This document shows positions 1 to 64,000 of a DNA stretch of 64,000 nucleotides, piece after piece. How positions within the stretch are numbered: position 1 is the stretch's first letter; every line of letters starts with the position of its first letter. Both the position numbers and the translations under genes were made by a program. Origin of the DNA: Bacteroidia bacterium (GTDB lineage Bacteria > Bacteroidota > Bacteroidia > Flavobacteriales_D > Cryomorphaceae); the NCBI GenBank assembly GCA_030427905.1, contig JAUICL010000002.1, positions 744,001-808,000 on the forward strand, in the 5' to 3' direction. The notes beneath the pieces were generated by a model. That model saw only the letters and a program-made list of their open reading frames with translations, was not told the origin of the DNA and ran no database searches.

Positions 1-1
1 C

Positions 2-457
2 GGGATGATCAGCGGATACATTGATGCCACTGTTATGCCTAATGATCTATTCTTTGGTATGGATTGCGACATCATGATACCAGCGGCTCTTGGGAACCAA
101 ATAACTGCTGACAATGCAGACAGCATTAAAGCTATGGTGGTGGCCGAAGGAGCTAACGGCCCAGTAGATGTGCCTGCCAACGATATTCTGATCGCAAAGA
201 ATATCGATATCATCCCCGACATATTTTGCAACTCAGGAGGGGTGATCGCGAGCTATTTCGAGTGGCTCCAAAACCGTAACGGCGAACTCTGGGATCTTCA
301 AGAAGTGCTCGAAAAGCTTGAAATTAAAATGAACAACTCATTCAAACGAATGCTGGATGCTGCAGAAAAATACAATACGGATTGGCGCACTGCAGCCTTT
401 ATTGAAGCAATAGCACGTGTGGAGCAAGCCTATCTACAAAGGGGTATTTTTCCATGA
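2..457 (+). CDS. Glu/Leu/Phe/Val dehydrogenase family, C-terminal part (glutamate dehydrogenase-like)
   Basis: This is the 3' end of a gene whose start lies before the window. About 151 residues of the C-terminal NAD(P)-binding half are present. Family-typical strings are visible: IPAALGNQIT, VAEGANGPVDVPA, and NSGGVIASYFEWLQN near the cofactor and subunit-interface region. The family interconverts an amino acid (usually glutamate) and its 2-oxoacid with ammonia and NAD(P)H in the cytoplasm. It is followed after 14 bp by the transhydrogenase genes, so a link between NADPH supply and amino-acid metabolism is plausible but inferred. The substrate cannot be decided from this fragment. Confidence 0.87.
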   Translation, partial: GMISGYIDATVMPNDLFFGMDCDIMIPAALGNQITADNADSIKAMVVAEGANGPVDVPANDILIAKNIDIIPDIFCNSGGVIASYFEWLQNRNGELWDLQEVLEKLEIKMNNSFKRMLDAAEKYNTDWRTAAFIEAIARVEQAYLQRGIFP

Positions 458-471
458 TAAAGCAGAATTGA

Positions 472-1575
472 ATGAAGACCATTGGAGTTTTAAAGGAAGT
501 AAGCGATGACAAGCGCGTTTGCCTATTGCCCGAAGCGGTAGAAAAGCTCATCAAGATGGGCCTGGAAGTGATAGTCGAAGAAAATGCTGCTTCGGGACTG
601 GGTATCGGCGACGAAGCATACACTTCAGCAGGAGCAACCTGCTCTACAGCTGAGAATGTATTTGATAACTCAGATCTGATTTGCTCTATCGGGCATAGAT
701 ATGATGGCGATGAACTCCCCGAGCCAATTGCGTTCCTAGGGATATTCAACCCATTATATTTCACTGGCGATATTGCCATATACGGACAGCATGCTTCAGC
801 ATATTCATTAGATCTCCTTCCTCGAACAACCATCGCACAAAGCATGGACGTTTTGTCGAGCATGGCATCGCTCTCGGGCTACAAGGCCGTGATGTTGGCT
901 TCGAACTATTTCATCAGTAGTTTTCCCATGTTTACGACAGCTGCTGGCACCTTAAAACCAGCTAAGGTATTGGTGTTGGGGGCTGGTGTAGCCGGTCTCC
1001 AGGCTATTGCCACAGCCAAGCGTCTTGGAGCTGCGGTCGAAGCATTTGATGTAAGGTCGTCGGCAGGTGAAGAAGTGCGGAGCCTTGGAGCTCGCTTTAT
1101 CGAAGTAGATGGTGCTATGGAATCTACGAATGCTGGTGGGTATGCCATTGAGCAAACCACGGACTTCAAAGAAAAGCAACAAGCATTAATCAACAAGCAT
1201 GCAATAGACGCAGATATAATCATTTGTACGGCCAATATTCCCGGTAGGCAGGCTCCTATCCTACTCCGCTCAAACACGATTGACCAAATGAAACCGGGCA
1301 GCGTGATAGTAGATCTGGCCAGTGAGCAAGGTGGGAACTGCGAGCTGACTAAAGATGGTCGCTCTATCTTGCAAAATGGCATCACAATCCTTGGTTTTAC
1401 TCACCTCTCGAAAACGGTACCAATGGCCGCTTCCAAACTGTTATCAAACAACTACTTGAATTTTATCAAATCGTTTGTCAACGATCCTGAATCAGACCTA
1501 GTCAAATCGACATTGGTAATAAAAAACGGAGAAATAGTCCATCCTAAACTTATCGAGATGCACTCGACAATCTGA
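472..1575 (+). CDS. pntAA: NAD(P) transhydrogenase subunit alpha, soluble domain I
   Basis: The 367-residue protein has the alanine dehydrogenase/PNT N-terminal domain followed by a Rossmann fold. The dinucleotide-binding loop VLGAGVAGLQAIATAKRLGA begins near residue 167, followed by AFDVRSSAGEEVRSLGA. It lacks membrane segments, so it corresponds to the NAD(H)-binding domain I of the three-polypeptide form of transhydrogenase. The complex uses the proton gradient to move hydride from NADH to NADP. It lies directly before the other two subunit genes, with 5 bp to the next start, and is presumably co-transcribed with them. Confidence 0.95.
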   Translation: MKTIGVLKEVSDDKRVCLLPEAVEKLIKMGLEVIVEENAASGLGIGDEAYTSAGATCSTAENVFDNSDLICSIGHRYDGDELPEPIAFLGIFNPLYFTGDIAIYGQHASAYSLDLLPRTTIAQSMDVLSSMASLSGYKAVMLASNYFISSFPMFTTAAGTLKPAKVLVLGAGVAGLQAIATAKRLGAAVEAFDVRSSAGEEVRSLGARFIEVDGAMESTNAGGYAIEQTTDFKEKQQALINKHAIDADIIICTANIPGRQAPILLRSNTIDQMKPGSVIVDLASEQGGNCELTKDGRSILQNGITILGFTHLSKTVPMAASKLLSNNYLNFIKSFVNDPESDLVKSTLVIKNGEIVHPKLIEMHSTI

Positions 1576-1580
1576 CAATT

Positions 1581-1877
1581 ATGAACTTTATTCTAGAGAA
1601 TTTAAGTGAAGTATACTTCATATGCTTTTGCATACTCATTGGGGTTGAAGTTATCGCCAATGTGCCGGCCATTCTTCACACCCCACTGATGTCAGGGGCC
1701 AACGCCATAAGCGGAATTATTGCCGTTGGAGCCATTATTCTATTGCTTCAAACCCCACCTACCGATTATCTCAACCTCGCTCTTGGTAGCCTGGCTTTAC
1801 TATTGGGAACTACCAATGTGGCTGGTGGATTTTTTGTTACCCACCGCATGCTTGCCATGTTCAATTCCAAAAAATAG
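1581..1877 (+). CDS. pntAB: NAD(P) transhydrogenase subunit alpha part 2, membrane domain
   Basis: This 98-residue protein consists of about three hydrophobic helices (EVYFICFCILIGVEVIANV, the alanine/glycine/isoleucine-rich middle, and the LALGSLALLLGTTNVAGGFF segment). The TTNVAGGFFVTHRML region is typical of the transhydrogenase alpha-2 subunit, where the domain ends VTdRML. It contributes part of the membrane proton channel. The gene starts 5 bp after pntAA and ends 2 bp before pntB, so translation is probably coupled. Confidence 0.94.
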   Translation: MNFILENLSEVYFICFCILIGVEVIANVPAILHTPLMSGANAISGIIAVGAIILLLQTPPTDYLNLALGSLALLLGTTNVAGGFFVTHRMLAMFNSKK

Positions 1878-1879
1878 CC

Positions 1880-3265
1880 ATGCTCGCCGTTCTCGAAACC
1901 ACGTATTTTCTATCCATTCTATCTTTTCTCGGTGGCCTTAAATTCTTGAGTAGTCCGAAGCGGGCCAAGCTTGGAAACACGCTCGCCGCCGCAGGGATGG
2001 TTCTCGCCTTAGTGGCAAGTATTGTCGCATTCAGTGCAGATGCACTTCCAAGACTCAACTTAATTCTCATCGCATCGATGCTCGTCTTAGGGACATTCTT
2101 GGGCCGGATCATGTCCCAGAAAGTAGAAATGACGAAAATGCCACAATTGGTATCATTTTTCAATGCTACCGGTGGCGCCTGCGCCATGTTAATCGGTGTG
2201 GTAGAAGCAAACCAAGGAACAGGACTCACATGGGTTCAAGAAAGTGTTCTATTGATCGGGTCGGCTACTGGAGCCATTGCTGCATCTGGAAGCATTATCG
2301 CCTTGCGCAAGCTTTCTGGCAAGTTGAAAGACCGACGGTCTATAGGGCTACAGGTTCTGTCTAAATTATTCGTTTTGTCACTGATTGCCCTCGTGGTTCT
2401 GATCCCTCTCGATGTGATAGGTTTAAGTTTCTTTCAGGGGACTCTGATCGTTGTTGGAATCGCTCTGGTATACGGTGTTTTATTCGTATTGCCAATCGGT
2501 GGTGCTGATATGCCCGTGGTTATCTCTCTTTTGAATGCGGTAACGGGTATCGCAACAGCGCTGGCTGGGGCCCTGTACAACAACAAAGTCATGTTGGCTG
2601 GGGGGATCATTGTTGGTGCGGCTGGAATCATACTTACTATCATGATGTGTAGAGCTATGAACCGATCTTTGCTGAAGGTTCTCACAGGCTCGTTTAATGT
2701 AGGGAGTGGAACAAAGAACGATTCTCGTGAGCAGAACATTATTCAAACCAATGTATCTGAAACAGCGCTTCAACTCACCCACGCTACACGCATAGCCATC
2801 ATTCCGGGTTACGGTTTGGCAGTAGCACAAGCCCAACACCTTTGCAAGCAGCTAGAAAAGCTCCTTCACCAGCGTGGTACTGTAGTACACTATATCATCC
2901 ACCCTGTAGCTGGTCGAATGCCAGGCCATATGAATGTGCTTTTGGCCGAAGCCAATATCGACTATGAATTGCTCAAAGAGATGGACGAGGTAAACGATGA
3001 AATGAGCACTTACGATATGGCTTTGGTAATCGGTGCAAATGATGTAGTAAACCCAGCCGCTGAAGAAGACGACGATAGCCCTATATACGGGATGCCGATT
3101 ATCAGAGCGCACGAATGCTCCAGCACGGTTGTGTTCAAACGCGGCATGAGCAAAGGATATGCCGGTGTTCCAAACAAACTCTTTGAACACAAGGGCTGCA
3201 AACTCTTGTTTGGCGATGCTAAAACGAGTCTACAAGAAATTATTAATGAACTGAAATTGGTTTAA
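1880..3265 (+). CDS. pntB: NAD(P) transhydrogenase subunit beta
   Basis: The 461-residue protein has roughly eight or nine membrane helices over its first 260 residues, then a soluble NADP(H)-binding domain III. Domain III is marked by IIPGYGLAVAQAQH near residue 306, VAGRMPGHMNVLLAEA, and VIGANDVVNPAAEEDD, all strongly conserved in PntB. It completes the proton-translocating transhydrogenase with the two preceding genes. Only 1 bp separates it from the next gene, so the operon probably continues. Nothing looks truncated. Confidence 0.96.
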   Translation: MLAVLETTYFLSILSFLGGLKFLSSPKRAKLGNTLAAAGMVLALVASIVAFSADALPRLNLILIASMLVLGTFLGRIMSQKVEMTKMPQLVSFFNATGGACAMLIGVVEANQGTGLTWVQESVLLIGSATGAIAASGSIIALRKLSGKLKDRRSIGLQVLSKLFVLSLIALVVLIPLDVIGLSFFQGTLIVVGIALVYGVLFVLPIGGADMPVVISLLNAVTGIATALAGALYNNKVMLAGGIIVGAAGIILTIMMCRAMNRSLLKVLTGSFNVGSGTKNDSREQNIIQTNVSETALQLTHATRIAIIPGYGLAVAQAQHLCKQLEKLLHQRGTVVHYIIHPVAGRMPGHMNVLLAEANIDYELLKEMDEVNDEMSTYDMALVIGANDVVNPAAEEDDDSPIYGMPIIRAHECSSTVVFKRGMSKGYAGVPNKLFEHKGCKLLFGDAKTSLQEIINELKLV

Positions 3266-3266
3266 A

Positions 3267-3662
3267 ATGAAGTACGGGAAACTGATTTTCACCAAACGAG
3301 ATCACGATCTACTTCGGTTGATTTTGATCAACTGGAATATTTCAACACCTTACAACGAGGCCAACTACCACTTGCTGCTAGATGAGCTCAAAGACGCTCA
3401 GATCGTTGATGAGCGGGATATGCCAGCAGATATTGTCAAGTTTCAATCTTATGTAGATGTCGAAACTCCATTTGGCCTGCTGGAAAATTACGAGTTGGTT
3501 GTTCCCGCCCGACGAGATCCACAAAACAAAAAGCTTTCGATACTTTCACCACTAGGGTCTGCTATTATTGGCTACGCCGAAAGTGATGAGATATCTTGGA
3601 ACTTTCCAGCGGGTAAGCAAATCATTAAAATAAAGAAGGTTAAGAACGAAGTCTTGGTATAA
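3267..3662 (+). CDS. GreA/GreB C-terminal (Rnk-like) family protein
   Basis: The 131-residue protein resembles nucleoside diphosphate kinase regulator Rnk and the C-terminal FKBP-like half of Gre transcript-cleavage factors. The supporting strings are the NYHLLLDELKDAQIVDE helix near the N terminus and the later SILSPLGSAIIGYAESDEISW, which matches the S.lSPlGrALlGl.vGD.i.w pattern. Such proteins bind RNA polymerase near the secondary channel. It lacks the long N-terminal coiled coil with acidic tip of GreA, so transcript cleavage is unlikely. It sits 1 bp after pntB, which suggests co-transcription, but no functional link is known to me. Confidence 0.75.
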   Translation: MKYGKLIFTKRDHDLLRLILINWNISTPYNEANYHLLLDELKDAQIVDERDMPADIVKFQSYVDVETPFGLLENYELVVPARRDPQNKKLSILSPLGSAIIGYAESDEISWNFPAGKQIIKIKKVKNEVLV

Positions 3663-3690
3663 CAAGAGATTTTTCTTTATTACCTATACC

Positions 3691-4989
3691 ATGACGAAAA
3701 GCAAAATCATTACACCTTTCCACAACTTCGTCAAAATCGAAGGTTTTGGTGGGATACTTCTTTTTATCTCGACGATACTCGCATTGGCTTGGGCCAATTC
3801 GCCTTATGCGCATTACTACACCGAATTGTGGCAACTAGAATTTGGTTTCACTCTAGTTGACTTCACCTTAAAAAAGCCCTTGATTTTGTGGATCAACGAT
3901 GGGCTCATGGGTATTTTCTTCTTTTTGATTGGCCTAGAGATAAAAAGGGAGTTTTTAATTGGTGAGCTTAATTCATTGCGAAAGATTTCCTTTCCCATTT
4001 TTGGGGCATTAGGCGGCATGCTCGTACCAGTTTTGTTTTTCTTTTTCTTGAATCAGAATGATGCTACTTCTGGCGGCTGGGGAATCCCAATGGCCACCGA
4101 CATCGCCTTTTCCCTTGCCATACTCAATATATTAGGAGATCGCGTTCCATTAAGTTTGAAGCTGTTTCTAACAGCCTTTGCCATAGTCGATGACATCGGG
4201 GCCGTCTTGGTTATCGCTGTGTTTTATAGCAGCTCGATTAAAATTGGGCTGATTGGCGCTGCCTTAGCCCTACTCGTCATTTCTTACACCCTTTCATTTC
4301 GCGGCTACTATTCGCGCTATTTGACCTTGACTATAGGGGCAGTGGTGTGGCTCCTTTTCTTGAAATCGGGAATTCATCCAACTATTGCAGGAATCCTCAT
4401 GGCCTTTGCAATCCCCGTACGGCAAAAAATTTACACAGCCGATTTCATCAACAATCTTACCGAGATAACCGACAAAATAAAGGTGAGCGCCGTCTCAAGA
4501 GACCCCATACTCACGCGCGAGCAAATTGAACATGTTGATGAACTCGAGACGTGGACTGAAAAGTTTCAATCCCCTCTGCAGCATTTGGAGCACGCTTTAC
4601 ACGGATGGGTCGCATATATCATACTTCCCATTTTCGCATTTGCCAATGCTGGGGTGGCTTTCACCAACAGCGGAAACTTAGACTACACGCTGATTACAAA
4701 CATTGCCATCTGTCTCGTTGTAGGTAATAGCATTGGGATCACCGCCGTGATCACCCTGGCGAAAAAGCTGCGAATCATCGATATGCCGTCGGATATAACA
4801 AATAGACACTTACTTGGGGTTGCATTCTTGGCTGGAGTTGGTTTTACCATGGCTATCTTCATTGCTAGCCTAGCTTTTGCAGATCGCCCTGATTTGATCG
4901 ACTCAGCTAAAATCGGCGTTCTGCTTGGATCTTTTGTCTCAGCAGTGCTGGGATACCTTACTCTTCGCTTAACAAAACGAGTGCCTTAA
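3691..4989 (+). CDS. nhaA: Na+/H+ antiporter NhaA
   Basis: The 432-residue protein is a multi-pass inner-membrane antiporter. Diagnostic strings are ILWINDGLMGIFFFLIGLEIKRE near residue 65, GWGIPMATDIAFSLAIL, and AFAIVDDIGAVLVIA, where Asp167 and Asp168 are the paired ion-binding aspartates of the family. A central hydrophilic loop (residues 255-300) and the C-terminal GVGFTMAIFIASLAF helix follow. It exports sodium in exchange for protons, which fits a saline habitat. It begins 28 bp after the Rnk-like gene and may share its transcript. Confidence 0.95.
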   Translation: MTKSKIITPFHNFVKIEGFGGILLFISTILALAWANSPYAHYYTELWQLEFGFTLVDFTLKKPLILWINDGLMGIFFFLIGLEIKREFLIGELNSLRKISFPIFGALGGMLVPVLFFFFLNQNDATSGGWGIPMATDIAFSLAILNILGDRVPLSLKLFLTAFAIVDDIGAVLVIAVFYSSSIKIGLIGAALALLVISYTLSFRGYYSRYLTLTIGAVVWLLFLKSGIHPTIAGILMAFAIPVRQKIYTADFINNLTEITDKIKVSAVSRDPILTREQIEHVDELETWTEKFQSPLQHLEHALHGWVAYIILPIFAFANAGVAFTNSGNLDYTLITNIAICLVVGNSIGITAVITLAKKLRIIDMPSDITNRHLLGVAFLAGVGFTMAIFIASLAFADRPDLIDSAKIGVLLGSFVSAVLGYLTLRLTKRVP

Positions 4990-5021
4990 CAGTAGTTTCG
5001 AAACACCTTTTCAAAAAGCGA

Positions 5022-5627
5022 TCAATTCAAGTGAAACTCTTCTCTTCTTGCCGTTTTTTGAACAGTGGTATTTGACACCACCAAGACCTGAACAATGATC
5101 AGAAGAATGACAAGTACCGCCGTTTCTAAGTAAAAACTCAACTCTTGGCTCCCTTTGGCTTGCTCGATGATCACCATTTGCTTTTGGGCTTCTTCCATTT
5201 GAATTTCTTCGAGCCTTTTTAGTTTCTGTTTCAAATGAATGAGCTTAGCATCATCGAGAGTGGTTTCCGGAAGTTGTATCAGCTCGCTCAAGCTGCCTGC
5301 AAAAGAATGAAATACTTGATCTTCTTCTTCGGTTAATACCGTGCGCTCATACTTTTCGCCTAGGTCGAGCAGCTCAACCGATATATTGTTCTTGACATTC
5401 TGGTTAAACTGTCCTTCGTTCAACATTTCTAGACGAGCGAGAATATTGCTGTAGGAGAAAATGAGATCCTGAACCATCAAGCGATCCTCGTAAATTGACT
5501 TTACCGACTGGGCCACTTCGGCTGATAGCGATTTTAGGCGGTAATTACTAAAAAAAACAATCCCGCAAAGAAGTAATAGAGTAATAGACGCCTTGGTTTT
5601 ATTCTTGACACTAAATGCCCAATTCAT
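5022..5627 (-). CDS. Orphan four-helix-bundle (4HB_MCP-like) sensor protein
   Basis: The protein starts best at the ATG at 5627 (MNWAFSVKNKTKASIT), giving about 201 residues; a longer reading adds 21 residues that do not look coding. It has a first membrane helix (ITLLLLCGIVFFSNYRLKSL), a long helical periplasmic region of about 120 residues, and a second membrane helix (TAVLVILLIIVQVLVV) close to the C terminus. This matches the ligand-binding half of chemoreceptors (4HB_MCP), but there is no HAMP or signalling domain. Such truncated receptors occur in Bacteroidota; partner and ligand are unknown. It is divergent from the TauE-like gene. Confidence 0.65.
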   Translation of the reverse strand: MNWAFSVKNKTKASITLLLLCGIVFFSNYRLKSLSAEVAQSVKSIYEDRLMVQDLIFSYSNILARLEMLNEGQFNQNVKNNISVELLDLGEKYERTVLTEEEDQVFHSFAGSLSELIQLPETTLDDAKLIHLKQKLKRLEEIQMEEAQKQMVIIEQAKGSQELSFYLETAVLVILLIIVQVLVVSNTTVQKTARREEFHLN

Positions 5628-5786
5628 AAGCTTATAGATAGAAGAACACAAACATAAGCTAGTTTCTCTGTAATCCAATAGTAGATGCAAGGAAGGTAAA
5701 CGCTTGGCTTGAAATCACAGAGTAGTCATTCCCAATTAAGATAAAAAATCACGTCCTTGTACTTAAACTGTGACTGCCCCAAACTG

Positions 5787-6515
5787 ATGAGAAATATCGA
5801 TATCATGTTCCTGCTTCTTGCCCTGATCGCAGAGATTATTGGAACGATTGGTGGTTTTGGATCTTCAGTTTTCTTTGTTCCAATTGCCAATTTTTACTTT
5901 GACTTTCATACGGTGCTTGGGCTTACGGCCCTCTTTCACCTTTCGAGCAATCTCAGCAAAGTATTTTTGTTTAAACAGGGGCTCAACAAGCGTTTGCTAC
6001 TCTATATTGGCGCTCCTTCGGTAGCCTTTGTGATTATTGGTGGGTATGCTTCTAAATTCGTCAACACGTATTACCTCGAAGTGTTTTTAGGCTTTTTCCT
6101 GGTTATTTTGAGTCTGGTGTTTATCGTTCGGCGCGATGCGATCATTTCACCATCAAACAAGAATGCCATGATCGGTGGTACGCTTTCGGGATTTTCTGCG
6201 GGACTACTTGGTACTGGTGGTGCTATACGCGGCTTGACAATGGCAGCTTTCAATCTTGAAAAGAGTGTTTTTATCGCTACATCTGCATTCATCGATTTTC
6301 TGATCGACTTTTCGCGCTCCGTGGTATACTACCAGAATGGTTACATTCATGAAGAGTCGATCAAGTATGTCCCATTTTTGTTCATCATAGGCCTGGTAGG
6401 CTCCTACATTGGTAAGCGAATCTTGGCCTTTATCCCCCACTCTCGGTTCAGAAAACTATCTCTATACCTCGTACTCCTAATTGGGCTCATAACTTTAGCA
6501 CAAGTGTATTTATAA
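5787..6515 (+). CDS. TauE/SafE-family sulfite exporter-like membrane protein
   Basis: About 242 residues with seven to eight membrane helices. The N-terminal LIAEIIGTIGGFGSSVFFVP and the second-half repeat SGFSAGLLGTGGAIRGLTMA are the two internal G-rich motifs of the TauE/SafE (TSUP) family, which moves sulfur-containing anions such as sulfite or taurine-derived sulfonates. I chose the ATG at 5787 because it gives a compact N terminus before the first helix; the ATG at 5805 is also possible. Substrate is not evident, although a sulfurtransferase gene lies 1 kb downstream. Confidence 0.85.
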   Translation: MRNIDIMFLLLALIAEIIGTIGGFGSSVFFVPIANFYFDFHTVLGLTALFHLSSNLSKVFLFKQGLNKRLLLYIGAPSVAFVIIGGYASKFVNTYYLEVFLGFFLVILSLVFIVRRDAIISPSNKNAMIGGTLSGFSAGLLGTGGAIRGLTMAAFNLEKSVFIATSAFIDFLIDFSRSVVYYQNGYIHEESIKYVPFLFIIGLVGSYIGKRILAFIPHSRFRKLSLYLVLLIGLITLAQVYL

Positions 6516-6619
6516 GTGTCAAATACGTCTCTATTATTTTGAAATGTCTGCACTCACATTCGTTCTAACCTAATCAGTTCTCTATAGAATGGCTTAACTT
6601 CAGCATCCCAATTCGCGAT

Positions 6620-7504
6620 ATGAACCGACTCGAATTCTTAAGAACACTTTCCTTTTTGCCTATGATGTCAAGTGCGATGAATCTCTCAGCTCTTCAGAAA
6701 CTGAGCAATGAACTCGAAGCAACAGATAAAATGCCCGTGCTTTTTCTTGGTCACGGGAGTCCGATGAACGCCATTGAAGAAAACCAGTTTGTAAAAGGGT
6801 TTAGAGATCAGGGAAGTGCGATTCAAAAGCCTAAAGCCATTCTTTGCATATCGGCTCATTGGGAAACGAAAGGGACCTACGTCACAGCCATGGATATGCC
6901 CCGCACCATCCACGATTTTGGTGGATTTCCGCAAGCTCTCTTCGATGTGCAATATCCCGCACCGGGAAGCCCAGATCTGGCCAGAGAAGCGGCCAAACTC
7001 ATCACAAGTACCGATGTAGGTCTCGACGATAAATGGGGACTTGATCACGGGGCGTGGAGCGTGATCAAGCACATGTACCCCGACGCAGATGTACCTGTGA
7101 TTCAATTGAGTTTGGACTATACCAAACCGGCTTCGTACCACTTCCAGCTGGCGCAAGAACTTCAGGCACTTCGCTCCAAAGGTGTATTAATCATTGGAAG
7201 TGGAAACATGGTGCACAACCTGGGCATGGTGGCCTGGAACAAGCTCAATGCAGGGCCTTACGCCTACGACTGGGCCATCGAAGCAAATGATAAAATGAAA
7301 AGTTTTATCCTGAACGAGAACTTTCAGAGTTTGGTGGATTTTAAGAGACAAGGAAAAGCCTTTGATCTCGCCATTCCCACACCCGAGCACTACCTGCCAT
7401 TGATATACACTGTGGCGCTCAAAATGAAAGGTGATGAGACCATCATATTCAACGACGAACCCTTAGGCGGTTCACTTTCGATGACTTCGGTGAAATTCGG
7501 TTAA
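6620..7504 (+). CDS. DODA-type extradiol aromatic ring-opening dioxygenase (YgiD-like)
   Basis: The 294-residue protein belongs to the LigB/4,5-DOPA dioxygenase family. Expected metal-ligand regions are visible: FLGHGSPMNAIE near residue 42, CISAHWETKGTYVT, DHGAWSVIKHMYPDADVP, and IIGSGNMVHNLGM. The N-terminal 30 residues (NRLEFLRTLSFLPMMSSA) precede the domain and look like a weak export signal, as in many Bacteroidota homologues. Members open catechol-type rings using non-haem Fe(II) or Zn; the natural substrate is often unknown. The sulfurtransferase starts 17 bp downstream, so the two may be co-transcribed. Confidence 0.88.
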   Translation: MNRLEFLRTLSFLPMMSSAMNLSALQKLSNELEATDKMPVLFLGHGSPMNAIEENQFVKGFRDQGSAIQKPKAILCISAHWETKGTYVTAMDMPRTIHDFGGFPQALFDVQYPAPGSPDLAREAAKLITSTDVGLDDKWGLDHGAWSVIKHMYPDADVPVIQLSLDYTKPASYHFQLAQELQALRSKGVLIIGSGNMVHNLGMVAWNKLNAGPYAYDWAIEANDKMKSFILNENFQSLVDFKRQGKAFDLAIPTPEHYLPLIYTVALKMKGDETIIFNDEPLGGSLSMTSVKFG

Positions 7505-7521
7505 TTAGATCTCAATCCCCT

Positions 7522-8361
7522 ATGAAAAACGAACAACACACCCCTGATTTGGTCTCTGTGCAATGGCTTAAAGAGCATAAAAACGATGATAAGCTCTTGA
7601 TCTTAGATGCCCGCATGGCGAAAACGGTTGATGGAAAAAAATCAGCTTTTGAGAATAGGTACATTCCTGGAGCGGTTAAGGCTGATTTAGAAGGAAAATT
7701 CTCAGATAAGAGCAGTCCTTTTCCTAACACCTTTCCTTCTATCGATCAGTTTGCGGAAGAAGCCCAAAAACTTGGAATAAATCAAGACACACACATCGTG
7801 GTGTACGATGACCGAGGTGTTTACTCCAGCCCAAGGGTTTGGTGGCTCATTAAAACCATGGGGCTCGAAAAAGTGAGTGTGCTCGATGGTGGACTTCCAG
7901 CATGGATTGAAGCGGGATTTGACACCGAAGAGCGATTATCGGAGCCAAACCGAAAAGGTAACTTCATAGCGAGACTAAAGTCCGACGATGTGAAAATGTA
8001 CGAAGACGTGGTTTCTAACATCGAATCTCACGAGTTTGACATCGTTGATGCGCGCTCAAAAGGACGATTTGATGGGACAAGCCCAGAACCCCGGGCACAC
8101 TTGAAAAGTGGCCACATCCCCCACTCCTTCTGTATTCCATACAAGGAAGTACTGGAAAATGGCCGGTATAAATCAAAAGCAGAACTCACAGAAATTTTCG
8201 CCGAAGTGGCGCAAACAAATGCACCTTTGACTTTTAGCTGCGGATCTGGACTGACCGCATGCATTGTCCTGCTGGCTGCTAAGATTTCAGGGTTGACCAA
8301 TTTATCGGTCTACGACGGCTCGTGGACTGAATGGGCAGAGCGACAGGGATTAAAGATTTAA
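7522..8361 (+). CDS. sseA: Sulfurtransferase, 3-mercaptopyruvate type (two rhodanese domains)
   Basis: The 279-residue protein has two rhodanese domains. The first, inactive one covers roughly residues 8-130 (LLILDARMAK, VVYDDRGVYSSPRVWWLIKTMG); the second ends with the catalytic loop FSCGSGLTACIVLLA, with Cys240. The CGSGxTA loop is the form seen in 3-mercaptopyruvate sulfurtransferases rather than thiosulfate rhodaneses (CRxGx). It transfers sulfane sulfur to thiols or cyanide in the cytoplasm. It follows the extradiol dioxygenase gene closely and converges on the haemoglobin operon, with only 2 bp between stop codons. Confidence 0.93.
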   Translation: MKNEQHTPDLVSVQWLKEHKNDDKLLILDARMAKTVDGKKSAFENRYIPGAVKADLEGKFSDKSSPFPNTFPSIDQFAEEAQKLGINQDTHIVVYDDRGVYSSPRVWWLIKTMGLEKVSVLDGGLPAWIEAGFDTEERLSEPNRKGNFIARLKSDDVKMYEDVVSNIESHEFDIVDARSKGRFDGTSPEPRAHLKSGHIPHSFCIPYKEVLENGRYKSKAELTEIFAEVAQTNAPLTFSCGSGLTACIVLLAAKISGLTNLSVYDGSWTEWAERQGLKI

Positions 8362-8363
8362 GA

Positions 8364-8747
8364 CTACACCTCCCCCGTCACCTTAAACTGCATCAGTTGG
8401 GCGATTTGCTGGGCCCGCGATTTGGCTTCGTCTGCCTTAGGTCCCGTAAAGATTTCATCAACCGTTTCCTTCCATAGGCTTAGCCACCGCTCAAAGTGTT
8501 CGCCTTTCATCGGGCTTTTCTCGTGTAGAGCAAAATGCTTCACCATTGGGTTTCCGCGGTAGTTTCTCCCGCCCAGCAAAATCGATTCCCAGAAATCATA
8601 CATGATGGGCATGTGTTTTTCAAAATTGAGCTTAGCGACATCGGTAAAGAAGAACCCCATTTTTGGATCAATGGTGGCCTTTGCATAAAAGGAATCCACC
8701 AAATGCGCGATGTCTTCTTTACTTGAAATATCACACTTATCGGTCAT
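8364..8747 (-). CDS. Group III truncated haemoglobin
   Basis: The 127-residue protein is a 2-over-2 globin. The segments IDPKMGFFFTDVAKLNFEKH, MYDFWESILLGGRNYRGNPM and FALHEKSPMKGEHFERWL match the truncated haemoglobin III pattern, in which the histidine of the last-named region binds haem. Such globins bind oxygen or nitric oxide and are linked to microaerobic or nitrosative conditions. It is the last gene of a minus-strand run with a small membrane protein (10 bp upstream) and an NTF2-like protein, probably one operon. Confidence 0.9.
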   Translation of the reverse strand: MTDKCDISSKEDIAHLVDSFYAKATIDPKMGFFFTDVAKLNFEKHMPIMYDFWESILLGGRNYRGNPMVKHFALHEKSPMKGEHFERWLSLWKETVDEIFTGPKADEAKSRAQQIAQLMQFKVTGEV

Positions 8748-8757
8748 GGAGATCTGG

Positions 8758-9156
8758 TTAAAAAAACAGACTCAAAATTAATACGAATACCGACAATAAA
8801 CCAATGGCCAATAGAATCCCGAAATACTGAAACAGAGTACTTAGCTCGTTAATAAACGGAGCACTTTCAAGCGTTTCAGAGCCATTTGATTGTTGGATGC
8901 CCTTTCGGATTACGAACATTTTGCGCGAAGGATAGAGCCACAATACCCCAAGGAGAGAATGAGTCAGACCGAACGCTACATGCCCTTCGCCTGTGAGCAT
9001 GGGGTAGTCATCGAAATCGACAAAAAAGTGAATACAGGAAACAAAGAGTCCAAATGAAATCGTGGCGATCCCCACAATAAATCCAACTACACTTAAGAAC
9101 TGCAACCATTTACCCATGCGTTTTAATGAATCTTGTCCTTTTGTCATTTGGATCAT
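8758..9156 (-). CDS. Small membrane protein of unknown function
   Basis: About 132 residues with four predicted membrane helices: VVGFIVGIATISFGLFVSCI, the FGLTHSLLGVLWLYP segment, and two at the C terminus ending ILLAIGLLSVFVLILSLFF. I do not recognise a family. The ATG codons at 9156 and 9147 are both possible starts; the upstream reading begins with TTG and overlaps the previous gene. It lies between the NTF2-like and truncated haemoglobin genes in the same orientation with short gaps, so it may serve in the same response. Confidence 0.7.
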   Translation of the reverse strand: MIQMTKGQDSLKRMGKWLQFLSVVGFIVGIATISFGLFVSCIHFFVDFDDYPMLTGEGHVAFGLTHSLLGVLWLYPSRKMFVIRKGIQQSNGSETLESAPFINELSTLFQYFGILLAIGLLSVFVLILSLFF

Positions 9157-9176
9157 TCGATTTGGGCTTTCCACTT

Positions 9177-9554
9177 TCAGTACATGCAATTCTGATTAGC
9201 AGAATGTTTCGGGATTTGCTGAATGCTGTCCCAGTGTTCCACTATCTTTCCGTCGTTATCAAATCTAAAAAAATCCATGGTAATGTACTCATCATTGTCT
9301 GGCCAGACTTGATGGGTGTGCAGTGCCACCAGATCACCTTCACAGACACAACGCACAAAATCAATTGATTTCTCTGGATACTCATTCTGCATGCGCTGGA
9401 AGTAGTCAATAAAACCCTGCTTTCCGTCCGCTACATCGGGATTGTGTTGTATGTAGGTTTCGCCTACGTATAGCTCTACAGCCTTGGCTGGATCACCTAA
9501 GTAGGCGGTACGGTAGAATGCGATGGCGTTCTTTTTATTCTCTTCGATATTCAT
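9177..9554 (-). CDS. SnoaL/NTF2-like family protein
   Basis: The start at 9554 (MNIEENKKNAIAFY) gives 125 residues and matches the usual beginning of these proteins. The sequence carries the alpha+beta cone signature: VELYVGETYIQHNPDVADGK, FVRCVCEGDLVALHTHQVWP, and the C-terminal FFRFDNDGKIVEHWDSIQ. Relatives annotated as SnoaL-like polyketide cyclases rarely have that function; a small-molecule binding or isomerase-like role is all that can be inferred. It appears to head the operon with the membrane protein and the truncated haemoglobin. Confidence 0.85.
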   Translation of the reverse strand: MNIEENKKNAIAFYRTAYLGDPAKAVELYVGETYIQHNPDVADGKQGFIDYFQRMQNEYPEKSIDFVRCVCEGDLVALHTHQVWPDNDEYITMDFFRFDNDGKIVEHWDSIQQIPKHSANQNCMY

Positions 9555-9641
9555 AATAACTGATTTTGCTATGGATGAAATCAATGCGATCGAAGTTAAC
9601 ACATCGAGCTTCATTCAGCTAGAAGAGCTTTGAAGAAAGTC

Positions 9642-9649
9642 TATCTTTG
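9642..9649 (+). promoter_or_regulatory. Bacteroidota -7 promoter element TATCTTTG for the TRIC channel gene
   Basis: TATCTTTG fits the TAnnTTTG consensus and lies 28 bp before the ATG at 9678. It supports that ATG over an upstream TTG at 9630. No convincing -33 TTG is visible at the expected spacing. Confidence 0.5.
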
Positions 9650-9677
9650 CGGCTTTGACCCTTGTCAGTTTGTAAGA

Positions 9678-10292
9678 ATGGACGCCATTTTTGTTATTGA
9701 AGTAGTCGGTACTTTCGTTTTTGCGATGTCGGGAATTATGGCGGCCATCGAGGGCGAATTCGACTTGTTTGGAACGCTTATTCTGGGCATCGTTACAGCC
9801 GTAGGTGGCGGTACAATCCGCGATCTGCTCATAGGCGCCACACCCGTGAGCTGGATGAGTAGCGATTTGTACATCTACGTCATCATCTCGGCGATACCAG
9901 TCGCCTTTTTCTTCTTTAAGTATTTGCATCGGCTGCGCAAAACATTCCTGCTGTTTGACACCGTCGGGATCGGTACCTTCACAATTTTGGGGATTGAGAA
10001 GTCTCTTGCTCTGGGAATTTCACCAACCCTCTCACTATTAATGGGCGTTGTTTCTGCCGTTTTTGGTGGAATCATCAGAGACGTTCTTTCCAACCACGTG
10101 CCCTTGATTTTCAGAAATGAGATCTACGCTTTCGCCTGTTTCGCGGGTGGTCTTGTTTACCTGGCACTTAACTACTTTTCACAGCTCCAGGAGTCCAGCC
10201 TGTTTATCGCCATCTCAGTCGTGATCTCAATCCGACTACTAGCCATACGCTTCAATTGGAATATTCCGTTCAAGCCACTTTCGAAGCAATAA
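9678..10292 (+). CDS. Trimeric intracellular cation channel (TRIC, UPF0126) family protein
   Basis: About 204 residues with seven membrane helices in two repeated halves. Each half carries the G-G-x-I/T-RD loop: VTAVGGGTIRDLLIGATP in the first and VSAVFGGIIRDVLSNHVPLI in the second. This is the hallmark of the YicG/TRIC family, which forms homotrimeric potassium-permeable channels in the inner membrane. The start is the ATG at 9678 (MDAIFVIEVVG), downstream of a TATCTTTG promoter element. It is divergent from the NTF2-like operon. Confidence 0.93.
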   Translation: MDAIFVIEVVGTFVFAMSGIMAAIEGEFDLFGTLILGIVTAVGGGTIRDLLIGATPVSWMSSDLYIYVIISAIPVAFFFFKYLHRLRKTFLLFDTVGIGTFTILGIEKSLALGISPTLSLLMGVVSAVFGGIIRDVLSNHVPLIFRNEIYAFACFAGGLVYLALNYFSQLQESSLFIAISVVISIRLLAIRFNWNIPFKPLSKQ

Positions 10293-10366
10293 TCAAACAA
10301 AACATAAAACACTGTTAAGCACATAATTTAGCACACCCCACCTACAGTGTTAAACAACCTATTTTT

Positions 10367-11242
10367 TTAGATCCCCGGGAAGGGAATATAGGTATCGTCT
10401 CCTTCAATCTTCGGAAATTTTCGTGCCATCCAATTGGCTTTGGCAGCTTCAAGTTTTTCCTTCGACGAAGCCACAAAATTCCACATAAGAAGTGGTTCGT
10501 GATCGAGGGGAGCTCCGCCGAAAATCATAATGCGCGTTCCACCCTGAATACAAATTCCACAGGCTTCGTCCGTTTTGCTGATTAGCATCTCACCAATGCC
10601 AATTTTATCGCCATTCTCTTCTACTTCCCCTTCCACCACTACGATGGCCATTTCGCCACTGAGCTTATCCTTAAACTCCAAGGTAGCTTCTGCTTTGGCG
10701 TAGATATCAAGCAAAAACATTTCTGAGAATCCCTGGAGCAAGGCACTTCGCCCAAAGGCATTACCAGCAATAAGTTTTAACTCTACGCCATCTTCTTCCC
10801 AAGAAATGACATCTTCTGCTGGGTAGAAATCAAACCGCGGCTCCATTTCTTCGAGCTCCTTGGGCAGCGCTACCCAAATCTGATACCCGTGCATTTCAAA
10901 ACCATCTGCGGTCTTCAGACGCTCAGGTGTGCGCTCCGTATGGGTGATTCCTTTTCCCGCCGTCATAAAAGCCACATCGCCTGGCTTAATAACCTTGTGA
11001 CTCCCAAGGCTATCTCGGTGCTCTACTTCCCCTTTAAACAGATAACTCAAAGTAGATAGCCCAATATGCGGATGCTGATCTACATTCATGAAATGGTCGG
11101 CGTTCATTGTGGTAGGCCCCATGTGATCGATAAAAGTAAATGGTCCCACTTGACGCTTCTTTCGAAACGGAAGTAAGCGTCCGACCAAAAAACCGCCGAT
11201 ATCGCGCTGCCGTTCTTCAACTACCATTCTATTATTTGCCAT
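10367..11242 (-). CDS. Pirin family protein
   Basis: The 291-residue bicupin has the pirin N-terminal metal site (DQHPHIGLSTLSYLFKGEVE, then GKGITHTERTP), giving the three His and one Glu ligands. The C-terminal cupin half ends GGAPLDHEPLLMWNFVASS, the conserved pirin_C ending. Bacterial pirins may act as quercetinases or redox-dependent protein regulators; which applies here cannot be told. Upstream, at about 11264-11272, TAACTTTCG resembles a -7 element. It is transcribed alone and converges on the TRIC gene. Confidence 0.93.
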   Translation of the reverse strand: MANNRMVVEERQRDIGGFLVGRLLPFRKKRQVGPFTFIDHMGPTTMNADHFMNVDQHPHIGLSTLSYLFKGEVEHRDSLGSHKVIKPGDVAFMTAGKGITHTERTPERLKTADGFEMHGYQIWVALPKELEEMEPRFDFYPAEDVISWEEDGVELKLIAGNAFGRSALLQGFSEMFLLDIYAKAEATLEFKDKLSGEMAIVVVEGEVEENGDKIGIGEMLISKTDEACGICIQGGTRIMIFGGAPLDHEPLLMWNFVASSKEKLEAAKANWMARKFPKIEGDDTYIPFPGI

Positions 11243-11367
11243 GAAATAGTCCTTGAAAAATTGTTTCGAAAGTTACGTAAAATGCCTTGCTTGAAAAGGG
11301 ACGGATATTGATCAAACTCTCAATTGGAAAGGTAAGCTCTTCTACTTTTAATATTGAAATCATCACA

Positions 11368-12015
11368 CTATCCTGCCTTCAATAAATCTACTAATTCTCT
11401 ACTCTCTTCTATGCGCTTTCGATTTGCATCCATAGCCATGTAGCACGAGCCGCGGAGGGAGTTGACGATGTTTCGAAACAAGGGCTTGTCGAGAAGAGAA
11501 GCATCTCCTTGCGAAATTTTGACGTAGTCTAACTCGTAAATAAAAATATCGCCCAAGTACTTTTCATGGATGTTTCGGATCCGCTCGTATGGAGTCTCCA
11601 CTTTCTGCGCATCGGCATAGTATTGTACGATGCGTCGGCGCAGCGACAAATCGTGAAATAGCCGCATATCGCCAGAGTTGAGCAAAGTTTGGTAGGTGTC
11701 GTCTTGCGCTACATATTGGGTTTGGATAGGTAGTGAAAACACCCAGTACATCACGCTATCGCGGCCCGGTCTGCCCGACCCGAGATGCGGTGTAAGCTTC
11801 GTGATCAATTCCAGCTTCTCCTGAAATTCGAGATTATTTCCTTCCAGCAATTCAATCTCATTCTCCATATCGAGAATCAAGCTATTCACGTATTCACGAT
11901 GCGTCGCTACATCACGTCGGTCTTCCTTCCAGTTGTTCAGCCAAAAGGCAATCGAAATTCCAACTATCACGATCATGATTTCGCCAATGGCGTACTTCCA
12001 ATTGATTTTCTTCAT
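11368..12015 (-). CDS. DUF6090 family membrane-anchored protein
   Basis: The 215-residue protein starts with KKINWKYAIGEIMIVIVGIS and continues IAFWLNNWKEDRRD, the single N-terminal helix and Asn-Asn-Trp motif of the Bacteroidota DUF6090 family. The rest is soluble and helical, probably periplasmic. Its ATG overlaps the stop of the preceding metallopeptidase-like gene by 4 bp (ATGA), indicating translational coupling. A second DUF6090 gene lies at 55.8-56.6 kb. Function is unknown. Confidence 0.85.
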   Translation of the reverse strand: MKKINWKYAIGEIMIVIVGISIAFWLNNWKEDRRDVATHREYVNSLILDMENEIELLEGNNLEFQEKLELITKLTPHLGSGRPGRDSVMYWVFSLPIQTQYVAQDDTYQTLLNSGDMRLFHDLSLRRRIVQYYADAQKVETPYERIRNIHEKYLGDIFIYELDYVKISQGDASLLDKPLFRNIVNSLRGSCYMAMDANRKRIEESRELVDLLKAG

Positions 12016-13103
12016 TTCAAGATATTTTTTTCTTCGGCTACAAAATCTATAAACTGCTCGCTAAAGACATATTCGCCGGGTGTGATTAGAGCACATTGAT
12101 TGTAAAGCTCCAGAAAGCTCACAATATCGTTGCACGAATCTATCAGCGCTTCCATACCTACCACTTTCTTCATCAAAAGCGTCATGTAAAACCCATTGGG
12201 ATGACCACCAAACTGAAAATAGTCTTTCACTTCGGCTCGAAACACTTCTTCAGAGATTGACGACGTGTTGAATTTGAGTACGGTTTCATCGAGTTTGGCA
12301 AGGATTTCAGGAGTTCCTCGGTAAATTGAGTTGTACCGATTCACCAATTCCTTGGGCAATAGCCCCATCTTTTTTACGGGGGGAACTTCCTTGTCAATCA
12401 AATCTGCAAGCCCTTCCTGATGCAGCTTATTGATCTCTACTCGTAATGGTGTGGTTGGCGTATCGGTTATTTGGTTCCGATAGTCGTGGTGAAACTCGTG
12501 GGCCAGAAATTTGACAAGCTCTACCCTGCTCATGCCCAAAGCGGCATTCAAATCCATGACAATGTCGGAGTCTGTAACCATGCCATCGGGATCGGAAACG
12601 ATAAAGTAAACTTGCTTCCGTAGGCTCGTATCGAAATTGCGGTCTGAAGGCAAAAAAAGGCGGGCTACCGAATCGGCATCAGCGATGGTCTCACTCAGGT
12701 TGGTCTCGGTCATAAACTCCTTTGCTCCTTCCAGATTTTGACTCAGAGCGTATAAATTTTTGACAAACATCAATCGAAGTCCTTCAAAATCCATCTCGAT
12801 GTCTTTTTTCAAATCGGCGTCGAGTTCCTTTGACTTGGAATCCAGGAACACTTCTTCTAGCGAAGCTCTTACTAATTCTTTCTTTGCTGATGAATCCGAA
12901 AACGACAAGTAAGCGCGATACCCAGGGGTGGCAAAGACTGCAGCCCACTCCTGTTCTTCTACTGGCTCATTCGACTTTAGCTTTTCGGCTATGGCAATAA
13001 TGGCTGCAGACGACTCAAATCGGTAATCCAATTCATCCAGATTTATTTGGGCACTAGAAAACACCCACAGGAATAAGCCCGCCATGATCAGAGTCAATCT
13101 CAT
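12012..13103 (-). CDS. Secreted putative zinc metallopeptidase (HEFHH motif, DUF5700-like)
   Basis: The 363-residue protein begins with a signal peptide (MRLTLIMAGLFLWVFSSAQ). Near residue 202 the sequence KFLAHEFHHDYRNQ contains the zincin motif HExxH, and LHQEGLADLIDKE about 35 residues later supplies a possible third ligand region (EGLAD). This arrangement fits the gluzincin-like DUF5700 family of presumed zinc peptidases. It is coupled by a 4-bp overlap to a DUF6090 protein. Substrate and exact family are inferred. Confidence 0.68.
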   Translation of the reverse strand: MRLTLIMAGLFLWVFSSAQINLDELDYRFESSAAIIAIAEKLKSNEPVEEQEWAAVFATPGYRAYLSFSDSSAKKELVRASLEEVFLDSKSKELDADLKKDIEMDFEGLRLMFVKNLYALSQNLEGAKEFMTETNLSETIADADSVARLFLPSDRNFDTSLRKQVYFIVSDPDGMVTDSDIVMDLNAALGMSRVELVKFLAHEFHHDYRNQITDTPTTPLRVEINKLHQEGLADLIDKEVPPVKKMGLLPKELVNRYNSIYRGTPEILAKLDETVLKFNTSSISEEVFRAEVKDYFQFGGHPNGFYMTLLMKKVVGMEALIDSCNDIVSFLELYNQCALITPGEYVFSEQFIDFVAEEKNILK

Positions 13104-13235
13104 GAATTTAAAAGTAAGGAAATATGCTTTTGTTAAAATTGAGAAACCATTCTAACAATCTAATCTTCCTAGAGATTAACTGAATACGCAGAGATAATCA
13201 ACGTATCACTAACACAAATAAAAGAATATGAACAC

Positions 13236-13262
13236 AGGATCGGCGCTAAAAAGCGCCATCCC
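13236..13262 (-). terminator. Hairpin directly after the cold-shock gene
   Basis: GGCGCT (13242-13247) and AGCGCC (13252-13257) form a perfect 6-bp stem with a four-base loop, flanked by further partial pairing, immediately downstream of the stop codon on the minus strand. There is no strong T tract, so it may be a weak terminator or a 3' stabilising hairpin. Confidence 0.4.
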
Positions 13263-13709
13263 TTAGATTTTGTTCACACGCACTGCGTTGAGACCTCTTG
13301 GTCCCTTTTCGATTTCAAACGAAACTTTATCGTTTTCGTTGATCTCTTCGGTGGTGCTACTCACGTGCACAAAGTACTTCTCGTTTGTATCGTTCTCACG
13401 GATAAAACCAAAGCCTTTGTCGTGATTGAAAAAGTCTACTTTACCCTTACGAATTGGGTCTACTTCTTCGTGCTCTTTTTTAGGGATTCCGATATCGATG
13501 TCTTCCGCTTTGATGTCTTCCTTCTTGCTCTCATCCGGCGGCGTATCGGTTGGATTACCAAACTCGTCTACGTATGCGATCATATCGTCAAAGCTCGACT
13601 TATTTGGGTTTGCTTTTCTTTCTTCTCGTTTCGCCATCTTTTCCTGGCGCTTCTTTGCCTTCTTTTTCTCTTTTTCTTTTTTACTGAATGTTTCTTGTGA
13701 TCTACCCAT
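13263..13709 (-). CDS. Cold-shock domain protein with charged N-terminal extension
   Basis: The 148-residue protein has a Lys/Glu/Arg-rich first 35 residues (KKEKEKKKAKKRQEKMAKRE), an acidic linker, and a C-terminal cold-shock domain from about residue 85. The domain shows GKVDFFNHDKGFGFI (RNP1) and EKYFVHVSS (RNP2), ending PRGLNAVRVNKI. It should bind single-stranded RNA or DNA. A promoter element lies about 90 bp upstream, leaving an approximately 85-nt leader, which is common in cold-induced genes. The charged extension is typical of Bacteroidota homologues. Confidence 0.92.
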   Translation of the reverse strand: MGRSQETFSKKEKEKKKAKKRQEKMAKREERKANPNKSSFDDMIAYVDEFGNPTDTPPDESKKEDIKAEDIDIGIPKKEHEEVDPIRKGKVDFFNHDKGFGFIRENDTNEKYFVHVSSTTEEINENDKVSFEIEKGPRGLNAVRVNKI

Positions 13710-13797
13710 GTACTGGTTTTAATTATTGAAATGTAGTGGCCAATTGCGCATAGAAATCCTTAACTGGAATGGCGGATTTGCCGTTAGAATTGGAATA

Positions 13798-13805
13798 CAA
13801 AGGTA
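13798..13805 (-). promoter_or_regulatory. -7 promoter element TACCTTTG for the cold-shock gene
   Basis: On the minus strand TACCTTTG matches TAnnTTTG exactly, with TTC (13825-13827) after a 19-bp spacer as a near match to the -33 TTG. The predicted transcript carries a leader of about 85 nt before the ATG at 13709. Confidence 0.6.
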
Positions 13806-13931
13806 AGGCTAATTATCGGAGTGGGAATAGGAAAGTGGAAATGTTCGCTGGAAGATGGTTTTGAAGATATAAACAAATATTTTCTGGCAACAACACAAGC
13901 CAAATTAGCGAAGTCACAGAAAAACTAGGAC

Positions 13932-14129
13932 CTACTCTTCTAAAACTTCCTTGACCCTACCCACTTGGCCATCTTCGAGCCGCACTTTGATTCCGTGTGG
14001 ATGTGTAGGCGAATTGGTGAGAATATCTTTAACCACTCCCTCGGTGAGTGTACCCGTGCGCTGGTCTTTCTTGAGTACAATAGCCACCAGAGCTCCTTTG
14101 GAAATATCCGATCGTCGTGTACCGTCCAT
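13932..14129 (-). CDS. YwbE family protein
   Basis: The 65-residue protein matches the small YwbE family throughout: RSDISKGALVAIVLKKDQRT, then GTLTEGVVKDILTNSPTHPHGIKV cut by the conserved NSPTHPHGI motif, and a C-terminal GRVKEVLEE. It is a single beta-barrel-like domain with no assigned function. Its ATG overlaps the stop of the upstream S4-domain gene by one base (TAATG), so the two are translationally coupled, which suggests a role in RNA biology. Confidence 0.9.
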   Translation of the reverse strand: MDGTRRSDISKGALVAIVLKKDQRTGTLTEGVVKDILTNSPTHPHGIKVRLEDGQVGRVKEVLEE

Positions 14130-14347
14130 TACACGACGTGTATGTGTTCGCCATTAAACTCAATCTGATCACCCTTACGGATCTTCTTCCGCTTTTGGGT
14201 CTCTACCTGCCCGTTTAAGACCACCATGCCCTCCTGTATCACGGCGTGGGCTTCTCCACCTGAACCAACAACACGCATGAGCTTGAGCAATTTGTCGAGC
14301 TGAATGAAATCGAAATCTCCTTCTATACTAAAGCGGTGTTCGGGCAT
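14129..14347 (-). CDS. S4-domain RNA-binding protein (YbcJ-like)
   Basis: Starting at the ATG at 14347 gives 72 residues (MPEHRFSIEGDFDFIQLDKL). The sequence LDKLLKLMRVVGSGGEAHAV and GMVVLNGQVETQKRKKIRKG is a compact S4 RNA-binding fold as in E. coli YbcJ. The protein is little more than this domain. It overlaps YwbE by one base downstream and follows the YdeI-like gene by 38 bp, so the three form a likely operon. Confidence 0.88.
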   Translation of the reverse strand: MPEHRFSIEGDFDFIQLDKLLKLMRVVGSGGEAHAVIQEGMVVLNGQVETQKRKKIRKGDQIEFNGEHIHVV

Positions 14348-14385
14348 GGTATCGTTTTTGACAAATATAGAAGGAAGGATCCGGT

Positions 14386-14967
14386 TCAAGAAAATTGTTT
14401 GGGCTTCAAGCCCTGCCCTGCCAGTTGGGCTATTTCAGAAATGCGACGCGCTCTAGTCTCTGGTCGTTTGGCTTCAGCCACCCAAAAGAGCATGCCTTTT
14501 CTGATGGATTTAGATTGTGCACAAAAAAAGTCGGATGCTCCTGAATACAGTGCGAGCGCAGTCTCCAAATCTTTCGGCACCAACAAGTTCTCTACGTCAT
14601 CGTACTTGCTCCATGAGCAATTTTCCTTAGCAATCTCAATGCTGCGAAATCCAGCTGGCATCATTTGTCCTTCTTTGATAAGCTCTTCAACTTTATCCTT
14701 ATTGACTTTCGACCACATGCTATTCGGCTTTCGAAGGGTAAAGTACTGCCTGTACTTTTCGGAATCCACGGTTTGCTTCACACTATCGATCCACCCAAAA
14801 CACAGGGCTTCATCGACCGCATCGCTCCAGGACAAATTGAATTTCGGTGAACCCTTCTTGTAGAACTCCAGCCACACGGCTTTTTCAATCTTATGACGTT
14901 CCATTAACCAGAAACGCCAATCGCTGCGGTTCTTCGGACAAAAGTTTTTTGCTTCCGTTTTAGACAT
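14386..14967 (-). CDS. YdeI/OmpD-associated family protein
   Basis: The start at 14967 (MSKTEAKNFCPKNRSDWRFW) gives 193 residues. The N-terminal half shows VWLEFYKKGSPKFNLSWSDA followed by VDEALCFGWIDSVKQTVD, the core of the YdeI/DUF1801-related family; the C terminus has the family ending WVAEAKRPETRARRISEIAQ. Homologues are implicated in resistance phenotypes in a few bacteria, but no biochemical activity is established. It is the first gene of the likely YdeI-S4-YwbE operon. Confidence 0.88.
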   Translation of the reverse strand: MSKTEAKNFCPKNRSDWRFWLMERHKIEKAVWLEFYKKGSPKFNLSWSDAVDEALCFGWIDSVKQTVDSEKYRQYFTLRKPNSMWSKVNKDKVEELIKEGQMMPAGFRSIEIAKENCSWSKYDDVENLLVPKDLETALALYSGASDFFCAQSKSIRKGMLFWVAEAKRPETRARRISEIAQLAGQGLKPKQFS

Positions 14968-15067
14968 GCTTCTGCTTACCAATCTCAGATTTACACCACA
15001 ATATTAAAACGGTTTGGTGACAACCCTATGTCAGGATGTTTTATCAGAATCGATAAACTGATTCATA

Positions 15068-15976
15068 TCAGTCCAAAAAGGTCTTGGACTTAAACTGCGA
15101 AGGCGTCATTTCTTTCACCTTCTTGAAGGTTCGCACAAAATAGCTCAGATTGTTGAATCCACATGCCATATACACTTCCTTCACTTGTATGCCCGGCACC
15201 CGCAACATATCAATGGCTTTTTCTACACGGCATTCATTGATGAATTGAACTGGTGAAACGCCTAGTTCATTCTTAAAAACACGATAGAAATTCGACTCGC
15301 TCATATATGCCATTTTACTCAATTGAGCAATGGTAATTGGTTCAGATAGATGGCTTTTGATGTACTCGATCACAAATGCGATTCGGTTTGAAGTCTGGAG
15401 TTTGGACGATTTTCGCTCCAGCAAATTTCGATTCTGCTTTTGAACGACCCGTACAATCAGCTCTTTGAGCATGGAGTCGATAAACATGTCCTTGGATGTG
15501 TGATCTTCAACGAAAAGGTAAATGATGCGCTGAATAATCTCCGACACCATTTTGCTATTGGTGAATGCGAAGTTGAAATGGCCTAAATCCCAAGGCGACA
15601 TCTCTTCGCTCCTGCCGAGATGCAAATTCATGTCTGCAACAATCTGATTGATCTTTTCGGGAGCTATGGTCATAGCCAAACACTTGGTAGGATTATCCAT
15701 CTTGGCTTCGGGGAAGTCGATTTTCATGATCTCATCGGCCGGCATAATCAAAGATTCACCCGGTAAGAACTCAAAAGACCCCTCGCGCAGATGCATCACT
15801 TTTTTGCCTTCGATCATGCTGGCAAAAACCGGTTGATGAAATTGCAAAATCACATTGTCGGCGAAATGGTGGGTTTCAAACACATTGAGCTCAGCCGACT
15901 TGGCGGTGTACACGGTCCGATTCTCTACAAGATGTTCAATCCGACGATTTTGCGGAAAGCTAAAGGGTAACTCCAT
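15068..15976 (-). CDS. AraC-family transcriptional regulator, probable activator of the aldehyde dehydrogenase genes
   Basis: The 302-residue protein has an N-terminal sensor domain (residues 1-180) of the AraC_N type and a C-terminal double helix-turn-helix. The first HTH is in EPITIAQLSKMAYMSESNFY and the second in IQVKEVYMACGFNNLSYFVR, ending FKKVKEMTPSQF. It is divergent from the aldehyde dehydrogenase gene, and the shared 259-bp region holds three half-sites with 21-bp spacing, ending beside the ALDH promoter. That makes it a likely ligand-responsive activator, perhaps of an aldehyde or alcohol; the inducer is inferred. Confidence 0.93.
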   Translation of the reverse strand: MELPFSFPQNRRIEHLVENRTVYTAKSAELNVFETHHFADNVILQFHQPVFASMIEGKKVMHLREGSFEFLPGESLIMPADEIMKIDFPEAKMDNPTKCLAMTIAPEKINQIVADMNLHLGRSEEMSPWDLGHFNFAFTNSKMVSEIIQRIIYLFVEDHTSKDMFIDSMLKELIVRVVQKQNRNLLERKSSKLQTSNRIAFVIEYIKSHLSEPITIAQLSKMAYMSESNFYRVFKNELGVSPVQFINECRVEKAIDMLRVPGIQVKEVYMACGFNNLSYFVRTFKKVKEMTPSQFKSKTFLD

Positions 15977-16034
15977 GGGACACTATAATTCAATGACTTG
16001 AGACCAACCTAATTTACACAATTCTCTCGGAGAT

Positions 16035-16042
16035 AAAAGGTA
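16035..16042 (-). promoter_or_regulatory. Possible -7 element of the araC-type gene
   Basis: On the minus strand TACCTTTT is one base from TAnnTTTG and lies about 58 bp before the regulator ATG. The position, between the regulator and the operator half-sites, would let the regulator influence its own expression. No clear -33 box. Confidence 0.35.
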
Positions 16043-16068
16043 GAAAGCGCACAAATCCTTTTCAATTT

Positions 16069-16126
16069 GATAGGATTGTTCACCTAGAGTGTAGAATCGT
16101 ACAATGACTCTGTAGAATAGTTCAAT
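16069..16126 (+). promoter_or_regulatory. Three tandem AraC-type half-sites, 21-bp period
   Basis: TGTAGAATCGTACAAT (16090-16105) and TGTAGAATAGTTCAAT (16111-16126) match at 14 of 16 bases with starts 21 bp apart. A weaker copy, GATAGGATTGTTCACC, begins at 16069, again exactly 21 bp upstream, sharing the TAGnATnGTTCA core. Direct repeats two helical turns apart are the known binding geometry of AraC-family dimers. The last site abuts the -33 region of the ALDH promoter, as for a class II activator. Confidence 0.7.
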
Positions 16127-16147
16127 TCGTTTAGGTAGCTCTCTCGA

Positions 16148-16155
16148 TAACTTTG
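16148..16155 (+). promoter_or_regulatory. -7 promoter element TAACTTTG of the aldehyde dehydrogenase operon
   Basis: TAACTTTG matches TAnnTTTG. The base triplet at the -33 position, 19 bp upstream, is TTC rather than TTG, consistent with a weak promoter needing an activator. The predicted leader of about 75 nt contains a perfect CCAAAA-C-TTTTGG palindrome at 16164-16176. Confidence 0.62.
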
Positions 16156-16235
16156 ACAGAAGGCCAAAACTTTTGGTGAATAGTTCCAAAGCATGGCTGT
16201 GTAAAATCTATTCAAAAATTTAAACCATATTAATC

Positions 16236-17759
16236 ATGAGTGATTCATTAACAACACCAAAAACGGCGATTCAGAAGCCAAAGTTTAAAGACCAATATGA
16301 GAATTTTATTGGCGGAAAGTGGGTAGCTCCATCCGATGGTGAATACTTTGACAATATATCTCCAGTAGACGGAAATTCTTTCACAAAAATACCCAGATCA
16401 AAAGAAGCTGATATTGAGTTAGCCCTAGATGCGGCCTGGGAAGCAGCCAAAACCTGGAATCGTTCATCGGCATCAGAACGCAGCAACATCTTGCTCAAAA
16501 TTGCCGATCGAATGGAAGAAAATCTGGAGAGCTTGGCTCGCGCCGAAACTTGGGACAATGGAAAGGCCATCAGAGAAACCATGGCCGCTGATATTCCGCT
16601 AGCGGTAGATCACTTCCGCTACTTCGCTGGTGTGATCCGCGCTGAAGAAGGAACTGCCACAGAGCTTGATGAAAACACCTTGTCAATGAATATTCTCGAG
16701 CCACTCGGTGTAGTAGGACAGATTATTCCGTGGAACTTTCCACTATTGATGGCAGCATGGAAACTAGCTCCAGCCTTAGCCGCAGGAAACTGTGTAGTAA
16801 TCAAGCCCGCAGAGCAAACCCCAGTCGGTATCCTGATTTTGATGGAAATGATTGAAGACATCCTACCAGCAGGGGTTCTCAATGTGGTAAATGGATTTGG
16901 AATTGAAGCTGGAAAGCCACTTGCATCCAACCCGAGAATTAATAAAATAGCCTTCACCGGAGAAACGACTACGGGGCAGCTTATCATGCAATACGCTTCG
17001 AAAAACATCATTCCTGTAACGCTCGAATTAGGTGGAAAATCTCCCAACGTATTCTTCGAGAGCATCATGGAAGCCGATGACGAATTTTTCGACAAATGTC
17101 TTGAAGGTGCCGCGATGTTTGCCTTTAATCAAGGAGAAGTGTGCACCAGCCCTTCGAGAATTCTGGTTCAAGAAAACATCTTCGACAAGTTTATGGAGCG
17201 CGTGGTAGAGCGCACCAAAGCCATCAAATTAGGACACCCGATGGATCCAAACACCATGATGGGTGCCCAGGCTTCAAATGATCAGTACGAGAAGATTCTC
17301 AAGTACATCGAGCTAGGTAAAGAAGAAGGCTGTGAAGTATTGGCTGGTGGAAAAGCTGCTTACAACGAAGGCTTGGAAGGTGGTTACTATATTGAGCCGA
17401 CTATCCTTAAAGGAAACAACAAAATGCGCGTGTTCCAGGAAGAAATTTTTGGACCTGTGGTTTGTGTTACCACTTTCAAAGATGAAGCCGAAGCATTGGA
17501 AATAGCCAACGACACCCTTTATGGATTGGGTGCCGGAGTGTGGACTAGAGATACGCATCAGGCTTATAAAGTGGCCCGAGAGATAAAAGCTGGCCGCGTA
17601 TGGGTCAACTGCTATCACGCCTACCCTGCCCACGCTCCATTTGGTGGATACAAGAAGTCTGGTATCGGCCGAGAAACCCACAAAATGATGCTTTCTCACT
17701 ATCGTCAAACCAAGAATATGCTCATTTCTTACGATAAGAAAGCGCAAGGATTCTTCTAA
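16236..17759 (+). CDS. NAD-dependent aldehyde dehydrogenase (ExaC/AldA-like)
   Basis: The 507-residue protein is a complete aldehyde dehydrogenase. The oxyanion/cofactor region [20 protein letters not shown], catalytic-base Glu264 in [14 protein letters not shown] and nucleophile Cys303 in [12 protein letters not shown] are all present, as is the C-terminal [14 protein letters not shown]. This subgroup (ExaC, acetaldehyde dehydrogenase II type) commonly sits beside a DUF779 gene and oxidises acetaldehyde or similar aldehydes to acids. DUF779 follows after 2 bp and a divergent AraC regulator precedes, so the unit looks like an alcohol/aldehyde-inducible operon. Confidence 0.95.
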
Positions 17760-17761
17760 AG

Positions 17762-18127
17762 ATGGATAAGATTAAACGTGTGTTAATTTCGGAAGAAGCG
17801 AAAGCTGTTGTCGATAAACTTCGGCAACAGCATCCTTCTTTGATCTTTCATCAAAGCGGCGGGTGTTGCGATGGTTCAGCACCAATGTGCTACAGCGAAG
17901 GAGAATTCTATCTAGATGACTCCGACGTATTATTAGGTGAAATTCACGGCTGCCCATTTTACATGTCGCGGGATCAGTTTGAATACTGGAAACACACCCA
18001 ACTCACCATAGATGTGGTGGAAGGCCGTGGAGCTAGCTTTTCGCTGGAGATCCCTTTGGGATTGCGGTTTATAACAAAGTCCAAGCTTCTCTCTGCTGAA
18101 GAATTAGTAGCCGTTGAGAAAGCCTAA
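17762..18127 (+). CDS. DUF779 protein, aldehyde dehydrogenase partner
   Basis: The 121-residue protein matches DUF779 over its length. Cysteines are clustered: SGGCCDGSAPMCY (Cys35, Cys36, Cys43) and GEIHGCPFYM (Cys64), which look like a metal or redox site. The family is found almost always next to an aldehyde dehydrogenase gene, here with a 2-bp gap, so it probably assists or stabilises that enzyme; no mechanism is known to me. A strong terminator follows 43 bp after its stop. Confidence 0.93.
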   Translation: MDKIKRVLISEEAKAVVDKLRQQHPSLIFHQSGGCCDGSAPMCYSEGEFYLDDSDVLLGEIHGCPFYMSRDQFEYWKHTQLTIDVVEGRGASFSLEIPLGLRFITKSKLLSAEELVAVEKA

Positions 18128-18170
18128 GGTCCGATTGAACGATTGGTAGCAATTGCTGATTGGCAAATTC

Positions 18171-18208
18171 AAAAAGGTTTCCCGGAGAATTCTGGGAAAC
18201 CTTTTTTT
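18171..18208. terminator. Bidirectional intrinsic terminator after DUF779
   Basis: AAAAAGGTTTCCC (18171-18183) pairs with GGGAAACCTTTTT (18194-18206) around a 10-base loop, followed by more T. It ends the ALDH-DUF779 operon, and the A run on the other side lets it serve the opposing T9SS-domain gene as well. Confidence 0.85.
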
Positions 18209-18306
18209 ATAGGGTATCTCTTGAAGTTCTAACGGCTTATCACGCGCTAGCTTTACTAAAGAAGTACTTTGATTTTGATGGAGAAACGCGAAAAGAAAAT
18301 AATCGC

Positions 18307-18708
18307 CTACCGAATCATTACGATATGCCCCGAATAGGTTTTCGGAGAAACGCCATTTACCGTTTGGAGCTTGAGGAAGTATACGAAAATGGAAGGCGAA
18401 GAAACATAATCTCCGTTATCGACCGAACCATTCCACACTTCAGCTGGATCTGTAGAAAAGAATACTTCCTTTCCATTTCGATCCAATATGATGAATTCAT
18501 AAAACTCTAGCTCTGGACCGCTAATTCTTGGCTTGATTACATCATTTAAACCGTCAAAGTTTGGCGTGAATGCGTTAGGCATGTACACATTGAGTGCTTC
18601 CTCCTGCTCTTCCCCTGACGATTTGCTGGAATCTGTTTGGGCCAGAGAGCCCGTGATCCCTACGAAAACTACGAATATGAATGAAAGAAAAATATGTTCA
18701 ACCTTCAT
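18307..18708 (-). CDS. Secreted stand-alone gliding-motility-associated (T9SS type B) C-terminal domain
   Basis: The 133-residue protein has a signal peptide (VEHIFLSFIFVVFVGITGSL then AQ), a 20-residue acidic linker, and a CHU_C-like sorting domain filling the rest: YMPNAFTPNFDGLNDVIKPR, YEFIILDRNGKEVFFSTD, and the WNGSVDNG loop. The domain normally sits at the end of very large adhesins and directs T9SS export. Here there is almost no cargo, and the C-terminal ending TYSGHIVMIR is intact. It could be a tiny surface protein or the remnant of a larger gene; the intact signal peptide argues for the former. Confidence 0.85.
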   Translation of the reverse strand: MKVEHIFLSFIFVVFVGITGSLAQTDSSKSSGEEQEEALNVYMPNAFTPNFDGLNDVIKPRISGPELEFYEFIILDRNGKEVFFSTDPAEVWNGSVDNGDYVSSPSIFVYFLKLQTVNGVSPKTYSGHIVMIR

Positions 18709-18785
18709 GGCGCTGAAATTAACAATTTTATGCGTTACATCGACACATTAAGTCGATAAACACTCAAAAGGTTCATCTGAAGGTT

Positions 18786-18821
18786 TAAAAAATGAAAGGC
18801 CGGAACCTGAATTCCGACCTT
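18786..18821 (-). terminator. Intrinsic terminator of the RnfD-like/DUF2330 operon
   Basis: On the minus strand AAGGTCGGAA and TTCCGGCCTT form a 10-bp stem (one G-T pair) with a 6-base loop, at 18796-18821, followed by CATTTTTT. It lies 17 bp after the DUF2330 stop codon. Confidence 0.8.
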
Positions 18822-18837
18822 ATGACGATTATAATTC

Positions 18838-20325
18838 TCAGTAGTTGCTTTTGAACTTTCGATACCTGAATCGCTGAGGAGACTGAACAAACCAAAGCGT
18901 GAGGAGCCCGAGTATGCCGAATGCTACGAGGAGCAACTTGCCTGTATTACTGGGTGGCGGTGGCAAATCGGGAAGTGTTGGCCCCCATTCATTTCGGTTG
19001 GGCTTGTACTTTTCGCTGTCTCTATTTGTGGTGCTGTACTCGGTAATGTAGTCGGCATAGCCCGGGTGCGACCATCCGGCCAAGGCTTGAAGTTCATCGA
19101 CTTCCCTTTTCCTTCTGTTTTCCAAATCGCTGAGATACTGCACCCCGCCCGCACAGGACAAATCACCTTGCGCCGGGTGAGTCAGAATATACCTGGCTTG
19201 AAAATTCTCATTGTTTGGCGTTTCCTGAAAGATGAGATCCTGAGGAAACTTGTCGCGTGTATAGCGTACATGTAGCCTGGTGAAAAAGACTGCACTCTGG
19301 GCATCCATGCCACGAACCCAGTCGGCACCAGCTTCCCGAAAATCATTGAAAACTGGTGGTGGCGACACGCAAGGATCACATTTCACACCGGCAAATGGGC
19401 TCACGTTCCAAGCGTACTCCAAGTGAACGGCTTTCATCCCTTCGCGGTAGTACGAGCGATCAAATAGATCGGAGTAAAACTCGCCAAAGTATGTCTCAAC
19501 AAAAAGCGGAACATTCTTGTTGGTTGGCACCTTTACCGTACGGTAGTTTACCGCTTCTATGCGTCCACGACGTGTAAATGCATAGACCACCAAGTCTTGA
19601 GCGTCTTTGGCATTGGCCATCCCGAGTCTGATTGGCAACATGAATCGATCTGACTCAAACTCGATCTGCAAAGGATTCAAATAAGTGAACCCACCGTTCT
19701 CCTGACGCTCAAGATTAACCTTCACCACAAAGAATTTGGTGTCGTTCTTCACATAAGGCTCCAATACGCCTTGGGCTTTACTTGGTATTTTGTAATCGTT
19801 GTCTACAAGCCATCGCTGCAGTCCATCCGACTCTTCTGCGCTCAAGATCAAAATATCATAGACCCCTACGGTGTACTCTGCTTCGATAGTCACTTTATAA
19901 TCGGGCTCATATTCGGCTTCGTCTTCCATCACTTCTTCTACGGCCATGTCCATCAATTGAATGGACTGCGCTCGCTTAGCGTACATTTCTCGCTCATAGC
20001 AAGGGTTTTCATCATAGTAGGCCACCAATCTGGGAGCAGAGTATGCATCCAGTCGATCGAAAATTCCGCGGTCGACTTCTTTAATCTGGTTCTCTTTCAA
20101 AATGACTGGCACTGGAACCACCATGGCAAAGTCCTTGACATCCCCTTGAAAGTCATTACTCATAGTAATCACCGTTCGCTGGCCATCTCTTACTAGTATG
20201 ACTTCTGACTTTTCATTAAAGAGATCGCTATCTGCCTTGGCTACATAAAATCCGCAAAAGCTAAATGCGTCAGGGCTTAGAATTAGAGTGGCCATCATTA
20301 GGGCCATGATTTTTTTAAGCTTCAT
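18838..20325 (-). CDS. DUF2330 domain protein
   Basis: The 495-residue protein has a signal peptide (IMALMMATLILSPDAFSF), a large extracytoplasmic region, and one C-terminal membrane helix (LLLVAFGILGLLTLWFV) with a short basic tail. The N-terminal FCGFYVAKADSDLFNEKSEV, VILVRDGQRTVITMSNDFQG, and VPVPVILKENQI match DUF2330. Cysteines in KCDPCVSPPP and LSCAGGVQYL may form disulfides or a metal site. Its start overlaps the stop of the RnfD-like gene by 4 bp, and a strong terminator follows. It may be the periplasmic partner of that membrane protein; function is unknown. Confidence 0.85.
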   Translation of the reverse strand: MKLKKIMALMMATLILSPDAFSFCGFYVAKADSDLFNEKSEVILVRDGQRTVITMSNDFQGDVKDFAMVVPVPVILKENQIKEVDRGIFDRLDAYSAPRLVAYYDENPCYEREMYAKRAQSIQLMDMAVEEVMEDEAEYEPDYKVTIEAEYTVGVYDILILSAEESDGLQRWLVDNDYKIPSKAQGVLEPYVKNDTKFFVVKVNLERQENGGFTYLNPLQIEFESDRFMLPIRLGMANAKDAQDLVVYAFTRRGRIEAVNYRTVKVPTNKNVPLFVETYFGEFYSDLFDRSYYREGMKAVHLEYAWNVSPFAGVKCDPCVSPPPVFNDFREAGADWVRGMDAQSAVFFTRLHVRYTRDKFPQDLIFQETPNNENFQARYILTHPAQGDLSCAGGVQYLSDLENRRKREVDELQALAGWSHPGYADYITEYSTTNRDSEKYKPNRNEWGPTLPDLPPPPSNTGKLLLVAFGILGLLTLWFVQSPQRFRYRKFKSNY

Positions 20326-21140
20326 ATGTTTTGAGTTTTAGGTTGAATATTCCATTGAAAAATTTCGCCTTTCCAAAGTCGGTTGAGCACAGGTGTAGCC
20401 ATCGAGCAGATGAACAGTGCCACGAGTGGAGCAGCGTAGAAGTAGAAAAACTGACTGACTATAAAAGACAAGGTGGCAATAGCCATGGCCCATACAACCC
20501 TTCCCTTTCTGGAATTGGGCGAAGTGCGTGGGTCAGTGATCATAAAAAAGGCAAAGAGAATGACGGTTCCGCTTTCGAACTTGTGCAAAACCACATCCCA
20601 CTCCCAGCCGAGATAGCCCACCGTCCGAATAGACTCCAGAATGAAAAGGCTAGCTAGAAAAGACACCGCCACATCCCACCGTTTTACTCCAAAAAGAACA
20701 AGAGCAGCTCCTGAGAAAAACAAGGCGTAAACGGCTTCCCCACTACCCCACTGACCAGGTGAAACCCAACCACCACCGAGTAAGATGATAGCGATGATTC
20801 CCAGATTAGTCGGATTAAAAATATGCTTGCCATCGACTCGCAAAACGAACTTTGCCGAAATGGTGAGAAAGGCAGCTAGAGCCATCCAGCCGATGGACGC
20901 AGTGTGAAGTAAAAGGCAAAGGCCTAGAGCCGATATCATCGCACTCTTGAGACTGTGAAATGAAAGGTCTTTGGCCAGTATCCAAATAGTTTGAGTTGCC
21001 ATACACACGCCAATGGCTACCAAAAAGTAGCTGACCTGTGCGTCCCAACCCAAAAAGAGCAGTCCATATGATAGAAATAGACTCAGCAAGAATATCTGGA
21101 GCCATCTCATATCGAGCTTTTGTGAAACAGATTGATTCAT
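20322..21140 (-). CDS. RnfD/NqrB-like membrane protein
   Basis: From the ATG at 21140 the protein is about 272 residues with nine to ten membrane helices. Two family motifs are clear: GKHIFNPTNLGIIAIILLGG and FAFFMITDPRTSPNSRKGRV, both conserved in the RnfD/NqrB subunits of ion-pumping redox complexes. The threonine motif (SGAT) that carries covalent FMN in RnfD and NqrB is not present; the nearest string is FFSGAALVLFG. No other rnf or nqr gene is near, and the gene is coupled to DUF2330. It may therefore be a repurposed transporter-like fold. Confidence 0.82.
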   Translation of the reverse strand: MNQSVSQKLDMRWLQIFLLSLFLSYGLLFLGWDAQVSYFLVAIGVCMATQTIWILAKDLSFHSLKSAMISALGLCLLLHTASIGWMALAAFLTISAKFVLRVDGKHIFNPTNLGIIAIILLGGGWVSPGQWGSGEAVYALFFSGAALVLFGVKRWDVAVSFLASLFILESIRTVGYLGWEWDVVLHKFESGTVILFAFFMITDPRTSPNSRKGRVVWAMAIATLSFIVSQFFYFYAAPLVALFICSMATPVLNRLWKGEIFQWNIQPKTQNI

Positions 21141-21201
21141 GATCGATTTTTTCAACCTGTACACACGTGAAAGAAATCCGTTCACCGTGAATGGAAAAAA
21201 C

Positions 21202-21209
21202 TACTTTTG
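21202..21209 (+). promoter_or_regulatory. -7 element TACTTTTG just before the 21214 gene
   Basis: TACTTTTG matches TAnnTTTG and ends 4 bp before the ATG at 21214. The transcript would therefore start at or next to the start codon, that is, be nearly leaderless. Confidence 0.5.
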
Positions 21210-21213
21210 ACTT

Positions 21214-21639
21214 ATGAAAAAATCAATTCTCGTTCTCGCGTTTGCGCTTGGTTTAACAGGCGCTGTGGCTCAAGGTGGCTATGATGAATATATCACTAAA
21301 GACCTAGTGACTTTCACAACGAAATGGGGAAAGGCCAAGGATGAAAATGGCGAAAAGAAACCCGCGTTGATGATTGGAGTCAAAAACGACAACAACCACC
21401 CGGTTATCATCAGTTTCGAGATGCTATTTTATTTCGAAGAAATATTGCGTGAGCGGGGTGGCATCGAAGGGCGTTGCATTCCAGCAAACAAAACGATTTA
21501 CGGAAAGTTTAATGGGATCTACTTCATTCCACAAGAGTTCACTCCCGAGCAGCTCGAGCGTTCTGATTTCCGTTTCGAAATAGATGAAATTTCAGTAAAA
21601 GAAAGCTTCGACTGCGACGTTGAAGAAGAGCAACGTTAA
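21214..21639 (+). CDS. Secreted protein of unknown function
   Basis: The 141-residue protein has a signal peptide (MKKSILVLAFALGLTGAVAQ) and a small mature domain. Segments LVTFTTKWGKAKDENGEKKP, LMIGVKNDNNHPVIISFEML and CIPANKTIYGKFNGI suggest a beta-sandwich with an FPANK-like turn. The C terminus (EISVKESFDCDVEEEQR) carries the second cysteine, possibly bonded to Cys in GRCIPANK. I do not recognise the family. It overlaps the stop of the opposing lipoprotein gene by 4 bp. Confidence 0.72.
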   Translation: MKKSILVLAFALGLTGAVAQGGYDEYITKDLVTFTTKWGKAKDENGEKKPALMIGVKNDNNHPVIISFEMLFYFEEILRERGGIEGRCIPANKTIYGKFNGIYFIPQEFTPEQLERSDFRFEIDEISVKESFDCDVEEEQR

Positions 21640-22208
21640 GATTCAGAATCGACCTGTTCTGCTTGCTTTTTCATGAACTGCTCGATTAACTCTTCGTCAG
21701 TCATGTCAATAGTTTTAAGTCGCTCTTCGGCCTGAATAGCCCACACATCTCCAGGATACTTGTCAATCACATCTTGATAAGCCTCTTTGGCTTGTTCTTT
21801 CTCATTGATGTCTTCATCGTAGGTGAAAGCCAACAAGAACGCCACTTCCGGAGTGCGGATGTGATTGGGATAGTCATCCAAAATTCTACTGTAGTACTTC
21901 AAAGCCTTTACTGGAAGCTTGAGCCCTCTACAAAGGCCAGCAGCCTTGTACATATATTCCACACATCCATCTTCATCTCCAACAAACTTTTCAGAAAACG
22001 TATGGTAAGACTTTAGAAGCTCTGAAGTCACTGCTTCATCCATATTAAAGCTCTCAGCGTACACGATCGCTTCAAGGCTATCAATTTTCTGAATCATGAG
22101 AGCGTGATCTTCCGTATTGCTCTTCACCGCTTTCTCGACTACTTCTTCATTGCTCGACCCACAAGAAAAGAGTGCTACAGCGCAAAGTGAGACTAGGATT
22201 TGTTTCAT
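21636..22208 (-). CDS. TPR-like lipoprotein
   Basis: The 190-residue protein begins with a lipoprotein signal (MKQILVSLCAVALFSCGSSN), with lipidation at the cysteine of FSCG. The mature region is helical and ends with tetratricopeptide-like repeats: LKYYSRILDDYPNHIRTPEV, AKEAYQDVIDKYPGDVWAIQ. This arrangement is typical of Bacteroidota outer-membrane scaffolding lipoproteins. It starts 2 bp after the peptide deformylase stop and is probably co-transcribed with it; the role is not known. Confidence 0.78.
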   Translation of the reverse strand: MKQILVSLCAVALFSCGSSNEEVVEKAVKSNTEDHALMIQKIDSLEAIVYAESFNMDEAVTSELLKSYHTFSEKFVGDEDGCVEYMYKAAGLCRGLKLPVKALKYYSRILDDYPNHIRTPEVAFLLAFTYDEDINEKEQAKEAYQDVIDKYPGDVWAIQAEERLKTIDMTDEELIEQFMKKQAEQVDSES

Positions 22209-22210
22209 AA

Positions 22211-22801
22211 CTACATTCTTCTTTTTGGTTTGGCTTGAGGAAACTTCATTTTGTAATCTACCTTTATTTCACCTTTCGAAATTTCCTGGAGCTTACGTTT
22301 CAACATTCGCTTTTTGAGAGGGTTCAGGTGATCGGTGAATAAGACACCATCAATGTGATCGTATTCATGCTGGATAATCCGAGCCGCATACCCGTCAAAC
22401 TCTTTCTCCTGAAGCTCCCAATTGCGGTTGTAATATCTGATTTTTATTTGGGGTTCACGCTTCACGTCTTCGCGAATATTGGGGATACTCAAACACCCTT
22501 CCCGAAACACCCAAGCTTCGCCAGCAGAATCGACAATTTCAGCATTGATAAACACTTCTTTAAAATCGGCCACTTTCACAGCTTCCGGATCTTCATCATC
22601 TTCACCAAACGGCGAAGCGTCCACGATAAATAATCTGATAGACTTACCGATCTGCGGTGCAGCCAACCCCACTCCCTGGGCAGCGTACATGGTTTCGAAC
22701 ATATTGTCGATTAGCGTATCGAGTCCTTCGTATTCGCGATCTATATCATCTGCTTCACGCTTCAATACAGGATCGCCATATGCCACTATAGGTAAAATCA
22801 T
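22211..22801 (-). CDS. def: Peptide deformylase
   Basis: From the ATG at 22801 (MILPIVAYGDPVLKREA) the protein is 196 residues. All three catalytic motifs are present: GVGLAAPQIG (motif I), EGCLSIPNI (motif II, metal-binding Cys) and QHEYDHIDGVLF (motif III, HExDH). It removes the formyl group from nascent proteins using Fe(II) or Zn. Upstream in-frame codons begin with TTG and do not resemble the family, so 22801 is preferred. The TPR lipoprotein gene follows after 2 bp. Confidence 0.97.
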   Translation of the reverse strand: MILPIVAYGDPVLKREADDIDREYEGLDTLIDNMFETMYAAQGVGLAAPQIGKSIRLFIVDASPFGEDDEDPEAVKVADFKEVFINAEIVDSAGEAWVFREGCLSIPNIREDVKREPQIKIRYYNRNWELQEKEFDGYAARIIQHEYDHIDGVLFTDHLNPLKKRMLKRKLQEISKGEIKVDYKMKFPQAKPKRRM

Positions 22802-22807
22802 AGGGCA

Positions 22808-22815
22808 CAAAAATA
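22808..22815 (-). promoter_or_regulatory. -7 element TATTTTTG of the def operon
   Basis: On the minus strand TATTTTTG matches TAnnTTTG and ends 6 bp before the def ATG, implying a very short leader. It lies between def and the outer-membrane protein gene, so def has its own promoter. Confidence 0.5.
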
Positions 22816-22864
22816 AGCATTTGCTCATCTTTGCGCCCCATAGTGTCAAAAAGAACCTAAGTAT

Positions 22865-23443
22865 CTATTTATGAATGGAAAAGCCCAACCCCACTAGAAA
22901 ATAAGAATTTCGGATGTCGTCCCCCGGATTGTCTTTTACAATGTCGCCAAAACTGTTATTCCATCTAAGGTCGAGCGAGAACATCAAGATCTTGGCTCCA
23001 AGCCCTAAGGAGTATGCTAGGTCGAATCCTTTAATGTCGCCTTTGCTGTAGAAATCACCCAGGTTGTCAGAAAGTTTTATATTTCCAGATACCCCGCCCG
23101 TGGCGAAAAACCATCCGACTTTGAACTTGAGCCCCACGGGGATATCGAGGTAGCTGCTTTTGTACTCGAAATCAGAGTTCTCATCTTTCAAGTGTCCTCC
23201 TTGCTGGGTATAAAGTAAGCCCGTATTCAGCCGAAGCATCGGTATAAGCTTTATGTCTTTGCGAACTCCAGCAAAAAAGCCATGTCGTGGGTCGGCTGTA
23301 AGGTCGTCATCTCCCAGCGTTAGGTCTGCATAGCTCCACCCTGCGGTGAAAGTAAGTATGGCTGGTTTGTCATCGTCTTGAGCGCTCAGCCCAGAAATTG
23401 ACAAGGCAAAATAGCTCAGAAGTAAAATCTTAATGCATTTCAT
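22865..23443 (-). CDS. Outer-membrane beta-barrel family protein
   Basis: The 192-residue protein has a signal peptide (MKCIKILLLSYFALSISGLS then AQ) and alternating beta-strand pattern across the mature part: MLRLNTGLLYTQQGGHLKDE, SYLDIPVGLKFKVGWFFATG, and a terminal strand RNSYFLVGLGFSIHK. This is the small PorT/OMP_b-brl_2-type eight-stranded barrel common in Bacteroidota. The middle GFDLAYSLGLGAKILMFSLD strand pair fits. Ligand and function are unknown. Confidence 0.85.
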   Translation of the reverse strand: MKCIKILLLSYFALSISGLSAQDDDKPAILTFTAGWSYADLTLGDDDLTADPRHGFFAGVRKDIKLIPMLRLNTGLLYTQQGGHLKDENSDFEYKSSYLDIPVGLKFKVGWFFATGGVSGNIKLSDNLGDFYSKGDIKGFDLAYSLGLGAKILMFSLDLRWNNSFGDIVKDNPGDDIRNSYFLVGLGFSIHK

Positions 23444-23547
23444 TGGTCTAAAGGTTAAGGTTATTTCAGAACTAAGCTACCACTTTTCTCAATTCCACCA
23501 CCACTGCAGAGCACTGCTTACAATCAGTCCATTCATCGAATAGTTTG

Positions 23548-23555
23548 TAACTTCG
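23548..23555 (+). promoter_or_regulatory. Possible -7 element TAACTTCG of the E1 dehydrogenase gene
   Basis: TAACTTCG departs from TAnnTTTG at one base and lies 21 bp before the ATG at 23577. Similar TTCG variants occur before other genes here (27295, 60936), which suggests they are functional. Confidence 0.4.
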
Positions 23556-23576
23556 CGGCTCACTACAAAATTTAGG

Positions 23577-25664
23577 ATGGCTTTAGGAACTAAATCAGCA
23601 AAACCAAAAGGCGGAAAAGTAGAAAAAGACACCTTGACTCGCGCCTGGAAATTGATGAATACAGCCAAAGCGCTGACTGATCTCTACGAAGAGAACAAAG
23701 CGGTAACAGCTAAGTATGTTCACGCCACCAGCCGCGGTCATGAAGCCATCCAACTGGCATGCGGAATGCAGTTAGAGCCCCAAGATTTTGTATTCCCTTA
23801 TTATCGCGACGACTCAATCTTGCTCGGTATTGGGATGAAGCCAGAAGAACTGATGTTGCAGCTTCTGGCTAAACGCGACGACCCTTTTTCGGGCGGGCGA
23901 ACCTACTATGCCCACCCTAGTCTGCGTAGGGATGATATGCCAAAAATCCCACACAACTCGAGCGCTACAGGTATGCAAGCCATCCCTAGTGCCGGAGTAG
24001 CTTTGGGAGTGCAGTACATGGAAAAGCAAGGCCTAGAACCTACGGGTAAGTCGCCGATTGTGGTTTGCTCTATCGGTGATGCGGCGGTAACAGAAGGCGA
24101 GATCAGCGAAGCCCTGCAAATGGCTGCTTTAAAGCAATTGCCCTACGTTTTTTTGGTACAAGACAATGAATGGGATATTTCGGCCAGCGCCGATGAAGTG
24201 AGAGCCAACGATGCCGCGTTTTACGCACAAGGATTTAAAGGAATTGAAGTTCGTTCGATAGATGGAACGGATTTTGAATCTTGCTGGACTACCCTCAACG
24301 AGGTATTTACTACCGTTCGCCAAGAACGACGCCCATTTTTGGTTCACGCGAAGGTTCCACTTCTCAATCACCATACATCTGGAGTTCGGAAAGAAACCTA
24401 TCGCGACGATTTGGAAGAGCACACAAAAAGAGATCCCCTTCCACGCTTGGAAGACTACTTGCTCAAAAATGGATTCGACAAATCTGAGCTAGAAGAAATG
24501 GTAGAAGCGTCTATTGAAGAAGTGGCCGCCTCGTACCAAAAAGCCTTGAGCGCCGATGACCCGAGACCAGAAGATCTCTACACATACGACTTTGCCCCAA
24601 GTCCAATTACGGAAGAGAAGGGAGAAAGAAGCCCTGCTGGAGCCGAAACCGCTTTGATGGTTGACTGCGCTTTGTTTGCTGTCCAGGAAATTCTGGAAGA
24701 CCATCCCAATGCACTGCTCTACGGACAAGATGTAGGAGGAAGACTCGGTGGCGTATTTCGCGAAGCGGCCACATTAGCCAAAAAGTTTGGTGACGATCGC
24801 GTTTTCAACACCCCGATCATGGAAGCCTTCATCATTGGTAGTACGGTAGGAATGGCAGCTGCTGGGTGCAAGCCGATTGTTGAAGTGCAATTTGCCGATT
24901 ATATCTGGCCAGGACTCAACCAACTCTTTACGGAGCTTAGTCGTAGCTACTATCTTTCGAATGGAAAATGGCCAGCGAGCTCAGTAATTCGAGTACCAAT
25001 TGGTGCATACGGAAGCGGTGGCCCCTTTCACTCGAGCAGCGTAGAATCTGTACTTGCTAATATCCGTGGAATAAAAGTAGTATACCCGAGTTGTGGTGCC
25101 GATATGAAAGGGCTGATGAAGTCGGCCTTTCACGATCCAAACCCCGTAGTTGTTCTGGAGCATAAAGGATTGTACTGGAGCAAGATAACGGGAACATCTG
25201 AAGCTAAATCTAAACTCCCAGATCGCGACTACGTTATCCCTATCGGGAAGGCTAGAACTGTTTTAGAAGCTGATGTAGATCAGGTCAAGTCTGGAGATTC
25301 GGCCCTAATTGTGACTTATGGAATGGGCGTATATTGGGCAAAAGAAGCGGCCAAAAAACACAAGGGTAAAATCGAGATTCTCGATTTGCGAACCATTTCG
25401 CCTTGGGATAAGGAAGCCGTGTTTGAAGGCGTAAAGCGACATGGAAAATGTCTTCTCGTTACCGAAGAGCCTATTGGCTGCAATTTCATAAAAGGAGTAG
25501 CCGGCAGCATTCAAGAAGCCTGCTTTGAAGATTTGGACGCTCCTGTGATGATCGTTGGTTCGGAGGACCTTCCGGCAATTCCACTCAATTCAACACTTGA
25601 AGAAACCATGATTCCAAATGCCGACAAAGTGGGCAAACAATTGGAGAAACTTCTGGTTTATTAG
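23577..25664 (+). CDS. Branched-chain/2-oxoacid dehydrogenase E1, alpha and beta fused
   Basis: The 695-residue protein joins the two E1 subunits. Residues 1-330 are the alpha part with the thiamine diphosphate site IGDAAVTEGEISEALQMAA (near 166) and QDNEWDIS. After a linker, residues 350-695 are the beta part (LYGQDVGGRLGGVFREA, IMEAFIIGSTVGMAAAGCKP, EVQFADYIWPGLNQL) with the transketolase C-terminal domain (GKCLLVTEEP). It decarboxylates a 2-oxoacid, probably branched-chain, and passes the acyl group to E2. Fused E1 is common in Bacteroidota; E2 and E3 are not here. Confidence 0.94.
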   Translation: MALGTKSAKPKGGKVEKDTLTRAWKLMNTAKALTDLYEENKAVTAKYVHATSRGHEAIQLACGMQLEPQDFVFPYYRDDSILLGIGMKPEELMLQLLAKRDDPFSGGRTYYAHPSLRRDDMPKIPHNSSATGMQAIPSAGVALGVQYMEKQGLEPTGKSPIVVCSIGDAAVTEGEISEALQMAALKQLPYVFLVQDNEWDISASADEVRANDAAFYAQGFKGIEVRSIDGTDFESCWTTLNEVFTTVRQERRPFLVHAKVPLLNHHTSGVRKETYRDDLEEHTKRDPLPRLEDYLLKNGFDKSELEEMVEASIEEVAASYQKALSADDPRPEDLYTYDFAPSPITEEKGERSPAGAETALMVDCALFAVQEILEDHPNALLYGQDVGGRLGGVFREAATLAKKFGDDRVFNTPIMEAFIIGSTVGMAAAGCKPIVEVQFADYIWPGLNQLFTELSRSYYLSNGKWPASSVIRVPIGAYGSGGPFHSSSVESVLANIRGIKVVYPSCGADMKGLMKSAFHDPNPVVVLEHKGLYWSKITGTSEAKSKLPDRDYVIPIGKARTVLEADVDQVKSGDSALIVTYGMGVYWAKEAAKKHKGKIEILDLRTISPWDKEAVFEGVKRHGKCLLVTEEPIGCNFIKGVAGSIQEACFEDLDAPVMIVGSEDLPAIPLNSTLEETMIPNADKVGKQLEKLLVY

Positions 25665-25704
25665 TAGGCGAAAAGCCACTATGTCGAGAACACGGATAAA
25701 CTCC

Positions 25705-25712
25705 TATTTTTG
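25705..25712 (+). promoter_or_regulatory. -7 element TATTTTTG of the PaaE-like gene
   Basis: TATTTTTG matches TAnnTTTG and lies 23 bp before the ATG at 25736, giving the reductase gene its own promoter after the E1 gene. Confidence 0.5.
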
Positions 25713-25735
25713 CACTCCAAATTAAAGAATAGCAA

Positions 25736-26809
25736 ATGGCCCATTTTCACAAGCTCAAGGTAAAGGACATTAAAAGAGAAACGCCAGACGCCGTCTCTAT
25801 CGCTTTCGATATCCCTACTGAAGTTGCGAATGAATTCACTTATACGCAAGGTCAATACGTGACCATCAAACAAACGATAAACGGAGAAGAGGTACGCAGG
25901 TCGTATTCTGCATGCTCTAGCCCAGTTACCGATAATGAGTTGCGCATAGCTGTGAAGCGCGTTGATGGTGGTAAAATGAGTACATACCTTAATAACGGCA
26001 TCACCGTAGGTCAAGAATTGGAAGTGATGAAACCCATGGGTAATTTCTTCACCGAGCTGCGAAACGATGGGACACCAGAGCACCATGTAGCATTTGCCGC
26101 AGGAAGTGGAATCACTCCTATCCTTTCGCTTCTCAAGACGATGCTCGCCAAAAACGAATCCAATACGTTCACGCTTATCTATGGGAATAGAGATGCTGAG
26201 CACACCATATTTAAGGCTGAGTTAGACGCTCTAGAAGCTTCGACAAATGGCCGACTTAAGGTATACCACATCCACAGCCGTGCAGCTATGGCTGATGAGT
26301 TTTTTGCGGGAAGAATTAGCCCGGAGAAATGCACCAAGCTATTGGCAAGCCATCCCGAGTTTGACAAAGCAGATGCCTACTTCCTATGCGGACCATTTGA
26401 TATGATCATGTCTACCAAAGACACTTTGATTGATCATGGAGTGGCCAAGGAGAAAATCCATTTTGAACTATTCACAACACCTGAAGACGATGCCGTTGAA
26501 GCTCCTTCAGCCGAACCACAAGGTCGCGTTGAAAGCCAGGTGACTATCGTATTGGATGGTGATGAGATGGAGATAACTGTAAGTCCAGACGAAAACATCT
26601 TAGATGCAGTGCTTGATGCGGGGATGGATGCACCTTATGCTTGTACCGGTGGATCTTGCTGTACTTGTAGAGCCAAGATCATGGAAGGAAGCGCTGAGAT
26701 GGATGTGAATTACGCTTTGACGGACGAAGAAGTAGAACAAGGCTATATCTTGACGTGCCAATCGCACCCTACTTCATCGAAGATGATAGTAGATTTCGAC
26801 GAGCCTTAA
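25736..26809 (+). CDS. PaaE-like ferredoxin reductase (FAD, NAD(P)H, 2Fe-2S)
   Basis: The 357-residue flavoprotein has the FAD-binding motif RRSYSACSSP near residue 57, the NAD(P)-binding loop AAGSGITPILSLLKTML, the FCGPFDMIM-like YFLCGPFDMIM, and a C-terminal plant-type ferredoxin. The cluster cysteines are Cys303, Cys308, Cys311 (YACTGGSCCTCRAK) and about Cys341 (YILTCQSHP). This order is that of phenylacetyl-CoA epoxidase reductase PaaE, but no paaABCD genes are near, so the electron acceptor may be another oxygenase or desaturase. It overlaps the opposing membrane gene by 4 bp. Confidence 0.93.
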   Translation: MAHFHKLKVKDIKRETPDAVSIAFDIPTEVANEFTYTQGQYVTIKQTINGEEVRRSYSACSSPVTDNELRIAVKRVDGGKMSTYLNNGITVGQELEVMKPMGNFFTELRNDGTPEHHVAFAAGSGITPILSLLKTMLAKNESNTFTLIYGNRDAEHTIFKAELDALEASTNGRLKVYHIHSRAAMADEFFAGRISPEKCTKLLASHPEFDKADAYFLCGPFDMIMSTKDTLIDHGVAKEKIHFELFTTPEDDAVEAPSAEPQGRVESQVTIVLDGDEMEITVSPDENILDAVLDAGMDAPYACTGGSCCTCRAKIMEGSAEMDVNYALTDEEVEQGYILTCQSHPTSSKMIVDFDEP

Positions 26810-27183
26810 TCTTCGTCAAACCGCATGGTCATCGACTTTTCAGGAACAACTTCCATGAAAAAATAGATGACTTCCACCACTGAACCAAAGAGTACGATCA
26901 ACGTAATCCAAAGAGCCTTCATACTACTTGTAAGGCTCTTATTTTTTGCGGCGTGAATCACGTAAAAAATCATGATGATGGTGCTGATGAGAATCAACAG
27001 TACGATGCTCACCATCAATCCACCAAGGGAATTGAGAAGGGTTTCTTGAATCAATTCCTGCGATCCTTGAGCAAGAACTGGAGCAATAACAGACAGGAAC
27101 CACACAAGGTAGAAAAGACCAACGAATAACTGGAGTACGGTGAGCACTCCAAGTACAGTTTTCCAAGGTTTCGGAATTTGCAT
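26806..27183 (-). CDS. Small membrane protein of unknown function
   Basis: The 125-residue protein has three membrane helices: LGVLTVLQLFVGLFYLVWFL, LGGLMVSIVLLILISTIIMI with FYVIHAAKNKSL, and MKALWITLIVLFGSVVEVIY. The FYVIHAAKN/ALW pattern is reminiscent of the phospholipase D nuclease N-terminal-like helices often found in small Bacteroidota membrane proteins, but this is weak. No function can be assigned. It is transcribed alone, between two plus-strand genes. Confidence 0.75.
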   Translation of the reverse strand: MQIPKPWKTVLGVLTVLQLFVGLFYLVWFLSVIAPVLAQGSQELIQETLLNSLGGLMVSIVLLILISTIIMIFYVIHAAKNKSLTSSMKALWITLIVLFGSVVEVIYFFMEVVPEKSMTMRFDED

Positions 27184-27294
27184 AATCTCTAGTTCTAAAT
27201 CAAAGGTATGACCGATCTGTTGGCAAAGGAAAGAAAATTAGCCCAACGGTTCAGAGAAGGTATGATTGGTCGATTTTATATGCCGGAATAATCC

Positions 27295-27302
27295 TACTTT
27301 CG
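27295..27302 (+). promoter_or_regulatory. Possible -7 element TACTTTCG directly before the HTTM gene
   Basis: TACTTTCG differs at one base from TAnnTTTG and ends 5 bp before the ATG at 27308, so the mRNA would be nearly leaderless. Confidence 0.4.
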
Positions 27303-27307
27303 AATCC

Positions 27308-28630
27308 ATGTCTGGTTTCCAGTTCTTACATCGCCAAGTAGATGCCGCCCCACTCGCTTTATACCGATTTTTAATGGGCTTGCTGATGGCCGCTGAAGGA
27401 TTTGGTGCCATCATGACTGGTTGGGTCAAGGCCAATTACGTCGATGTTCCTTTCAACTTCACCTTTATCGGTTTCGAATTTTTAAATGTCCTGATTGGCC
27501 CCCAGGCCTACGTTATTTATTTTTTACTCGGCGTGGCAGGGCTCTGCATTGCCTTAGGATACAGGTATCGAATAGCTGTTGCCGTCTACACCATCCTTTG
27601 GGCAGTGGTGTACTTCGGGCAGAAAACAAGCTACAACAATCACTACTACCTTCTGCTTCTGGTTTTGATTTTGCTAAACGTCATCCCAGCTCATGTCAAT
27701 CGATCGGTGGATGTAAAGCAAGGCAGAGTGTCCAATGCCGACACCGTTCCCTTCTACGCCGTATGGAGTATCAAATTTCTTTTGCTCATCGTTTACGTTT
27801 ATGCTGCCTTTGCCAAGGTGTATCCCGACTGGCTTGACGGCACAACGGTGACTGGTTTTCTAGCTCACAAAGCCGATTCGGGATGGGCAAAAGAGCTTTT
27901 CACCAACCGCAGCTTCATTTTGATGATCTCTTACGGGGGAATCTTGTTCGACCTATTGGTTATCCCGGCCTTGTGGTATAAGCGCACACGCAAAGTGGCA
28001 TTTATCATTTCGATCTTTTTCCACCTCTTCAACTCAATCGTATTTCGAATTGGCATTTTCCCCTACATGATGCTGATTACATCGGTCTTGTATTTCGAAC
28101 CCAAAACGATCAGAAAACTCTTCTTTAAAGGAAAACCCCTGCCCCAGCCTGCTACGCCTTGGATTAGTCCGCGACCAGTACTGACCAATGGTTTTCTTGC
28201 TGCATTCATGGTCATCATGCTTATTTTACCACTGCGTCCTTGGTATTTTCCGGGAAGCTCTAACTGGACCGAAGAAGGCCATCGAATGTCTTGGAGAATG
28301 ATGTTGCGGGCAAAATCTGGGCATATTACCTACACCATTACCGCGCCAACCCTCGATGAAAAAATCATGTGGAACCCGCAAGATCACTTACCGAAGAAAA
28401 TGGCTCGCAAAGTGCCCACCCGGCCAGACATGATCTGGCAGTATGCGCAGATTTTAAGAGAAGATTTTGCCAAGCAGGGCCACGATGTAGAAATTTACGC
28501 CAATGTATGGGTCAGTCTAAATGGTAGGCCCATGGCACGATTAATTGATCGAGATGTAGATCTTGCGAATACTCCTTGGAACTATTTTAGCCACAACCCC
28601 TGGGTGCTCCAACACCCCGAAAACATTTAA
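27308..28630 (+). CDS. HTTM domain protein (vitamin K-dependent gamma-carboxylase-like)
   Basis: About 440 residues with many membrane helices in the first 320, then a soluble C-terminal region. The start (SGFQFLHRQVDAAPLALYRF) and AVVYFGQKTSYNNHYYLLLL, SIKFLLLIVYVYAAFAKVYP and DWLDGTTVTGFLAHK are typical of the HTTM domain of vitamin K-dependent gamma-glutamyl carboxylase and its bacterial relatives. The eukaryotic enzyme carboxylates protein glutamates; bacterial function is mostly unknown. A PhoD-like phosphodiesterase starts 1 bp after its stop, so they are coupled. Confidence 0.88.
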   Translation: MSGFQFLHRQVDAAPLALYRFLMGLLMAAEGFGAIMTGWVKANYVDVPFNFTFIGFEFLNVLIGPQAYVIYFLLGVAGLCIALGYRYRIAVAVYTILWAVVYFGQKTSYNNHYYLLLLVLILLNVIPAHVNRSVDVKQGRVSNADTVPFYAVWSIKFLLLIVYVYAAFAKVYPDWLDGTTVTGFLAHKADSGWAKELFTNRSFILMISYGGILFDLLVIPALWYKRTRKVAFIISIFFHLFNSIVFRIGIFPYMMLITSVLYFEPKTIRKLFFKGKPLPQPATPWISPRPVLTNGFLAAFMVIMLILPLRPWYFPGSSNWTEEGHRMSWRMMLRAKSGHITYTITAPTLDEKIMWNPQDHLPKKMARKVPTRPDMIWQYAQILREDFAKQGHDVEIYANVWVSLNGRPMARLIDRDVDLANTPWNYFSHNPWVLQHPENI

Positions 28631-28631
28631 A

Positions 28632-29936
28632 ATGAAATTGAAATCAACGTTTATTCTATCCTGTCTAGCAGCATTACTTGCCGGGCAAATCAATGCGCAA
28701 ATTAAATCGGGACCGATGAATGGCTACGCCGAAATGCGCGAAGCCTTAGTTTGGGTCCAACTCGAGAACCCTGCTGAAGTATTGATGCGATACTGGCCCA
28801 TTGACAACCCTGACGCCGTTTTTGACACAGAAATGGTAGTAACCGAGAAGTCTACAGCCTTTGTGGCCCAGCTTATTGCCGACAATGTAGAGCCGGGTAC
28901 CACCTACGCCTATGAGATATGGGGCGACGGAGTAAATTTAACCACCGGACGCAAACTGGAGTTTGATACCCAGCCTTTGTGGCAATGGCGAAACGACCCT
29001 CCCGCGTTTACCCTGGCCACTGGCAGTTGTGCTTACGCTAACGAAGCGGCCTACGATCGACCTTCGAGTCCTTACGGGGGTGATTATGAAATTTTCGAAA
29101 GCATAGCTAAAGACAATCCAGATCTCATGCTTTGGCTTGGCGACAACACCTATCTCAGAGAAGCCGACTGGTTTTCTAGAACAGGTATATTAAAGCGATA
29201 CACCTACGACCGGAGCATTCCTGAGCTGCAGAATCTACTCTCAGCATGTCACCATTACGCCATATGGGACGACCACGATTACGGGCCAAACGATGCCAAC
29301 AGAACCTACCCACACAAGGACAAAACCCTTGAAGCCTTCAAGTTGTTTTGGGGAAGCGACAATTATCAAATGCCCGGTATGCCTGGGGTAACAGGCGCAT
29401 TTCAGTATGCCGACATGCACTTTTACCTTCTTGACAATAGATGGAATCGAACAGACTACAATCTAGCGACTGTGGATGAACAAGTGCTAGGAGAAGACCA
29501 GATAGACTGGCTAATTGAAAGTTTAAAGTATAGTCGGGCACCATTTAAATTGGTAGCTGTGGGTGGACAAGTTTTGAGCACAGCCAAAGTGTATGAAAAC
29601 ATGGCCAATTATGAAGAAGAGCGTGAAGAACTCATCTCTCGCATTGTGGAAGAAAAAATTGAAGGGGTCATCTTTCTTACTGGAGACCGGCATCACACGG
29701 AGCTTTCAAAATACGAGAAGGACGGAATCACCATTTACGATCTGACGGCATCACCCTTCACATCGAGCTCACACAAAGTACACGACGATGGGAATGAAAA
29801 CATGATGGAAGGTACCCTGGTTCATGAACGAAACTATGCCCTACTCCATTTTTCGGGACCGCGAACGGATCGGAAATTGACCATTGAGATCAAAGATGTG
29901 GATGGGCAAACGATCTGGACAAAATCAATCGAATAA
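28632..29936 (+). CDS. Secreted PhoD-like alkaline phosphatase/phosphodiesterase
   Basis: Starting at 28632 gives 434 residues with a signal peptide (LKSTFILSCLAALLAGQINA). The mature part has an N-terminal fibronectin-like domain and then the metallophosphatase domain: LMLWLGDNTYLREADWF, YAIWDDHDYGPNDANRTY, and IFLTGDRHHTELSKYE, the metal-ligand motifs of the PhoD family. It hydrolyses phosphodiesters in the periplasm or outside. It is translationally coupled to the HTTM gene and followed by a terminator. An in-frame upstream extension is inside the HTTM gene and not credible. Confidence 0.92.
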   Translation: MKLKSTFILSCLAALLAGQINAQIKSGPMNGYAEMREALVWVQLENPAEVLMRYWPIDNPDAVFDTEMVVTEKSTAFVAQLIADNVEPGTTYAYEIWGDGVNLTTGRKLEFDTQPLWQWRNDPPAFTLATGSCAYANEAAYDRPSSPYGGDYEIFESIAKDNPDLMLWLGDNTYLREADWFSRTGILKRYTYDRSIPELQNLLSACHHYAIWDDHDYGPNDANRTYPHKDKTLEAFKLFWGSDNYQMPGMPGVTGAFQYADMHFYLLDNRWNRTDYNLATVDEQVLGEDQIDWLIESLKYSRAPFKLVAVGGQVLSTAKVYENMANYEEEREELISRIVEEKIEGVIFLTGDRHHTELSKYEKDGITIYDLTASPFTSSSHKVHDDGNENMMEGTLVHERNYALLHFSGPRTDRKLTIEIKDVDGQTIWTKSIE

Positions 29937-29963
29937 AAAAAGGGAAGCTCTGCTTCCCTTTTT
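29937..29963. terminator. Bidirectional intrinsic terminator between PhoD-like and T9SS genes
   Basis: AAAAAGGGAAGC (29937-29948) pairs perfectly with GCTTCCCTTTTT (29952-29963) around a 3-base loop. It can end transcription of both convergent genes. Confidence 0.88.
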
Positions 29964-29983
29964 AATTAATCCTATTGTAAGCT

Positions 29984-31210
29984 TTAGTTCTTCACCACGC
30001 GAAGCGCTCCCGCCTGGGTAGGAGAAACCATCTGTACAGTGTAGATTCCCGAAGAAGCATCTGAAAGATCAATTGAATACTGCGCTCCCGAACTAAGTAC
30101 AACTTGGTCGGCAAAGACTTCCTTACCCGTCACATCAAATACTCGAATCTGGTATAGTTCCGTTGTTCCACCGTTTGAAACACTAAACAGACCATTACTC
30201 GGATTTGGAAACAGCGTGATATCTTTCAACTCAGCTCGCTCTTCTACGTTTGTAGCAATTGGCGGTAAAGCCACGGCATCCATCATAAACCAAAATTCAT
30301 TGGTCACATCGTGATGGCGAAATGCAATGTAAATATCTTGCCCACTGTAGGCTGAAAGATCGATACTACGGTAATCCCATCGCGTGCTAGCCAGCGTTTC
30401 ACTAAAAATTTCATCCGTAAAATCTACAAGATCGGTTCCTGAAGTAGATACGAGAACGGAATAATGCTCCGCAGCGAAATCTTGATCAATAGCCGAGATA
30501 GCGTAATACAGCGAATCTTCTTCGCCAACTGTCACTTGCGGGGTGATCAAGTAATTATCTGGCTCAAGAGTCAATTGCTCCACTCCATCAAAAGACTCAG
30601 ACCTGATTACGTAATCGCCATCGATGGCCTGGCGGTCATCTGAATCAGTTAAATCAATGGTATTCCAGTCGTAGCCATCTTCGTCAGCATCCATTGATGT
30701 CCAACCATCAGGTAGTCCATCGCCTTCAAAGCTCTCGGCACCTGGGATGAAAACAGGACAATCTTTCCCGACGATCACTTCCACACTTGGGTATCCATTT
30801 CCGATCGCGTTGTCGACACCACAATTACCTGCTTCACTGATCACGATGGTGTAAACACCGCTTTCAGAAGCCGTCCACGTAATACTACACCCATCGCCGT
30901 CACTTGCTCCAAAAGCGTCAACCGCACCGGATGGAGCAATGATGGTGTACTCGTTTTGCCACGAGCCCGCTCCAGGGCCATTGCAGTTGCTAAACTTTAT
31001 TTCGTACCCCGCTTCAATTCCATTTAGTGAATATGCTTCTGAAGCATACACTTCAAATTCATCTATCTCAATAGACCAGCCTTCACAGCCAATGTAGGCC
31101 AAATCGCCCCAAGCTGTGGTAGGTGACGGATAGACCCATTCTTCGCATTGGGCCTGAGCTGAAAATGCGCCGAGTAAGGCCACTCCCGCTGCTAGTAAAA
31201 ACTTTCTCAT
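29984..31210 (-). CDS. T9SS-secreted protein with choice-of-anchor J domain
   Basis: The 408-residue protein has a signal peptide (RKFLLAAGVALLGAFSAQAQ), an N-terminal PKD/Ig-like region (residues 20-150), a cleaved-adhesin (choice-of-anchor J) domain (FEGDGLPDGWTSMDADEDGY to FRHHDVTNEFWFMMDAVA), and a C-terminal T9SS type A sorting domain beginning LFPNPSNGLFSVSN and ending AGALRVVKN. It is exported through the type IX system and anchored or released at the surface. The adhesin domain is a lectin-like jelly roll; a ligand cannot be named. Confidence 0.93.
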   Translation of the reverse strand: MRKFLLAAGVALLGAFSAQAQCEEWVYPSPTTAWGDLAYIGCEGWSIEIDEFEVYASEAYSLNGIEAGYEIKFSNCNGPGAGSWQNEYTIIAPSGAVDAFGASDGDGCSITWTASESGVYTIVISEAGNCGVDNAIGNGYPSVEVIVGKDCPVFIPGAESFEGDGLPDGWTSMDADEDGYDWNTIDLTDSDDRQAIDGDYVIRSESFDGVEQLTLEPDNYLITPQVTVGEEDSLYYAISAIDQDFAAEHYSVLVSTSGTDLVDFTDEIFSETLASTRWDYRSIDLSAYSGQDIYIAFRHHDVTNEFWFMMDAVALPPIATNVEERAELKDITLFPNPSNGLFSVSNGGTTELYQIRVFDVTGKEVFADQVVLSSGAQYSIDLSDASSGIYTVQMVSPTQAGALRVVKN

Positions 31211-31331
31211 ATCATTTAGTTTGTTGTCATTTAAAATCCCTTCGTTGTTTTAAAATAAGTGATTCGCTCTAATTTAAGCGCGTATATACACGTTGTGTTT
31301 TTATACTCTTTAAATCCTAAATCTTATCGTT

Positions 31332-32423
31332 TTACTCCTTCACTGGCTCCACGCATCTAATTCCCACATGCGGCATTCCAGTGTCTTCCGAACTTCCTTC
31401 TCTGGCACTCGGTCTGTAATTTTCGCAATACGAAACATGGCAGAGAAAGGAACCACCTTTAATAACGCGTTTTATGGCGTATGGATCACGCGGATCATAG
31501 GATGTATTGGGGCCAATGGGGTTGTAGCAAACTTTAGTTCCATCTATGGTTTTGAAGTACGACTCGTGGAAGAGATCGCTGCACCATTCCCATACATTGC
31601 CAGCCATATTGTACAATCCATATCCATTGGGGTGATATGAACCGACTGGAGCCCGTTCTAGATAACCATCGGCAGCGCTGTTCTCACGTGGAAACTCGCC
31701 TTGCCAAATGTTCGCTAGCGTATCGTTGTGGAGCGGATCTTCATCACCCCAGACAAAGCGCTGACCATCGAGCCCACCGCGTGCGGCAAACTCCCATTCC
31801 GCTTCTGTGGGCAATCGCTTACCCTTCCATTCGCAATAGGCCTTCGCATCCAGATAAGCTACGTGTATAACTGGCAATTCCATATCCATTTCGGGTGGAG
31901 TTTCATCGCCAAGGGGATTTTTCCAATTGGCTCCCACCTTCCAATCCCACCACTGAAAATGCGATTCGAGTGCCACACCCGGAGCAGGCGGACTGAATAC
32001 AAGTGATCCAGGCTGCAAGGCTTCTTCATCGGGTTTCGGAGTACCCGGTGGCAACTGCTCTTTCAGCTCTTCCCAATCTATTTCGCGCTCCGCAATTGTT
32101 TTGTAATCGGTCGCCTTCACAAATTCCATAAAGTCGGCATTCGAAACTTCGGTAGAATCCATGTAAAATGCATCGACGTGTACCGGATGTGCTGGATATT
32201 CGCGACGGTACTCCCCTTCTTGAACGGCTCCCATTACAAAGTCGCCACTCGGGATCAAAACCATGTTTTCCTTTCGCTTGGCCATACCTTCGGGCCATGA
32301 AATAGAAGGTTCGAATTGAGATTTAACAGGCTTTTTCTGGGCTTTCTGCACAGGTTTCTCAGGGGCTTGGCCGCATGATATGGCGACTAGAAAAATAAAG
32401 AAGCAGTAAGAGCTAAAACGCAT
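31332..32423 (-). CDS. Lipoprotein formylglycine-generating enzyme family protein
   Basis: The 363-residue protein starts with a lipoprotein signal (FFIFLVAISCGQAPEKP). The FGE-sulfatase fold is complete: MVLIPSGDFVMGAVQEGEYR, MDSTEVSNADFMEFVKATDY, GLYNMAGNVWEWCSDLFHES, and KGGSFLCHVSYCENYRPSAR. The pair Cys328/Cys333 corresponds to the copper-binding active-site cysteines of true formylglycine-generating enzymes, which convert a sulfatase cysteine to formylglycine. Many Bacteroidota homologues (for example GldJ/GldK) lack them, so this may be an active enzyme. No sulfatase gene lies in the window. TAACTTTCG directly before the ATG suggests a short leader. Confidence 0.88.
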   Translation of the reverse strand: MRFSSYCFFIFLVAISCGQAPEKPVQKAQKKPVKSQFEPSISWPEGMAKRKENMVLIPSGDFVMGAVQEGEYRREYPAHPVHVDAFYMDSTEVSNADFMEFVKATDYKTIAEREIDWEELKEQLPPGTPKPDEEALQPGSLVFSPPAPGVALESHFQWWDWKVGANWKNPLGDETPPEMDMELPVIHVAYLDAKAYCEWKGKRLPTEAEWEFAARGGLDGQRFVWGDEDPLHNDTLANIWQGEFPRENSAADGYLERAPVGSYHPNGYGLYNMAGNVWEWCSDLFHESYFKTIDGTKVCYNPIGPNTSYDPRDPYAIKRVIKGGSFLCHVSYCENYRPSAREGSSEDTGMPHVGIRCVEPVKE

Positions 32424-32442
32424 GGGCGAAAGTTACGGCAAC

Positions 32443-32466
32443 AAAAAAAACCGGCCAAGGCCGGTC
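32443..32466 (-). terminator. Intrinsic terminator after the 32490 gene
   Basis: On the minus strand CCGGCC-TT-GGCCGG is followed by TTTTTTTTG. It ends the small secreted-protein gene and sits just before the promoter of the FGE gene. Confidence 0.85.
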
Positions 32467-32489
32467 TCTTATTTGTAGGGTGATTAAGC

Positions 32490-32834
32490 TTATTTTGTGA
32501 CTTTTTTCTGAAAGTCTTTCTTGTACTTCGTCTTTTGCTCTTCGTTCAAGGTCTTTAGAATGTTTTTATCACACTCTTCCTTAAACTTCATCATCGTTTC
32601 CTTGTCTTTGTTTGACTTCGTCTCAAGTTTATCAAACGACTTCTGGTGAAGACCTAAGGTGTACAGCTGTCGGTATATCAATACTTCCTGCTCTTCAGTC
32701 AAATCGAGATTTAAAACCATCTCATTTGTCTTCTCTTTCGCAGCTTCTTGAACATCAGCTTGGCTACTTTGTGCATAGGTCATTGAAGTCGCTAATATGG
32801 CTCCAACGATCATGATCTTCTTAAAAATCTTCAT
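32490..32834 (-). CDS. Small secreted protein (Spy/CpxP-like resemblance)
   Basis: The 114-residue protein has a signal peptide (IMIVGAILATSMTYAQ) and a mature part that is entirely helical and charged: NLDLTEEQEVLIYRQLYTLG, then KDKETMMKFKEECDKNILKTLNEEQKTKYKKD split by the LNEEQ box. The two L-T/N-EEQ boxes recall the LTxxQ motifs of Spy/CpxP-type periplasmic chaperones. This is a resemblance by eye only. It has its own terminator and is divergent from the cupin-like gene. Confidence 0.7.
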   Translation of the reverse strand: MKIFKKIMIVGAILATSMTYAQSSQADVQEAAKEKTNEMVLNLDLTEEQEVLIYRQLYTLGLHQKSFDKLETKSNKDKETMMKFKEECDKNILKTLNEEQKTKYKKDFQKKVTK

Positions 32835-32865
32835 AATGGGTAAAATTACAGACGTAAATATAGTT

Positions 32866-32873
32866 TAGTTTTG
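32866..32873 (+). promoter_or_regulatory. -7 element TAGTTTTG of the 32887 gene
   Basis: TAGTTTTG matches TAnnTTTG and ends 13 bp before the ATG at 32887. A minus-strand TATATTTA at 32855-32862 may serve the divergent small gene. Confidence 0.45.
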
Positions 32874-32886
32874 GAATCATCCATCT

Positions 32887-33570
32887 ATGGTCCCAATTTT
32901 TAATTTGACGTACAAAGTCGTGAAAAGATGTAAGCCAAGTCGATTAAACTTTAAGCTAAGCCATATTCTTCTGATTCTCATAACGCTGTTTTTTGCTGGA
33001 TCCGCGTGTTTCGGCCAAGGTCACATCCACTTACCCGAAGTACACGAAGAGCCAAGGCACCAAGTAGTTTGGGAAAACGACCAATTTAGATTTCTCAATG
33101 TCTACATTCTGCCTGGCGACTCTTCCCTTATGCATATTCACACCACTCCGATAGCATATGTAGCCGCCAAAACGTCTTGTGTTTATATTGAGTACACCGG
33201 TAAAGCCCCAAAGGAAATCACCCTACCCGATGGCTGGACAGGATATGACTTTTACCGTACTGATTCACCTTTTATACACCGCATAGCTCCTTGCCGTGGT
33301 GATACCCTGCACGTGTATGCCATTCAAATGAAAAACGATCCCCCAGAATCAGCTGACAAAAAAGACTTTGAATTTGGTTTTCAAACTCGAATCGTAAGTA
33401 AAGGTGATACGAATTTGAAAGCAAGTAAAATGCCAGTGGTCTTCAAATCAGGATCGGCCACACACACCGAAAAAATACTGGCACCCGGCGTATACATCCT
33501 TCCTTCTGAACTAAAGAATCTTGAAATTACGGGCGAATCCGAATTTTGGGAGATCCTGACAAACAGGTAG
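32887..33570 (+). CDS. Secreted cupin-like protein
   Basis: The 227-residue protein has a basic N terminus and then a signal-like helix (HILLILITLFFAGSACFGQG), giving a mature protein from about residue 45. The mature part reads as a cupin: WENDQFRFLNVYILPGDSSL, MHIHTTPIAYVAAKTS (metal-type HxH), FIHRIAPCRGDTLHVYAIQM. A second, shorter beta region follows. It may bind a metal through MHIHT, but no enzymatic activity can be assigned. Confidence 0.75.
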   Translation: MVPIFNLTYKVVKRCKPSRLNFKLSHILLILITLFFAGSACFGQGHIHLPEVHEEPRHQVVWENDQFRFLNVYILPGDSSLMHIHTTPIAYVAAKTSCVYIEYTGKAPKEITLPDGWTGYDFYRTDSPFIHRIAPCRGDTLHVYAIQMKNDPPESADKKDFEFGFQTRIVSKGDTNLKASKMPVVFKSGSATHTEKILAPGVYILPSELKNLEITGESEFWEILTNR

Positions 33571-33616
33571 TTAAAAACACGAAAATCGGTTTTCAACTGG
33601 CTCAATTTTAATAACT

Positions 33617-33643
33617 TTAATGGGCAAATACCCCATTAATGGG
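33617..33643 (+). promoter_or_regulatory. Palindromic repeat operator before the hemerythrin gene
   Basis: TTAATGGG (33617-33624) is inverted as CCCATTAA (33632-33639), which is itself part of the perfect 12-bp palindrome CCCATTAATGGG (33632-33643). The palindrome ends 1 bp before a TTG that forms the -33 box of a promoter, so it is a plausible regulator site. Confidence 0.5.
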
Positions 33644-33644
33644 A

Positions 33645-33675
33645 TTGATAATGACAAGTGACATGTCTATTTTCA
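33645..33675 (+). promoter_or_regulatory. Promoter of the hemerythrin gene (TTG-N20-TATTTTCA)
   Basis: TTG at 33645-33647 and TATTTTCA at 33668-33675 are 20 bp apart, a good match to the Bacteroidota -33/-7 arrangement. It implies a transcript start near 33682 and a start codon downstream of that point, at 33697 or 33742. Confidence 0.55.
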
Positions 33676-33741
33676 GTTCTTTCAAAAGCATATGTTATGG
33701 CTGCGCATTACTACTCTCTGATCCAGTACCGGGGCAATCGA

Positions 33742-34347
33742 ATGAAGTCTCGTGAAGAAATGATGAAATCGACAATGAACGATGTAAGTGTCGATGAAGG
33801 ATTTTTTGACGATTTAATTTGCTATTTCGACAATCCCCTTAAAGTAGAAGCCAAAGCATTTGAGAAGTATAATATCCAAACGCTGGTATCTTATCTCAAA
33901 GTTTGCCACAGCGACTACTTAAACAAGCAGATTCCCGCCATTTGGCGAAACGTTCAGGAAGTGATCAGGCTTGCTCCTAATCACGAAAAATTTGCCCGCT
34001 ACAGCGCTATCATTTTTCGCTCATTCACGCGGGAGCTCGAGAGTCATTTCAAATTCGAAGAAACGCATCTCTTCCCATATGCTCTAGGCTTGGTAGAGCA
34101 AAATACGAAGCTCTGCAACGCATACAGTTCCAAAAAATTTATCGAAGAGCATCCCGCACACTCCATTGACGCAAAGAAAGTACTGGCTTTTCTAGCCTTG
34201 TTTGAACAAGAGCTTCCCGCAAACTTGCCATTTTCTGTTTTGGTAAAACAGATCACTGAACTGAAGGATGACATGGATCTTCACGAAATGCTCGAAGATT
34301 ACGTGCTAATCCCTAAAATTCAAGAGCTTGAACACTCGACCAATTAA
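33742..34347 (+). CDS. Hemerythrin domain protein
   Basis: From the ATG at 33742 the protein is 201 residues (33697 is an alternative). Four helices carry the di-iron ligands: LKVCHSDYLNKQIPAIW, FTRELESHFKFEETHLFPYA, EHPAHSIDAKKVLAFL, and MDLHEMLEDYVLIPKI, giving the expected His/Glu pattern. Relatives bind oxygen or repair iron-sulfur clusters under nitrosative stress (ScdA/RIC-like C-terminal domain). Here the N-terminal RIC domain is missing. Upstream palindromes suggest regulation. Confidence 0.85.
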   Translation: MKSREEMMKSTMNDVSVDEGFFDDLICYFDNPLKVEAKAFEKYNIQTLVSYLKVCHSDYLNKQIPAIWRNVQEVIRLAPNHEKFARYSAIIFRSFTRELESHFKFEETHLFPYALGLVEQNTKLCNAYSSKKFIEEHPAHSIDAKKVLAFLALFEQELPANLPFSVLVKQITELKDDMDLHEMLEDYVLIPKIQELEHSTN

Positions 34348-34362
34348 CTTCCTTTAATTTAT

Positions 34363-34370
34363 ACCTTTGC
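34363..34370 (+). promoter_or_regulatory. -7 element TACCTTTG before the FkbM gene
   Basis: TACCTTTG matches TAnnTTTG and overlaps an in-frame TTG at 34367, which therefore cannot be the start; the TTG at 34385 or ATG at 34418 is downstream of the predicted transcript start. Confidence 0.5.
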
Positions 34371-34384
34371 CCAAATTTTCTGGG

Positions 34385-35119
34385 TTGAAGGAAAAGGTAA
34401 AGAAATGGCTCCAGCAGATGCTGGGATTTGATAGATACTTGCGAATTTTCGCAAAGTTCAAGATCGCTACCTTGCGATCTGATAAGAAAGAAGGCGATTT
34501 TTTTCACTTTATGACGCTCGTAAAAGACGAAGGGTTAGTTCTGGATATCGGAGCTAATCTTGGCATAATGACCGCCCATTTGGCCAAGCAATTCAAACGG
34601 GCAGAAATCTGGGCATTCGAGCCTATTCCCGACAATTTGCAGGTTCTAAAATCTGTTATCAAAGATCTTCCCAACAGCAATATCAAGCTTTTTGAGCTAG
34701 CCTTGGGCGACAAACCCGGCAAAACCAAAATGGTGCTCCCCGAAGTCGAAGATGTCCAAATGCAAGGGTTGAGTCACGTCGTACACGAGTCTATTACTGA
34801 GTTTAACGATGGTCGATTTTTTGAAGTAGAAGTTGAGACACTAGATCGGATTGTACCCGCAAATCAAAGAGTTTCTGGCATTAAGCTCGATGTCGAAAAT
34901 TTCGAGTACTTCGTTCTGAAAGGTGGTGAGCATACCATTGAAAAACACCACCCCATAATTTACACTGAGCTTTGGGACAATGAGAACCGGGTGAAGTGCA
35001 TGGACTTTCTGGCTGAGAAAAACTACAAGCCGATGTACTTTGATGGAAAACGGCTTCAACTCTTCGCTAACTCAGGCTATAGAGGACAAAACTTCTTTTT
35101 CGTCTACACAGAAAATTAA
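34385..35119 (+). CDS. FkbM-family methyltransferase
   Basis: About 244 residues from a TTG start at 34385, which gives the usual N terminus (KEKVKKWLQQMLGFDRYLRI); an ATG at 34418 is the alternative. The SAM-binding core is GLVLDIGANLGIMTAHLAKQ, followed by AEIWAFEPIPDNLQVLKSVI and KLDVENFEYFVLKGGEHTI. FkbM proteins O-methylate sugars or polyketides. No glycan or polyketide cluster surrounds it, so the acceptor is unknown. Its stop overlaps that of the opposing DUF4421 gene by 4 bp. Confidence 0.87.
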   Translation: MKEKVKKWLQQMLGFDRYLRIFAKFKIATLRSDKKEGDFFHFMTLVKDEGLVLDIGANLGIMTAHLAKQFKRAEIWAFEPIPDNLQVLKSVIKDLPNSNIKLFELALGDKPGKTKMVLPEVEDVQMQGLSHVVHESITEFNDGRFFEVEVETLDRIVPANQRVSGIKLDVENFEYFVLKGGEHTIEKHHPIIYTELWDNENRVKCMDFLAEKNYKPMYFDGKRLQLFANSGYRGQNFFFVYTEN

Positions 35120-36183
35120 GGAATCCGATCGACAATATCCTTCAACTTGGGGCCCATATTGAAGCGCCAAACGTAGTTGAGTCGTATATTTCCAATACCA
35201 AAATTGGCCGATAGGGTTCGATCTGTGCTGCTTGTACTCACTTGATTATTTAATGTGGTCAACCCGAGGTACCACTTGTCTGAATTGTAGCCAATACCAA
35301 ATCGCAAAAAGGCGCCAATATTCAATTGGTTGTCTACTTCGGTTCCTTCATCAGGTCTATGCGCCGTGCTCCGCCCATATCCCAAGTTGAATGTGAGCGA
35401 GGCTGTCGCAAAAAAACCTTGGTTGATCACCAAACTATAGGCGTATCCAAAACTAGGTCCCAAACGCAAGAACGAAATACGAGTGACGGATTGAATATCT
35501 CTGACGTCTTCCGCGTCCATAAAAGAAGGCACAATCGCACTATCTCCTTGAACAAGTCCGTAGTACCCTTCCAACCCAGCCAAAAAACTCCCTGCCGACT
35601 TCAACTGTCGTTCGTTCTGGACAAACGGTGCTCGGTAGGTGAATTTATTGTTGTTGAAGACATAAAAAGCTGTTAGGCCAAAAATCTGTTCATACAAGTC
35701 TGGCCTGACGTAGTAGGGATCAGGATAATCTTCGTCAATGTCTTTGGTATTGTTGAGATAGAGTCCTTTGTAGAATTGGCCGAAAAAATCGATCACCAAC
35801 TTTCGGGAGTACACACGGGTTTGCAAGTCGAGATACTTCGTCTTCCCCTTTCCTTCGTCGGGGTTCAAAAAATCAAAACCGTAGGCCAGGTTCAGTGTGA
35901 AAGCATTGAGCGTAGCCCCGACACCCAGATTCAGCGTTGTATTCGGATCGTACACCAAAAGTGTCTCGGCTTCTCGGTTCTCCAATTCCAAATTGGTGTA
36001 TTTCTGAGAAAAATAGATCCTTGTCGAAACCTGCTCTGGGTATGTTTTGATGTAAGTCGAATCAAATTTCGCCAGATTTTGGATAGCTTTTCCCTGAGCC
36101 AAAACCGCAATCGTACACAGGACCATACTGAAAGACAAAATGGTCTTGCACAAATTTTCTTCGATTCGGTTATTAATCTTCAT
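35116..36183 (-). CDS. DUF4421 outer-membrane family protein
   Basis: The 355-residue protein has a signal peptide (ILSFSMVLCTIAVLAQ) and a long series of amphipathic beta strands ending in an aromatic strand (RLNYVWRFNM). The segments YIKTYPEQVSTRIYFSQKYT, VYDPNTTLNLGVGATLNAFT and GFDFLNPDEGKGKTKYLDLQ match DUF4421, which is predicted to form an outer-membrane barrel in Bacteroidota. Function is unknown. Transcribed alone. Confidence 0.85.
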   Translation of the reverse strand: MKINNRIEENLCKTILSFSMVLCTIAVLAQGKAIQNLAKFDSTYIKTYPEQVSTRIYFSQKYTNLELENREAETLLVYDPNTTLNLGVGATLNAFTLNLAYGFDFLNPDEGKGKTKYLDLQTRVYSRKLVIDFFGQFYKGLYLNNTKDIDEDYPDPYYVRPDLYEQIFGLTAFYVFNNNKFTYRAPFVQNERQLKSAGSFLAGLEGYYGLVQGDSAIVPSFMDAEDVRDIQSVTRISFLRLGPSFGYAYSLVINQGFFATASLTFNLGYGRSTAHRPDEGTEVDNQLNIGAFLRFGIGYNSDKWYLGLTTLNNQVSTSSTDRTLSANFGIGNIRLNYVWRFNMGPKLKDIVDRIP

Positions 36184-36220
36184 TGGGTTCAGCCAAGTCG
36201 TAAAAAGTGAGAGGGCAGTT

Positions 36221-39082
36221 TTAGTTCACCGAAATCTCATCGATAAATATAAAGGTCTCTCCCCCAACTCCCGGATGCCAATCCAAAAGTTTTCCTGGAT
36301 TAGTCATGGTAATGCGCAGCTTCGCGGTTTTCGTTTTTTTGAAATTCTCAAAGACAATTTTCTCAATAGATGAAGACTCTTCTGATCTAGGCTTTTCTCC
36401 CAAATCAATGGTCTCAATCACTTTCCATTTTTCCTTTTCCCAAATGGCGAGTTCTACGTTTTGGGGAAGACCAATCCAGGATTTGATGTCTTTCAATAGC
36501 GATACTTCCACTTTCGTGATTTCGGTTGGAGTTGGGTGAACGAGCTCCACGGTCATATCCTGTCCTTGGACACCGATCCAATCGCCTTTTCGCCAATCGA
36601 GATCACCGTAGATTCCATCAACCAGGGCCGACACTCCGCCTGCGGTGTATTGCGGGTTCATTTCGCCTTCTGTCAGATCGGCTTCCCAGAGCCCGGGTTT
36701 CTTTGTAACCAGTGTTCGGCTAATGTGCCCAGCTTCACCGCTCGTATGATCGACAAAACGCGCCGAAAATGCGGCAGTCTCAGTGATCGTTACGCCATCA
36801 CCTTCCAAATCCACTTCTTGACCTTCGCCATCCAAAATTTCGGTGGTATTGTGGTGTGTGGCGGGTTGGAATACGATTTCAGTTTGATCAGTAAACCTGC
36901 GCGGAGCATTGATTATTGGGGCCGGTAGTACGGATGACTTCATGTCGGTAGAATAGGGTTTTTTAGATCCCCAACCACTCGGTTCAGGTCCGCACTCCAC
37001 GATCCATTCGCCGCCTTTGTGAAACTGTTCGTGAGTGATCCAGTTTTGATCAAAAGGTTCACCATCTACTTGCAAAGACTGGATGTAGGGACCCCTACCT
37101 TTCTTTTTAATCTGAAGGCTGTGTCCATGGGCGAAATCCACTCGCACCGAATCCCAGATCGGTGCCGTCAAGACGTACTCAGGCTTTCCAGGAACGAGGG
37201 GATAAATACCCATACTAGCCATAATATACCAAGCGCTCATCTGCCCGCAGTCTTCATTTCCCGAAAGTCCATCGGGAGCGTTTTGGTAGAATTTCTCAAT
37301 GATTTCATGAACCCGCGCCTGCCCTTTCCACGGGCTGTGGGTAGCGTTGTAGAGAAATGCAATATGATGGCTAGGCTCATTGCCGTGCGCGTATTGGCCA
37401 ATCAGTCCAGTAATGTCGGCTTGATCACGGCCTGTGGTTTCAGATGGCTGCACAAAAAGCGAATCTAAGTTGGCTTCGAGACGCTGACGTCCTTTCTCTA
37501 CATGGCCATCACCGAGCAATCGCATCCACCCATCGAGATCGTGCACTGGCGAAAAACTGTATTGCCAAGCATTGGCTTCGGTGAAGTGCGAGTTGACTTC
37601 ACGTGGGTTGGTCAATTCGAGAAAATCGCCATTGTCGCGTGGTCTCACCAAGCCCGAACTTAGTTCAGTCACCGAACGGTAAGCAGATGACCGGTATCGG
37701 TAGGTGTTGGCGAGATCTTCATCACCGAAATGCTCAGCCGTCCAAGCAATGCAAGCATCGTCGTAGGCATACTCGAGTGTTTTTGAAACTGATTCTGACT
37801 CATCTTGAATCGATAGAAAACCGTATTTCCTGTATTCATCCAGTCCAAAAAGTGATGCTTTAGCCGTCTGATCCATGGCGTTTAGAAGCCGATCAGGATC
37901 GTCTATTTTATACCCCTTGGCCACGGCATCGGCCAGTACCGAAACGCTGTGGTAGCCAATCATACAATTGGTCTCGTTGGCAGCTAGTTCCCAGATAGGT
38001 AGGCGGCCATACTGATCAAACTGGTCGAGCATAGTCGCGATAAAGTCGGCCGTGCGCTTCGGCTGCGTAATGGCATAGAATGGGTGCGCTGTGCGATAGG
38101 TATCCCAAAGCGAAAAAATGGTGTAGTGATTGTGGTCGGGATCCTGATGGATCTTGTCGTCCATTCCACGATACCTTCCATCCACATCGCTCCACATATT
38201 TGGTACTGAATAGGCGTGATAAAGCGCAGTCGCAAAAATAGTTCGATCATCATCAGACCCACCCCAAACTTCGGTTTTATACAATTCTTTATTCCACATA
38301 GCATGCGTACGTTCCACTTGTCTGGCAAAGGTTTCTCGCTCTGTCTTCAGGTTTTTACCTGCGCCTTCTTCATCACATCCACTAAGGCCTACCTGCATCT
38401 CGATAGGTGTGTCTATCACCCCAAAGTCCAAAATCCAGGTGCCCTTCACTGAACCAGGTTTCACTTCAAAAGGCAAATTGGTGACTCCTGCAAAGTGTAC
38501 TTTCTGATTCGTAGCCCAAGCTTCGCTGTATCGGTGTCCCGAAAAACTCGTGTCTGAGTGAGCTTCGAACTTCATTGATGTGGCTTTGTCGCGATGAAGA
38601 AGATCGAGAAAGAGCAAAGCACGCTCACCCTTCGGAAACTCATAGCGGTGAATTCCAGTCCTGGTACTTGCTGTGAACGAGCAAATTACTCCATTGGCCA
38701 ATGTTACTCGGTACACCCCTGCTTCGGCTGACTCATCGGCTTTGTTGAAAGGGATCGCTTCATTCACGACAGCTCCAGACTCGCTTGTGATGGGACGAAA
38801 CAAAATATCACCATAATCTGATACCCCTGTACCACTCAAGTGGGTATGCGAAAAGCCATAAATAGCTGTATCGGTGTAGTGGTAGCCACTGCATCCATCC
38901 CAGCCGGTAAGGCGCGTATCTGGGCCAAGCTGTACCAAACCAAATGGTGCCGTAGCAGCCGGGTGCGTGTGTCCATGCCCTCCTGTACCGATGAATGGAT
39001 TGACGTTTTTGATATTGATTTGGGCGCCACTAAATAGGCAGAGAGCAGCAAAAAATGCGGTCAGCAAGAGTCCTTTCTTCAT
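36221..39082 (-). CDS. GH92 family alpha-mannosidase
   Basis: The 953-residue secreted protein (signal KKGLLLTAFFAALCLFSGAQ) belongs to glycoside hydrolase family 92. The N-terminal VNPFIGTGGHGHTHPAATAP and PFGLVQLGPDTR, and the catalytic-domain motif GNEDCGQMSAWYIMASMGIY near residue 610, are diagnostic. Residues 750-953 form additional beta domains, including a discoidin/CBM32-like end. The family cleaves alpha-1,2/1,3/1,4-mannose linkages from yeast mannan or N-glycans, using calcium. No susC/susD pair is near, so this is a solitary enzyme and not part of a visible utilisation locus. Confidence 0.94.
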   Translation of the reverse strand: MKKGLLLTAFFAALCLFSGAQINIKNVNPFIGTGGHGHTHPAATAPFGLVQLGPDTRLTGWDGCSGYHYTDTAIYGFSHTHLSGTGVSDYGDILFRPITSESGAVVNEAIPFNKADESAEAGVYRVTLANGVICSFTASTRTGIHRYEFPKGERALLFLDLLHRDKATSMKFEAHSDTSFSGHRYSEAWATNQKVHFAGVTNLPFEVKPGSVKGTWILDFGVIDTPIEMQVGLSGCDEEGAGKNLKTERETFARQVERTHAMWNKELYKTEVWGGSDDDRTIFATALYHAYSVPNMWSDVDGRYRGMDDKIHQDPDHNHYTIFSLWDTYRTAHPFYAITQPKRTADFIATMLDQFDQYGRLPIWELAANETNCMIGYHSVSVLADAVAKGYKIDDPDRLLNAMDQTAKASLFGLDEYRKYGFLSIQDESESVSKTLEYAYDDACIAWTAEHFGDEDLANTYRYRSSAYRSVTELSSGLVRPRDNGDFLELTNPREVNSHFTEANAWQYSFSPVHDLDGWMRLLGDGHVEKGRQRLEANLDSLFVQPSETTGRDQADITGLIGQYAHGNEPSHHIAFLYNATHSPWKGQARVHEIIEKFYQNAPDGLSGNEDCGQMSAWYIMASMGIYPLVPGKPEYVLTAPIWDSVRVDFAHGHSLQIKKKGRGPYIQSLQVDGEPFDQNWITHEQFHKGGEWIVECGPEPSGWGSKKPYSTDMKSSVLPAPIINAPRRFTDQTEIVFQPATHHNTTEILDGEGQEVDLEGDGVTITETAAFSARFVDHTSGEAGHISRTLVTKKPGLWEADLTEGEMNPQYTAGGVSALVDGIYGDLDWRKGDWIGVQGQDMTVELVHPTPTEITKVEVSLLKDIKSWIGLPQNVELAIWEKEKWKVIETIDLGEKPRSEESSSIEKIVFENFKKTKTAKLRITMTNPGKLLDWHPGVGGETFIFIDEISVN

Positions 39083-39142
39083 GCTTCAAAAATAGCCGAA
39101 TGTTTCAGATCGGAGCCCCCACAAGTTGGAAGTGGCTTGGTG

Positions 39143-39970
39143 TCATTCCACATTTCCAAAAATACGTGTGAATTTTTCTGGGATTTGGGAATGGACTTCC
39201 ACCCACTCACCCGAGATTGGATGTTTGAATCTCACCGACTTGGCGTGCAGATAGAGACCCTTGCCATTGAGTATCAAACCATCGATAAAGTAGGTTTTGT
39301 CGCCAAGAATGGGGTGACCTAAACCGTGTAAATGCTTGCGAATCTGGTGTCGTCGGCCCGTTTTGGGATTGAGCTCAATCAGGCTCAAATACTTAAACCG
39401 CGGAGATTCTACTAGGCCAAGCCGTTTAAAAGTTGTCTCCGACGGTTTTCCGTCTACAAGTGCTTTGATGACTCCCTTTTCAGATAATTCACCAATACTC
39501 ACTGCCCAATACGTTTTATCGACTTTCTTATCGGCAAAGAGCATATTGAGATCCCGGATGACTGTACTTGTTTTCCCAACCACCAAAACGCCAGAAGTGG
39601 CGTAGTCCAAACGGTGTACAGGCTGGGGAAGAATGGCGTCAAGAGCATTGCTGGCCGCTAGATTTCTCGGGAGAGCATTGGCGATCGTTTTACGCCTGTT
39701 TCCACTCACTTCTATTCCAGCGGGCTTTTCTATGACTGCGAGAAACTCATCTTCGAACAAAACGCGCAAAGGAAAGTCAAAATCCGTGCTAGGGGTATCG
39801 GGGATGGAAAGTTGGATCGCTTCACCTCCAGTAATGTAGGTAGCTGTGGTGGCCACATGCCCATTGACTTGGACACAGTCTTTCTTTATGACTTTTTTCC
39901 ATGCCGACTTGGTGGCCGCAGCCAGAAACACCCCCACTCCATACTCCTGCAGTCGTACGGGAGCTGACAA
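39143..39970 (-). CDS. RluA-family pseudouridine synthase
   Basis: The 275-residue protein shows an N-terminal S4 domain (AWKKVIKKDCVQVNGHVATT) and the RluA catalytic core: PQPVHRLDYATSGVLVVGKT with the active-site Asp in HRLD, and a C-terminal PKTGRRHQIRKHLHGLGHPI, ILGDKTYF. It converts uridine to pseudouridine in rRNA or tRNA. The start is a TTG at 39970; there is no better ATG. The VOC gene ends 42 bp upstream on the same strand. Confidence 0.92.
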   Translation of the reverse strand: MSAPVRLQEYGVGVFLAAATKSAWKKVIKKDCVQVNGHVATTATYITGGEAIQLSIPDTPSTDFDFPLRVLFEDEFLAVIEKPAGIEVSGNRRKTIANALPRNLAASNALDAILPQPVHRLDYATSGVLVVGKTSTVIRDLNMLFADKKVDKTYWAVSIGELSEKGVIKALVDGKPSETTFKRLGLVESPRFKYLSLIELNPKTGRRHQIRKHLHGLGHPILGDKTYFIDGLILNGKGLYLHAKSVRFKHPISGEWVEVHSQIPEKFTRIFGNVE

Positions 39971-40012
39971 TTGGGGTACCTTATGAATCTCTGTGGTAGA
40001 AATAGATAAGGA

Positions 40013-40384
40013 TTAGACGTGCTGATCGATCAAAATGGCATTTCCATCTGGGTCGATCATGGTTATGCTCTCGGGGCCTGTTGTCGATTCATCGGCCTTT
40101 TTCATCAAGTTTACACCTTGCTCAGTCAGACGCTTCTGAATTTCGCGCACATCGGCAAAAGAATCGAGCGCTTTGGCATCAGTGTCCCAACCTGGGTTGA
40201 AAGTGAGAATATTTCCTTCAAACATTCCTTGAAACAAGCCGACCAAGGCATCACCGTTCTTCATAATGAGATAATTGCGCTCTAGCGCTCCGGCAAAGAC
40301 TTCGAATCCTAGTTTTTCATAAAACGCCTTGGAAGCGTTGATATCCTTAACACTAAGGCTTACTGAAAATGCACCTAATTTCAT
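40013..40384 (-). CDS. VOC (glyoxalase/bleomycin resistance-like) family protein
   Basis: The 123-residue protein has the two beta-alpha-beta-beta-beta modules of the vicinal oxygen chelate superfamily: FSVSLSVKDINASKAFYEKL, LGFEVFAGAL, and the C-terminal ESITMIDPDGNAILIDQHV. Substrate is unknown. A possible -7 element (TACCTTTA) lies at 40404-40411 on the minus strand, 20 bp before the ATG. The pseudouridine synthase gene follows on the same strand. Confidence 0.9.
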   Translation of the reverse strand: MKLGAFSVSLSVKDINASKAFYEKLGFEVFAGALERNYLIMKNGDALVGLFQGMFEGNILTFNPGWDTDAKALDSFADVREIQKRLTEQGVNLMKKADESTTGPESITMIDPDGNAILIDQHV

Positions 40385-40447
40385 ATTACGGGGTTTTTAG
40401 GTATAAAGGTAGGGAAGAATTCTGATCAAGCGGGATGTATGAACTCC

Positions 40448-41362
40448 CTAACGAGCGTTCCTTATTTGCCTCGCTGCATTGGATGAAGGGTGGTTCTTCA
40501 GCACCGATTCGATGTATTCATTCGGAACGGCAATCAGGTTTCCGTCCGACCACTCAGCTCCGCGCTTACGCAGACTATAAGTAGGTTTTCGGAAGAAATA
40601 CATGACAACCGTATCTGAAATAAAATGGAAAAATGTATAGTCGTTTGGAAACAGACTCAGATTATCTCTCGACCCGGCATCGCGTTCGTTTTGCGACCAT
40701 TCAAAAAATACCACGGGACGAGATTTCTCCAGGGTTTTCTTTAGTCCTTTTAAAACGAAAGGTTCAAATCCTTCGGTATCGATTTTAATAAAATCTACCT
40801 TCTCAATCTTGTTTTCAGCGAGCAGTTCATCTCCATTTCGTATTGGCAGATCAATAGATTCCCGACTGTGTTCGGTACTTATAAAACTTCCCGTTCCTGT
40901 GTTGTGTCCAGGTGGCTTCGCGTATTGAGCCGTTTCGTTTCTTTCGCCGAGTGCGCACTTAAACAAGGTGACATTTGTAAGCTGATTGTCGGCTATTTTT
41001 TGCTCTAGCTTTTGCGAAACCTTCATAAACGGCTCAAAACTCAAAACGCGAAGCGCCCGCATAGCCGAAAACAAGGTATGGTGACCAATATTTGCCCCAA
41101 CATCCATCAAAACAGGCTTCTCCATTGGCTCAAGGAAGTCTTCAAAAAACCGAAGCTCTTCTCCGCAATAAGCGCCGTAATAGTAAACGCTCCAATCAAT
41201 AAAGGTGTCGAAATTACCTCGGTATGTAGCGCCATAAAATGGAACTACGAAGTCTTCTGACTCCGATGTATCGGGATTGTGTTGGTTTCTAATAATCCGG
41301 TCTCTAACACCGAATCTAAGCCAGGAAAGGTGGCCGAGTTTCTGCAAGATTTTTCGTTTCAT
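40448..41362 (-). CDS. FkbM-family methyltransferase
   Basis: The 304-residue protein has the FkbM core: LMDVGANIGHHTLFSAMRAL, LSFEPFMKVSQKLEQKIADN, FIKIDTEGFEPFVLKGLKKT, and RPVVFFEWSQNE. It is a SAM-dependent O-methyltransferase family; acceptor unknown. It is only distantly similar to the FkbM protein at 34.4 kb. A 25-codon open frame directly upstream overlaps its ATG by ATGA and may couple translation. No sugar-biosynthesis genes are adjacent. Confidence 0.87.
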   Translation of the reverse strand: MKRKILQKLGHLSWLRFGVRDRIIRNQHNPDTSESEDFVVPFYGATYRGNFDTFIDWSVYYYGAYCGEELRFFEDFLEPMEKPVLMDVGANIGHHTLFSAMRALRVLSFEPFMKVSQKLEQKIADNQLTNVTLFKCALGERNETAQYAKPPGHNTGTGSFISTEHSRESIDLPIRNGDELLAENKIEKVDFIKIDTEGFEPFVLKGLKKTLEKSRPVVFFEWSQNERDAGSRDNLSLFPNDYTFFHFISDTVVMYFFRKPTYSLRKRGAEWSDGNLIAVPNEYIESVLKNHPSSNAARQIRNAR

Positions 41363-41436
41363 AGCTGATCGCCTTCAATCATTATAGCTTGTCTGTTCAG
41401 CTCGATCAACCTAGTGATATTCAACACATCTGCCAT
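41359..41436 (-). CDS. Possible 25-codon leader ORF before the FkbM gene
   Basis: An ATG at 41436 opens a frame reading MADVLNITRLIELNRQAIMI to a TGA that overlaps the FkbM ATG (ATGA). Overlapping stop/start pairs in this window usually mean translational coupling. It is short and could be chance. Confidence 0.3.
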   Translation of the reverse strand: MADVLNITRLIELNRQAIMIEGDQL

Positions 41437-41446
41437 TCGAGCTTCT

Positions 41447-41542
41447 TTACTCAAGATCAATTTCAGCACGCATAGGGTACTCAAACTTCACCCGTTCCGC
41501 AAAATACAGAAAACGAAAGTATTGTGCTGGAATATTTTGGTT
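41447..41542 (-). other. Coding-like fragment in the 41.4-41.6 kb gap
   Basis: A 31-codon stretch without a start reads IPAQYFRFLYFAERVKFEYP and ends at a TAA at 41447. Its composition looks coding (aromatic-rich), so it may be the tail of a deleted gene. I see nothing else in the 285-bp gap between 41363 and 41647. Confidence 0.25.
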
Positions 41543-41647
41543 TTACCAGAGTTGTATGTGCTTCGAAAGTGGTTGTGAATCAGTATAAAGCTCCAAGTAC
41601 CTTCCCGGTCACTGTCCGGTAATCATCTCATTCATCTAAAAAAAAGA

Positions 41648-42022
41648 TCATTTCTTCCTTTTAGATGACCTCTTCTCTAATAAAATTAGTGCAAATGTAC
41701 ACCACGGTACAGCCGAGATTACTCCAAGAGAAATTTGTGCCTTTAGTTTGTTCGCGTCTATTTGGTAAAGCTCAGCAAGCTGCCAATTTTCAACAAGATT
41801 TAGGTCTCCTTTCAGCTGAGAATAAACGCCAAACAAAGAAATACCAACACACAAGAATGAAAGTATTTTATTCTTTAGAAAAATGGAACTTATTACCAAA
41901 TACAAAATCGCCAGAACTCCCAAAGCAATAAATACATCAGATGTAAACCCGACAACAATGCCAACGGCAAAAAATGCAGATAAGGTCATTCCAACAAACA
42001 CAAGTATCGATAGTTTCGCCAT
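41648..42022 (-). CDS. Small membrane protein of unknown function
   Basis: From the ATG at 42022 the protein is 124 residues with four membrane helices: LSILVFVGMTLSAFFAVGIV, DVFIALGVLAILYLVISSIF, ILSFLCVGISLFGVYSQL, and LGVISAVPWCTFALILLE, ending in a very basic tail (EKRSSKRKK). No family is recognised. It is downstream of two secreted-protein genes on the same strand, with a 58-bp gap. Confidence 0.65.
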   Translation of the reverse strand: MAKLSILVFVGMTLSAFFAVGIVVGFTSDVFIALGVLAILYLVISSIFLKNKILSFLCVGISLFGVYSQLKGDLNLVENWQLAELYQIDANKLKAQISLGVISAVPWCTFALILLEKRSSKRKK

Positions 42023-42080
42023 CACCAATCATAAATTAGTCTTTGAAGCACACGATTAGACTTCGATTCGTTTTTTCACC

Positions 42081-42584
42081 CTAACTATCTAGAATTCTGT
42101 TCACTAGGGTTTGAAGTTTGTTGAATCCAACTCGATCGATTTGAATGGTCCAATTTGCTGAGACTCCAAACGACTTCGTCCTTTCACATTCAAAGCAGAT
42201 TTCTACGATCCCTACCAAACTTGCTTGATCATTGTAAAAGAGTACAACATGTCTGGGAATATAGCACTCAGATACTTCTTCTATTTCAGAAGAACCAGGT
42301 GATATATTGAAAAGTAGATCAAGGATATCATCCTGATTTCTCTGATTAACTTCTCTCAAGTTGGTTATTCGTGTCGTATCAAGCCCATTTCTTGAAATGA
42401 TAGATTCAAAGTACTCAACCTTGACGGTGTCAATCTCATCAGAATTATTGAATCGAATGGATTCATGTTCAATAGGCAATAGTTCACCTACCTTCATAGA
42501 TGTATACGCTTCAGCAGCACCTTGTCCACATTGCCCTGAGCTTATAAATGCCATACTAAGCGCTACGAACAAGTATTTGATCAA
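42081..42584 (-). CDS. Secreted protein of unknown function
   Basis: The 167-residue protein has a probable signal peptide (IKYLFVALSMAFISSGQCGQ). The start is a TTG that overlaps the TGA of the upstream gene (TTGA), an unusual but plausible coupling, because the next ATG would cut into the signal peptide. Two cysteine pairs are visible (SECYIPRHVVLFYNDQ and VEICFECERT). No family is recognised. Confidence 0.62.
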   Translation of the reverse strand: MIKYLFVALSMAFISSGQCGQGAAEAYTSMKVGELLPIEHESIRFNNSDEIDTVKVEYFESIISRNGLDTTRITNLREVNQRNQDDILDLLFNISPGSSEIEEVSECYIPRHVVLFYNDQASLVGIVEICFECERTKSFGVSANWTIQIDRVGFNKLQTLVNRILDS

Positions 42585-43201
42585 GGCAACTTAAGCTCAA
42601 GTGTGTTTAGAAACAGCTCTATAATCTCCCGATCTTCATCAAATTCTTCAGACAACAACATGGTTACAACAACCACTCCCTCATCCTTTCCGCCATAAGA
42701 AGCTACCGTATAAACTTCCTTTTGTCCTTTATAGGTCAATGTTGCTTGAATTCCCTGGATTATGTGCCCACTCTTCAACTCCTTCTTGAAATCTGACTCA
42801 GATTTCGAATAACCATAACTCACACTCTCTTTAGTTATCTCATTTAGAAATAATCGGTTCATTCCATCTGGGTTCATGGTTTTATACTTTTGCACCATAA
42901 AACCGTTGCCTGTAGCCTTCATAATCATGCACTGCTCTATCCCATACTCAATATCGGTATTTGAAACGCTCAAAGACTTGTCGTGCGAAAAGGAGATCAT
43001 GTCGTCTGAATAAGTTTGGATATCAGCCTGGACTATTTTGATGGAAAGTTTTTCCCCTTCAGGTGTTGTGTACTGAAATGGTCGGTTTAAATCTGTTTGG
43101 GCTGAGTCTTCTCCAATTACAATAATGTAGTTCCCCTTGTCTTGTCCTATGCCGACCAATCCAACAAGCATCGACACTAGCATTAAAATTATTCTATTCA
43201 T
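42581..43201 (-). CDS. Secreted protein of unknown function
   Basis: The 206-residue protein starts with a signal peptide (MNRIILMLVSMLVGLVGIG). The mature part has alternating strands and a repeated Ser/Thr-rich pattern: KGNYIIVIGEDSAQTDLNRP, KMMKATGNGFMVQKYKTMNP-like MIMKATGNGFMVQKYKTM, and TVASYGGKDEGVVVVTMLLS. It resembles proteins with PsbP/DUF-type beta-sheet folds but I cannot name a family. It is followed by the coupled 42081 gene. Confidence 0.65.
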   Translation of the reverse strand: MNRIILMLVSMLVGLVGIGQDKGNYIIVIGEDSAQTDLNRPFQYTTPEGEKLSIKIVQADIQTYSDDMISFSHDKSLSVSNTDIEYGIEQCMIMKATGNGFMVQKYKTMNPDGMNRLFLNEITKESVSYGYSKSESDFKKELKSGHIIQGIQATLTYKGQKEVYTVASYGGKDEGVVVVTMLLSEEFDEDREIIELFLNTLELKLP

Positions 43202-43321
43202 CTTTCTGATTTCATACTAAGCAAATCGGTTTGCTTTACCCGTGCTAAAATGATAGTTTAATTCGAATTATGAGCAATTTTCTCTTCTAAATTCCTGAAT
43301 CAGCAAAACTAAGTTGACCAA

Positions 43322-44701
43322 TCATCTCCGAACCACCTTTCTCGTATCTTTCATTCCATCAATGGCAATAGCCTGAATGACGTATATGCCTTTAGACAGG
43401 TGAGAAAGATCATACCTGACTTCCTTGGTCGCAGAAGCACCTTGAAAAACGATGTTACCCTTAAAATCGACTACTTGAACATTGATTTTTTCCGACACCA
43501 AATTGCTTTCCACCACTATATTGAGCTCATTCTGAAAGGGATTGGGATATACTTTGGCAATTTTGAATACTCTGGTCTTTTTCCGTCGATATAAAAGAAA
43601 TGTTGTCAAACCAATCGCTAGAATCCCAGCTCCTATTCCGCCAATCACTAAGTTTTGATTTCGCTCAGCTTCTATGCGCTCTTCTTCTTGTTTATGTATG
43701 TAGGTAAGCACTTCATCTGGAAGCGTCAGGCGTATATCAGGATTCGAAAACAAGAGCGTGTCGTTGGTGAAGCCGAATGTGATGGAGTGCTCGCTACCAG
43801 CAAATCCGGCGATGTTGGATTGATAATCGAGGGCGTAAACCGATTTGAGCTGACGACTAATATTTAGGTAGATTTCCTGAAGCTTTTCTGGATCATCTGT
43901 TTTGTAATACAGTCCATTCGCGGAGTCAGCTATCATCGTCAATGTAGAGTCCCACACATTTCCCAAGCCAATGATGTAAATGGGGATTTGCATATCGGCA
44001 GACTTTTCGATGACATCAGAAACCGTATTTTTTGATTCATTATCGAGCCCGTCCGTTAGGGCGACTATTGCCGATTTCTGGCCACTTTTTTTAGCCAGAT
44101 GAGTCATAGTATGAATAAGCGCATCATAAAAGGCCGTTCCGAAATTGGCATACATGGAATTCACTTTTGATGCCAGCATTGTAGTGTCTTGAGTAGGTCC
44201 TATAATAGAATCGGTATACGACGAGAACCCTGCAATGAGAATTGAATCGGACTGTAACTCGCTGCTTGAAATGAAAGCGCGTACGCCATTCTTGGCATGC
44301 TCGATAGGCAAAGGCAACTGCCACAACGAATCAATCTCTCTTGGCGTCCAATTGTGGTCATGCATAGAATCTGGAACATAAGGGTACCCCATAGAGCCAG
44401 AGTGATCAAAAACAAGGGCGATATCTATTATCTCGCTCTGGCTGATGTTTACAAGATCTATGATTTGACAGGAGTCACCATTTTCAGAAACAGTCAAATC
44501 TTCCACTTCGATATCCCAGAGCGGTATACCAGTGCTATCACGGGCTTGAAAAACAACTTGAATGATCGGAAATGAATCTGGAAATACCTGAATAACAGAA
44601 AGGTCAAAAACTCTCTTTGATTCAATTTCAGTCTCCACCTGTGCCCCAACAGGTCGAATGGCAATAAGAAAAAATGCCAGAATAGTGATAGCGTGTTTCA
44701 T
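43322..44701 (-). CDS. von Willebrand A protein with T9SS sorting domain
   Basis: From the ATG at 44701 the protein is 459 residues with a signal peptide (HAITILAFFLIAIRPVGAQ). A VWA domain follows with the metal-ion-dependent adhesion site VALVFDHSGSMGYPY (DxSxS), the second-site ALTDGLDNES, and flanking beta strands. A membrane helix (NLVIGGIGAGILAIGLTTFL) and basic segment (YRRKKTRVFK) separate it from a T9SS type A C-terminal domain (VYPNPFQNELNIVVE). The membrane helix before a sorting domain is unusual. VWA domains bind proteins through the metal site. Confidence 0.88.
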   Translation of the reverse strand: MKHAITILAFFLIAIRPVGAQVETEIESKRVFDLSVIQVFPDSFPIIQVVFQARDSTGIPLWDIEVEDLTVSENGDSCQIIDLVNISQSEIIDIALVFDHSGSMGYPYVPDSMHDHNWTPREIDSLWQLPLPIEHAKNGVRAFISSSELQSDSILIAGFSSYTDSIIGPTQDTTMLASKVNSMYANFGTAFYDALIHTMTHLAKKSGQKSAIVALTDGLDNESKNTVSDVIEKSADMQIPIYIIGLGNVWDSTLTMIADSANGLYYKTDDPEKLQEIYLNISRQLKSVYALDYQSNIAGFAGSEHSITFGFTNDTLLFSNPDIRLTLPDEVLTYIHKQEEERIEAERNQNLVIGGIGAGILAIGLTTFLLYRRKKTRVFKIAKVYPNPFQNELNIVVESNLVSEKINVQVVDFKGNIVFQGASATKEVRYDLSHLSKGIYVIQAIAIDGMKDTRKVVRR

Positions 44702-44857
44702 AGGTTCTTCAGTCAACTAAAATTTGATCAGTTTGATTAATGTCTTCAGACACCAATTGGTTCTCTACCTTGATCAAATTCACTCCGTTCATTACTGACC
44801 TAAATATGCGAAATAAAAAAGTCTTCTCGGATGCAGTTGAAATCCTTCATCCGAACT

Positions 44858-45505
44858 CTACAAATACCCCATATATATCAAAGTCATCACAGCGGTATTA
44901 TACACCCCGTGACAAATAATGGGATACCAGAGATTTCGTTTGAAATACAGGAAAAGAGCCAAGTAGACGGCTCCAACCAAGGTAGCATTGATCAGCCCAG
45001 CAGCACCCAGCTGGAAGTGGTAAGCGCCAAAGATCAATGCCGTAACCAAGAAGCTCAGCTTTGTGGCGTACTCCCCATCAAGGATCTTCTCCAGGCGGGT
45101 GAAGATAAAACCGTGGAAGACGATTTCTTCATAAAGCCCACCGATCACCCAGCCCATCACTACGAGTAGCAAGTACTGCGCTTTGCTTTCGCGGATGGTC
45201 TCATACAGCGATAAATCTCCTTCTTCGAAGGTGATAAAGCTCTCCAAAATGGGAAAGAAGATCAATTGCATAAAAGCCAGCGTTAGCAGTGCCACGCCGA
45301 CCCCAACAGGGATGGCTTTCCATTCAAACCGCTTCAAGCTAAAGCCGATATCTGCAAAGGTCTCCTTCCGGTACTTCAAAGCCAGCAATACCAAGACGAT
45401 AATGGGAATGCTGTAGCTGAAGAATGGCATTAGCTCCAGGTGCGGGAACACCGCTATTGCAAGGATGGTGAATAAGTCGAGTAAGGTTTTTCCGGCATTC
45501 CCCAC
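44858..45505 (-). CDS. CPBP-family intramembrane protease, copy A
   Basis: The 215-residue protein has about seven membrane helices. CPBP (Abi) motifs are visible: GLYEEIVFHGFIFTRLEK, ALIFGAYHFQLGA (FxxxH) and YPIICHGVYNTAV (HxxxN). The first motif has EExxxH where the family usually has EExxxR. The start is GTG at 45505. The protein is about 85-90% identical to copy B at 47.4-48.1 kb, and the pair flanks an ABC transporter. Members process prenylated proteins or confer bacteriocin self-immunity. Confidence 0.88.
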   Translation of the reverse strand: MGNAGKTLLDLFTILAIAVFPHLELMPFFSYSIPIIVLVLLALKYRKETFADIGFSLKRFEWKAIPVGVGVALLTLAFMQLIFFPILESFITFEEGDLSLYETIRESKAQYLLLVVMGWVIGGLYEEIVFHGFIFTRLEKILDGEYATKLSFLVTALIFGAYHFQLGAAGLINATLVGAVYLALFLYFKRNLWYPIICHGVYNTAVMTLIYMGYL

Positions 45506-45587
45506 AATAAAGTTCCGTAAGAATTAGATAAAAGTCATTTATTCGGGTGGGAATTGCACTTGTTCTATGTGAAACATTTCGAAAGTC

Positions 45588-45645
45588 GGTAGCTCCAATT
45601 TTATCCCGACCGGAGCTACCTAATTGAGATACGAACCAGTATCTC
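45588..45645. other. Two adjacent hairpins between copy A and the ABC transporter genes
   Basis: GGTAGCTCC (45588-45596) pairs perfectly with GGAGCTACC (45612-45620), and GAGATAC (45626-45632) pairs with GTATCTC (45639-45645), followed by TTTT. Both lie in the 158-bp gap between the ATPase stop codon and copy A. In the minus direction no T tract follows, so they may be transcript stabilisers or a weak attenuator, not a standard terminator. Confidence 0.5.
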
Positions 45646-45663
45646 TTTTCCGATTAAGGTGAC

Positions 45664-46344
45664 CTACTTTAGCTTCAATTGGTCAATCTTGTTTCCTATG
45701 GTTCCAGCCTTCATCTCGCGTTCCAAATCTTTGAACCCATCCTTCTGAACGGCCTTTATTGGCGCGCCTTTTTTCAAAAGGTATATCTCATCGCATATGT
45801 CAGCGAGTGTAGAGAAAATGTGAGAAGAAACAAGGACTGTTTTCCCCAAGTCCTTCAGTTTTAAAATCACTTCGGTCAGGACGAGATTACTCTGGATATC
45901 CACACCATTAAATGGCTCGTCGAGAATAAAATACTCGTTTTCCTGAAGAAGGATTGCAGTCAGAGCCAACTTCTTTTTCATTCCTGTGGAATAGGTGGAT
46001 GCGTATTGATTAAGCGGCAGTTCAAAGATGTTTCTCGCGTCAATATCCACATTCTCTTTCTTGCGGGCATTGCATAGGAGCCTTATGTATTCCTTCCCAG
46101 TGATTTTTGAAAAGAAAAAGGGCTCAGTAAGAAGCAATCCGAGGTTATTTTTGAGTGGAGTCAAATCTGAAGTGACCACACCTTCGCAGGGCTCCAAGCC
46201 GGCGATGCACTTAAACAAGGTGGTTTTACCTGCACCATTCTCCCCTACTATTCCATATATCCTTCCCTTAGTAAACTCCAGGGAGATACCGCTCAACACC
46301 ATGTTTTTGCCGTAAGATTTGCTCAGCTCATCGACTCGAATCAT
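45664..46344 (-). CDS. ABC transporter ATP-binding protein
   Basis: The 226-residue protein has all nucleotide-binding motifs: Walker A GENGAGKTTLFKC, signature YASTYSTGMKKKLALTA, Walker B YFILDEPFNGVD and the switch VSSHIF. It is of the exporter type (CcmA/YhaQ-like) in which a separate membrane subunit is used. Its start overlaps the stop of the membrane gene by 17 bp, so the two make one transporter. Flanking CPBP proteases suggest the cargo is a peptide or lipopeptide; this is inferred. Confidence 0.94.
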   Translation of the reverse strand: MIRVDELSKSYGKNMVLSGISLEFTKGRIYGIVGENGAGKTTLFKCIAGLEPCEGVVTSDLTPLKNNLGLLLTEPFFFSKITGKEYIRLLCNARKKENVDIDARNIFELPLNQYASTYSTGMKKKLALTAILLQENEYFILDEPFNGVDIQSNLVLTEVILKLKDLGKTVLVSSHIFSTLADICDEIYLLKKGAPIKAVQKDGFKDLEREMKAGTIGNKIDQLKLK

Positions 46345-47257
46345 CTAGAAGTGGTTTTAGTTTGTTTATCGACTTGATATAGAAATACGGAATAAGGGCC
46401 ACCAACAAAGGTGAAAAGTAAATGGACATTGCAATGATGATCCCTTCTGAAAGCCCAATTTCTCTCGGAAATGCTGAATACTTGGCCAGAATGATGGTCC
46501 ATAGAAACAAAAAACTGAGTCCAGAATAAAACAAGATGACATCGAATTGGGTAGGGAAAAACGCCAAGAGCGTGATGAAAACCGGAGCTACCAGAATGGA
46601 CAGATGTGCTGAAGCCACCAGCACCTTGTTTATCACGAAAGTTCTCGGGGAACTGGCATGAGCCCAGACATAGTATTTGGGCTCTGGCTTGGTGTAAAAG
46701 TTGAGCGCTACGAATGTGATCAAGGCCATCGAAAAAATTCCCAGATTGAGATTATCCACTCTGATCGAAATGGGCATAATAGCATAAGACATCAAAATGA
46801 TGGCGAGAGATTTTCTGAACCCCACGGCAAACTCGAAAGGTCTTTTGGAAAAGGGCGTTGGAATGGTAAAACTCGCATTGGACTCGAAAGAAACCAGGGC
46901 TAGCACCATTGATGCAAGAAACAAGGCAGCTGACTCCGTGAAAAATGAATGACTCAGGAGAACCGCGATGAACGGAAGGCACAAGATTGCGTTCTCGAAC
47001 AGCCGAATTCGATTTTTCACTTTATCACCAAATGTAGATCGCAAAAAGTTGATTCTGTTCTTATCCGTCAACCGGAATAGAACACTCAGACTAGCCAGGA
47101 TCACAAAGTATTTGGCAAATTCGGATTTTTGGAAAATGTACTCCGAGACCAAAACAAAACCGACCAAGCCGAGCAGATATCCAAGCAGTGGTTCCACCCC
47201 CGCGTCCTTCATCTTGCGGTTGGTCATGACTATTTGTAAACGAAAGTATTCTAGCAT
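46328..47257 (-). CDS. ABC transporter membrane subunit (putative)
   Basis: The 309-residue protein has about eight to nine membrane helices (LLGYLLGLVGFVLVSEYIFQ, ILCLPFIAVLLSHSFF, ALFLASMVLALVSFES, YSGLSFLFLWTIILAKYSAF, EGIIIAMSIYFSPLLVALIP). It does not match a named permease family that I can recall, but it overlaps the ATP-binding protein gene by 17 bp and is in the same orientation, so it is presumably the partner. Substrate unknown. Confidence 0.78.
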   Translation of the reverse strand: MLEYFRLQIVMTNRKMKDAGVEPLLGYLLGLVGFVLVSEYIFQKSEFAKYFVILASLSVLFRLTDKNRINFLRSTFGDKVKNRIRLFENAILCLPFIAVLLSHSFFTESAALFLASMVLALVSFESNASFTIPTPFSKRPFEFAVGFRKSLAIILMSYAIMPISIRVDNLNLGIFSMALITFVALNFYTKPEPKYYVWAHASSPRTFVINKVLVASAHLSILVAPVFITLLAFFPTQFDVILFYSGLSFLFLWTIILAKYSAFPREIGLSEGIIIAMSIYFSPLLVALIPYFYIKSINKLKPLLDDSSR

Positions 47258-47407
47258 TTAATCGTTCGGTTCTGCCATATGCATGTTCTGTCACACCGAG
47301 AATTCTATCAAAATAACGAAGATAAAATACTCGGATTGTTTGACTAAGTTTTAATCTCAAAGTTCAGATGTTCATGAACTTGTCCAACTACCTGACTCCA
47401 GATGAAA

Positions 47408-48052
47408 CTACAAATACCCCAAGTAAATCAAGGTCATCACGGCCGTATTGTACAACCCGTGACAGATAATGGGGTACCAGAGATTTCGTTTGAAAAATAG
47501 GAATAGAGCCAGATAAACCATCCCAACTATAGTGGCATTGATAAGCCCAGGAGCACCCAACTGGAAGTGGTAAGCGCCAAAGATCAAGGCCGTAACCAAG
47601 AAGCTCAGTTTTGTGGCGTACCTCCCGCCAAAGATCTTCTCTAGGCGAGTGAACATAAACCCGTGGAAGACGATTTCTTCATAAAGCCCACCGATCACCC
47701 AGCCCATCACCACGAGTAGCAAATACTGCGCTTTGCTTTCTCGGATGGCATCGTAGAGCGCAACATCTTCTTCCGAGAAGGTGACAAAGTTTTCTAAAAC
47801 GGGAAAGAAGATCAATTGCATAAAAGCTAGGGTGAGCAGTGCTACGCCTACCCCAACAGGGATGGCTTTCCATTCAAACCGCTTCAAGCTAAAACCGATA
47901 TCGGCAAAAGTCTCCTTCCGGTACTTCAGGGCCAGCAGTACCAAGATGATGATGGGAATGCTGTAGCTGAAGAATGGCATTAGCTCCAGATGCGGGAACA
48001 CGGCTATAGAGAGGACGATAAATAGGTCGAGTATGGTTTTTTTGGGGTTCAT
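47408..48052 (-). CDS. CPBP-family intramembrane protease, copy B
   Basis: The 214-residue protein is a close paralogue of copy A (85-90% identical by reading), with the same CPBP motifs: GLYEEIVFHGFMFTRLEK (EExxxH), FGAYH and HGLYN. The nucleotide similarity begins at the stop codon (CTACAAATACCCCA) and ends at the start region, so only the coding sequences are alike, not the flanks. ATG start at 48052. It lies upstream of the ABC pair in the same orientation. Confidence 0.88.
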   Translation of the reverse strand: MNPKKTILDLFIVLSIAVFPHLELMPFFSYSIPIIILVLLALKYRKETFADIGFSLKRFEWKAIPVGVGVALLTLAFMQLIFFPVLENFVTFSEEDVALYDAIRESKAQYLLLVVMGWVIGGLYEEIVFHGFMFTRLEKIFGGRYATKLSFLVTALIFGAYHFQLGAPGLINATIVGMVYLALFLFFKRNLWYPIICHGLYNTAVMTLIYLGYL

Positions 48053-48144
48053 GCTAAGACGCTGTAAACGTAATGTTTATTGGGCTATGATGGAAATAGG
48101 TCTCCCATGAGCTGATATAGCCTGCAAAGGTTTTTTTGTCAAAC

Positions 48145-49059
48145 TCAATCCATAAAAGTCAACCATTCAGTCTGATAATCAAGCTGAAACTTTCGAAGAC
48201 CACGAAGGGCATTGCCCCCCAGCGCACCTACGATCTCGGCGTCCATAAAGTAGTCGGACATCACCTGAAAATTGGAGTCGGCACGTTTGACAAAGGCCAC
48301 GGGGCCAACGGTTTTATGTCCAATCTTCACTTCAGGAACCACGATCAGATCCGCTTTCCTCCCAAAAGAGCGATCGGCATTGGCGATAAAAGTCCACTGG
48401 GGGTGTTTGGCTCGCCAATGGTCAAAGGTCGTGGCGTTTATAAAACTGGTGGCAACCAGCTCCGCTTCACCAAGTATTCCTTGAGCTTTGGCTGACAATA
48501 TGGCCTGTGCTCCAGTGTCGAAAAGCATGGATAGGGTATCTGGCCCCACCACGATTTCGATGCGAGGAAGGTGGTGAGTGTGATTCCCTGCCGTATCATG
48601 TCGGAAGTGCAGGTCCACTCCCCGACCCGTCTGCCTTCTATTCAACTCGGGCTCCACGATCCACGATAGCGTTTTGTTTTCGTAATCGAATTCCCAGACC
48701 TTATCGGCAAACCACTCCCTCCCGAACATCCCATCGCTCCTAGCCGCCTTGTCCTTAGCGAAATGAATTTCTTTAATAGCCGGAGCAGGAAGATTGTCAT
48801 GAGCCAGGATTTCCGCAAGGCCAGACTCGACCCAAAGATTTTTCCGCGAGCGCTTGAGACCCAGCTTTTTTAAGCCCGTATGATAGAGAAAGTTTTTCCC
48901 GCCCGTATCAGTGTACATCGCCAGGGTATCTCCTTCAATGGGGATGGCAAGCCGTATCAAGTCGTTCTCAAAAACGGCCGGCAGGTCCACTCTCGTGGGC
49001 TGCTGGATCGACAGGATAAGCGCTAAGGCTTTGAGGATATGGGGGATGGTTCTGGGCAT
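48145..49059 (-). CDS. Retropepsin-like aspartic protease domain protein
   Basis: The 304-residue protein has an N-terminal hydrophobic stretch (IPHILKALALILSIQ) and two aspartic-protease-like lobes. Each lobe has an active-site-like triad: MYTDTGGKNFLYH near residue 50 and SMLFDTGAQAILSAKA near 176. Each is followed by a hydrophobic-hydrophobic-glycine element (MFGREWF, and IVGALGGNALRG). This is how pepsin-type or tandem retropepsin proteins look, while most bacterial retropepsin-like proteins have a single DTG. Peptidase activity is inferred. Confidence 0.72.
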   Translation of the reverse strand: MPRTIPHILKALALILSIQQPTRVDLPAVFENDLIRLAIPIEGDTLAMYTDTGGKNFLYHTGLKKLGLKRSRKNLWVESGLAEILAHDNLPAPAIKEIHFAKDKAARSDGMFGREWFADKVWEFDYENKTLSWIVEPELNRRQTGRGVDLHFRHDTAGNHTHHLPRIEIVVGPDTLSMLFDTGAQAILSAKAQGILGEAELVATSFINATTFDHWRAKHPQWTFIANADRSFGRKADLIVVPEVKIGHKTVGPVAFVKRADSNFQVMSDYFMDAEIVGALGGNALRGLRKFQLDYQTEWLTFMD

Positions 49060-49092
49060 TGATTTCTATCTAAAAACTGATTCACAGCACAT

Positions 49093-49752
49093 TTACAGGC
49101 GTCTTACTATATACCTATGAGCATACTTATCTGTTGAAACTAAACACTCGTAATGATCAGCTTGGACGCCAACAACCTTAACTTTTAAGACATATGTTGG
49201 ATCATCGATAGGAGTCAAAAAGTACTCACAGTCCGATTTCCAATCCACCTCGTACTCGATTCTAACTGATGTTTCCTTGTTTACTTGAATTTGTCGATCA
49301 CCTTCTCTTGTGATTGTGATATTCTCTGATTCAAATGCACCATTTTTTATATCAGTACAATCCAGGTTTGGTGGAATTACAACATCGTCGTACTTTTTCA
49401 TGGATTTGAAGTCGAATCCCATTACATCCCGCATATACAAGCCATATCCAAATACAAAAAGCAAAAAGATCAAAATTACTCCTGTACTCAGAGGAAAGGC
49501 CCTTTCAAACTTCTTCGCGTAAGTTCGTTTTTTGTAAGGGATAAAAGCAAATAGTGCACCGACCCCTGCTCCGATCCCGAAAAAGATTATCATGACAGTT
49601 GCAGAATAGAGCATCCAAATGAATGCTCCAAAGTTTCTTTGATCGTCAGATGGATTAAGAAGTAAATCCTGAAGGACAAAGTTTGGAATTAGTAATGCGA
49701 CTACTATTATCCAGATAGTTTTAAGCTTTAACTGAAAACGGTTTTTTGGCAT
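49093..49752 (-). CDS. Membrane protein of unknown function
   Basis: The 219-residue protein has three membrane helices (KTIWIIVVALLIPNFVLQDL, FIWMLYSATVMIIFFGIGAG, LSTGVILIFLLFVFGYGLYM) then a soluble C-terminal domain of about 110 residues that looks beta-rich (RIEYEVDWKSDCEYFLTPID, YVLKVKVVGVQADHYECLVS). Four cysteines are in the soluble part (DCTD, SDCEY, YECLV). No family is recognised. Confidence 0.7.
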   Translation of the reverse strand: MPKNRFQLKLKTIWIIVVALLIPNFVLQDLLLNPSDDQRNFGAFIWMLYSATVMIIFFGIGAGVGALFAFIPYKKRTYAKKFERAFPLSTGVILIFLLFVFGYGLYMRDVMGFDFKSMKKYDDVVIPPNLDCTDIKNGAFESENITITREGDRQIQVNKETSVRIEYEVDWKSDCEYFLTPIDDPTYVLKVKVVGVQADHYECLVSTDKYAHRYIVRRL

Positions 49753-49925
49753 AAGTTCTTTGGTTTCGCTCTTTTTATTTTATGTCAATTCACTTTCGTT
49801 GAAACATATATCCCACATTGGAAATAGCTCCAATTTACTCTGTTAAGCTGCTTCACCAAATATGCGGATAAACAATATCGCAATGGTGGTCAAGATTCAG
49901 AGAATGTTCTTTGAATTCAGTTCTC

Positions 49926-50789
49926 CTACCCCAGCCTTTTCCTTAACTGATACTTGAATGTAAGAACCCGAAGTCCCCAAAATGTGAGTGTTTGGACTGC
50001 CAACACTTTGTCATCTACTTCTTTAACCACCAGTGAATCACGAAAGGTGCGTACGTATTTGGCCCAATGCTGCCCTTTTGAATCTGTTAACAAGAAGTAA
50101 AACCCACTATCGCCTATTCGCTTCCCTGATGATGTGAGAATGAGTTCACCCTTGTTTCCCACACTTGGACTAAGAATCACCGTAGCGCTCCCATTTGGCA
50201 AGGGGAATAAGGCCTTGATGCAGGACTTGCCCGATGGAATCTCACAGGTGCTATATACCCCTGAATACACAACCTGCCCAGTCGATTTAAATGTACGGAG
50301 CCAAATGGTTCGCTTTACTTCGTGCGTATCTGGACTCACCAACTGAACGATCTCGCTACTCAAGTCTTCTGCACGTTCACTATTTCTAATTGGTACATTC
50401 AACTGCTCAATTCGCCTGCTAAATACAGCTCTGAGAAGTAGACCGAACACCTTAAAAAACGGGTTCCAATCGGTGTGGAGCTTTAGGTCATATTGAGCTG
50501 TATTTTCATAAAAATCAATAACATCTTTTGATAGCTTGTTAAGCTCACTACCTGATAAATTAAGCTGGTCAATTGAAAGGATAAGCCCTTTTCTTTCTCG
50601 TTGGATGTCGACTTCCAATCCTTCTTTTCTGGCCAACTGCTCTATGAATTTTTGACCAATACCATCAAGGCCACCAACAGGCCCCATCAGCCATCCTTCC
50701 TTCTTCGGATCAATTTTTTTCCCAAACAAAATCACCCATTGCTGGGTAATCCTATCCTGTAAGCTTTGGTTTCTATGCGCTCGTCCCAT
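49926..50789 (-). CDS. Protein of unknown function
   Basis: The 287-residue protein shows an N-terminal helical region (QSLQDRITQQWVILFGKKID, GWLMGPVGGLDGIGQKFIEQ) and a C-terminal beta-rich region with short segments such as LPNGSATVILSPSVGNKGEL. No signal peptide or clear membrane helix. I do not recognise it. It overlaps the stop of the CrtA-like gene by 17 bp in the same orientation, so it is co-expressed and may be its partner. Confidence 0.7.
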   Translation of the reverse strand: MGRAHRNQSLQDRITQQWVILFGKKIDPKKEGWLMGPVGGLDGIGQKFIEQLARKEGLEVDIQRERKGLILSIDQLNLSGSELNKLSKDVIDFYENTAQYDLKLHTDWNPFFKVFGLLLRAVFSRRIEQLNVPIRNSERAEDLSSEIVQLVSPDTHEVKRTIWLRTFKSTGQVVYSGVYSTCEIPSGKSCIKALFPLPNGSATVILSPSVGNKGELILTSSGKRIGDSGFYFLLTDSKGQHWAKYVRTFRDSLVVKEVDDKVLAVQTLTFWGLRVLTFKYQLRKRLG

Positions 50790-51498
50790 TGCCCTTTTTC
50801 AAATTTGTAATGATATTCGATTGGCCCTTCCAGCTGCCTTGTTCTGAAATGGGTTTGAACCTCAGTGTGGTAAATTCAAAGTGAAAGTCTTTCCTGTCTC
50901 GCTCTTTCATCGCATCTGCGTGACGCTTTGGCCGCTCTACCCTACTGTGGCCGTGAGCCATGTCGGTCATATCCTTTTCTGTTTTCCAAATTGAAAAAGT
51001 AGAAACTGTATTTGGAAACTTGATGGAAGCCAGAGCTAAACTCGTACTAGGGTGGTCTCTGACCAACTTCTCAACGGGCCTTCCCCACTTGATAAACCGC
51101 GGAACTGCCAATGGTCGCATTCGCGCTATGGTGACAGCAACTACAGGATCATTTTCACAATGTAGCTTAGCTCTCTTCTCAGGCAATTTGAATCTTTTGA
51201 ACTTTCCCCATTCCCTGATAAACGAAAGTCGAACATGCCAGGCCTGATCCAAGACTTGGCCATAAGGGTCATTCTTCAAATAAGATTCAAGGGCCTTTTC
51301 ATTCTCCCATTGCATAAAGATAGCCGCTTGGCCAACCAATATTCTCGCACTAGAAAAAACCGGTGACCCGAGCGTCATCACTGTCATGTACTCGGAGTGA
51401 ATTAGTCCTGGTGTACTTTTCGATATCGGACTTGAAATAAGCCCCCTGACTGCTCTAGCAAAGGGTAATTGGACAAGGTGGTAGGAGAAGATGCTCAC
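50773..51498 (-). CDS. Spheroidene monooxygenase (CrtA)-like protein
   Basis: From a GTG at 51498 the protein is 241 residues; a longer TTG start at 51570 adds a hydrophobic stretch that does not fit the family. The sequence resembles CrtA: LPFARAVRGLISSPISKSTP, VAVTIARMRPLAVPRFIKWG, SIKFPNTVSTFSIWKTEKDM, and MAHGHSRVERPKRHADAMKE. CrtA is a haem-dependent carotenoid ketolase. No other carotenoid gene is here, so it may act on another lipid, or serve as a haem-binding monooxygenase. Confidence 0.78.
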   Translation of the reverse strand: MSIFSYHLVQLPFARAVRGLISSPISKSTPGLIHSEYMTVMTLGSPVFSSARILVGQAAIFMQWENEKALESYLKNDPYGQVLDQAWHVRLSFIREWGKFKRFKLPEKRAKLHCENDPVVAVTIARMRPLAVPRFIKWGRPVEKLVRDHPSTSLALASIKFPNTVSTFSIWKTEKDMTDMAHGHSRVERPKRHADAMKERDRKDFHFEFTTLRFKPISEQGSWKGQSNIITNLKKGNGTSA

Positions 51499-51577
51499 GT
51501 TACAACAATTGAATAACAGAAACTCTTTGTGCCACAATAATAGAACATAGGCGAGAATGCAATACACCAAGACAGCG

Positions 51578-52174
51578 TTATTTTATATCTACCCAAACAT
51601 CTTCACCCCTATCTTCATCAATAGAAAAGCGATAACCAATATCGAGTGCTAAGTACTTGATGATTTCGGGTCTTAGCTCGAGCAAATGTTCGCCAGTAAT
51701 TGGTTCAAAAAAGGCTTCTTTTTCTGAATACTCACCAGTCCAAATGAACCACCCCGTTGTACCACGTTCTTCAGGATGGCGCAAACCGTGTACTGGATTA
51801 GACATAATGTCTGAACCCAAACCTATTCTGAGTTTTTTATTAATTGGCTTCCAGATTGAATCGTATTTCTCGCATATCTTCTTTTGTCGATCGATATGCA
51901 CGCTCCACAAATTGTGATCTGCGAGAAGATTCTCTCCCGTTTCCAATTGGTGCTTCCAAAGCTCTATGTTTTTGCGGGTAATCGGGAAATTAATATCGGG
52001 ATTATCCCATTGGAAGACAATCTCAGAGATAACAGCGTCATCCCAATCAAAATGGTCTTGGCTCATTAACTCCCCAGCATATACTTCCAGGCCCAGCGCC
52101 GTAATCTCTCCATTGAGAAATTGATTGCACTTGGCGATTAGATCTGAGCGGTGGATGGTGGTAGGGTGGCTCAT
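51578..52174 (-). CDS. Imm33-like immunity domain protein
   Basis: The 198-residue protein has a helical N-terminal half (LIAKCNQFLNGEITALGLEV) and a C-terminal Imm33-like domain: GTTGWFIWTGEYSEKEAFF, PITGEHLLELRPEIIKYLAL and GYRFSIDEDRGEDVWVD. Imm33-like proteins are typically immunity proteins of polymorphic toxins. It lies 16 bp after a ParE toxin and before the CrtA-like gene on the same strand. No polymorphic toxin is visible, so it may be an orphan immunity gene. Confidence 0.75.
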   Translation of the reverse strand: MSHPTTIHRSDLIAKCNQFLNGEITALGLEVYAGELMSQDHFDWDDAVISEIVFQWDNPDINFPITRKNIELWKHQLETGENLLADHNLWSVHIDRQKKICEKYDSIWKPINKKLRIGLGSDIMSNPVHGLRHPEERGTTGWFIWTGEYSEKEAFFEPITGEHLLELRPEIIKYLALDIGYRFSIDEDRGEDVWVDIK

Positions 52175-52190
52175 TTATGGTAATCATATT

Positions 52191-52487
52191 CTACTTTATC
52201 CTATCAGGGTAGAAAAGCATAGACGAGTGATGAACAGTAACTATCAAGATATATTCGGGTTTGATGTGATAAACGATTCGGTAGTGCTTGAATATGATCT
52301 CTCGAACCGAATCTACATTGACTTCTGGAACGACTCTTCCAACTCTTGGCTTAGTCTTTAATATCTGAACTTGATCGAGAATTTGATCAAGTGTGATTCC
52401 TGCGTATTTCTTTGAATCCCTAGCAATAAACTCGGCTATAGATGAGAGGTCTCTTTGAGATTGTGAAGACCATTTTATTTCAGCCAT
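52191..52487 (-). CDS. RelE/ParE-family toxin
   Basis: The 98-residue protein matches ParE: the start IKWSSQSQRDLSSIAEFIAR, then SKKYAGITLDQILDQVQILK and the C-terminal REIIFKHYRIVYHIKPEYIL. It is expected to inhibit gyrase (ParE) or cleave mRNA (RelE). Its start overlaps the antitoxin gene by 13 bp, the usual order of antitoxin first. It is followed by the Imm33-like gene. Confidence 0.93.
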   Translation of the reverse strand: MAEIKWSSQSQRDLSSIAEFIARDSKKYAGITLDQILDQVQILKTKPRVGRVVPEVNVDSVREIIFKHYRIVYHIKPEYILIVTVHHSSMLFYPDRIK

Positions 52488-52666
52488 TTTTTCATTTTGT
52501 ACATCATTTCTTCTTCTGAAATGACATTTCCTTCTTCTCCATCCCTTATTCCTTGTTCAATCTTTTGAAGCAGAAGGATGCGGTCTATCAGCTGGTCAAC
52601 AGAAATTTCTTCTGGTAATGAATCCATGCTTTTAAGGAAATTCTTCTTGGAAATTGTAGCTTTCAT
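52475..52666 (-). CDS. Antitoxin of the ParE-type module
   Basis: The 63-residue protein (MKATISKKNFLKSMDSLPEE ... EEMMYKMKKWLK) has the short helical, acidic pattern of ParD/RHH-like or Phd-unlike antitoxins that partner ParE in Bacteroidota. It precedes and overlaps the toxin gene by 13 bp. A perfect 8-2-8 inverted repeat lies 62-80 bp upstream as a candidate operator for autoregulation. Confidence 0.85.
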   Translation of the reverse strand: MKATISKKNFLKSMDSLPEEISVDQLIDRILLLQKIEQGIRDGEEGNVISEEEMMYKMKKWLK

Positions 52667-52728
52667 AGGATGAATTTAGTCAAACCTTCTTGATTATGGC
52701 GTTTTGTTTTGAGCTGACCTTTATGTTT

Positions 52729-52746
52729 AAACCGTTAAAACGGTTT
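52729..52746. promoter_or_regulatory. Perfect inverted repeat upstream of the antitoxin gene
   Basis: AAACCGTT (52729-52736) and AACGGTTT (52739-52746) with a 2-bp spacer. It lies in the 273-bp gap between the antitoxin gene and the beta-helix gene, so it could serve either. Toxin-antitoxin modules usually have such a site near the promoter. Confidence 0.45.
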
Positions 52747-52939
52747 GTCTTTCTAGCACTATACCCATAGCACGCGGTTGATCAATGATAGCAAAACCTA
52801 AATCTCTCCTCATCCCTACCCCACTCAAAACTTTGGCACATAACGATTCCCCCAACACCAACAGAAACACTAACACACTGACTGACAAGCTACTGGGTTG
52901 ATTTTTTTTCTAATTTTACAAGCTAACCAACCAAAAACC

Positions 52940-54010
52940 ATGAAAAATCTAACTACACTCCTTGCCTTTCTCGTTTCCAGTGCCTTTACCCATGCTACTA
53001 TTCACACAGTAGATAATACCCTTGACGCTGGAGCACAATTCTCATCTATTTCATCAGCTATCAGCGCAGCCAGTGCTGGTGATACCATTCTGGTTCATCC
53101 ATCGGACAATAATTATGGAAATATCTCCATAAACAAACATGTTCATCTCGTAGGACCGGGATTTAATCCTGAAATAAGTGATGGCCTGACTGCCCAAATG
53201 AACGCAGTAACCTTGACCAATGGATCTGATGGAACGATTATAGAAGGATTTCGGATTGCCAATATACAAGGCGCCCTCTTCGCACAGTCAAGCAATATCC
53301 AGATACGTCATAACTTAATCACCAGCTCTACGGCCATTGCTTCCACCTTTGGCGACAATTCAAACTCAGATACTTGGATTATAGAAGGTAACTTAATCAT
53401 TGACCAGGGCGGCTGCGGTGGTTGTAAATTGATCAGTGTAGATGCTTCAGCCGGTGGTAGCGACAATTGGATCATTCGCAATAATATCATCCAGATAGCT
53501 TCTGGTAGTAATCGAATGTTTACAAAGGTAAATGCCAGCACGAGTATTTTAAATAACCTGATTATTCACAGGAGTACCAACCTTGTGTTTGATGATTCAA
53601 ACGACGCGATTATCGCTAACAATATCTTCTACGCCAACAACGGTGTAAACGACATGACGGCAGAATGTTCGGGCTGTCTTTTCAGCAACAACCTATTCTA
53701 CACCAATAACAACGATCACGTTGATGTTGCTGGAAATATTGTGAACCAAGACCCACTATTTGAAGAATTGGTAAGTGGCACGCCTGTGTACGATGGAGCC
53801 AACGACTATCATTTACAAAGTGGCTCACCGGCAGAAGGAACAGGGGAAGCAGGAACGGATATGGGGATTTACGGAGCCGGCTACAATTTTAGAACCCGGG
53901 GGTATCCAAATTCGCACCCGAGAATGACTTCGGTTGTTCCAAGTTTTATCGCAGTGCCAGCTGGTGAGACATTTGATGTAGAAATCGAGGCCGTTCGTGC
54001 CGGACAATAA
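52940..54010 (+). CDS. Secreted right-handed parallel beta-helix protein
   Basis: From the ATG at 52940 the protein is 356 residues with a signal peptide (MKNLTTLLAFLVSSAFTHA). It then shows repeated short turns rich in Asn, Ile and Gly (SNIQIRHNLITSSTAI, NSDTWIIEGNLIIDQG, GSDNWIIRNNIIQIASG, NAIIANNIFYANN-like DAIIANNIFYANNGVN), the pattern of pectate-lyase-like beta helices. The N-terminal ISSAISAASAGDTILVHP is the usual cap. No sorting domain is visible at the C terminus. It is followed by a T9SS protein 7 bp downstream. Confidence 0.85.
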   Translation: MKNLTTLLAFLVSSAFTHATIHTVDNTLDAGAQFSSISSAISAASAGDTILVHPSDNNYGNISINKHVHLVGPGFNPEISDGLTAQMNAVTLTNGSDGTIIEGFRIANIQGALFAQSSNIQIRHNLITSSTAIASTFGDNSNSDTWIIEGNLIIDQGGCGGCKLISVDASAGGSDNWIIRNNIIQIASGSNRMFTKVNASTSILNNLIIHRSTNLVFDDSNDAIIANNIFYANNGVNDMTAECSGCLFSNNLFYTNNNDHVDVAGNIVNQDPLFEELVSGTPVYDGANDYHLQSGSPAEGTGEAGTDMGIYGAGYNFRTRGYPNSHPRMTSVVPSFIAVPAGETFDVEIEAVRAGQ

Positions 54011-54017
54011 TCACGTT

Positions 54018-55466
54018 ATGAAACGATCTCTACTTTCGATATTCATATCGGCAATTGTATGTACTTCACTCTGCGCTCAGGAAATCAATTACGCCGAATA
54101 TTTTTGGGATTCAGATCCAGGAGTTCAGAATGGGACTGAATTGAGTGTAAGCCCAGGTGAATTCATTTCTCAAATTTCTACTGTAGAAACAGCTGGTCTG
54201 GAGACTGGTTTTCACCACCTGTATATCCGTGTTTGTGATGCTGATAATGTTTGCAGTCTATACGCTTCGATACTTGTCATGGTTCAAGGCACCGAGGTTT
54301 CGATAATTGATCATGCCGAATACTTCTGGGACAATGACCCAGGCCCAGGACAGGGCATCTCACTATCGCTAAATCCCGGGGCACAAATTTCTGAGAATTA
54401 CGTTTTTGAGATTGTCGGGTTAGAGCCGGGATACCACTATCTCTACGTAAGGGTAAAAAATGATTCGCAAGCTTGGTCTTTATACCAGAAGGTACTTGTC
54501 TTTATAGATGGATCTGCCCCTATTTTCATTGTAGAAATGGAGTATTTTTGGGATACGGATCCAGGTGTAGGCAATGCCACTCCCATCGATATAGACTCGG
54601 GAGAAATCGTATCGGGCGACTTCCCCGTCAGTACGGATGGGCTTGAATTGGGTATCCATTGGCTGCACATTCGCGTGATGGATTCAGAGGGCGCCTGGTC
54701 GCTTTATCACAGGCTCCCGATCAATATCTGCACAAATTTCTCTCCTATTGCTGACTTTGATTTTGAAATTGTTGGTGATCAATTCAATTTCGTTTCCAAT
54801 TCTTCATTTGCCGATAATCTGAGTTGGCAGGTAGACGGGGTGGAACAGAGCACAGAGTCGGAATTTTCAATCACCCCGACAGGTGAGCAGGAAGTTTGCC
54901 TTATTGCTGCAAATGAATGCGCATCAGACACGCTTTGCTTTCTGGTTGGAGCGCCATTTCTCGAAGCCATTAACCCCAATTTGGTAAGCAACGACGGAAG
55001 CGTTGAAGTTACTGCGACAGGTCATCTGCTCGAATCATCTGCTGAAGTTGAAATTCGCCGTGATGGAGAAAGCATTGAAGCGAGTTCGCTTGAAATTGTT
55101 TCTGGTGAAGAATTAGCCGTGGACTTCGATTTTTCTGATGAGACTGTAGGATTCTGGGACTTTGTTGTCATTCTTGAGAATGGCAATGAGCTGATCCTCG
55201 TAGAAGGACTTGAACTATCTGATTTAGTCAGTGTGAAAGAAATTGAGAATGCTCAACCTGTATTGTTTCCAAATCCAGCGAATAGATATGCAGAAATTGG
55301 TGGAATTGATGTGCGTGAAATAATCGTTTATTCCACCGATGGTATGAAAGTTTTGAGAACTAATGAGACTAAGTTCTCTGTTGAGAATTTAGTTCCCGCT
55401 TTGTATTCCGTGGTTGTCCGAGGTGACACTGGCAGAGTATGGGTTTTAAGACTTGTGGTGGAATAA
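54018..55466 (+). CDS. T9SS protein with three YFWDxDPG repeats
   Basis: From the ATG at 54018 the protein is 482 residues with a signal peptide (RSLLSIFISAIVCTSLCAQ). Three repeats of about 70-75 residues begin YAEYFWDSDPGVQNG, HAEYFWDNDPGPGQG and MEYFWDTDPGVGNAT, each closing with a HxLYIRV...SLY segment (HHLYIRVCDADNVCSLY, HYLYVRVKNDSQAWSLY, HWLHIRVMDSEGAWSLY). Two Ig/PKD-like domains follow, then a T9SS sorting domain (LFPNPANRYAEIGGI). The repeat is seen in many Bacteroidota secreted proteins but has no known role. Confidence 0.88.
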   Translation: MKRSLLSIFISAIVCTSLCAQEINYAEYFWDSDPGVQNGTELSVSPGEFISQISTVETAGLETGFHHLYIRVCDADNVCSLYASILVMVQGTEVSIIDHAEYFWDNDPGPGQGISLSLNPGAQISENYVFEIVGLEPGYHYLYVRVKNDSQAWSLYQKVLVFIDGSAPIFIVEMEYFWDTDPGVGNATPIDIDSGEIVSGDFPVSTDGLELGIHWLHIRVMDSEGAWSLYHRLPINICTNFSPIADFDFEIVGDQFNFVSNSSFADNLSWQVDGVEQSTESEFSITPTGEQEVCLIAANECASDTLCFLVGAPFLEAINPNLVSNDGSVEVTATGHLLESSAEVEIRRDGESIEASSLEIVSGEELAVDFDFSDETVGFWDFVVILENGNELILVEGLELSDLVSVKEIENAQPVLFPNPANRYAEIGGIDVREIIVYSTDGMKVLRTNETKFSVENLVPALYSVVVRGDTGRVWVLRLVVE

Positions 55467-55783
55467 AGGTGATTGATGTTTGGAAGTTCTCTCCTTCGTT
55501 TTGTTTCATTTCATTCGGAGATCTGGATTAGCAATCTCTGATCAAAATTGTTCACATCCAGCAACTAGAAGGATCAAGATGTAATGACTGAATGGATTAA
55601 CTGAGTACGATGCTTGGACGTTAGGTTCGAGACGTCCTTAACGATACAACATTGATTCACTGACGCGCCTTTCCAGTCGATCAGCGCCACTCGAATACAC
55701 TTGATTCCTAAGAGAATGAAGGTCGTGTTAATTTGAGCCAAATCACAGTAAGTCGCCGACACAATGGATTTGTCGAAAATGGA
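55467..55783. other. Non-coding gap of 317 bp
   Basis: I see no gene here. TCGGAGAT and ATCTCTGA near 55516-55545 could form an 8-bp hairpin with one G-T pair, but there is no T tract. A 62-codon minus-strand frame at 55574-55762 lacks coding features. Confidence 0.5.
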
Positions 55784-56596
55784 TCAAATATCTCCTAACT
55801 CTACCTCTAGCGCTTCGATCAGTCGTTCGGCGCGAATCTCGCGAAACTCGCTTTCGAGCAGGAGTCTATCCTGAGAATAGATCATGGCGTTTAGGGCCGA
55901 TTCGATCTCGGGGTGGGATCTGACTCTACCTATGATTTCATCGAGATCAACCGTATTCTGAGCCAGAAATTCGACGCGCTCTTCTTCGGAATAATTGCTC
56001 AAAATGCGATAGCGCGGCTCCATCAATCCGGCTTGTATGTTTTGGTAAATCCGCTGGGCTTCATCTTTCTGAATTTTCCAATCATCGTAATTGCTGAGCA
56101 AGGCGTAGTACCTGAAAATTTTCTTCTTGAGTTCCTTGTTCTTCAAGACACTCGTTCCCCCTGACGACTTGAGATCGGAAAAGGTGTAATCGGTCACCTC
56201 GGGATACCAGATAAATCCCGCCCGGCTTATGCTATTGAGCAAGATGATCGTATCGTTATCGTCGTATGGGCTTGGCGCTACCAGCTCGATTTCTCTGAAC
56301 GCGAGGTCAGATCGAAATACGCGAATTACATTTTGAGCTGAAGCCATATTCATCTCAGTTACCTTGCGGTGACTGTTCAATGACTCAATATCGGCCTTTA
56401 GGTCTTCCACAAAGCTCTCGTAGTAGTTGCGCTCGATGGTATGTAGTTTTCTGGCTTCATACCAATTGTTGATCTGGATGGCAATTAAAATCCCGATCAC
56501 GACCAAAACGATCTCGCCGATTCCGTACTTCAGATACGAGCCAAAGGCCTTTGATTCGAGCAGGCTCCTTCTTAACCGATTGAAAAATTTAGCCAT
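55784..56596 (-). CDS. DUF6090 family membrane-anchored protein
   Basis: The 270-residue protein begins MAKFFNRLRRSLLES and then LKYGIGEIVLVVIGILIAIQ followed by INNWYEARKL, the DUF6090 signature. The remainder is helical and extracytoplasmic. It is the second DUF6090 gene in the window (the first is at 11.4-12.0 kb); here there is no adjacent peptidase gene. Function unknown. Confidence 0.85.
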   Translation of the reverse strand: MAKFFNRLRRSLLESKAFGSYLKYGIGEIVLVVIGILIAIQINNWYEARKLHTIERNYYESFVEDLKADIESLNSHRKVTEMNMASAQNVIRVFRSDLAFREIELVAPSPYDDNDTIILLNSISRAGFIWYPEVTDYTFSDLKSSGGTSVLKNKELKKKIFRYYALLSNYDDWKIQKDEAQRIYQNIQAGLMEPRYRILSNYSEEERVEFLAQNTVDLDEIIGRVRSHPEIESALNAMIYSQDRLLLESEFREIRAERLIEALEVELGDI

Positions 56597-56646
56597 AAAT
56601 CAGTTCATTGAGCTGTCAAAATAGGGAAAATTGAAAACTGATTCGT

Positions 56647-57135
56647 CTACCCTTCTACTACAACTCCATCCTTTAGCTCATCTGCCGTGGGTGGTTCGAA
56701 CCAGGTCTCCATAAAATCGAAATCTTCCCGTGACACATTAAAAGCGTATGTCTCACCTTTTTCAGTGTTGCGGCTTAGCACTCTTTCGAGTCTCACTTCT
56801 TTTGGGACATCGAGAAAATGAAGCTTGCAGCTGTACTGATGCTCGCGCGCAAACTGGCGAAACTTCTCGCGGTGCTCAAACTTCGATAAGCCCAGATCAA
56901 GTATGGAATCGGTATCGGCATTCTCCAATTGGTGGATTAGGTCCATGATCATCGCTTCAGCGCGATCAATGCGTTCCAAGAACCAGTCGAGCCCATCTTC
57001 CGGGCGCTTATCATCCAGAAACAAAGTCTTGTTCCATTTGTCGATGGAGAAGATCACGCCTTTGGTTTCGGCTTTTAGCTTGTTGGCATAGGTGGATTTT
57101 CCCGCGCCTGTATTTCCGACTATGAGGTGTAGCAT
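56647..57135 (-). CDS. AAA-type P-loop ATPase/kinase-like protein
   Basis: The 162-residue protein has a Walker A motif at its N terminus (LIVGNTGAGKSTYANKLKAE), an ILDLGLSKFEHREK region as Walker B-like, and a C-terminal LERVLSRNTEKGETYAFN lid helix. It resembles the AAA_33 group of small nucleotide or nucleoside kinases, some of which phosphorylate RNA ends or act on zeta-type substrates. Substrate not evident. Transcribed with the PIG-L gene downstream (40 bp gap). Confidence 0.83.
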   Translation of the reverse strand: MLHLIVGNTGAGKSTYANKLKAETKGVIFSIDKWNKTLFLDDKRPEDGLDWFLERIDRAEAMIMDLIHQLENADTDSILDLGLSKFEHREKFRQFAREHQYSCKLHFLDVPKEVRLERVLSRNTEKGETYAFNVSREDFDFMETWFEPPTADELKDGVVVEG

Positions 57136-57175
57136 GTGTGGGAGGATCTAATTTGATGCTACAAAAATGGAAAAA

Positions 57176-58090
57176 CTATTCACTTGAATGGTGATTCATC
57201 TCCCCCTTCTCAATCACCCGAAAATACTCCTTGTCGAAAAGCGTGAAGTAAGTCTGAGCGTCGAACTCCTCGTAGTATGGAATAAACTTCCGTAGGTTTT
57301 TTCGTACGTCTTCGCCGTAGGCTCTGAGGTATTTCATCTTGGCTTCTGCGCCTTCTTCGATGGAAACTTGCGTGGTGGGTTCGGGCATTCCTGTAATTCC
57401 ATACATCTCATTGGCTATGGCACTCGGACTGGGATACCCCCACTTTTTCATCCGGGTACCTAGCCACTTGTCTACAATCTCATGCTCCATATGATCGGTG
57501 TACACCGATTGGTAAATGCAATCTATATCGATGCGACTCGACTCGAGCAAATCTACCACCAACTGACTGATAAAAATATGCTCGGGGTGCCCGTAGCCAC
57601 CTTTGATATTATCGAGACTGAATATCACGGAAGGCTGAAATGACTCTACGTTTTCGATAATGGCCGAAGCCACCTTCTCCGTGAGAAACTGCTCGCGAAT
57701 TTCGCGGTATGGAATGGGCATATACGGCATCTTCATGGTATCCAACCCCATGCGGTAGTGCCCATCTTGTAGAAGCAAGTGGTTCTCCCTACAAATGTGA
57801 CTAGCTGGACTTGCTCCCGTTTCGGGCGAAATGTGATTCTGCAAGCTGAGCTGCTTGATATGCCAGCCTTGAGCTGTGAGTTTGGCGATGGTCCCCGACA
57901 TGGCGCAATCGTCATCGTCGTGAGCCACTACAATCAGAGCTTTCTTCTGGCTCACTGTATCAAGGAATACATCGGTTGGGTACGATTCGGTAGCTTTAAA
58001 CTTTTGAAGGTATTCGATCGACGGTTTCTCATTACATCCCACGAATATGGTGGCCACAATCAACATGGCCATTGCTGGTATTGGTTTCAT
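57176..58090 (-). CDS. PIG-L family deacetylase, lipoprotein
   Basis: The 304-residue protein has a lipoprotein signal (MLIVATIFVGCNEKP, Cys19). The deacetylase core is ALIVVAHDDDDCAMSGTIAKL, a variant of the usual AHPDDE motif with Pro replaced by Asp, plus a later GYGHPEHIFISQLVVDLL region, where the histidines complete the zinc site. PIG-L members remove acetyl groups from GlcNAc derivatives, including in bacillithiol-type thiol synthesis. Being lipid-anchored, it would act outside the inner membrane. Confidence 0.85.
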   Translation of the reverse strand: MKPIPAMAMLIVATIFVGCNEKPSIEYLQKFKATESYPTDVFLDTVSQKKALIVVAHDDDDCAMSGTIAKLTAQGWHIKQLSLQNHISPETGASPASHICRENHLLLQDGHYRMGLDTMKMPYMPIPYREIREQFLTEKVASAIIENVESFQPSVIFSLDNIKGGYGHPEHIFISQLVVDLLESSRIDIDCIYQSVYTDHMEHEIVDKWLGTRMKKWGYPSPSAIANEMYGITGMPEPTTQVSIEEGAEAKMKYLRAYGEDVRKNLRKFIPYYEEFDAQTYFTLFDKEYFRVIEKGEMNHHSSE

Positions 58091-58248
58091 CTTTCGGGCA
58101 GGTTTTGGTTATGCATTGTGGCTGTGAATAGTACAACCACTTTCACACGTTAATTAAAACGCAGATACGCCAAAAAATTGTGGCTTAACCCTGAAACCTA
58201 GGTTAGTCCAAAATTATTCACCATGACTAGACCTGGTGATATGGGGCG

Positions 58249-58920
58249 CTAAAACACCTGTTTCACCTGCCCAATCTGATTGAGAAACTCATTTCGAACT
58301 TCGGGTTGTTCGAATGCACCGCCGTATTCAAAAGTGGTGGTGAAACTCGATTTGTCCTTAATACCACGCGATGAGACGCAAAGGTGCTTTGCCGAAATCA
58401 TTACCATCACACTTTCGGTTTTCAAAACGTTTTGTAGTTCAGTGAGAATCTGCAGACAAAGCCTTTCTTGAACCTGCGGACGCTTCGAAAAATAATCCAC
58501 TAAGCGGTTAATTTTTGAAAGTCCGATCACGTGCTTTTCCGGAATATAGGCTACATGAGCAAACCCCGAGATGGGAAGGAAGTGGTGTTCGCATACGGAA
58601 TCGACTGTGATATTTTGCTCGATCAGCATTTTGCCATAACCGTATTTATTCTCAAACACCGAAAGTCTTGGTCTATCAGCCGGATTTAACCCCCCAAACA
58701 ATTCTTTGACGTACATTTTAGCCACCCGGTAGGGCGTACCTGAAAGGCTATCATCACTTAAATCGAGCCCTAGCTCTTCCATAATCTTTGAAAAGTGATG
58801 CTGAATGGAAGCAATTTTAGCATCGTTCGGCTTATCGAATGCATCGGTTCGCATAGGAGTATCGATGCTCGTGGAGATGTGATTATCTCCCAATGATTCA
58901 ATCTCTTCAATGGTATTCAT
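58249..58920 (-). CDS. folE: GTP cyclohydrolase I
   Basis: From the ATG at 58920 the protein is 223 residues; the first 30 or so are extra to the catalytic domain. Zinc and substrate motifs are TVDSVCEHHFLPISGFAHVA, SKINRLVDYFSKRPQVQERL and SVMVMISAKHLCVSSRGIKD, with the Cys/His ligands in CEHH and HLCVSSRG. It converts GTP to dihydroneopterin triphosphate for folate or pterin. Its start is 8 bp after the MerC stop, so the two share a promoter under the palindrome at 59388-59406. Confidence 0.95.
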   Translation of the reverse strand: MNTIEEIESLGDNHISTSIDTPMRTDAFDKPNDAKIASIQHHFSKIMEELGLDLSDDSLSGTPYRVAKMYVKELFGGLNPADRPRLSVFENKYGYGKMLIEQNITVDSVCEHHFLPISGFAHVAYIPEKHVIGLSKINRLVDYFSKRPQVQERLCLQILTELQNVLKTESVMVMISAKHLCVSSRGIKDKSSFTTTFEYGGAFEQPEVRNEFLNQIGQVKQVF

Positions 58921-58928
58921 CACTATTT

Positions 58929-59339
58929 TCAGTTTTGGTGAGCACAACACCCATCTCCATCGCACCGACAGAAACGATGATTGTAAATGTGAAGGGCAAT
59001 TATAGCCAAAGCAGGTACGTAGATAAACTCGTGCGATACCACGCCCAGTTCAAAGGTTTCATTGAGAATGGTGAGAAGCAATACCGACCAACTGGCCCAC
59101 ATGGCGATAGCTACCCAGCGTTTACTCGTTTTTGCCGTGGCATAGTAGATGGCGATAAATGAAATAACAAGAAAAATGTAATCTATAGCCTGCCACCACA
59201 CGGGCGTATCGGCGCAGCAAGTAGAAGTACAAACACTAGCTACGAAAATGAAGGGAGTTGCTACGCAATGTACGAAGCACAGGGCGCTGGCTGCTGCTCC
59301 TACGAGATCGGAGTTGAACGCCTTTTGAAACTGAACCAT
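58929..59339 (-). CDS. MerC domain membrane protein
   Basis: From the ATG at 59339 (MVQFQKAFNSDLVGAAASAL) the protein is 136 residues with four membrane helices. Cysteine pairs in CFVHCVATPF and VCTSTCCADTP, and a Cys/His-rich C terminus (HRFCRCDGDGCCAHQN), are characteristic of MerC-type metal-binding membrane proteins. In Bacteroidota these genes are often near metal-responsive regulators. Upstream, the promoter overlaps a 19-bp palindrome, and FolE follows, so a zinc- or iron-responsive operon is likely. Confidence 0.88.
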   Translation of the reverse strand: MVQFQKAFNSDLVGAAASALCFVHCVATPFIFVASVCTSTCCADTPVWWQAIDYIFLVISFIAIYYATAKTSKRWVAIAMWASWSVLLLTILNETFELGVVSHEFIYVPALAIIALHIYNHRFCRCDGDGCCAHQN

Positions 59340-59364
59340 AAAACCAGGATTAGCAAATTCAGCA

Positions 59365-59394
59365 CAAATGTACGCTTTGATTTTATTATTGCAA
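59365..59394 (-). promoter_or_regulatory. Promoter of the merC-folE operon (TTG-N19-TACATTTG)
   Basis: On the minus strand the -33 TTG (59392-59394) and the -7 element TACATTTG (59365-59372) are separated by 19 bp, the consensus arrangement. It predicts a short leader of about 20 nt before the MerC ATG at 59339. Confidence 0.72.
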
Positions 59395-59406
59395 CATTGT
59401 TGCAAT
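59388..59406. promoter_or_regulatory. Perfect 9-1-9 palindrome, candidate Fur-family (Zur-like) operator
   Basis: ATTGCAACATTGTTGCAAT is a perfect 19-bp inverted repeat (9-1-9), the geometry of Fur/Zur-family boxes. It covers the -33 element of the MerC promoter, so a bound repressor would block RNA polymerase. Which family member binds is inferred from geometry and from the metal-related genes. Confidence 0.68.
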
Positions 59407-59540
59407 TACAAATTGAGCAAAATATCTCGCATAATTTTCAGAAATCCCCCAATCCAATTGACTAACCAACATACCAATGATGCTCATCAAAGAAAGACGC
59501 TGCCTTGAACGCAAAATCAATGGAAAAGAGAAAAGATAGA

Positions 59541-59714
59541 CTATTGTCTGACCCGCCTACGTCTATAGATCATTAAAGAATAGAGACTCAAACCAAACCC
59601 CACTCCCATCATAAGCCCCCTATCCAAATCTGAGATTACAGCGTATTGAGCATATATTTGCACGATGACGATTAGAGCCAGTCCAATGACCAATAGGACT
59701 TGTGATTTATTCAT
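59541..59714 (-). CDS. 57-residue membrane protein
   Basis: The start ATG is at 59714 and the frame runs MNKSQVLLVIGLALIVIVQI to a TAG at 59541. It has two hydrophobic helices (SQVLLVIGLALIVIVQIYA, GLMMGVGFGLSLYSLMIY) and a very basic tail (YRRRRVRQ). Short two-helix proteins of this form are common in Bacteroidota. It lies upstream of the MerC promoter on the same strand. Confidence 0.6.
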   Translation of the reverse strand: MNKSQVLLVIGLALIVIVQIYAQYAVISDLDRGLMMGVGFGLSLYSLMIYRRRRVRQ

Positions 59715-59833
59715 ATCCGTTCAGAATTTCCTTTGGTTAGAATCTTTCACAAGATAAACCCAGATATACTTATTTCAAAAGATCCGTAATTCTACACATG
59801 GAATTTAAGAGCGAAAGAAGTTTTCATTGTGCC

Positions 59834-60424
59834 CTAATTCTCCTCCCCGTAGTAGTTAGCCAAAATAGATTCCAGTGGCTCTTCCCCACCAATTACCCGT
59901 TCGATGCGGTTCCACGCTTCCGCACTCAAAACTTGCTTCAGCGGCTGAGCTACCTGATTGACCTTCGGGAATACCGCTGAAATCTTCTTATCCCAGACTT
60001 TGTAGTACTTCAAGAGATCGTTGGGGTAGACTATTTTTCGTTTTGTTCCCTCGTCGATGCCGCGGAATGGCATGGTAATATTGAGATAACCGTAATCGTC
60101 GGTCAATTGCTCTCCCCGCTGAATGTCGCGAATGGCAATCTCGAAATCGTAAGCCGTAGTCAGGCAGTTGGAATTGAAGCTGTGATTCACAAAGCGGCCA
60201 TTGTCCCAACACAGCACGAGGTTCCCGTTGTTGTTTCGAAAGGTATAGGTGTCGAGAATGTCTTGATAGATGGGTTCCATATTCTGAAACTCAACAGGGC
60301 TAAACTCGCGATCGAGTTTGTCCAAAACCCAGGTAATGGTACCTGCGGGAATAAACTCTGTGGCCACTACCCCGTAGCCCACTTCATTGCTGATAAACTT
60401 GAGTTCCGTGTGCGGATGAATCAT
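59834..60424 (-). CDS. SET-domain protein
   Basis: The 196-residue protein has an N-terminal SET region (NEVGYGVVATEFIPAGTITW) and the characteristic catalytic part: NGRFVNHSFNSNCLTTAYDF, EIAIRDIQRGEQLTDDYGYL. These give the NHS-x-x-xN and GEQLTxDYG motifs of SAM-dependent lysine methyltransferases. Bacterial SET proteins are scattered and may modify ribosomal or DNA-binding proteins. It is monocistronic, with short gaps on both sides. Confidence 0.88.
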   Translation of the reverse strand: MIHPHTELKFISNEVGYGVVATEFIPAGTITWVLDKLDREFSPVEFQNMEPIYQDILDTYTFRNNNGNLVLCWDNGRFVNHSFNSNCLTTAYDFEIAIRDIQRGEQLTDDYGYLNITMPFRGIDEGTKRKIVYPNDLLKYYKVWDKKISAVFPKVNQVAQPLKQVLSAEAWNRIERVIGGEEPLESILANYYGEEN

Positions 60425-60544
60425 TTTGATTTGAATTAGACTTGTTTAGACTAAAAAGTGAACTGCAGTCAAAAATTGGTCCCGAGAAAACCATTGGTGG
60501 CTCTGCATACTCCATCCAATATTCCTACTATGAAATCAGGAAAA

Positions 60545-60859
60545 TTACATTAACAAAAGGGTCACGGCAAGCACCGTACAGGCAATAATGAGCACACCCA
60601 ACATGCTGTTTTTCGGCGAAACAATCACAGGTGAACCATTCTTATAAAAATCCAGCACAATACCACTCAGACCAAAACCAGTTACGATTTTACAATTGGA
60701 TCGGCCGGTTGCTTCGTCCATTCCAAACTCATGTTCTGTACCTGTAATGGAGTATTTGGAAGAAACCAACTCTCCATTTACGCGGATGGTTTCCTTTCCC
60801 AAAAATGAGTTGTGAACTTCAATCTTATTATCGCCGTTGTATATCGTCGTGTACTTCAT
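60545..60859 (-). CDS. Small C-terminally anchored protein of unknown function
   Basis: The 104-residue protein has a beta-rich N-terminal part (YNGDNKIEVHNSFLGKETIR, ELVSSKYSITGTEHEFGMDE) and one C-terminal membrane helix (MLGVLIIACTVLAVTLLLM). There is no signal peptide, so it may face the cytoplasm. No family recognised. Confidence 0.6.
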   Translation of the reverse strand: MKYTTIYNGDNKIEVHNSFLGKETIRVNGELVSSKYSITGTEHEFGMDEATGRSNCKIVTGFGLSGIVLDFYKNGSPVIVSPKNSMLGVLIIACTVLAVTLLLM

Positions 60860-60935
60860 CTGTGTCTTAGCATTTCATAAGTGAAAATACTAATTCCGGA
60901 GAGCTTTCAATCTTATTTTTGATCGAATTAATTTC

Positions 60936-60943
60936 TACATTCG
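60936..60943 (+). promoter_or_regulatory. Possible -7 element TACATTCG of the 2OG oxygenase gene
   Basis: TACATTCG differs at one base from TAnnTTTG, as in other TTCG variants in the window, and lies 18 bp before the TTG start at 60962. Confidence 0.35.
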
Positions 60944-60961
60944 CCGCGCTTTTATAATGCG

Positions 60962-61591
60962 TTGAACACCTACCATAAGCTAGAGAACTGGCTCTCCTGG
61001 ATGGATGAGCTCTCTCAAAATGATTTTGTGGTCGTCGATCACTTCTTGGACCGAGAACTATTCGATTCGATCAGATCATTTTTCCTTTCTCACATCGATG
61101 CATTTAGCAAAGCTGGGATCGGAGCGCTCGATCAAAACATGATTCGCAAAGACATTCGCGGCGATTATACCTATTGGCTAGATCGCAAGCGAGATGTTGA
61201 GTTAATCCCCTACTGGGATCTAGTGGATGAAACGATCCATTTCTACAACCGATATTGCTATTTAGGTATCTCAGGTTATGAGTTTCACTTGGCCCATTAC
61301 CCGAAAGGTGGGCACTACGACAAACACCTCGATCAGTTTAACGATCGGAGCAACCGAATGATCTCAATGGTGATCTACCTCAACAAAGACTGGCAAAAGG
61401 GAGATGGCGGCGAACTGGAGATTTTCCGTCCAGATGGTTCTTCCGTTCTAGTGGAACCCATCGAGGGAAGATGCGTGATGTTCAAGAGTGCCGAGGTGCC
61501 GCACAGAGTGGTAGCTTCAAATAAGCCTCGCTACAGCCTTACCGGATGGCTCCTTCAGCATCCATCGGCTCTGGGGCAGTTCTTGGGATAA
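60962..61591 (+). CDS. 2OG-Fe(II) oxygenase (prolyl 4-hydroxylase-like)
   Basis: The protein is 209 residues from a TTG at 60962; an ATG at 61001 gives a shorter product. The double-stranded beta helix shows HYPKGGHYDKHLDQFNDRSN (iron ligands in HYD), RMISMVIYLNKDWQKGDGGE and EVPHRVVASNKPRYSLTGWL (second iron His in PHRV and the 2OG-binding Arg). It is of the 2OG-Fe(II) oxygenase superfamily, P4Hc-type. Substrate unknown; often a protein proline or a small molecule. Confidence 0.88.
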   Translation: MNTYHKLENWLSWMDELSQNDFVVVDHFLDRELFDSIRSFFLSHIDAFSKAGIGALDQNMIRKDIRGDYTYWLDRKRDVELIPYWDLVDETIHFYNRYCYLGISGYEFHLAHYPKGGHYDKHLDQFNDRSNRMISMVIYLNKDWQKGDGGELEIFRPDGSSVLVEPIEGRCVMFKSAEVPHRVVASNKPRYSLTGWLLQHPSALGQFLG

Positions 61592-61645
61592 AGTTCGTTT
61601 CTCAAAATCGGTTAGTGCGCGTAAATCTAGCTGTTCTTAGCCGTT

Positions 61646-62584
61646 CTAATACAGCCGCTTCCAGAACTTAGTCAGACAAGTGGCCTTGTCAATTTCTTCG
61701 AACATCTCCACACTCAACAAGCCGATTTTTTCCCTCCTGCTGTCGAGTAAATCGTCGTTTTTGTTTTTAGGAACATGTTTAAATCCAAAATACCCTTCAT
61801 TTGGGTAATTTCCTTTCCCGAATTCGGCTTCAAAATCGCAAATGGTGGCAAAGTGTTCATTGTGGATGTTTCCCCTCTTCAACTCTTCTAAAAGCAATTG
61901 GTCATGCGATGGGTTGGGCTGACTGTAGTGGTGGATGAGCAGAACAATCGGCATCCCCGCACTGAAGTTTTGGGTAGACACCTTTTCGTGCATACTGGTT
62001 CGATCAAGACCGATGAGATGCTCACCGGGAAAGCCATATAGCCCCGTGAGCTCAATTATTCGCTCTACTTGCCGCGTATTTAGGTCTTCCCATTCCTTTC
62101 CAATCTTCTTCCGTTTTAACAGCGTGGCTTCATAGTATTTCGCACGCATTTCCTGATCTGCTGAGAACATCGCGTTAATTTCCTCCCGGATCTCTGGAAT
62201 AATTCTTCGCTCGTATATTTCCACCAGACTGTCTTCTTTCATTTTTAGAGCATCGGAAATTGCCTTGGGTAGAAACTCGCTGATCAACCCCAAATTTTCG
62301 AGATCCCTTAGTCTTATACCCAATGTCAAGGCCTTCTGAGCAAAAAAGTAAAACATAGCTGTATCGCCCGCACAGGCAGACAACTCTAGGGCATTATAAG
62401 CATCACGTGCAAAGGGTGTAATTGGACCTTGGAACGCGGCTTTGTAGTGCTTAAGAGCCACTCTGTAATCTTCTGATACAGCCGCAACTCTTCCTTTATT
62501 GATGGCTCTGTAGTAAACTAAAGCATCTTGAGCTAAGCTGTCGAAAGTAAAAAAGATGAGAAAAACAGTGAAAAAGCGAATCAT
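61646..62584 (-). CDS. Secreted protein of unknown function
   Basis: From the ATG at 62584 the protein is 312 residues with a signal peptide (IRFFTVFLIFFTFDSLAQ). The mature part is helical and contains a tetratricopeptide-like start (RAINKGRVAAVSEDYRVALK then HYKAAFQGPITPFARDAYN) and a C-terminal region of unclear fold (EFGKGNYPNEGYFGFKHVPK). No enzyme motif is seen. DUF-type families of this form are common in Bacteroidota. Confidence 0.72.
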   Translation of the reverse strand: MIRFFTVFLIFFTFDSLAQDALVYYRAINKGRVAAVSEDYRVALKHYKAAFQGPITPFARDAYNALELSACAGDTAMFYFFAQKALTLGIRLRDLENLGLISEFLPKAISDALKMKEDSLVEIYERRIIPEIREEINAMFSADQEMRAKYYEATLLKRKKIGKEWEDLNTRQVERIIELTGLYGFPGEHLIGLDRTSMHEKVSTQNFSAGMPIVLLIHHYSQPNPSHDQLLLEELKRGNIHNEHFATICDFEAEFGKGNYPNEGYFGFKHVPKNKNDDLLDSRREKIGLLSVEMFEEIDKATCLTKFWKRLY

Positions 62585-62686
62585 ATCTAACAAAATAATC
62601 ATTGAGTCCGATAAAACCCTTGTCAATTGACTACCACTGGAGTAGTCTGCCCATAAATATCTAACAATCTAATTTAGATCAATATC

Positions 62687-62959
62687 TTACCGAAACAATA
62701 AAAGCTGGCTATCCAAAATTCCTTTGACCCAGTGCTTGACCATTGGCTCTATTTCATAATAAAGATCCACTTTAGCCCCCCTTTCATCCTCGTAAACCGC
62801 TTCACCGAGCACACAGAGCAGCACTGCACGCACCTTAGAGCTATGCTCCTTCAGAATTTCGCCTTTCTTGATCTGGATAGCTACTACATTTGCTCCTATA
62901 GTACGAGACAGCGGCTTTGCGCTGACTCCCCTCTCATCGTGCAGATTGCGAATATTCAT
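62687..62959 (-). CDS. Small cupin-domain protein
   Basis: The 90-residue protein reads as a single cupin: ANVVAIQIKKGEILKEHSSK, VRAVLLCVLGEAVYEDERGA and LYYEIEPMVKHWVKGILDSQ. The lone His pair (EHSSK, KHWVK) could hold a metal. Its ATG overlaps the stop of the upstream lipoprotein gene by 4 bp. A function cannot be assigned. Confidence 0.75.
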   Translation of the reverse strand: MNIRNLHDERGVSAKPLSRTIGANVVAIQIKKGEILKEHSSKVRAVLLCVLGEAVYEDERGAKVDLYYEIEPMVKHWVKGILDSQLLLFR

Positions 62960-63360
62960 TTGAAGAATTTGTGGTACGTATTAAAGGACTCTTCAAGATC
63001 AGCGATCAACTCTTCTGACTGATCGTTATCCATTGAAGTGGAAAGCTGCTCAATCAAACCCATATGAGTAATCAACCACTTGTGAAGTTCTTCGTGGCTT
63101 TCACCTTTCATGGTGCAACTTTCAATTAGTGCTAGGTTCTGCATTCTTAGTCCTTCAGCCAACTCCTTGTATTCCGTTCCCCCTCTCTCAATAAAGTCGT
63201 TCAGCAATTCATGTCCCTTCTCGATATGGGGTTTCATCTCAGCATTGACAACCCATTTCTCACCGTCATTCAATCGAAGACCGGCATCAACTTTTTGCGT
63301 CCCACAAGCCGTCAAGACAATCATTGTCATGGCGTAATAAAGTATAAGTGACACTCTCAT
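62956..63360 (-). CDS. Lipoprotein of unknown function
   Basis: From the ATG at 63360 the protein is 134 residues with a lipoprotein signal (VSLILYYAMTMIVLTACGTQ; lipobox LTAC). The mature part is helical with histidines (MKPHIEKGHELLNDF, KGESHEELHKWLITHMGLIE) spread over about 80 residues, a pattern that could bind a metal. It is translationally coupled to the cupin gene and may be a metal-handling pair, which is only an inference. A longer frame upstream is not credible. Confidence 0.68.
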   Translation of the reverse strand: MRVSLILYYAMTMIVLTACGTQKVDAGLRLNDGEKWVVNAEMKPHIEKGHELLNDFIERGGTEYKELAEGLRMQNLALIESCTMKGESHEELHKWLITHMGLIEQLSTSMDNDQSEELIADLEESFNTYHKFFK

Positions 63361-63469
63361 TGGATGCGATTTTGGCTTAGGAATTTCTGAAAGGCTCCAA
63401 TCCAAAAGTAGAAATTTCTTCATCAAGACTTTAAACAGCTGCTTAATTCCAAAAAGACCTTTACACAAA

Positions 63470-64000
63470 CTACCGCACTACAAACTCTTTGCTGCCAATC
63501 TTGCTGCCATCCACCATTTGGAGTACATATGTCCCGCCAGACAAAGCCGATGTATCGATGAAGAAAGAATCAGTCATGGCCGGTCTTCTTTCTTGAATCA
63601 TCAGCCTTCCCTGAAGATCAAAAACCTGAATGGTAATCGGCTCGATTGATTGAGATCTGTAATCGACTCGCACCCTTCCATCAGCGGTTGGATTAGGAAA
63701 CAAACTAAAGTTCAGCGTGCTATGGGCATCTGCCACTCCCATCACCACCTTGTTGTATAGAAACACACCTTTCCCACCGATATAAACGTAATCGGTATTG
63801 TTCATGTGCTCTACCGTCATGCACTGCACCCGCTGCACGGCCGGTGGGCTTTGGTAATGTATGGTATCCCAGGTCGCTCCTTGGTTTTCGCTAATAAGCA
63901 ATGGCACTTCATTGGCATTGGTATTGTTCAACCCCGTTACATAAAGTACACCGGTGCTCGCCGGGCTAAAATCGATATTGGTGTAATAGAGCGCATAGAT
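63470..64000 (-). CDS. T9SS protein with Asp-box (BNR) repeats, C-terminal part
   Basis: The frame is open to the window edge, so at least 176 residues of the C-terminal part are seen. An Asp-box (PLLISENQGATWDTIHYQS) and a following strand pattern (YVYIGGKGVFLYNKVVM) indicate a beta-propeller with BNR/sortilin-like repeats. The C terminus is a T9SS type A sorting domain (LFPNPTADGRVRVDYRSQSI ... KEFVVR). Most of the protein lies outside the window. Confidence 0.87.
   Translation of the reverse strand: MYALYYTNIDFSPASTGVLYVTGLNNTNANEVPLLISENQGATWDTIHYQSPPAVQRVQCMTVEHMNNTDYVYIGGKGVFLYNKVVMGVADAHSTLNFSLFPNPTADGRVRVDYRSQSIEPITIQVFDLQGRLMIQERRPAMTDSFFIDTSALSGGTYVLQMVDGSKIGSKEFVVR

Follow-up and report, generated by a model that had tools for sequence, protein, structure and literature searches.

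The merC-folE operon of the window (the whole stretch of DNA analysed, 64 kb of a 3.81-Mb genome that its protein relatives place in Bacteroidota) lies behind a perfect palindrome that very probably serves as operator for Zur, a Fur-family repressor responding to zinc, with the two genes being derepressed in zinc shortage. The evidence comes from the sequence of the box, its geometry on the promoter, its conservation in relatives, the genes beside its other copies, and regulators that resemble Zur. If the Zur reading is true, MerC and a zinc-needing GTP cyclohydrolase I (FolE) belong to the zinc-shortage response of many Bacteroidota.

The box and its promoter

An earlier note on this DNA had described a perfect palindrome that precedes merC-folE and overlaps the -33 TTG of a near-consensus promoter. 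Direct reading bears out both statements: ATTGCAACATTGTTGCAAT is a perfect 9-1-9 inverted repeat, and the promoter, TTG-N19-TACATTTG on the minus strand, starts inside it (Table 1). The palindrome has no second occurrence at ≤3 mismatches within the 64-kb window. Symmetry by itself is weak evidence because perfect 9-1-9 palindromes occur three times in the window and 0–2 times in each of 20 shuffled windows, and this speaks for a functionless chance inverted repeat. It is conservation, rather than symmetry, that is the evidence that counts for the box.

Table 1. Features of the merC-folE locus (positions are those of the window)
Feature	Position	Strand	Basis or remark
Palindromic operator, proposed Zur box (-33 class), ATTGCAACATTGTTGCAAT	59388..59406	.	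Direct reading; conservation upstream of merC
-33 element TTG, within the palindrome	59392..59394	minus	TTG-N19-TACATTTG
-7 element TACATTTG	59365..59372	minus	Fits TAnnTTTG
merC, four-helix Cys/His-rich membrane protein, 136 aa	58929..59339	minus	PF03203
folE, zinc-dependent type IA GTP cyclohydrolase I	58249..58920	minus	PF01227

Conservation in relatives

The box is widely conserved upstream of merC. Among 80 named merC loci, mostly from Flavobacteriales (Polaribacter, Maribacter, Winogradskyella, Formosa, Tenacibaculum and others), 64 have TGCAAC-N3-GTTGCA with at most one mismatch no more than 450 bp upstream of merC, compared with 0 of 400 shuffled upstream regions. The same loci often hold a divergent fur-family gene (41/80), folE directly downstream of merC (37/80) or a COG0523 gene within the locus (30/80). 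A search of 150 genomes of the order gave 64 sites for WTGCAACNNNGTTGCAW and 5 for the reversed control, as counted from the site listing. At least one gene of the query set adjoins 46 of the 62 distinct sites in the order, a count that is descriptive because the query set was drawn from genes first seen beside boxes. TonB receptor genes are the most frequent neighbors of the 62 sites (23), followed by fur (18), merC (11), COG0523 genes and related lipoprotein genes (5 each), with SEC-C peptide genes and folE (3 each) being rarer.

Where on the promoter does the box lie? The named loci have 37 exact boxes upstream of merC. In 14 of them the start of TAnnTTTG precedes TGCAAC by 6 bases and in 11 it follows TGCAAC by 31–33 bases, meaning that the box is placed either on the -7 or on the -33 element. 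The window box belongs to the -33 class, with an offset of 32. Partner boxes cluster at a distance of 37–39 bp (94 of 113 counts over all loci, some of them from close relatives, with double counting of a pair possible), and a pair spacing of 38 bp is the exact difference between the -33 and -7 box offsets. Hence the earlier placement of the box on the -33 element stands for the window, and it is refined for the wider set, in which the box covers -33, -7, or both when paired 38 bp apart. As in Zur-type operators, a palindromic Fur-type box thus overlaps the promoter, at -33 in the window and at -33 or -7 in relatives. Both placement and pairing are as would be expected if a repressor obstructs polymerase at either promoter element or at the two together, and some 38-bp pairs between divergent genes may serve two promoters. 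The chance reading is in effect refuted by the counts of 64 against 5 sites and of 64/80 against 0/400 loci and by the 38-bp pairing, and its probability is negligible: relatives keep this sequence at the same positions of the promoter, even with MerC identities of only 40–60%.

Further boxes in the same genome

The earlier note had asked whether further copies of the palindrome precede zinc or iron genes, and two copies do precede genes linked to zinc. TTGCAACNNNGTTGCAA itself is unique in the genome, with one extra copy at 1 mismatch. This copy (C1:826884), 23 kb away, lies upstream of a gene for a ZigA-like COG0523 GTPase (C1:825-827 kb) and has a partner box 38 bp away at C1:826846 (L002, L100). 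The promoters of zigA and merC share one layout, TTG-N19-TAnnTTTG; at zigA one box lies over -33 and the other over -7. The GTPase matches the NCBIfam ZigA model (NF038288) over its whole length with 559 bits, slightly short of the curated threshold (600 bits). A weaker copy at C4:133560, with 3 mismatches and an intact inner palindrome, precedes three same-strand genes encoding a lipoprotein, a TonB receptor and a Fur-family protein; the best NCBIfam match of the receptor is ZnuD, at 74 bits, well below the cut-off. At 3 mismatches the genome search gave 16 matches and the reversed control gave 9, which is near noise, so only matches with regulatory context were used. One outcome that the earlier note named as decisive against it, a palindrome unique in the genome and unconserved in relatives, is thus not what was found. 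Its suggestion of repression by a Fur-family protein gains support from a conserved box that precedes ZigA-like COG0523, TonB receptor and fur genes. A znuABC-like operon (C5:278-282 kb) has no box at ≤3 mismatches, which counts against the Zur reading.

Candidate regulators

The genome encodes five Fur-family proteins, in keeping with the expectation of a Fur or Zur gene. A longer one is conserved in the family and lacks the Zur-type cysteine. Four are short, with YAxC or FAxC, HxHFxCxxC and a C-terminal CxxC. The Fur proteins linked to boxes resemble Zur more than Fur or PerR. When a profile of box-linked short Fur proteins is compared with solved structures, Zur takes ranks 1, 2, 4 and 5 and one Fur comes third. 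The top matches are Zur of E. coli (4mtd, 7e-12) and Zur/FurB of M. tuberculosis (2o03), with Zur of S. coelicolor (3mwm) following the Fur; that Fur apart, Fur and PerR structures score lower. The cysteine of the YxxC motif of the linked regulators aligns with a cysteine of those Zurs, which we take to be a zinc ligand. Short Fur proteins score 25 and 23 bits with the NCBIfam Zur model, far under its cut-off of 167, so this is a similarity to Zur and not a match to the model.

Could the regulator sense something else? The box may be the operator of a Fur-family sensor of another metal (iron, manganese) or of peroxide, with merC-folE as part of that response, but we consider this unlikely. Taken singly, the Fur proteins of the genome give weak, comparable scores with the Fur, PerR, Irr and Zur models, TonB receptors serve iron too, and the box of one relative adjoins an MntR/DtxR-like gene. 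Against this, the partners of merC-folE are zinc genes (the ZigA-like GTPase and the ZnuD-like receptor), and Zur structures head the matches of the linked-regulator profile, whose cysteine aligns with that of Zur. Of the metals left open in the earlier note, zinc is therefore the most likely, and iron is not favored.

Two of the short Fur proteins, encoded on contigs C4 and C1, compete as the Zur candidate, a point against the Zur reading. The C4 protein is slightly favored: its gene is part of the TonB-receptor run behind a box, and it falls loosely with box-linked proteins of family f3. On a long branch (100/98), the C1 protein clusters with Fur proteins encoded divergently to merC in families f1, f8 and f9. 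Comparison within the organism's own family is mixed. A strict box is missing from G001 and G007, whose only Fur is the long one, and a short fur gene directly adjoins the box in G002, G003 and G005 (with 1 mismatch in G005); these cases speak for a Zur operator. G004, by contrast, lacks a strict box although it has a short fur, which weighs against one.

A separate observation concerns the C1 fur promoter, which has a variant box, TGCGAATATGTCGCA, twice, with A changed to G in the half-site. The copies (L017:1794-1870) lie in the short region between the fur-like gene G000:C1:736526 and a divergent thioredoxin-reductase-like gene. The C1 Fur may have a shifted DNA specificity, and the variant box is a further complication for the Zur reading.

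The genes behind the box

The products named in the earlier note, MerC and GTP cyclohydrolase I, are borne out by Pfam matches of 67.8 bits to PF03203 (cut-off 27.6) and 197.5 bits to PF01227 (cut-off 27). The end of merC (58929) and the start of folE (58920) are separated by a gap of 8 nt. The ATG at 59339 is the most likely start of merC, in preference to the TTG farther upstream where the mechanical ORF begins; the longer frame from TTG 59405 is probably a mechanical extension, since relatives align from near the ATG. The structural model of MerC has four helices (pLDDT 74), and a PDB fold search with it gave no significant match. Alignment of relatives shows conserved residues in a CxxHC motif in helix 1 and in a C-terminal CxC plus one more Cys.

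PF03203 is named for mercury transport, and merC-folE could accordingly be an operon for resistance to mercury or cadmium, switched on by the toxic metal. This is highly improbable. The protein does resemble MerC of mer operons in its PF03203 match, four membrane helices and cysteine pair in helix 1, but the pair is spaced CxxHC and the neighbors are zinc and folate genes. No mer genes lie beside merC in the window, where its neighbors are folE and genes for a PIG-L protein and a SET protein, or in the inspected relatives, where they are folE, COG0523 and fur. In addition, the operator is of the Fur type and does not have MerR spacing. The idea that MerC is a plain substitute for a missing ZnuABC was also considered; a strong ABC-3 match is missing from most MerC-bearing genomes of the sample, but the idea is weak for this genome because it has the znuABC-like operon.

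The FolE protein has the zinc ligands (Cys, His, Cys) of the zinc-dependent enzyme, with its CEHH and HxC motifs aligning with E. coli 1fbx, and merC-linked relatives retain them, one truncated sequence excepted. The genome has three FolE-IA copies (G000:C5:42181, G000:C5:478913 and that of the window). FolE2/FolE-IB (PF02649) is absent from all 8 genomes of the organism's own family, while control genomes matched. As a side result, the merC-linked FolE proteins do not form one clean clade (p-AU 0.006). The clade includes a few copies that do not directly follow merC, and the merC-folE linkage was thus probably gained or lost more than once; one such copy (L207) was scored as unlinked merely through the distance rule for linkage.

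Proposed mechanism

When zinc is plentiful, a zinc-loaded Zur dimer would bind TGCAAC-N3-GTTGCA across the -33 element and exclude RNA polymerase from the merC-folE promoter. When zinc is short, the metal would leave the repressor and the operon would be transcribed, such that MerC and extra FolE-IA are made. The ZigA-like COG0523 GTPase and the lipoprotein, ZnuD-like TonB receptor and fur run would be induced together with it. The receptor and MerC would most likely carry zinc across the two membranes, and the GTPase would most likely load zinc into enzymes, with the new FolE-IA copy maintaining folate synthesis. What the analysis shows is the sequence, the geometry of the promoter, the conservation, the partner genes and the resemblance of the regulators to Zur; we infer the binding to DNA, the direction of the zinc response, the role of MerC as an importer and the loading of FolE by the GTPase.

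A bolder, joint proposal is that many Bacteroidota, as a large group, have a zinc-shortage regulon of their own design. In it, MerC would be an inner-membrane zinc importer and not a mercury protein, an extra zinc-dependent FolE would be loaded by a co-regulated COG0523 chaperone and not replaced by a zinc-free isozyme, and two Zur boxes 38 bp apart could be used to cover both elements of the Bacteroidota promoter. We put this forward tentatively, at somewhat below an even chance for all parts together.

Comparison with known systems

The predicted system is a Zur regulon, a kind already known. Zur regulons have been reviewed for Proteobacteria, Firmicutes, Actinobacteria and cyanobacteria, with both 9-1-9 and 7-1-7 palindromes described as operators; the two reviews make no mention of Bacteroidota (PMC6103462, PMC8000910). 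A palindromic operator, a COG0523 GTPase, TonB receptors, a GTP cyclohydrolase and a Fur-family regulator are common to the known regulons and this one. The differences are the sequence of the box, the membership of MerC and the presence of the zinc-dependent FolE-IA instead of FolE2/IB. These three features (the box, MerC membership and a zinc-dependent FolE in place of the zinc-sparing one) were not found described in the open-access literature, in which we likewise found no description of a Bacteroidota Zur box or of a link between MerC and zinc.

Two systems are of particular relevance for FolE. First, when B. subtilis is short of zinc, its COG0523 GTPase ZagA supports FolE-IA (Chandrangsu et al. 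2019, as summarized in PMC10882993). In that account, as here, a COG0523 GTPase of the zinc-starvation response stands alongside a zinc-dependent FolE-IA; the B. subtilis response also has FolE2 (IB), whereas the family studied here is without IB and FolE-IA itself is boxed. Second, Cupriavidus metallidurans has one IA and two IB FolE proteins, with IB being needed when zinc delivery is impaired (PMC10882993). Several FolE copies are thus common to both organisms, there protecting folate synthesis in zinc shortage, but here there are three IA copies and no IB.

What would follow from a regulon of this kind? First, an operator motif and a regulon can be offered for zinc homeostasis in Bacteroidota, both of which are testable. 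Second, a widespread protein annotated as mercury resistance would be shifted into zinc biology. Third, a zinc-dependent FolE runs contrary to zinc-sparing logic and in this respect counts against the Zur reading; it raises the question of why more of a zinc enzyme should be made in zinc scarcity, when other bacteria change to a zinc-free one.

Other genes beside the box in relatives

Several relatives have other genes at the box. In G036 it lies between a TonB receptor gene and the divergent MntR/DtxR-like gene (L074:749-1405 and 1604-3016). In G005 and G006 it lies between divergent lipoprotein genes (L021, L022, L129); one of the lipoproteins is rich in histidine motifs (HMHIRFRV, HGHYHLIV), and these are possibly surface zinc binders. 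In G038 an alpha-carbonic anhydrase-like protein, another zinc enzyme, begins at the box (L116:1057-2034). Finally, L030 (about 1327-1470) and also L031, L027, L032, L038, L185 and L215 have, between the box and merC, a gene for a Cys-rich mini-protein that ends in the SEC-C-like motif GRNDPCPCGS..KFKKCCG, and given this position it is probably co-regulated.
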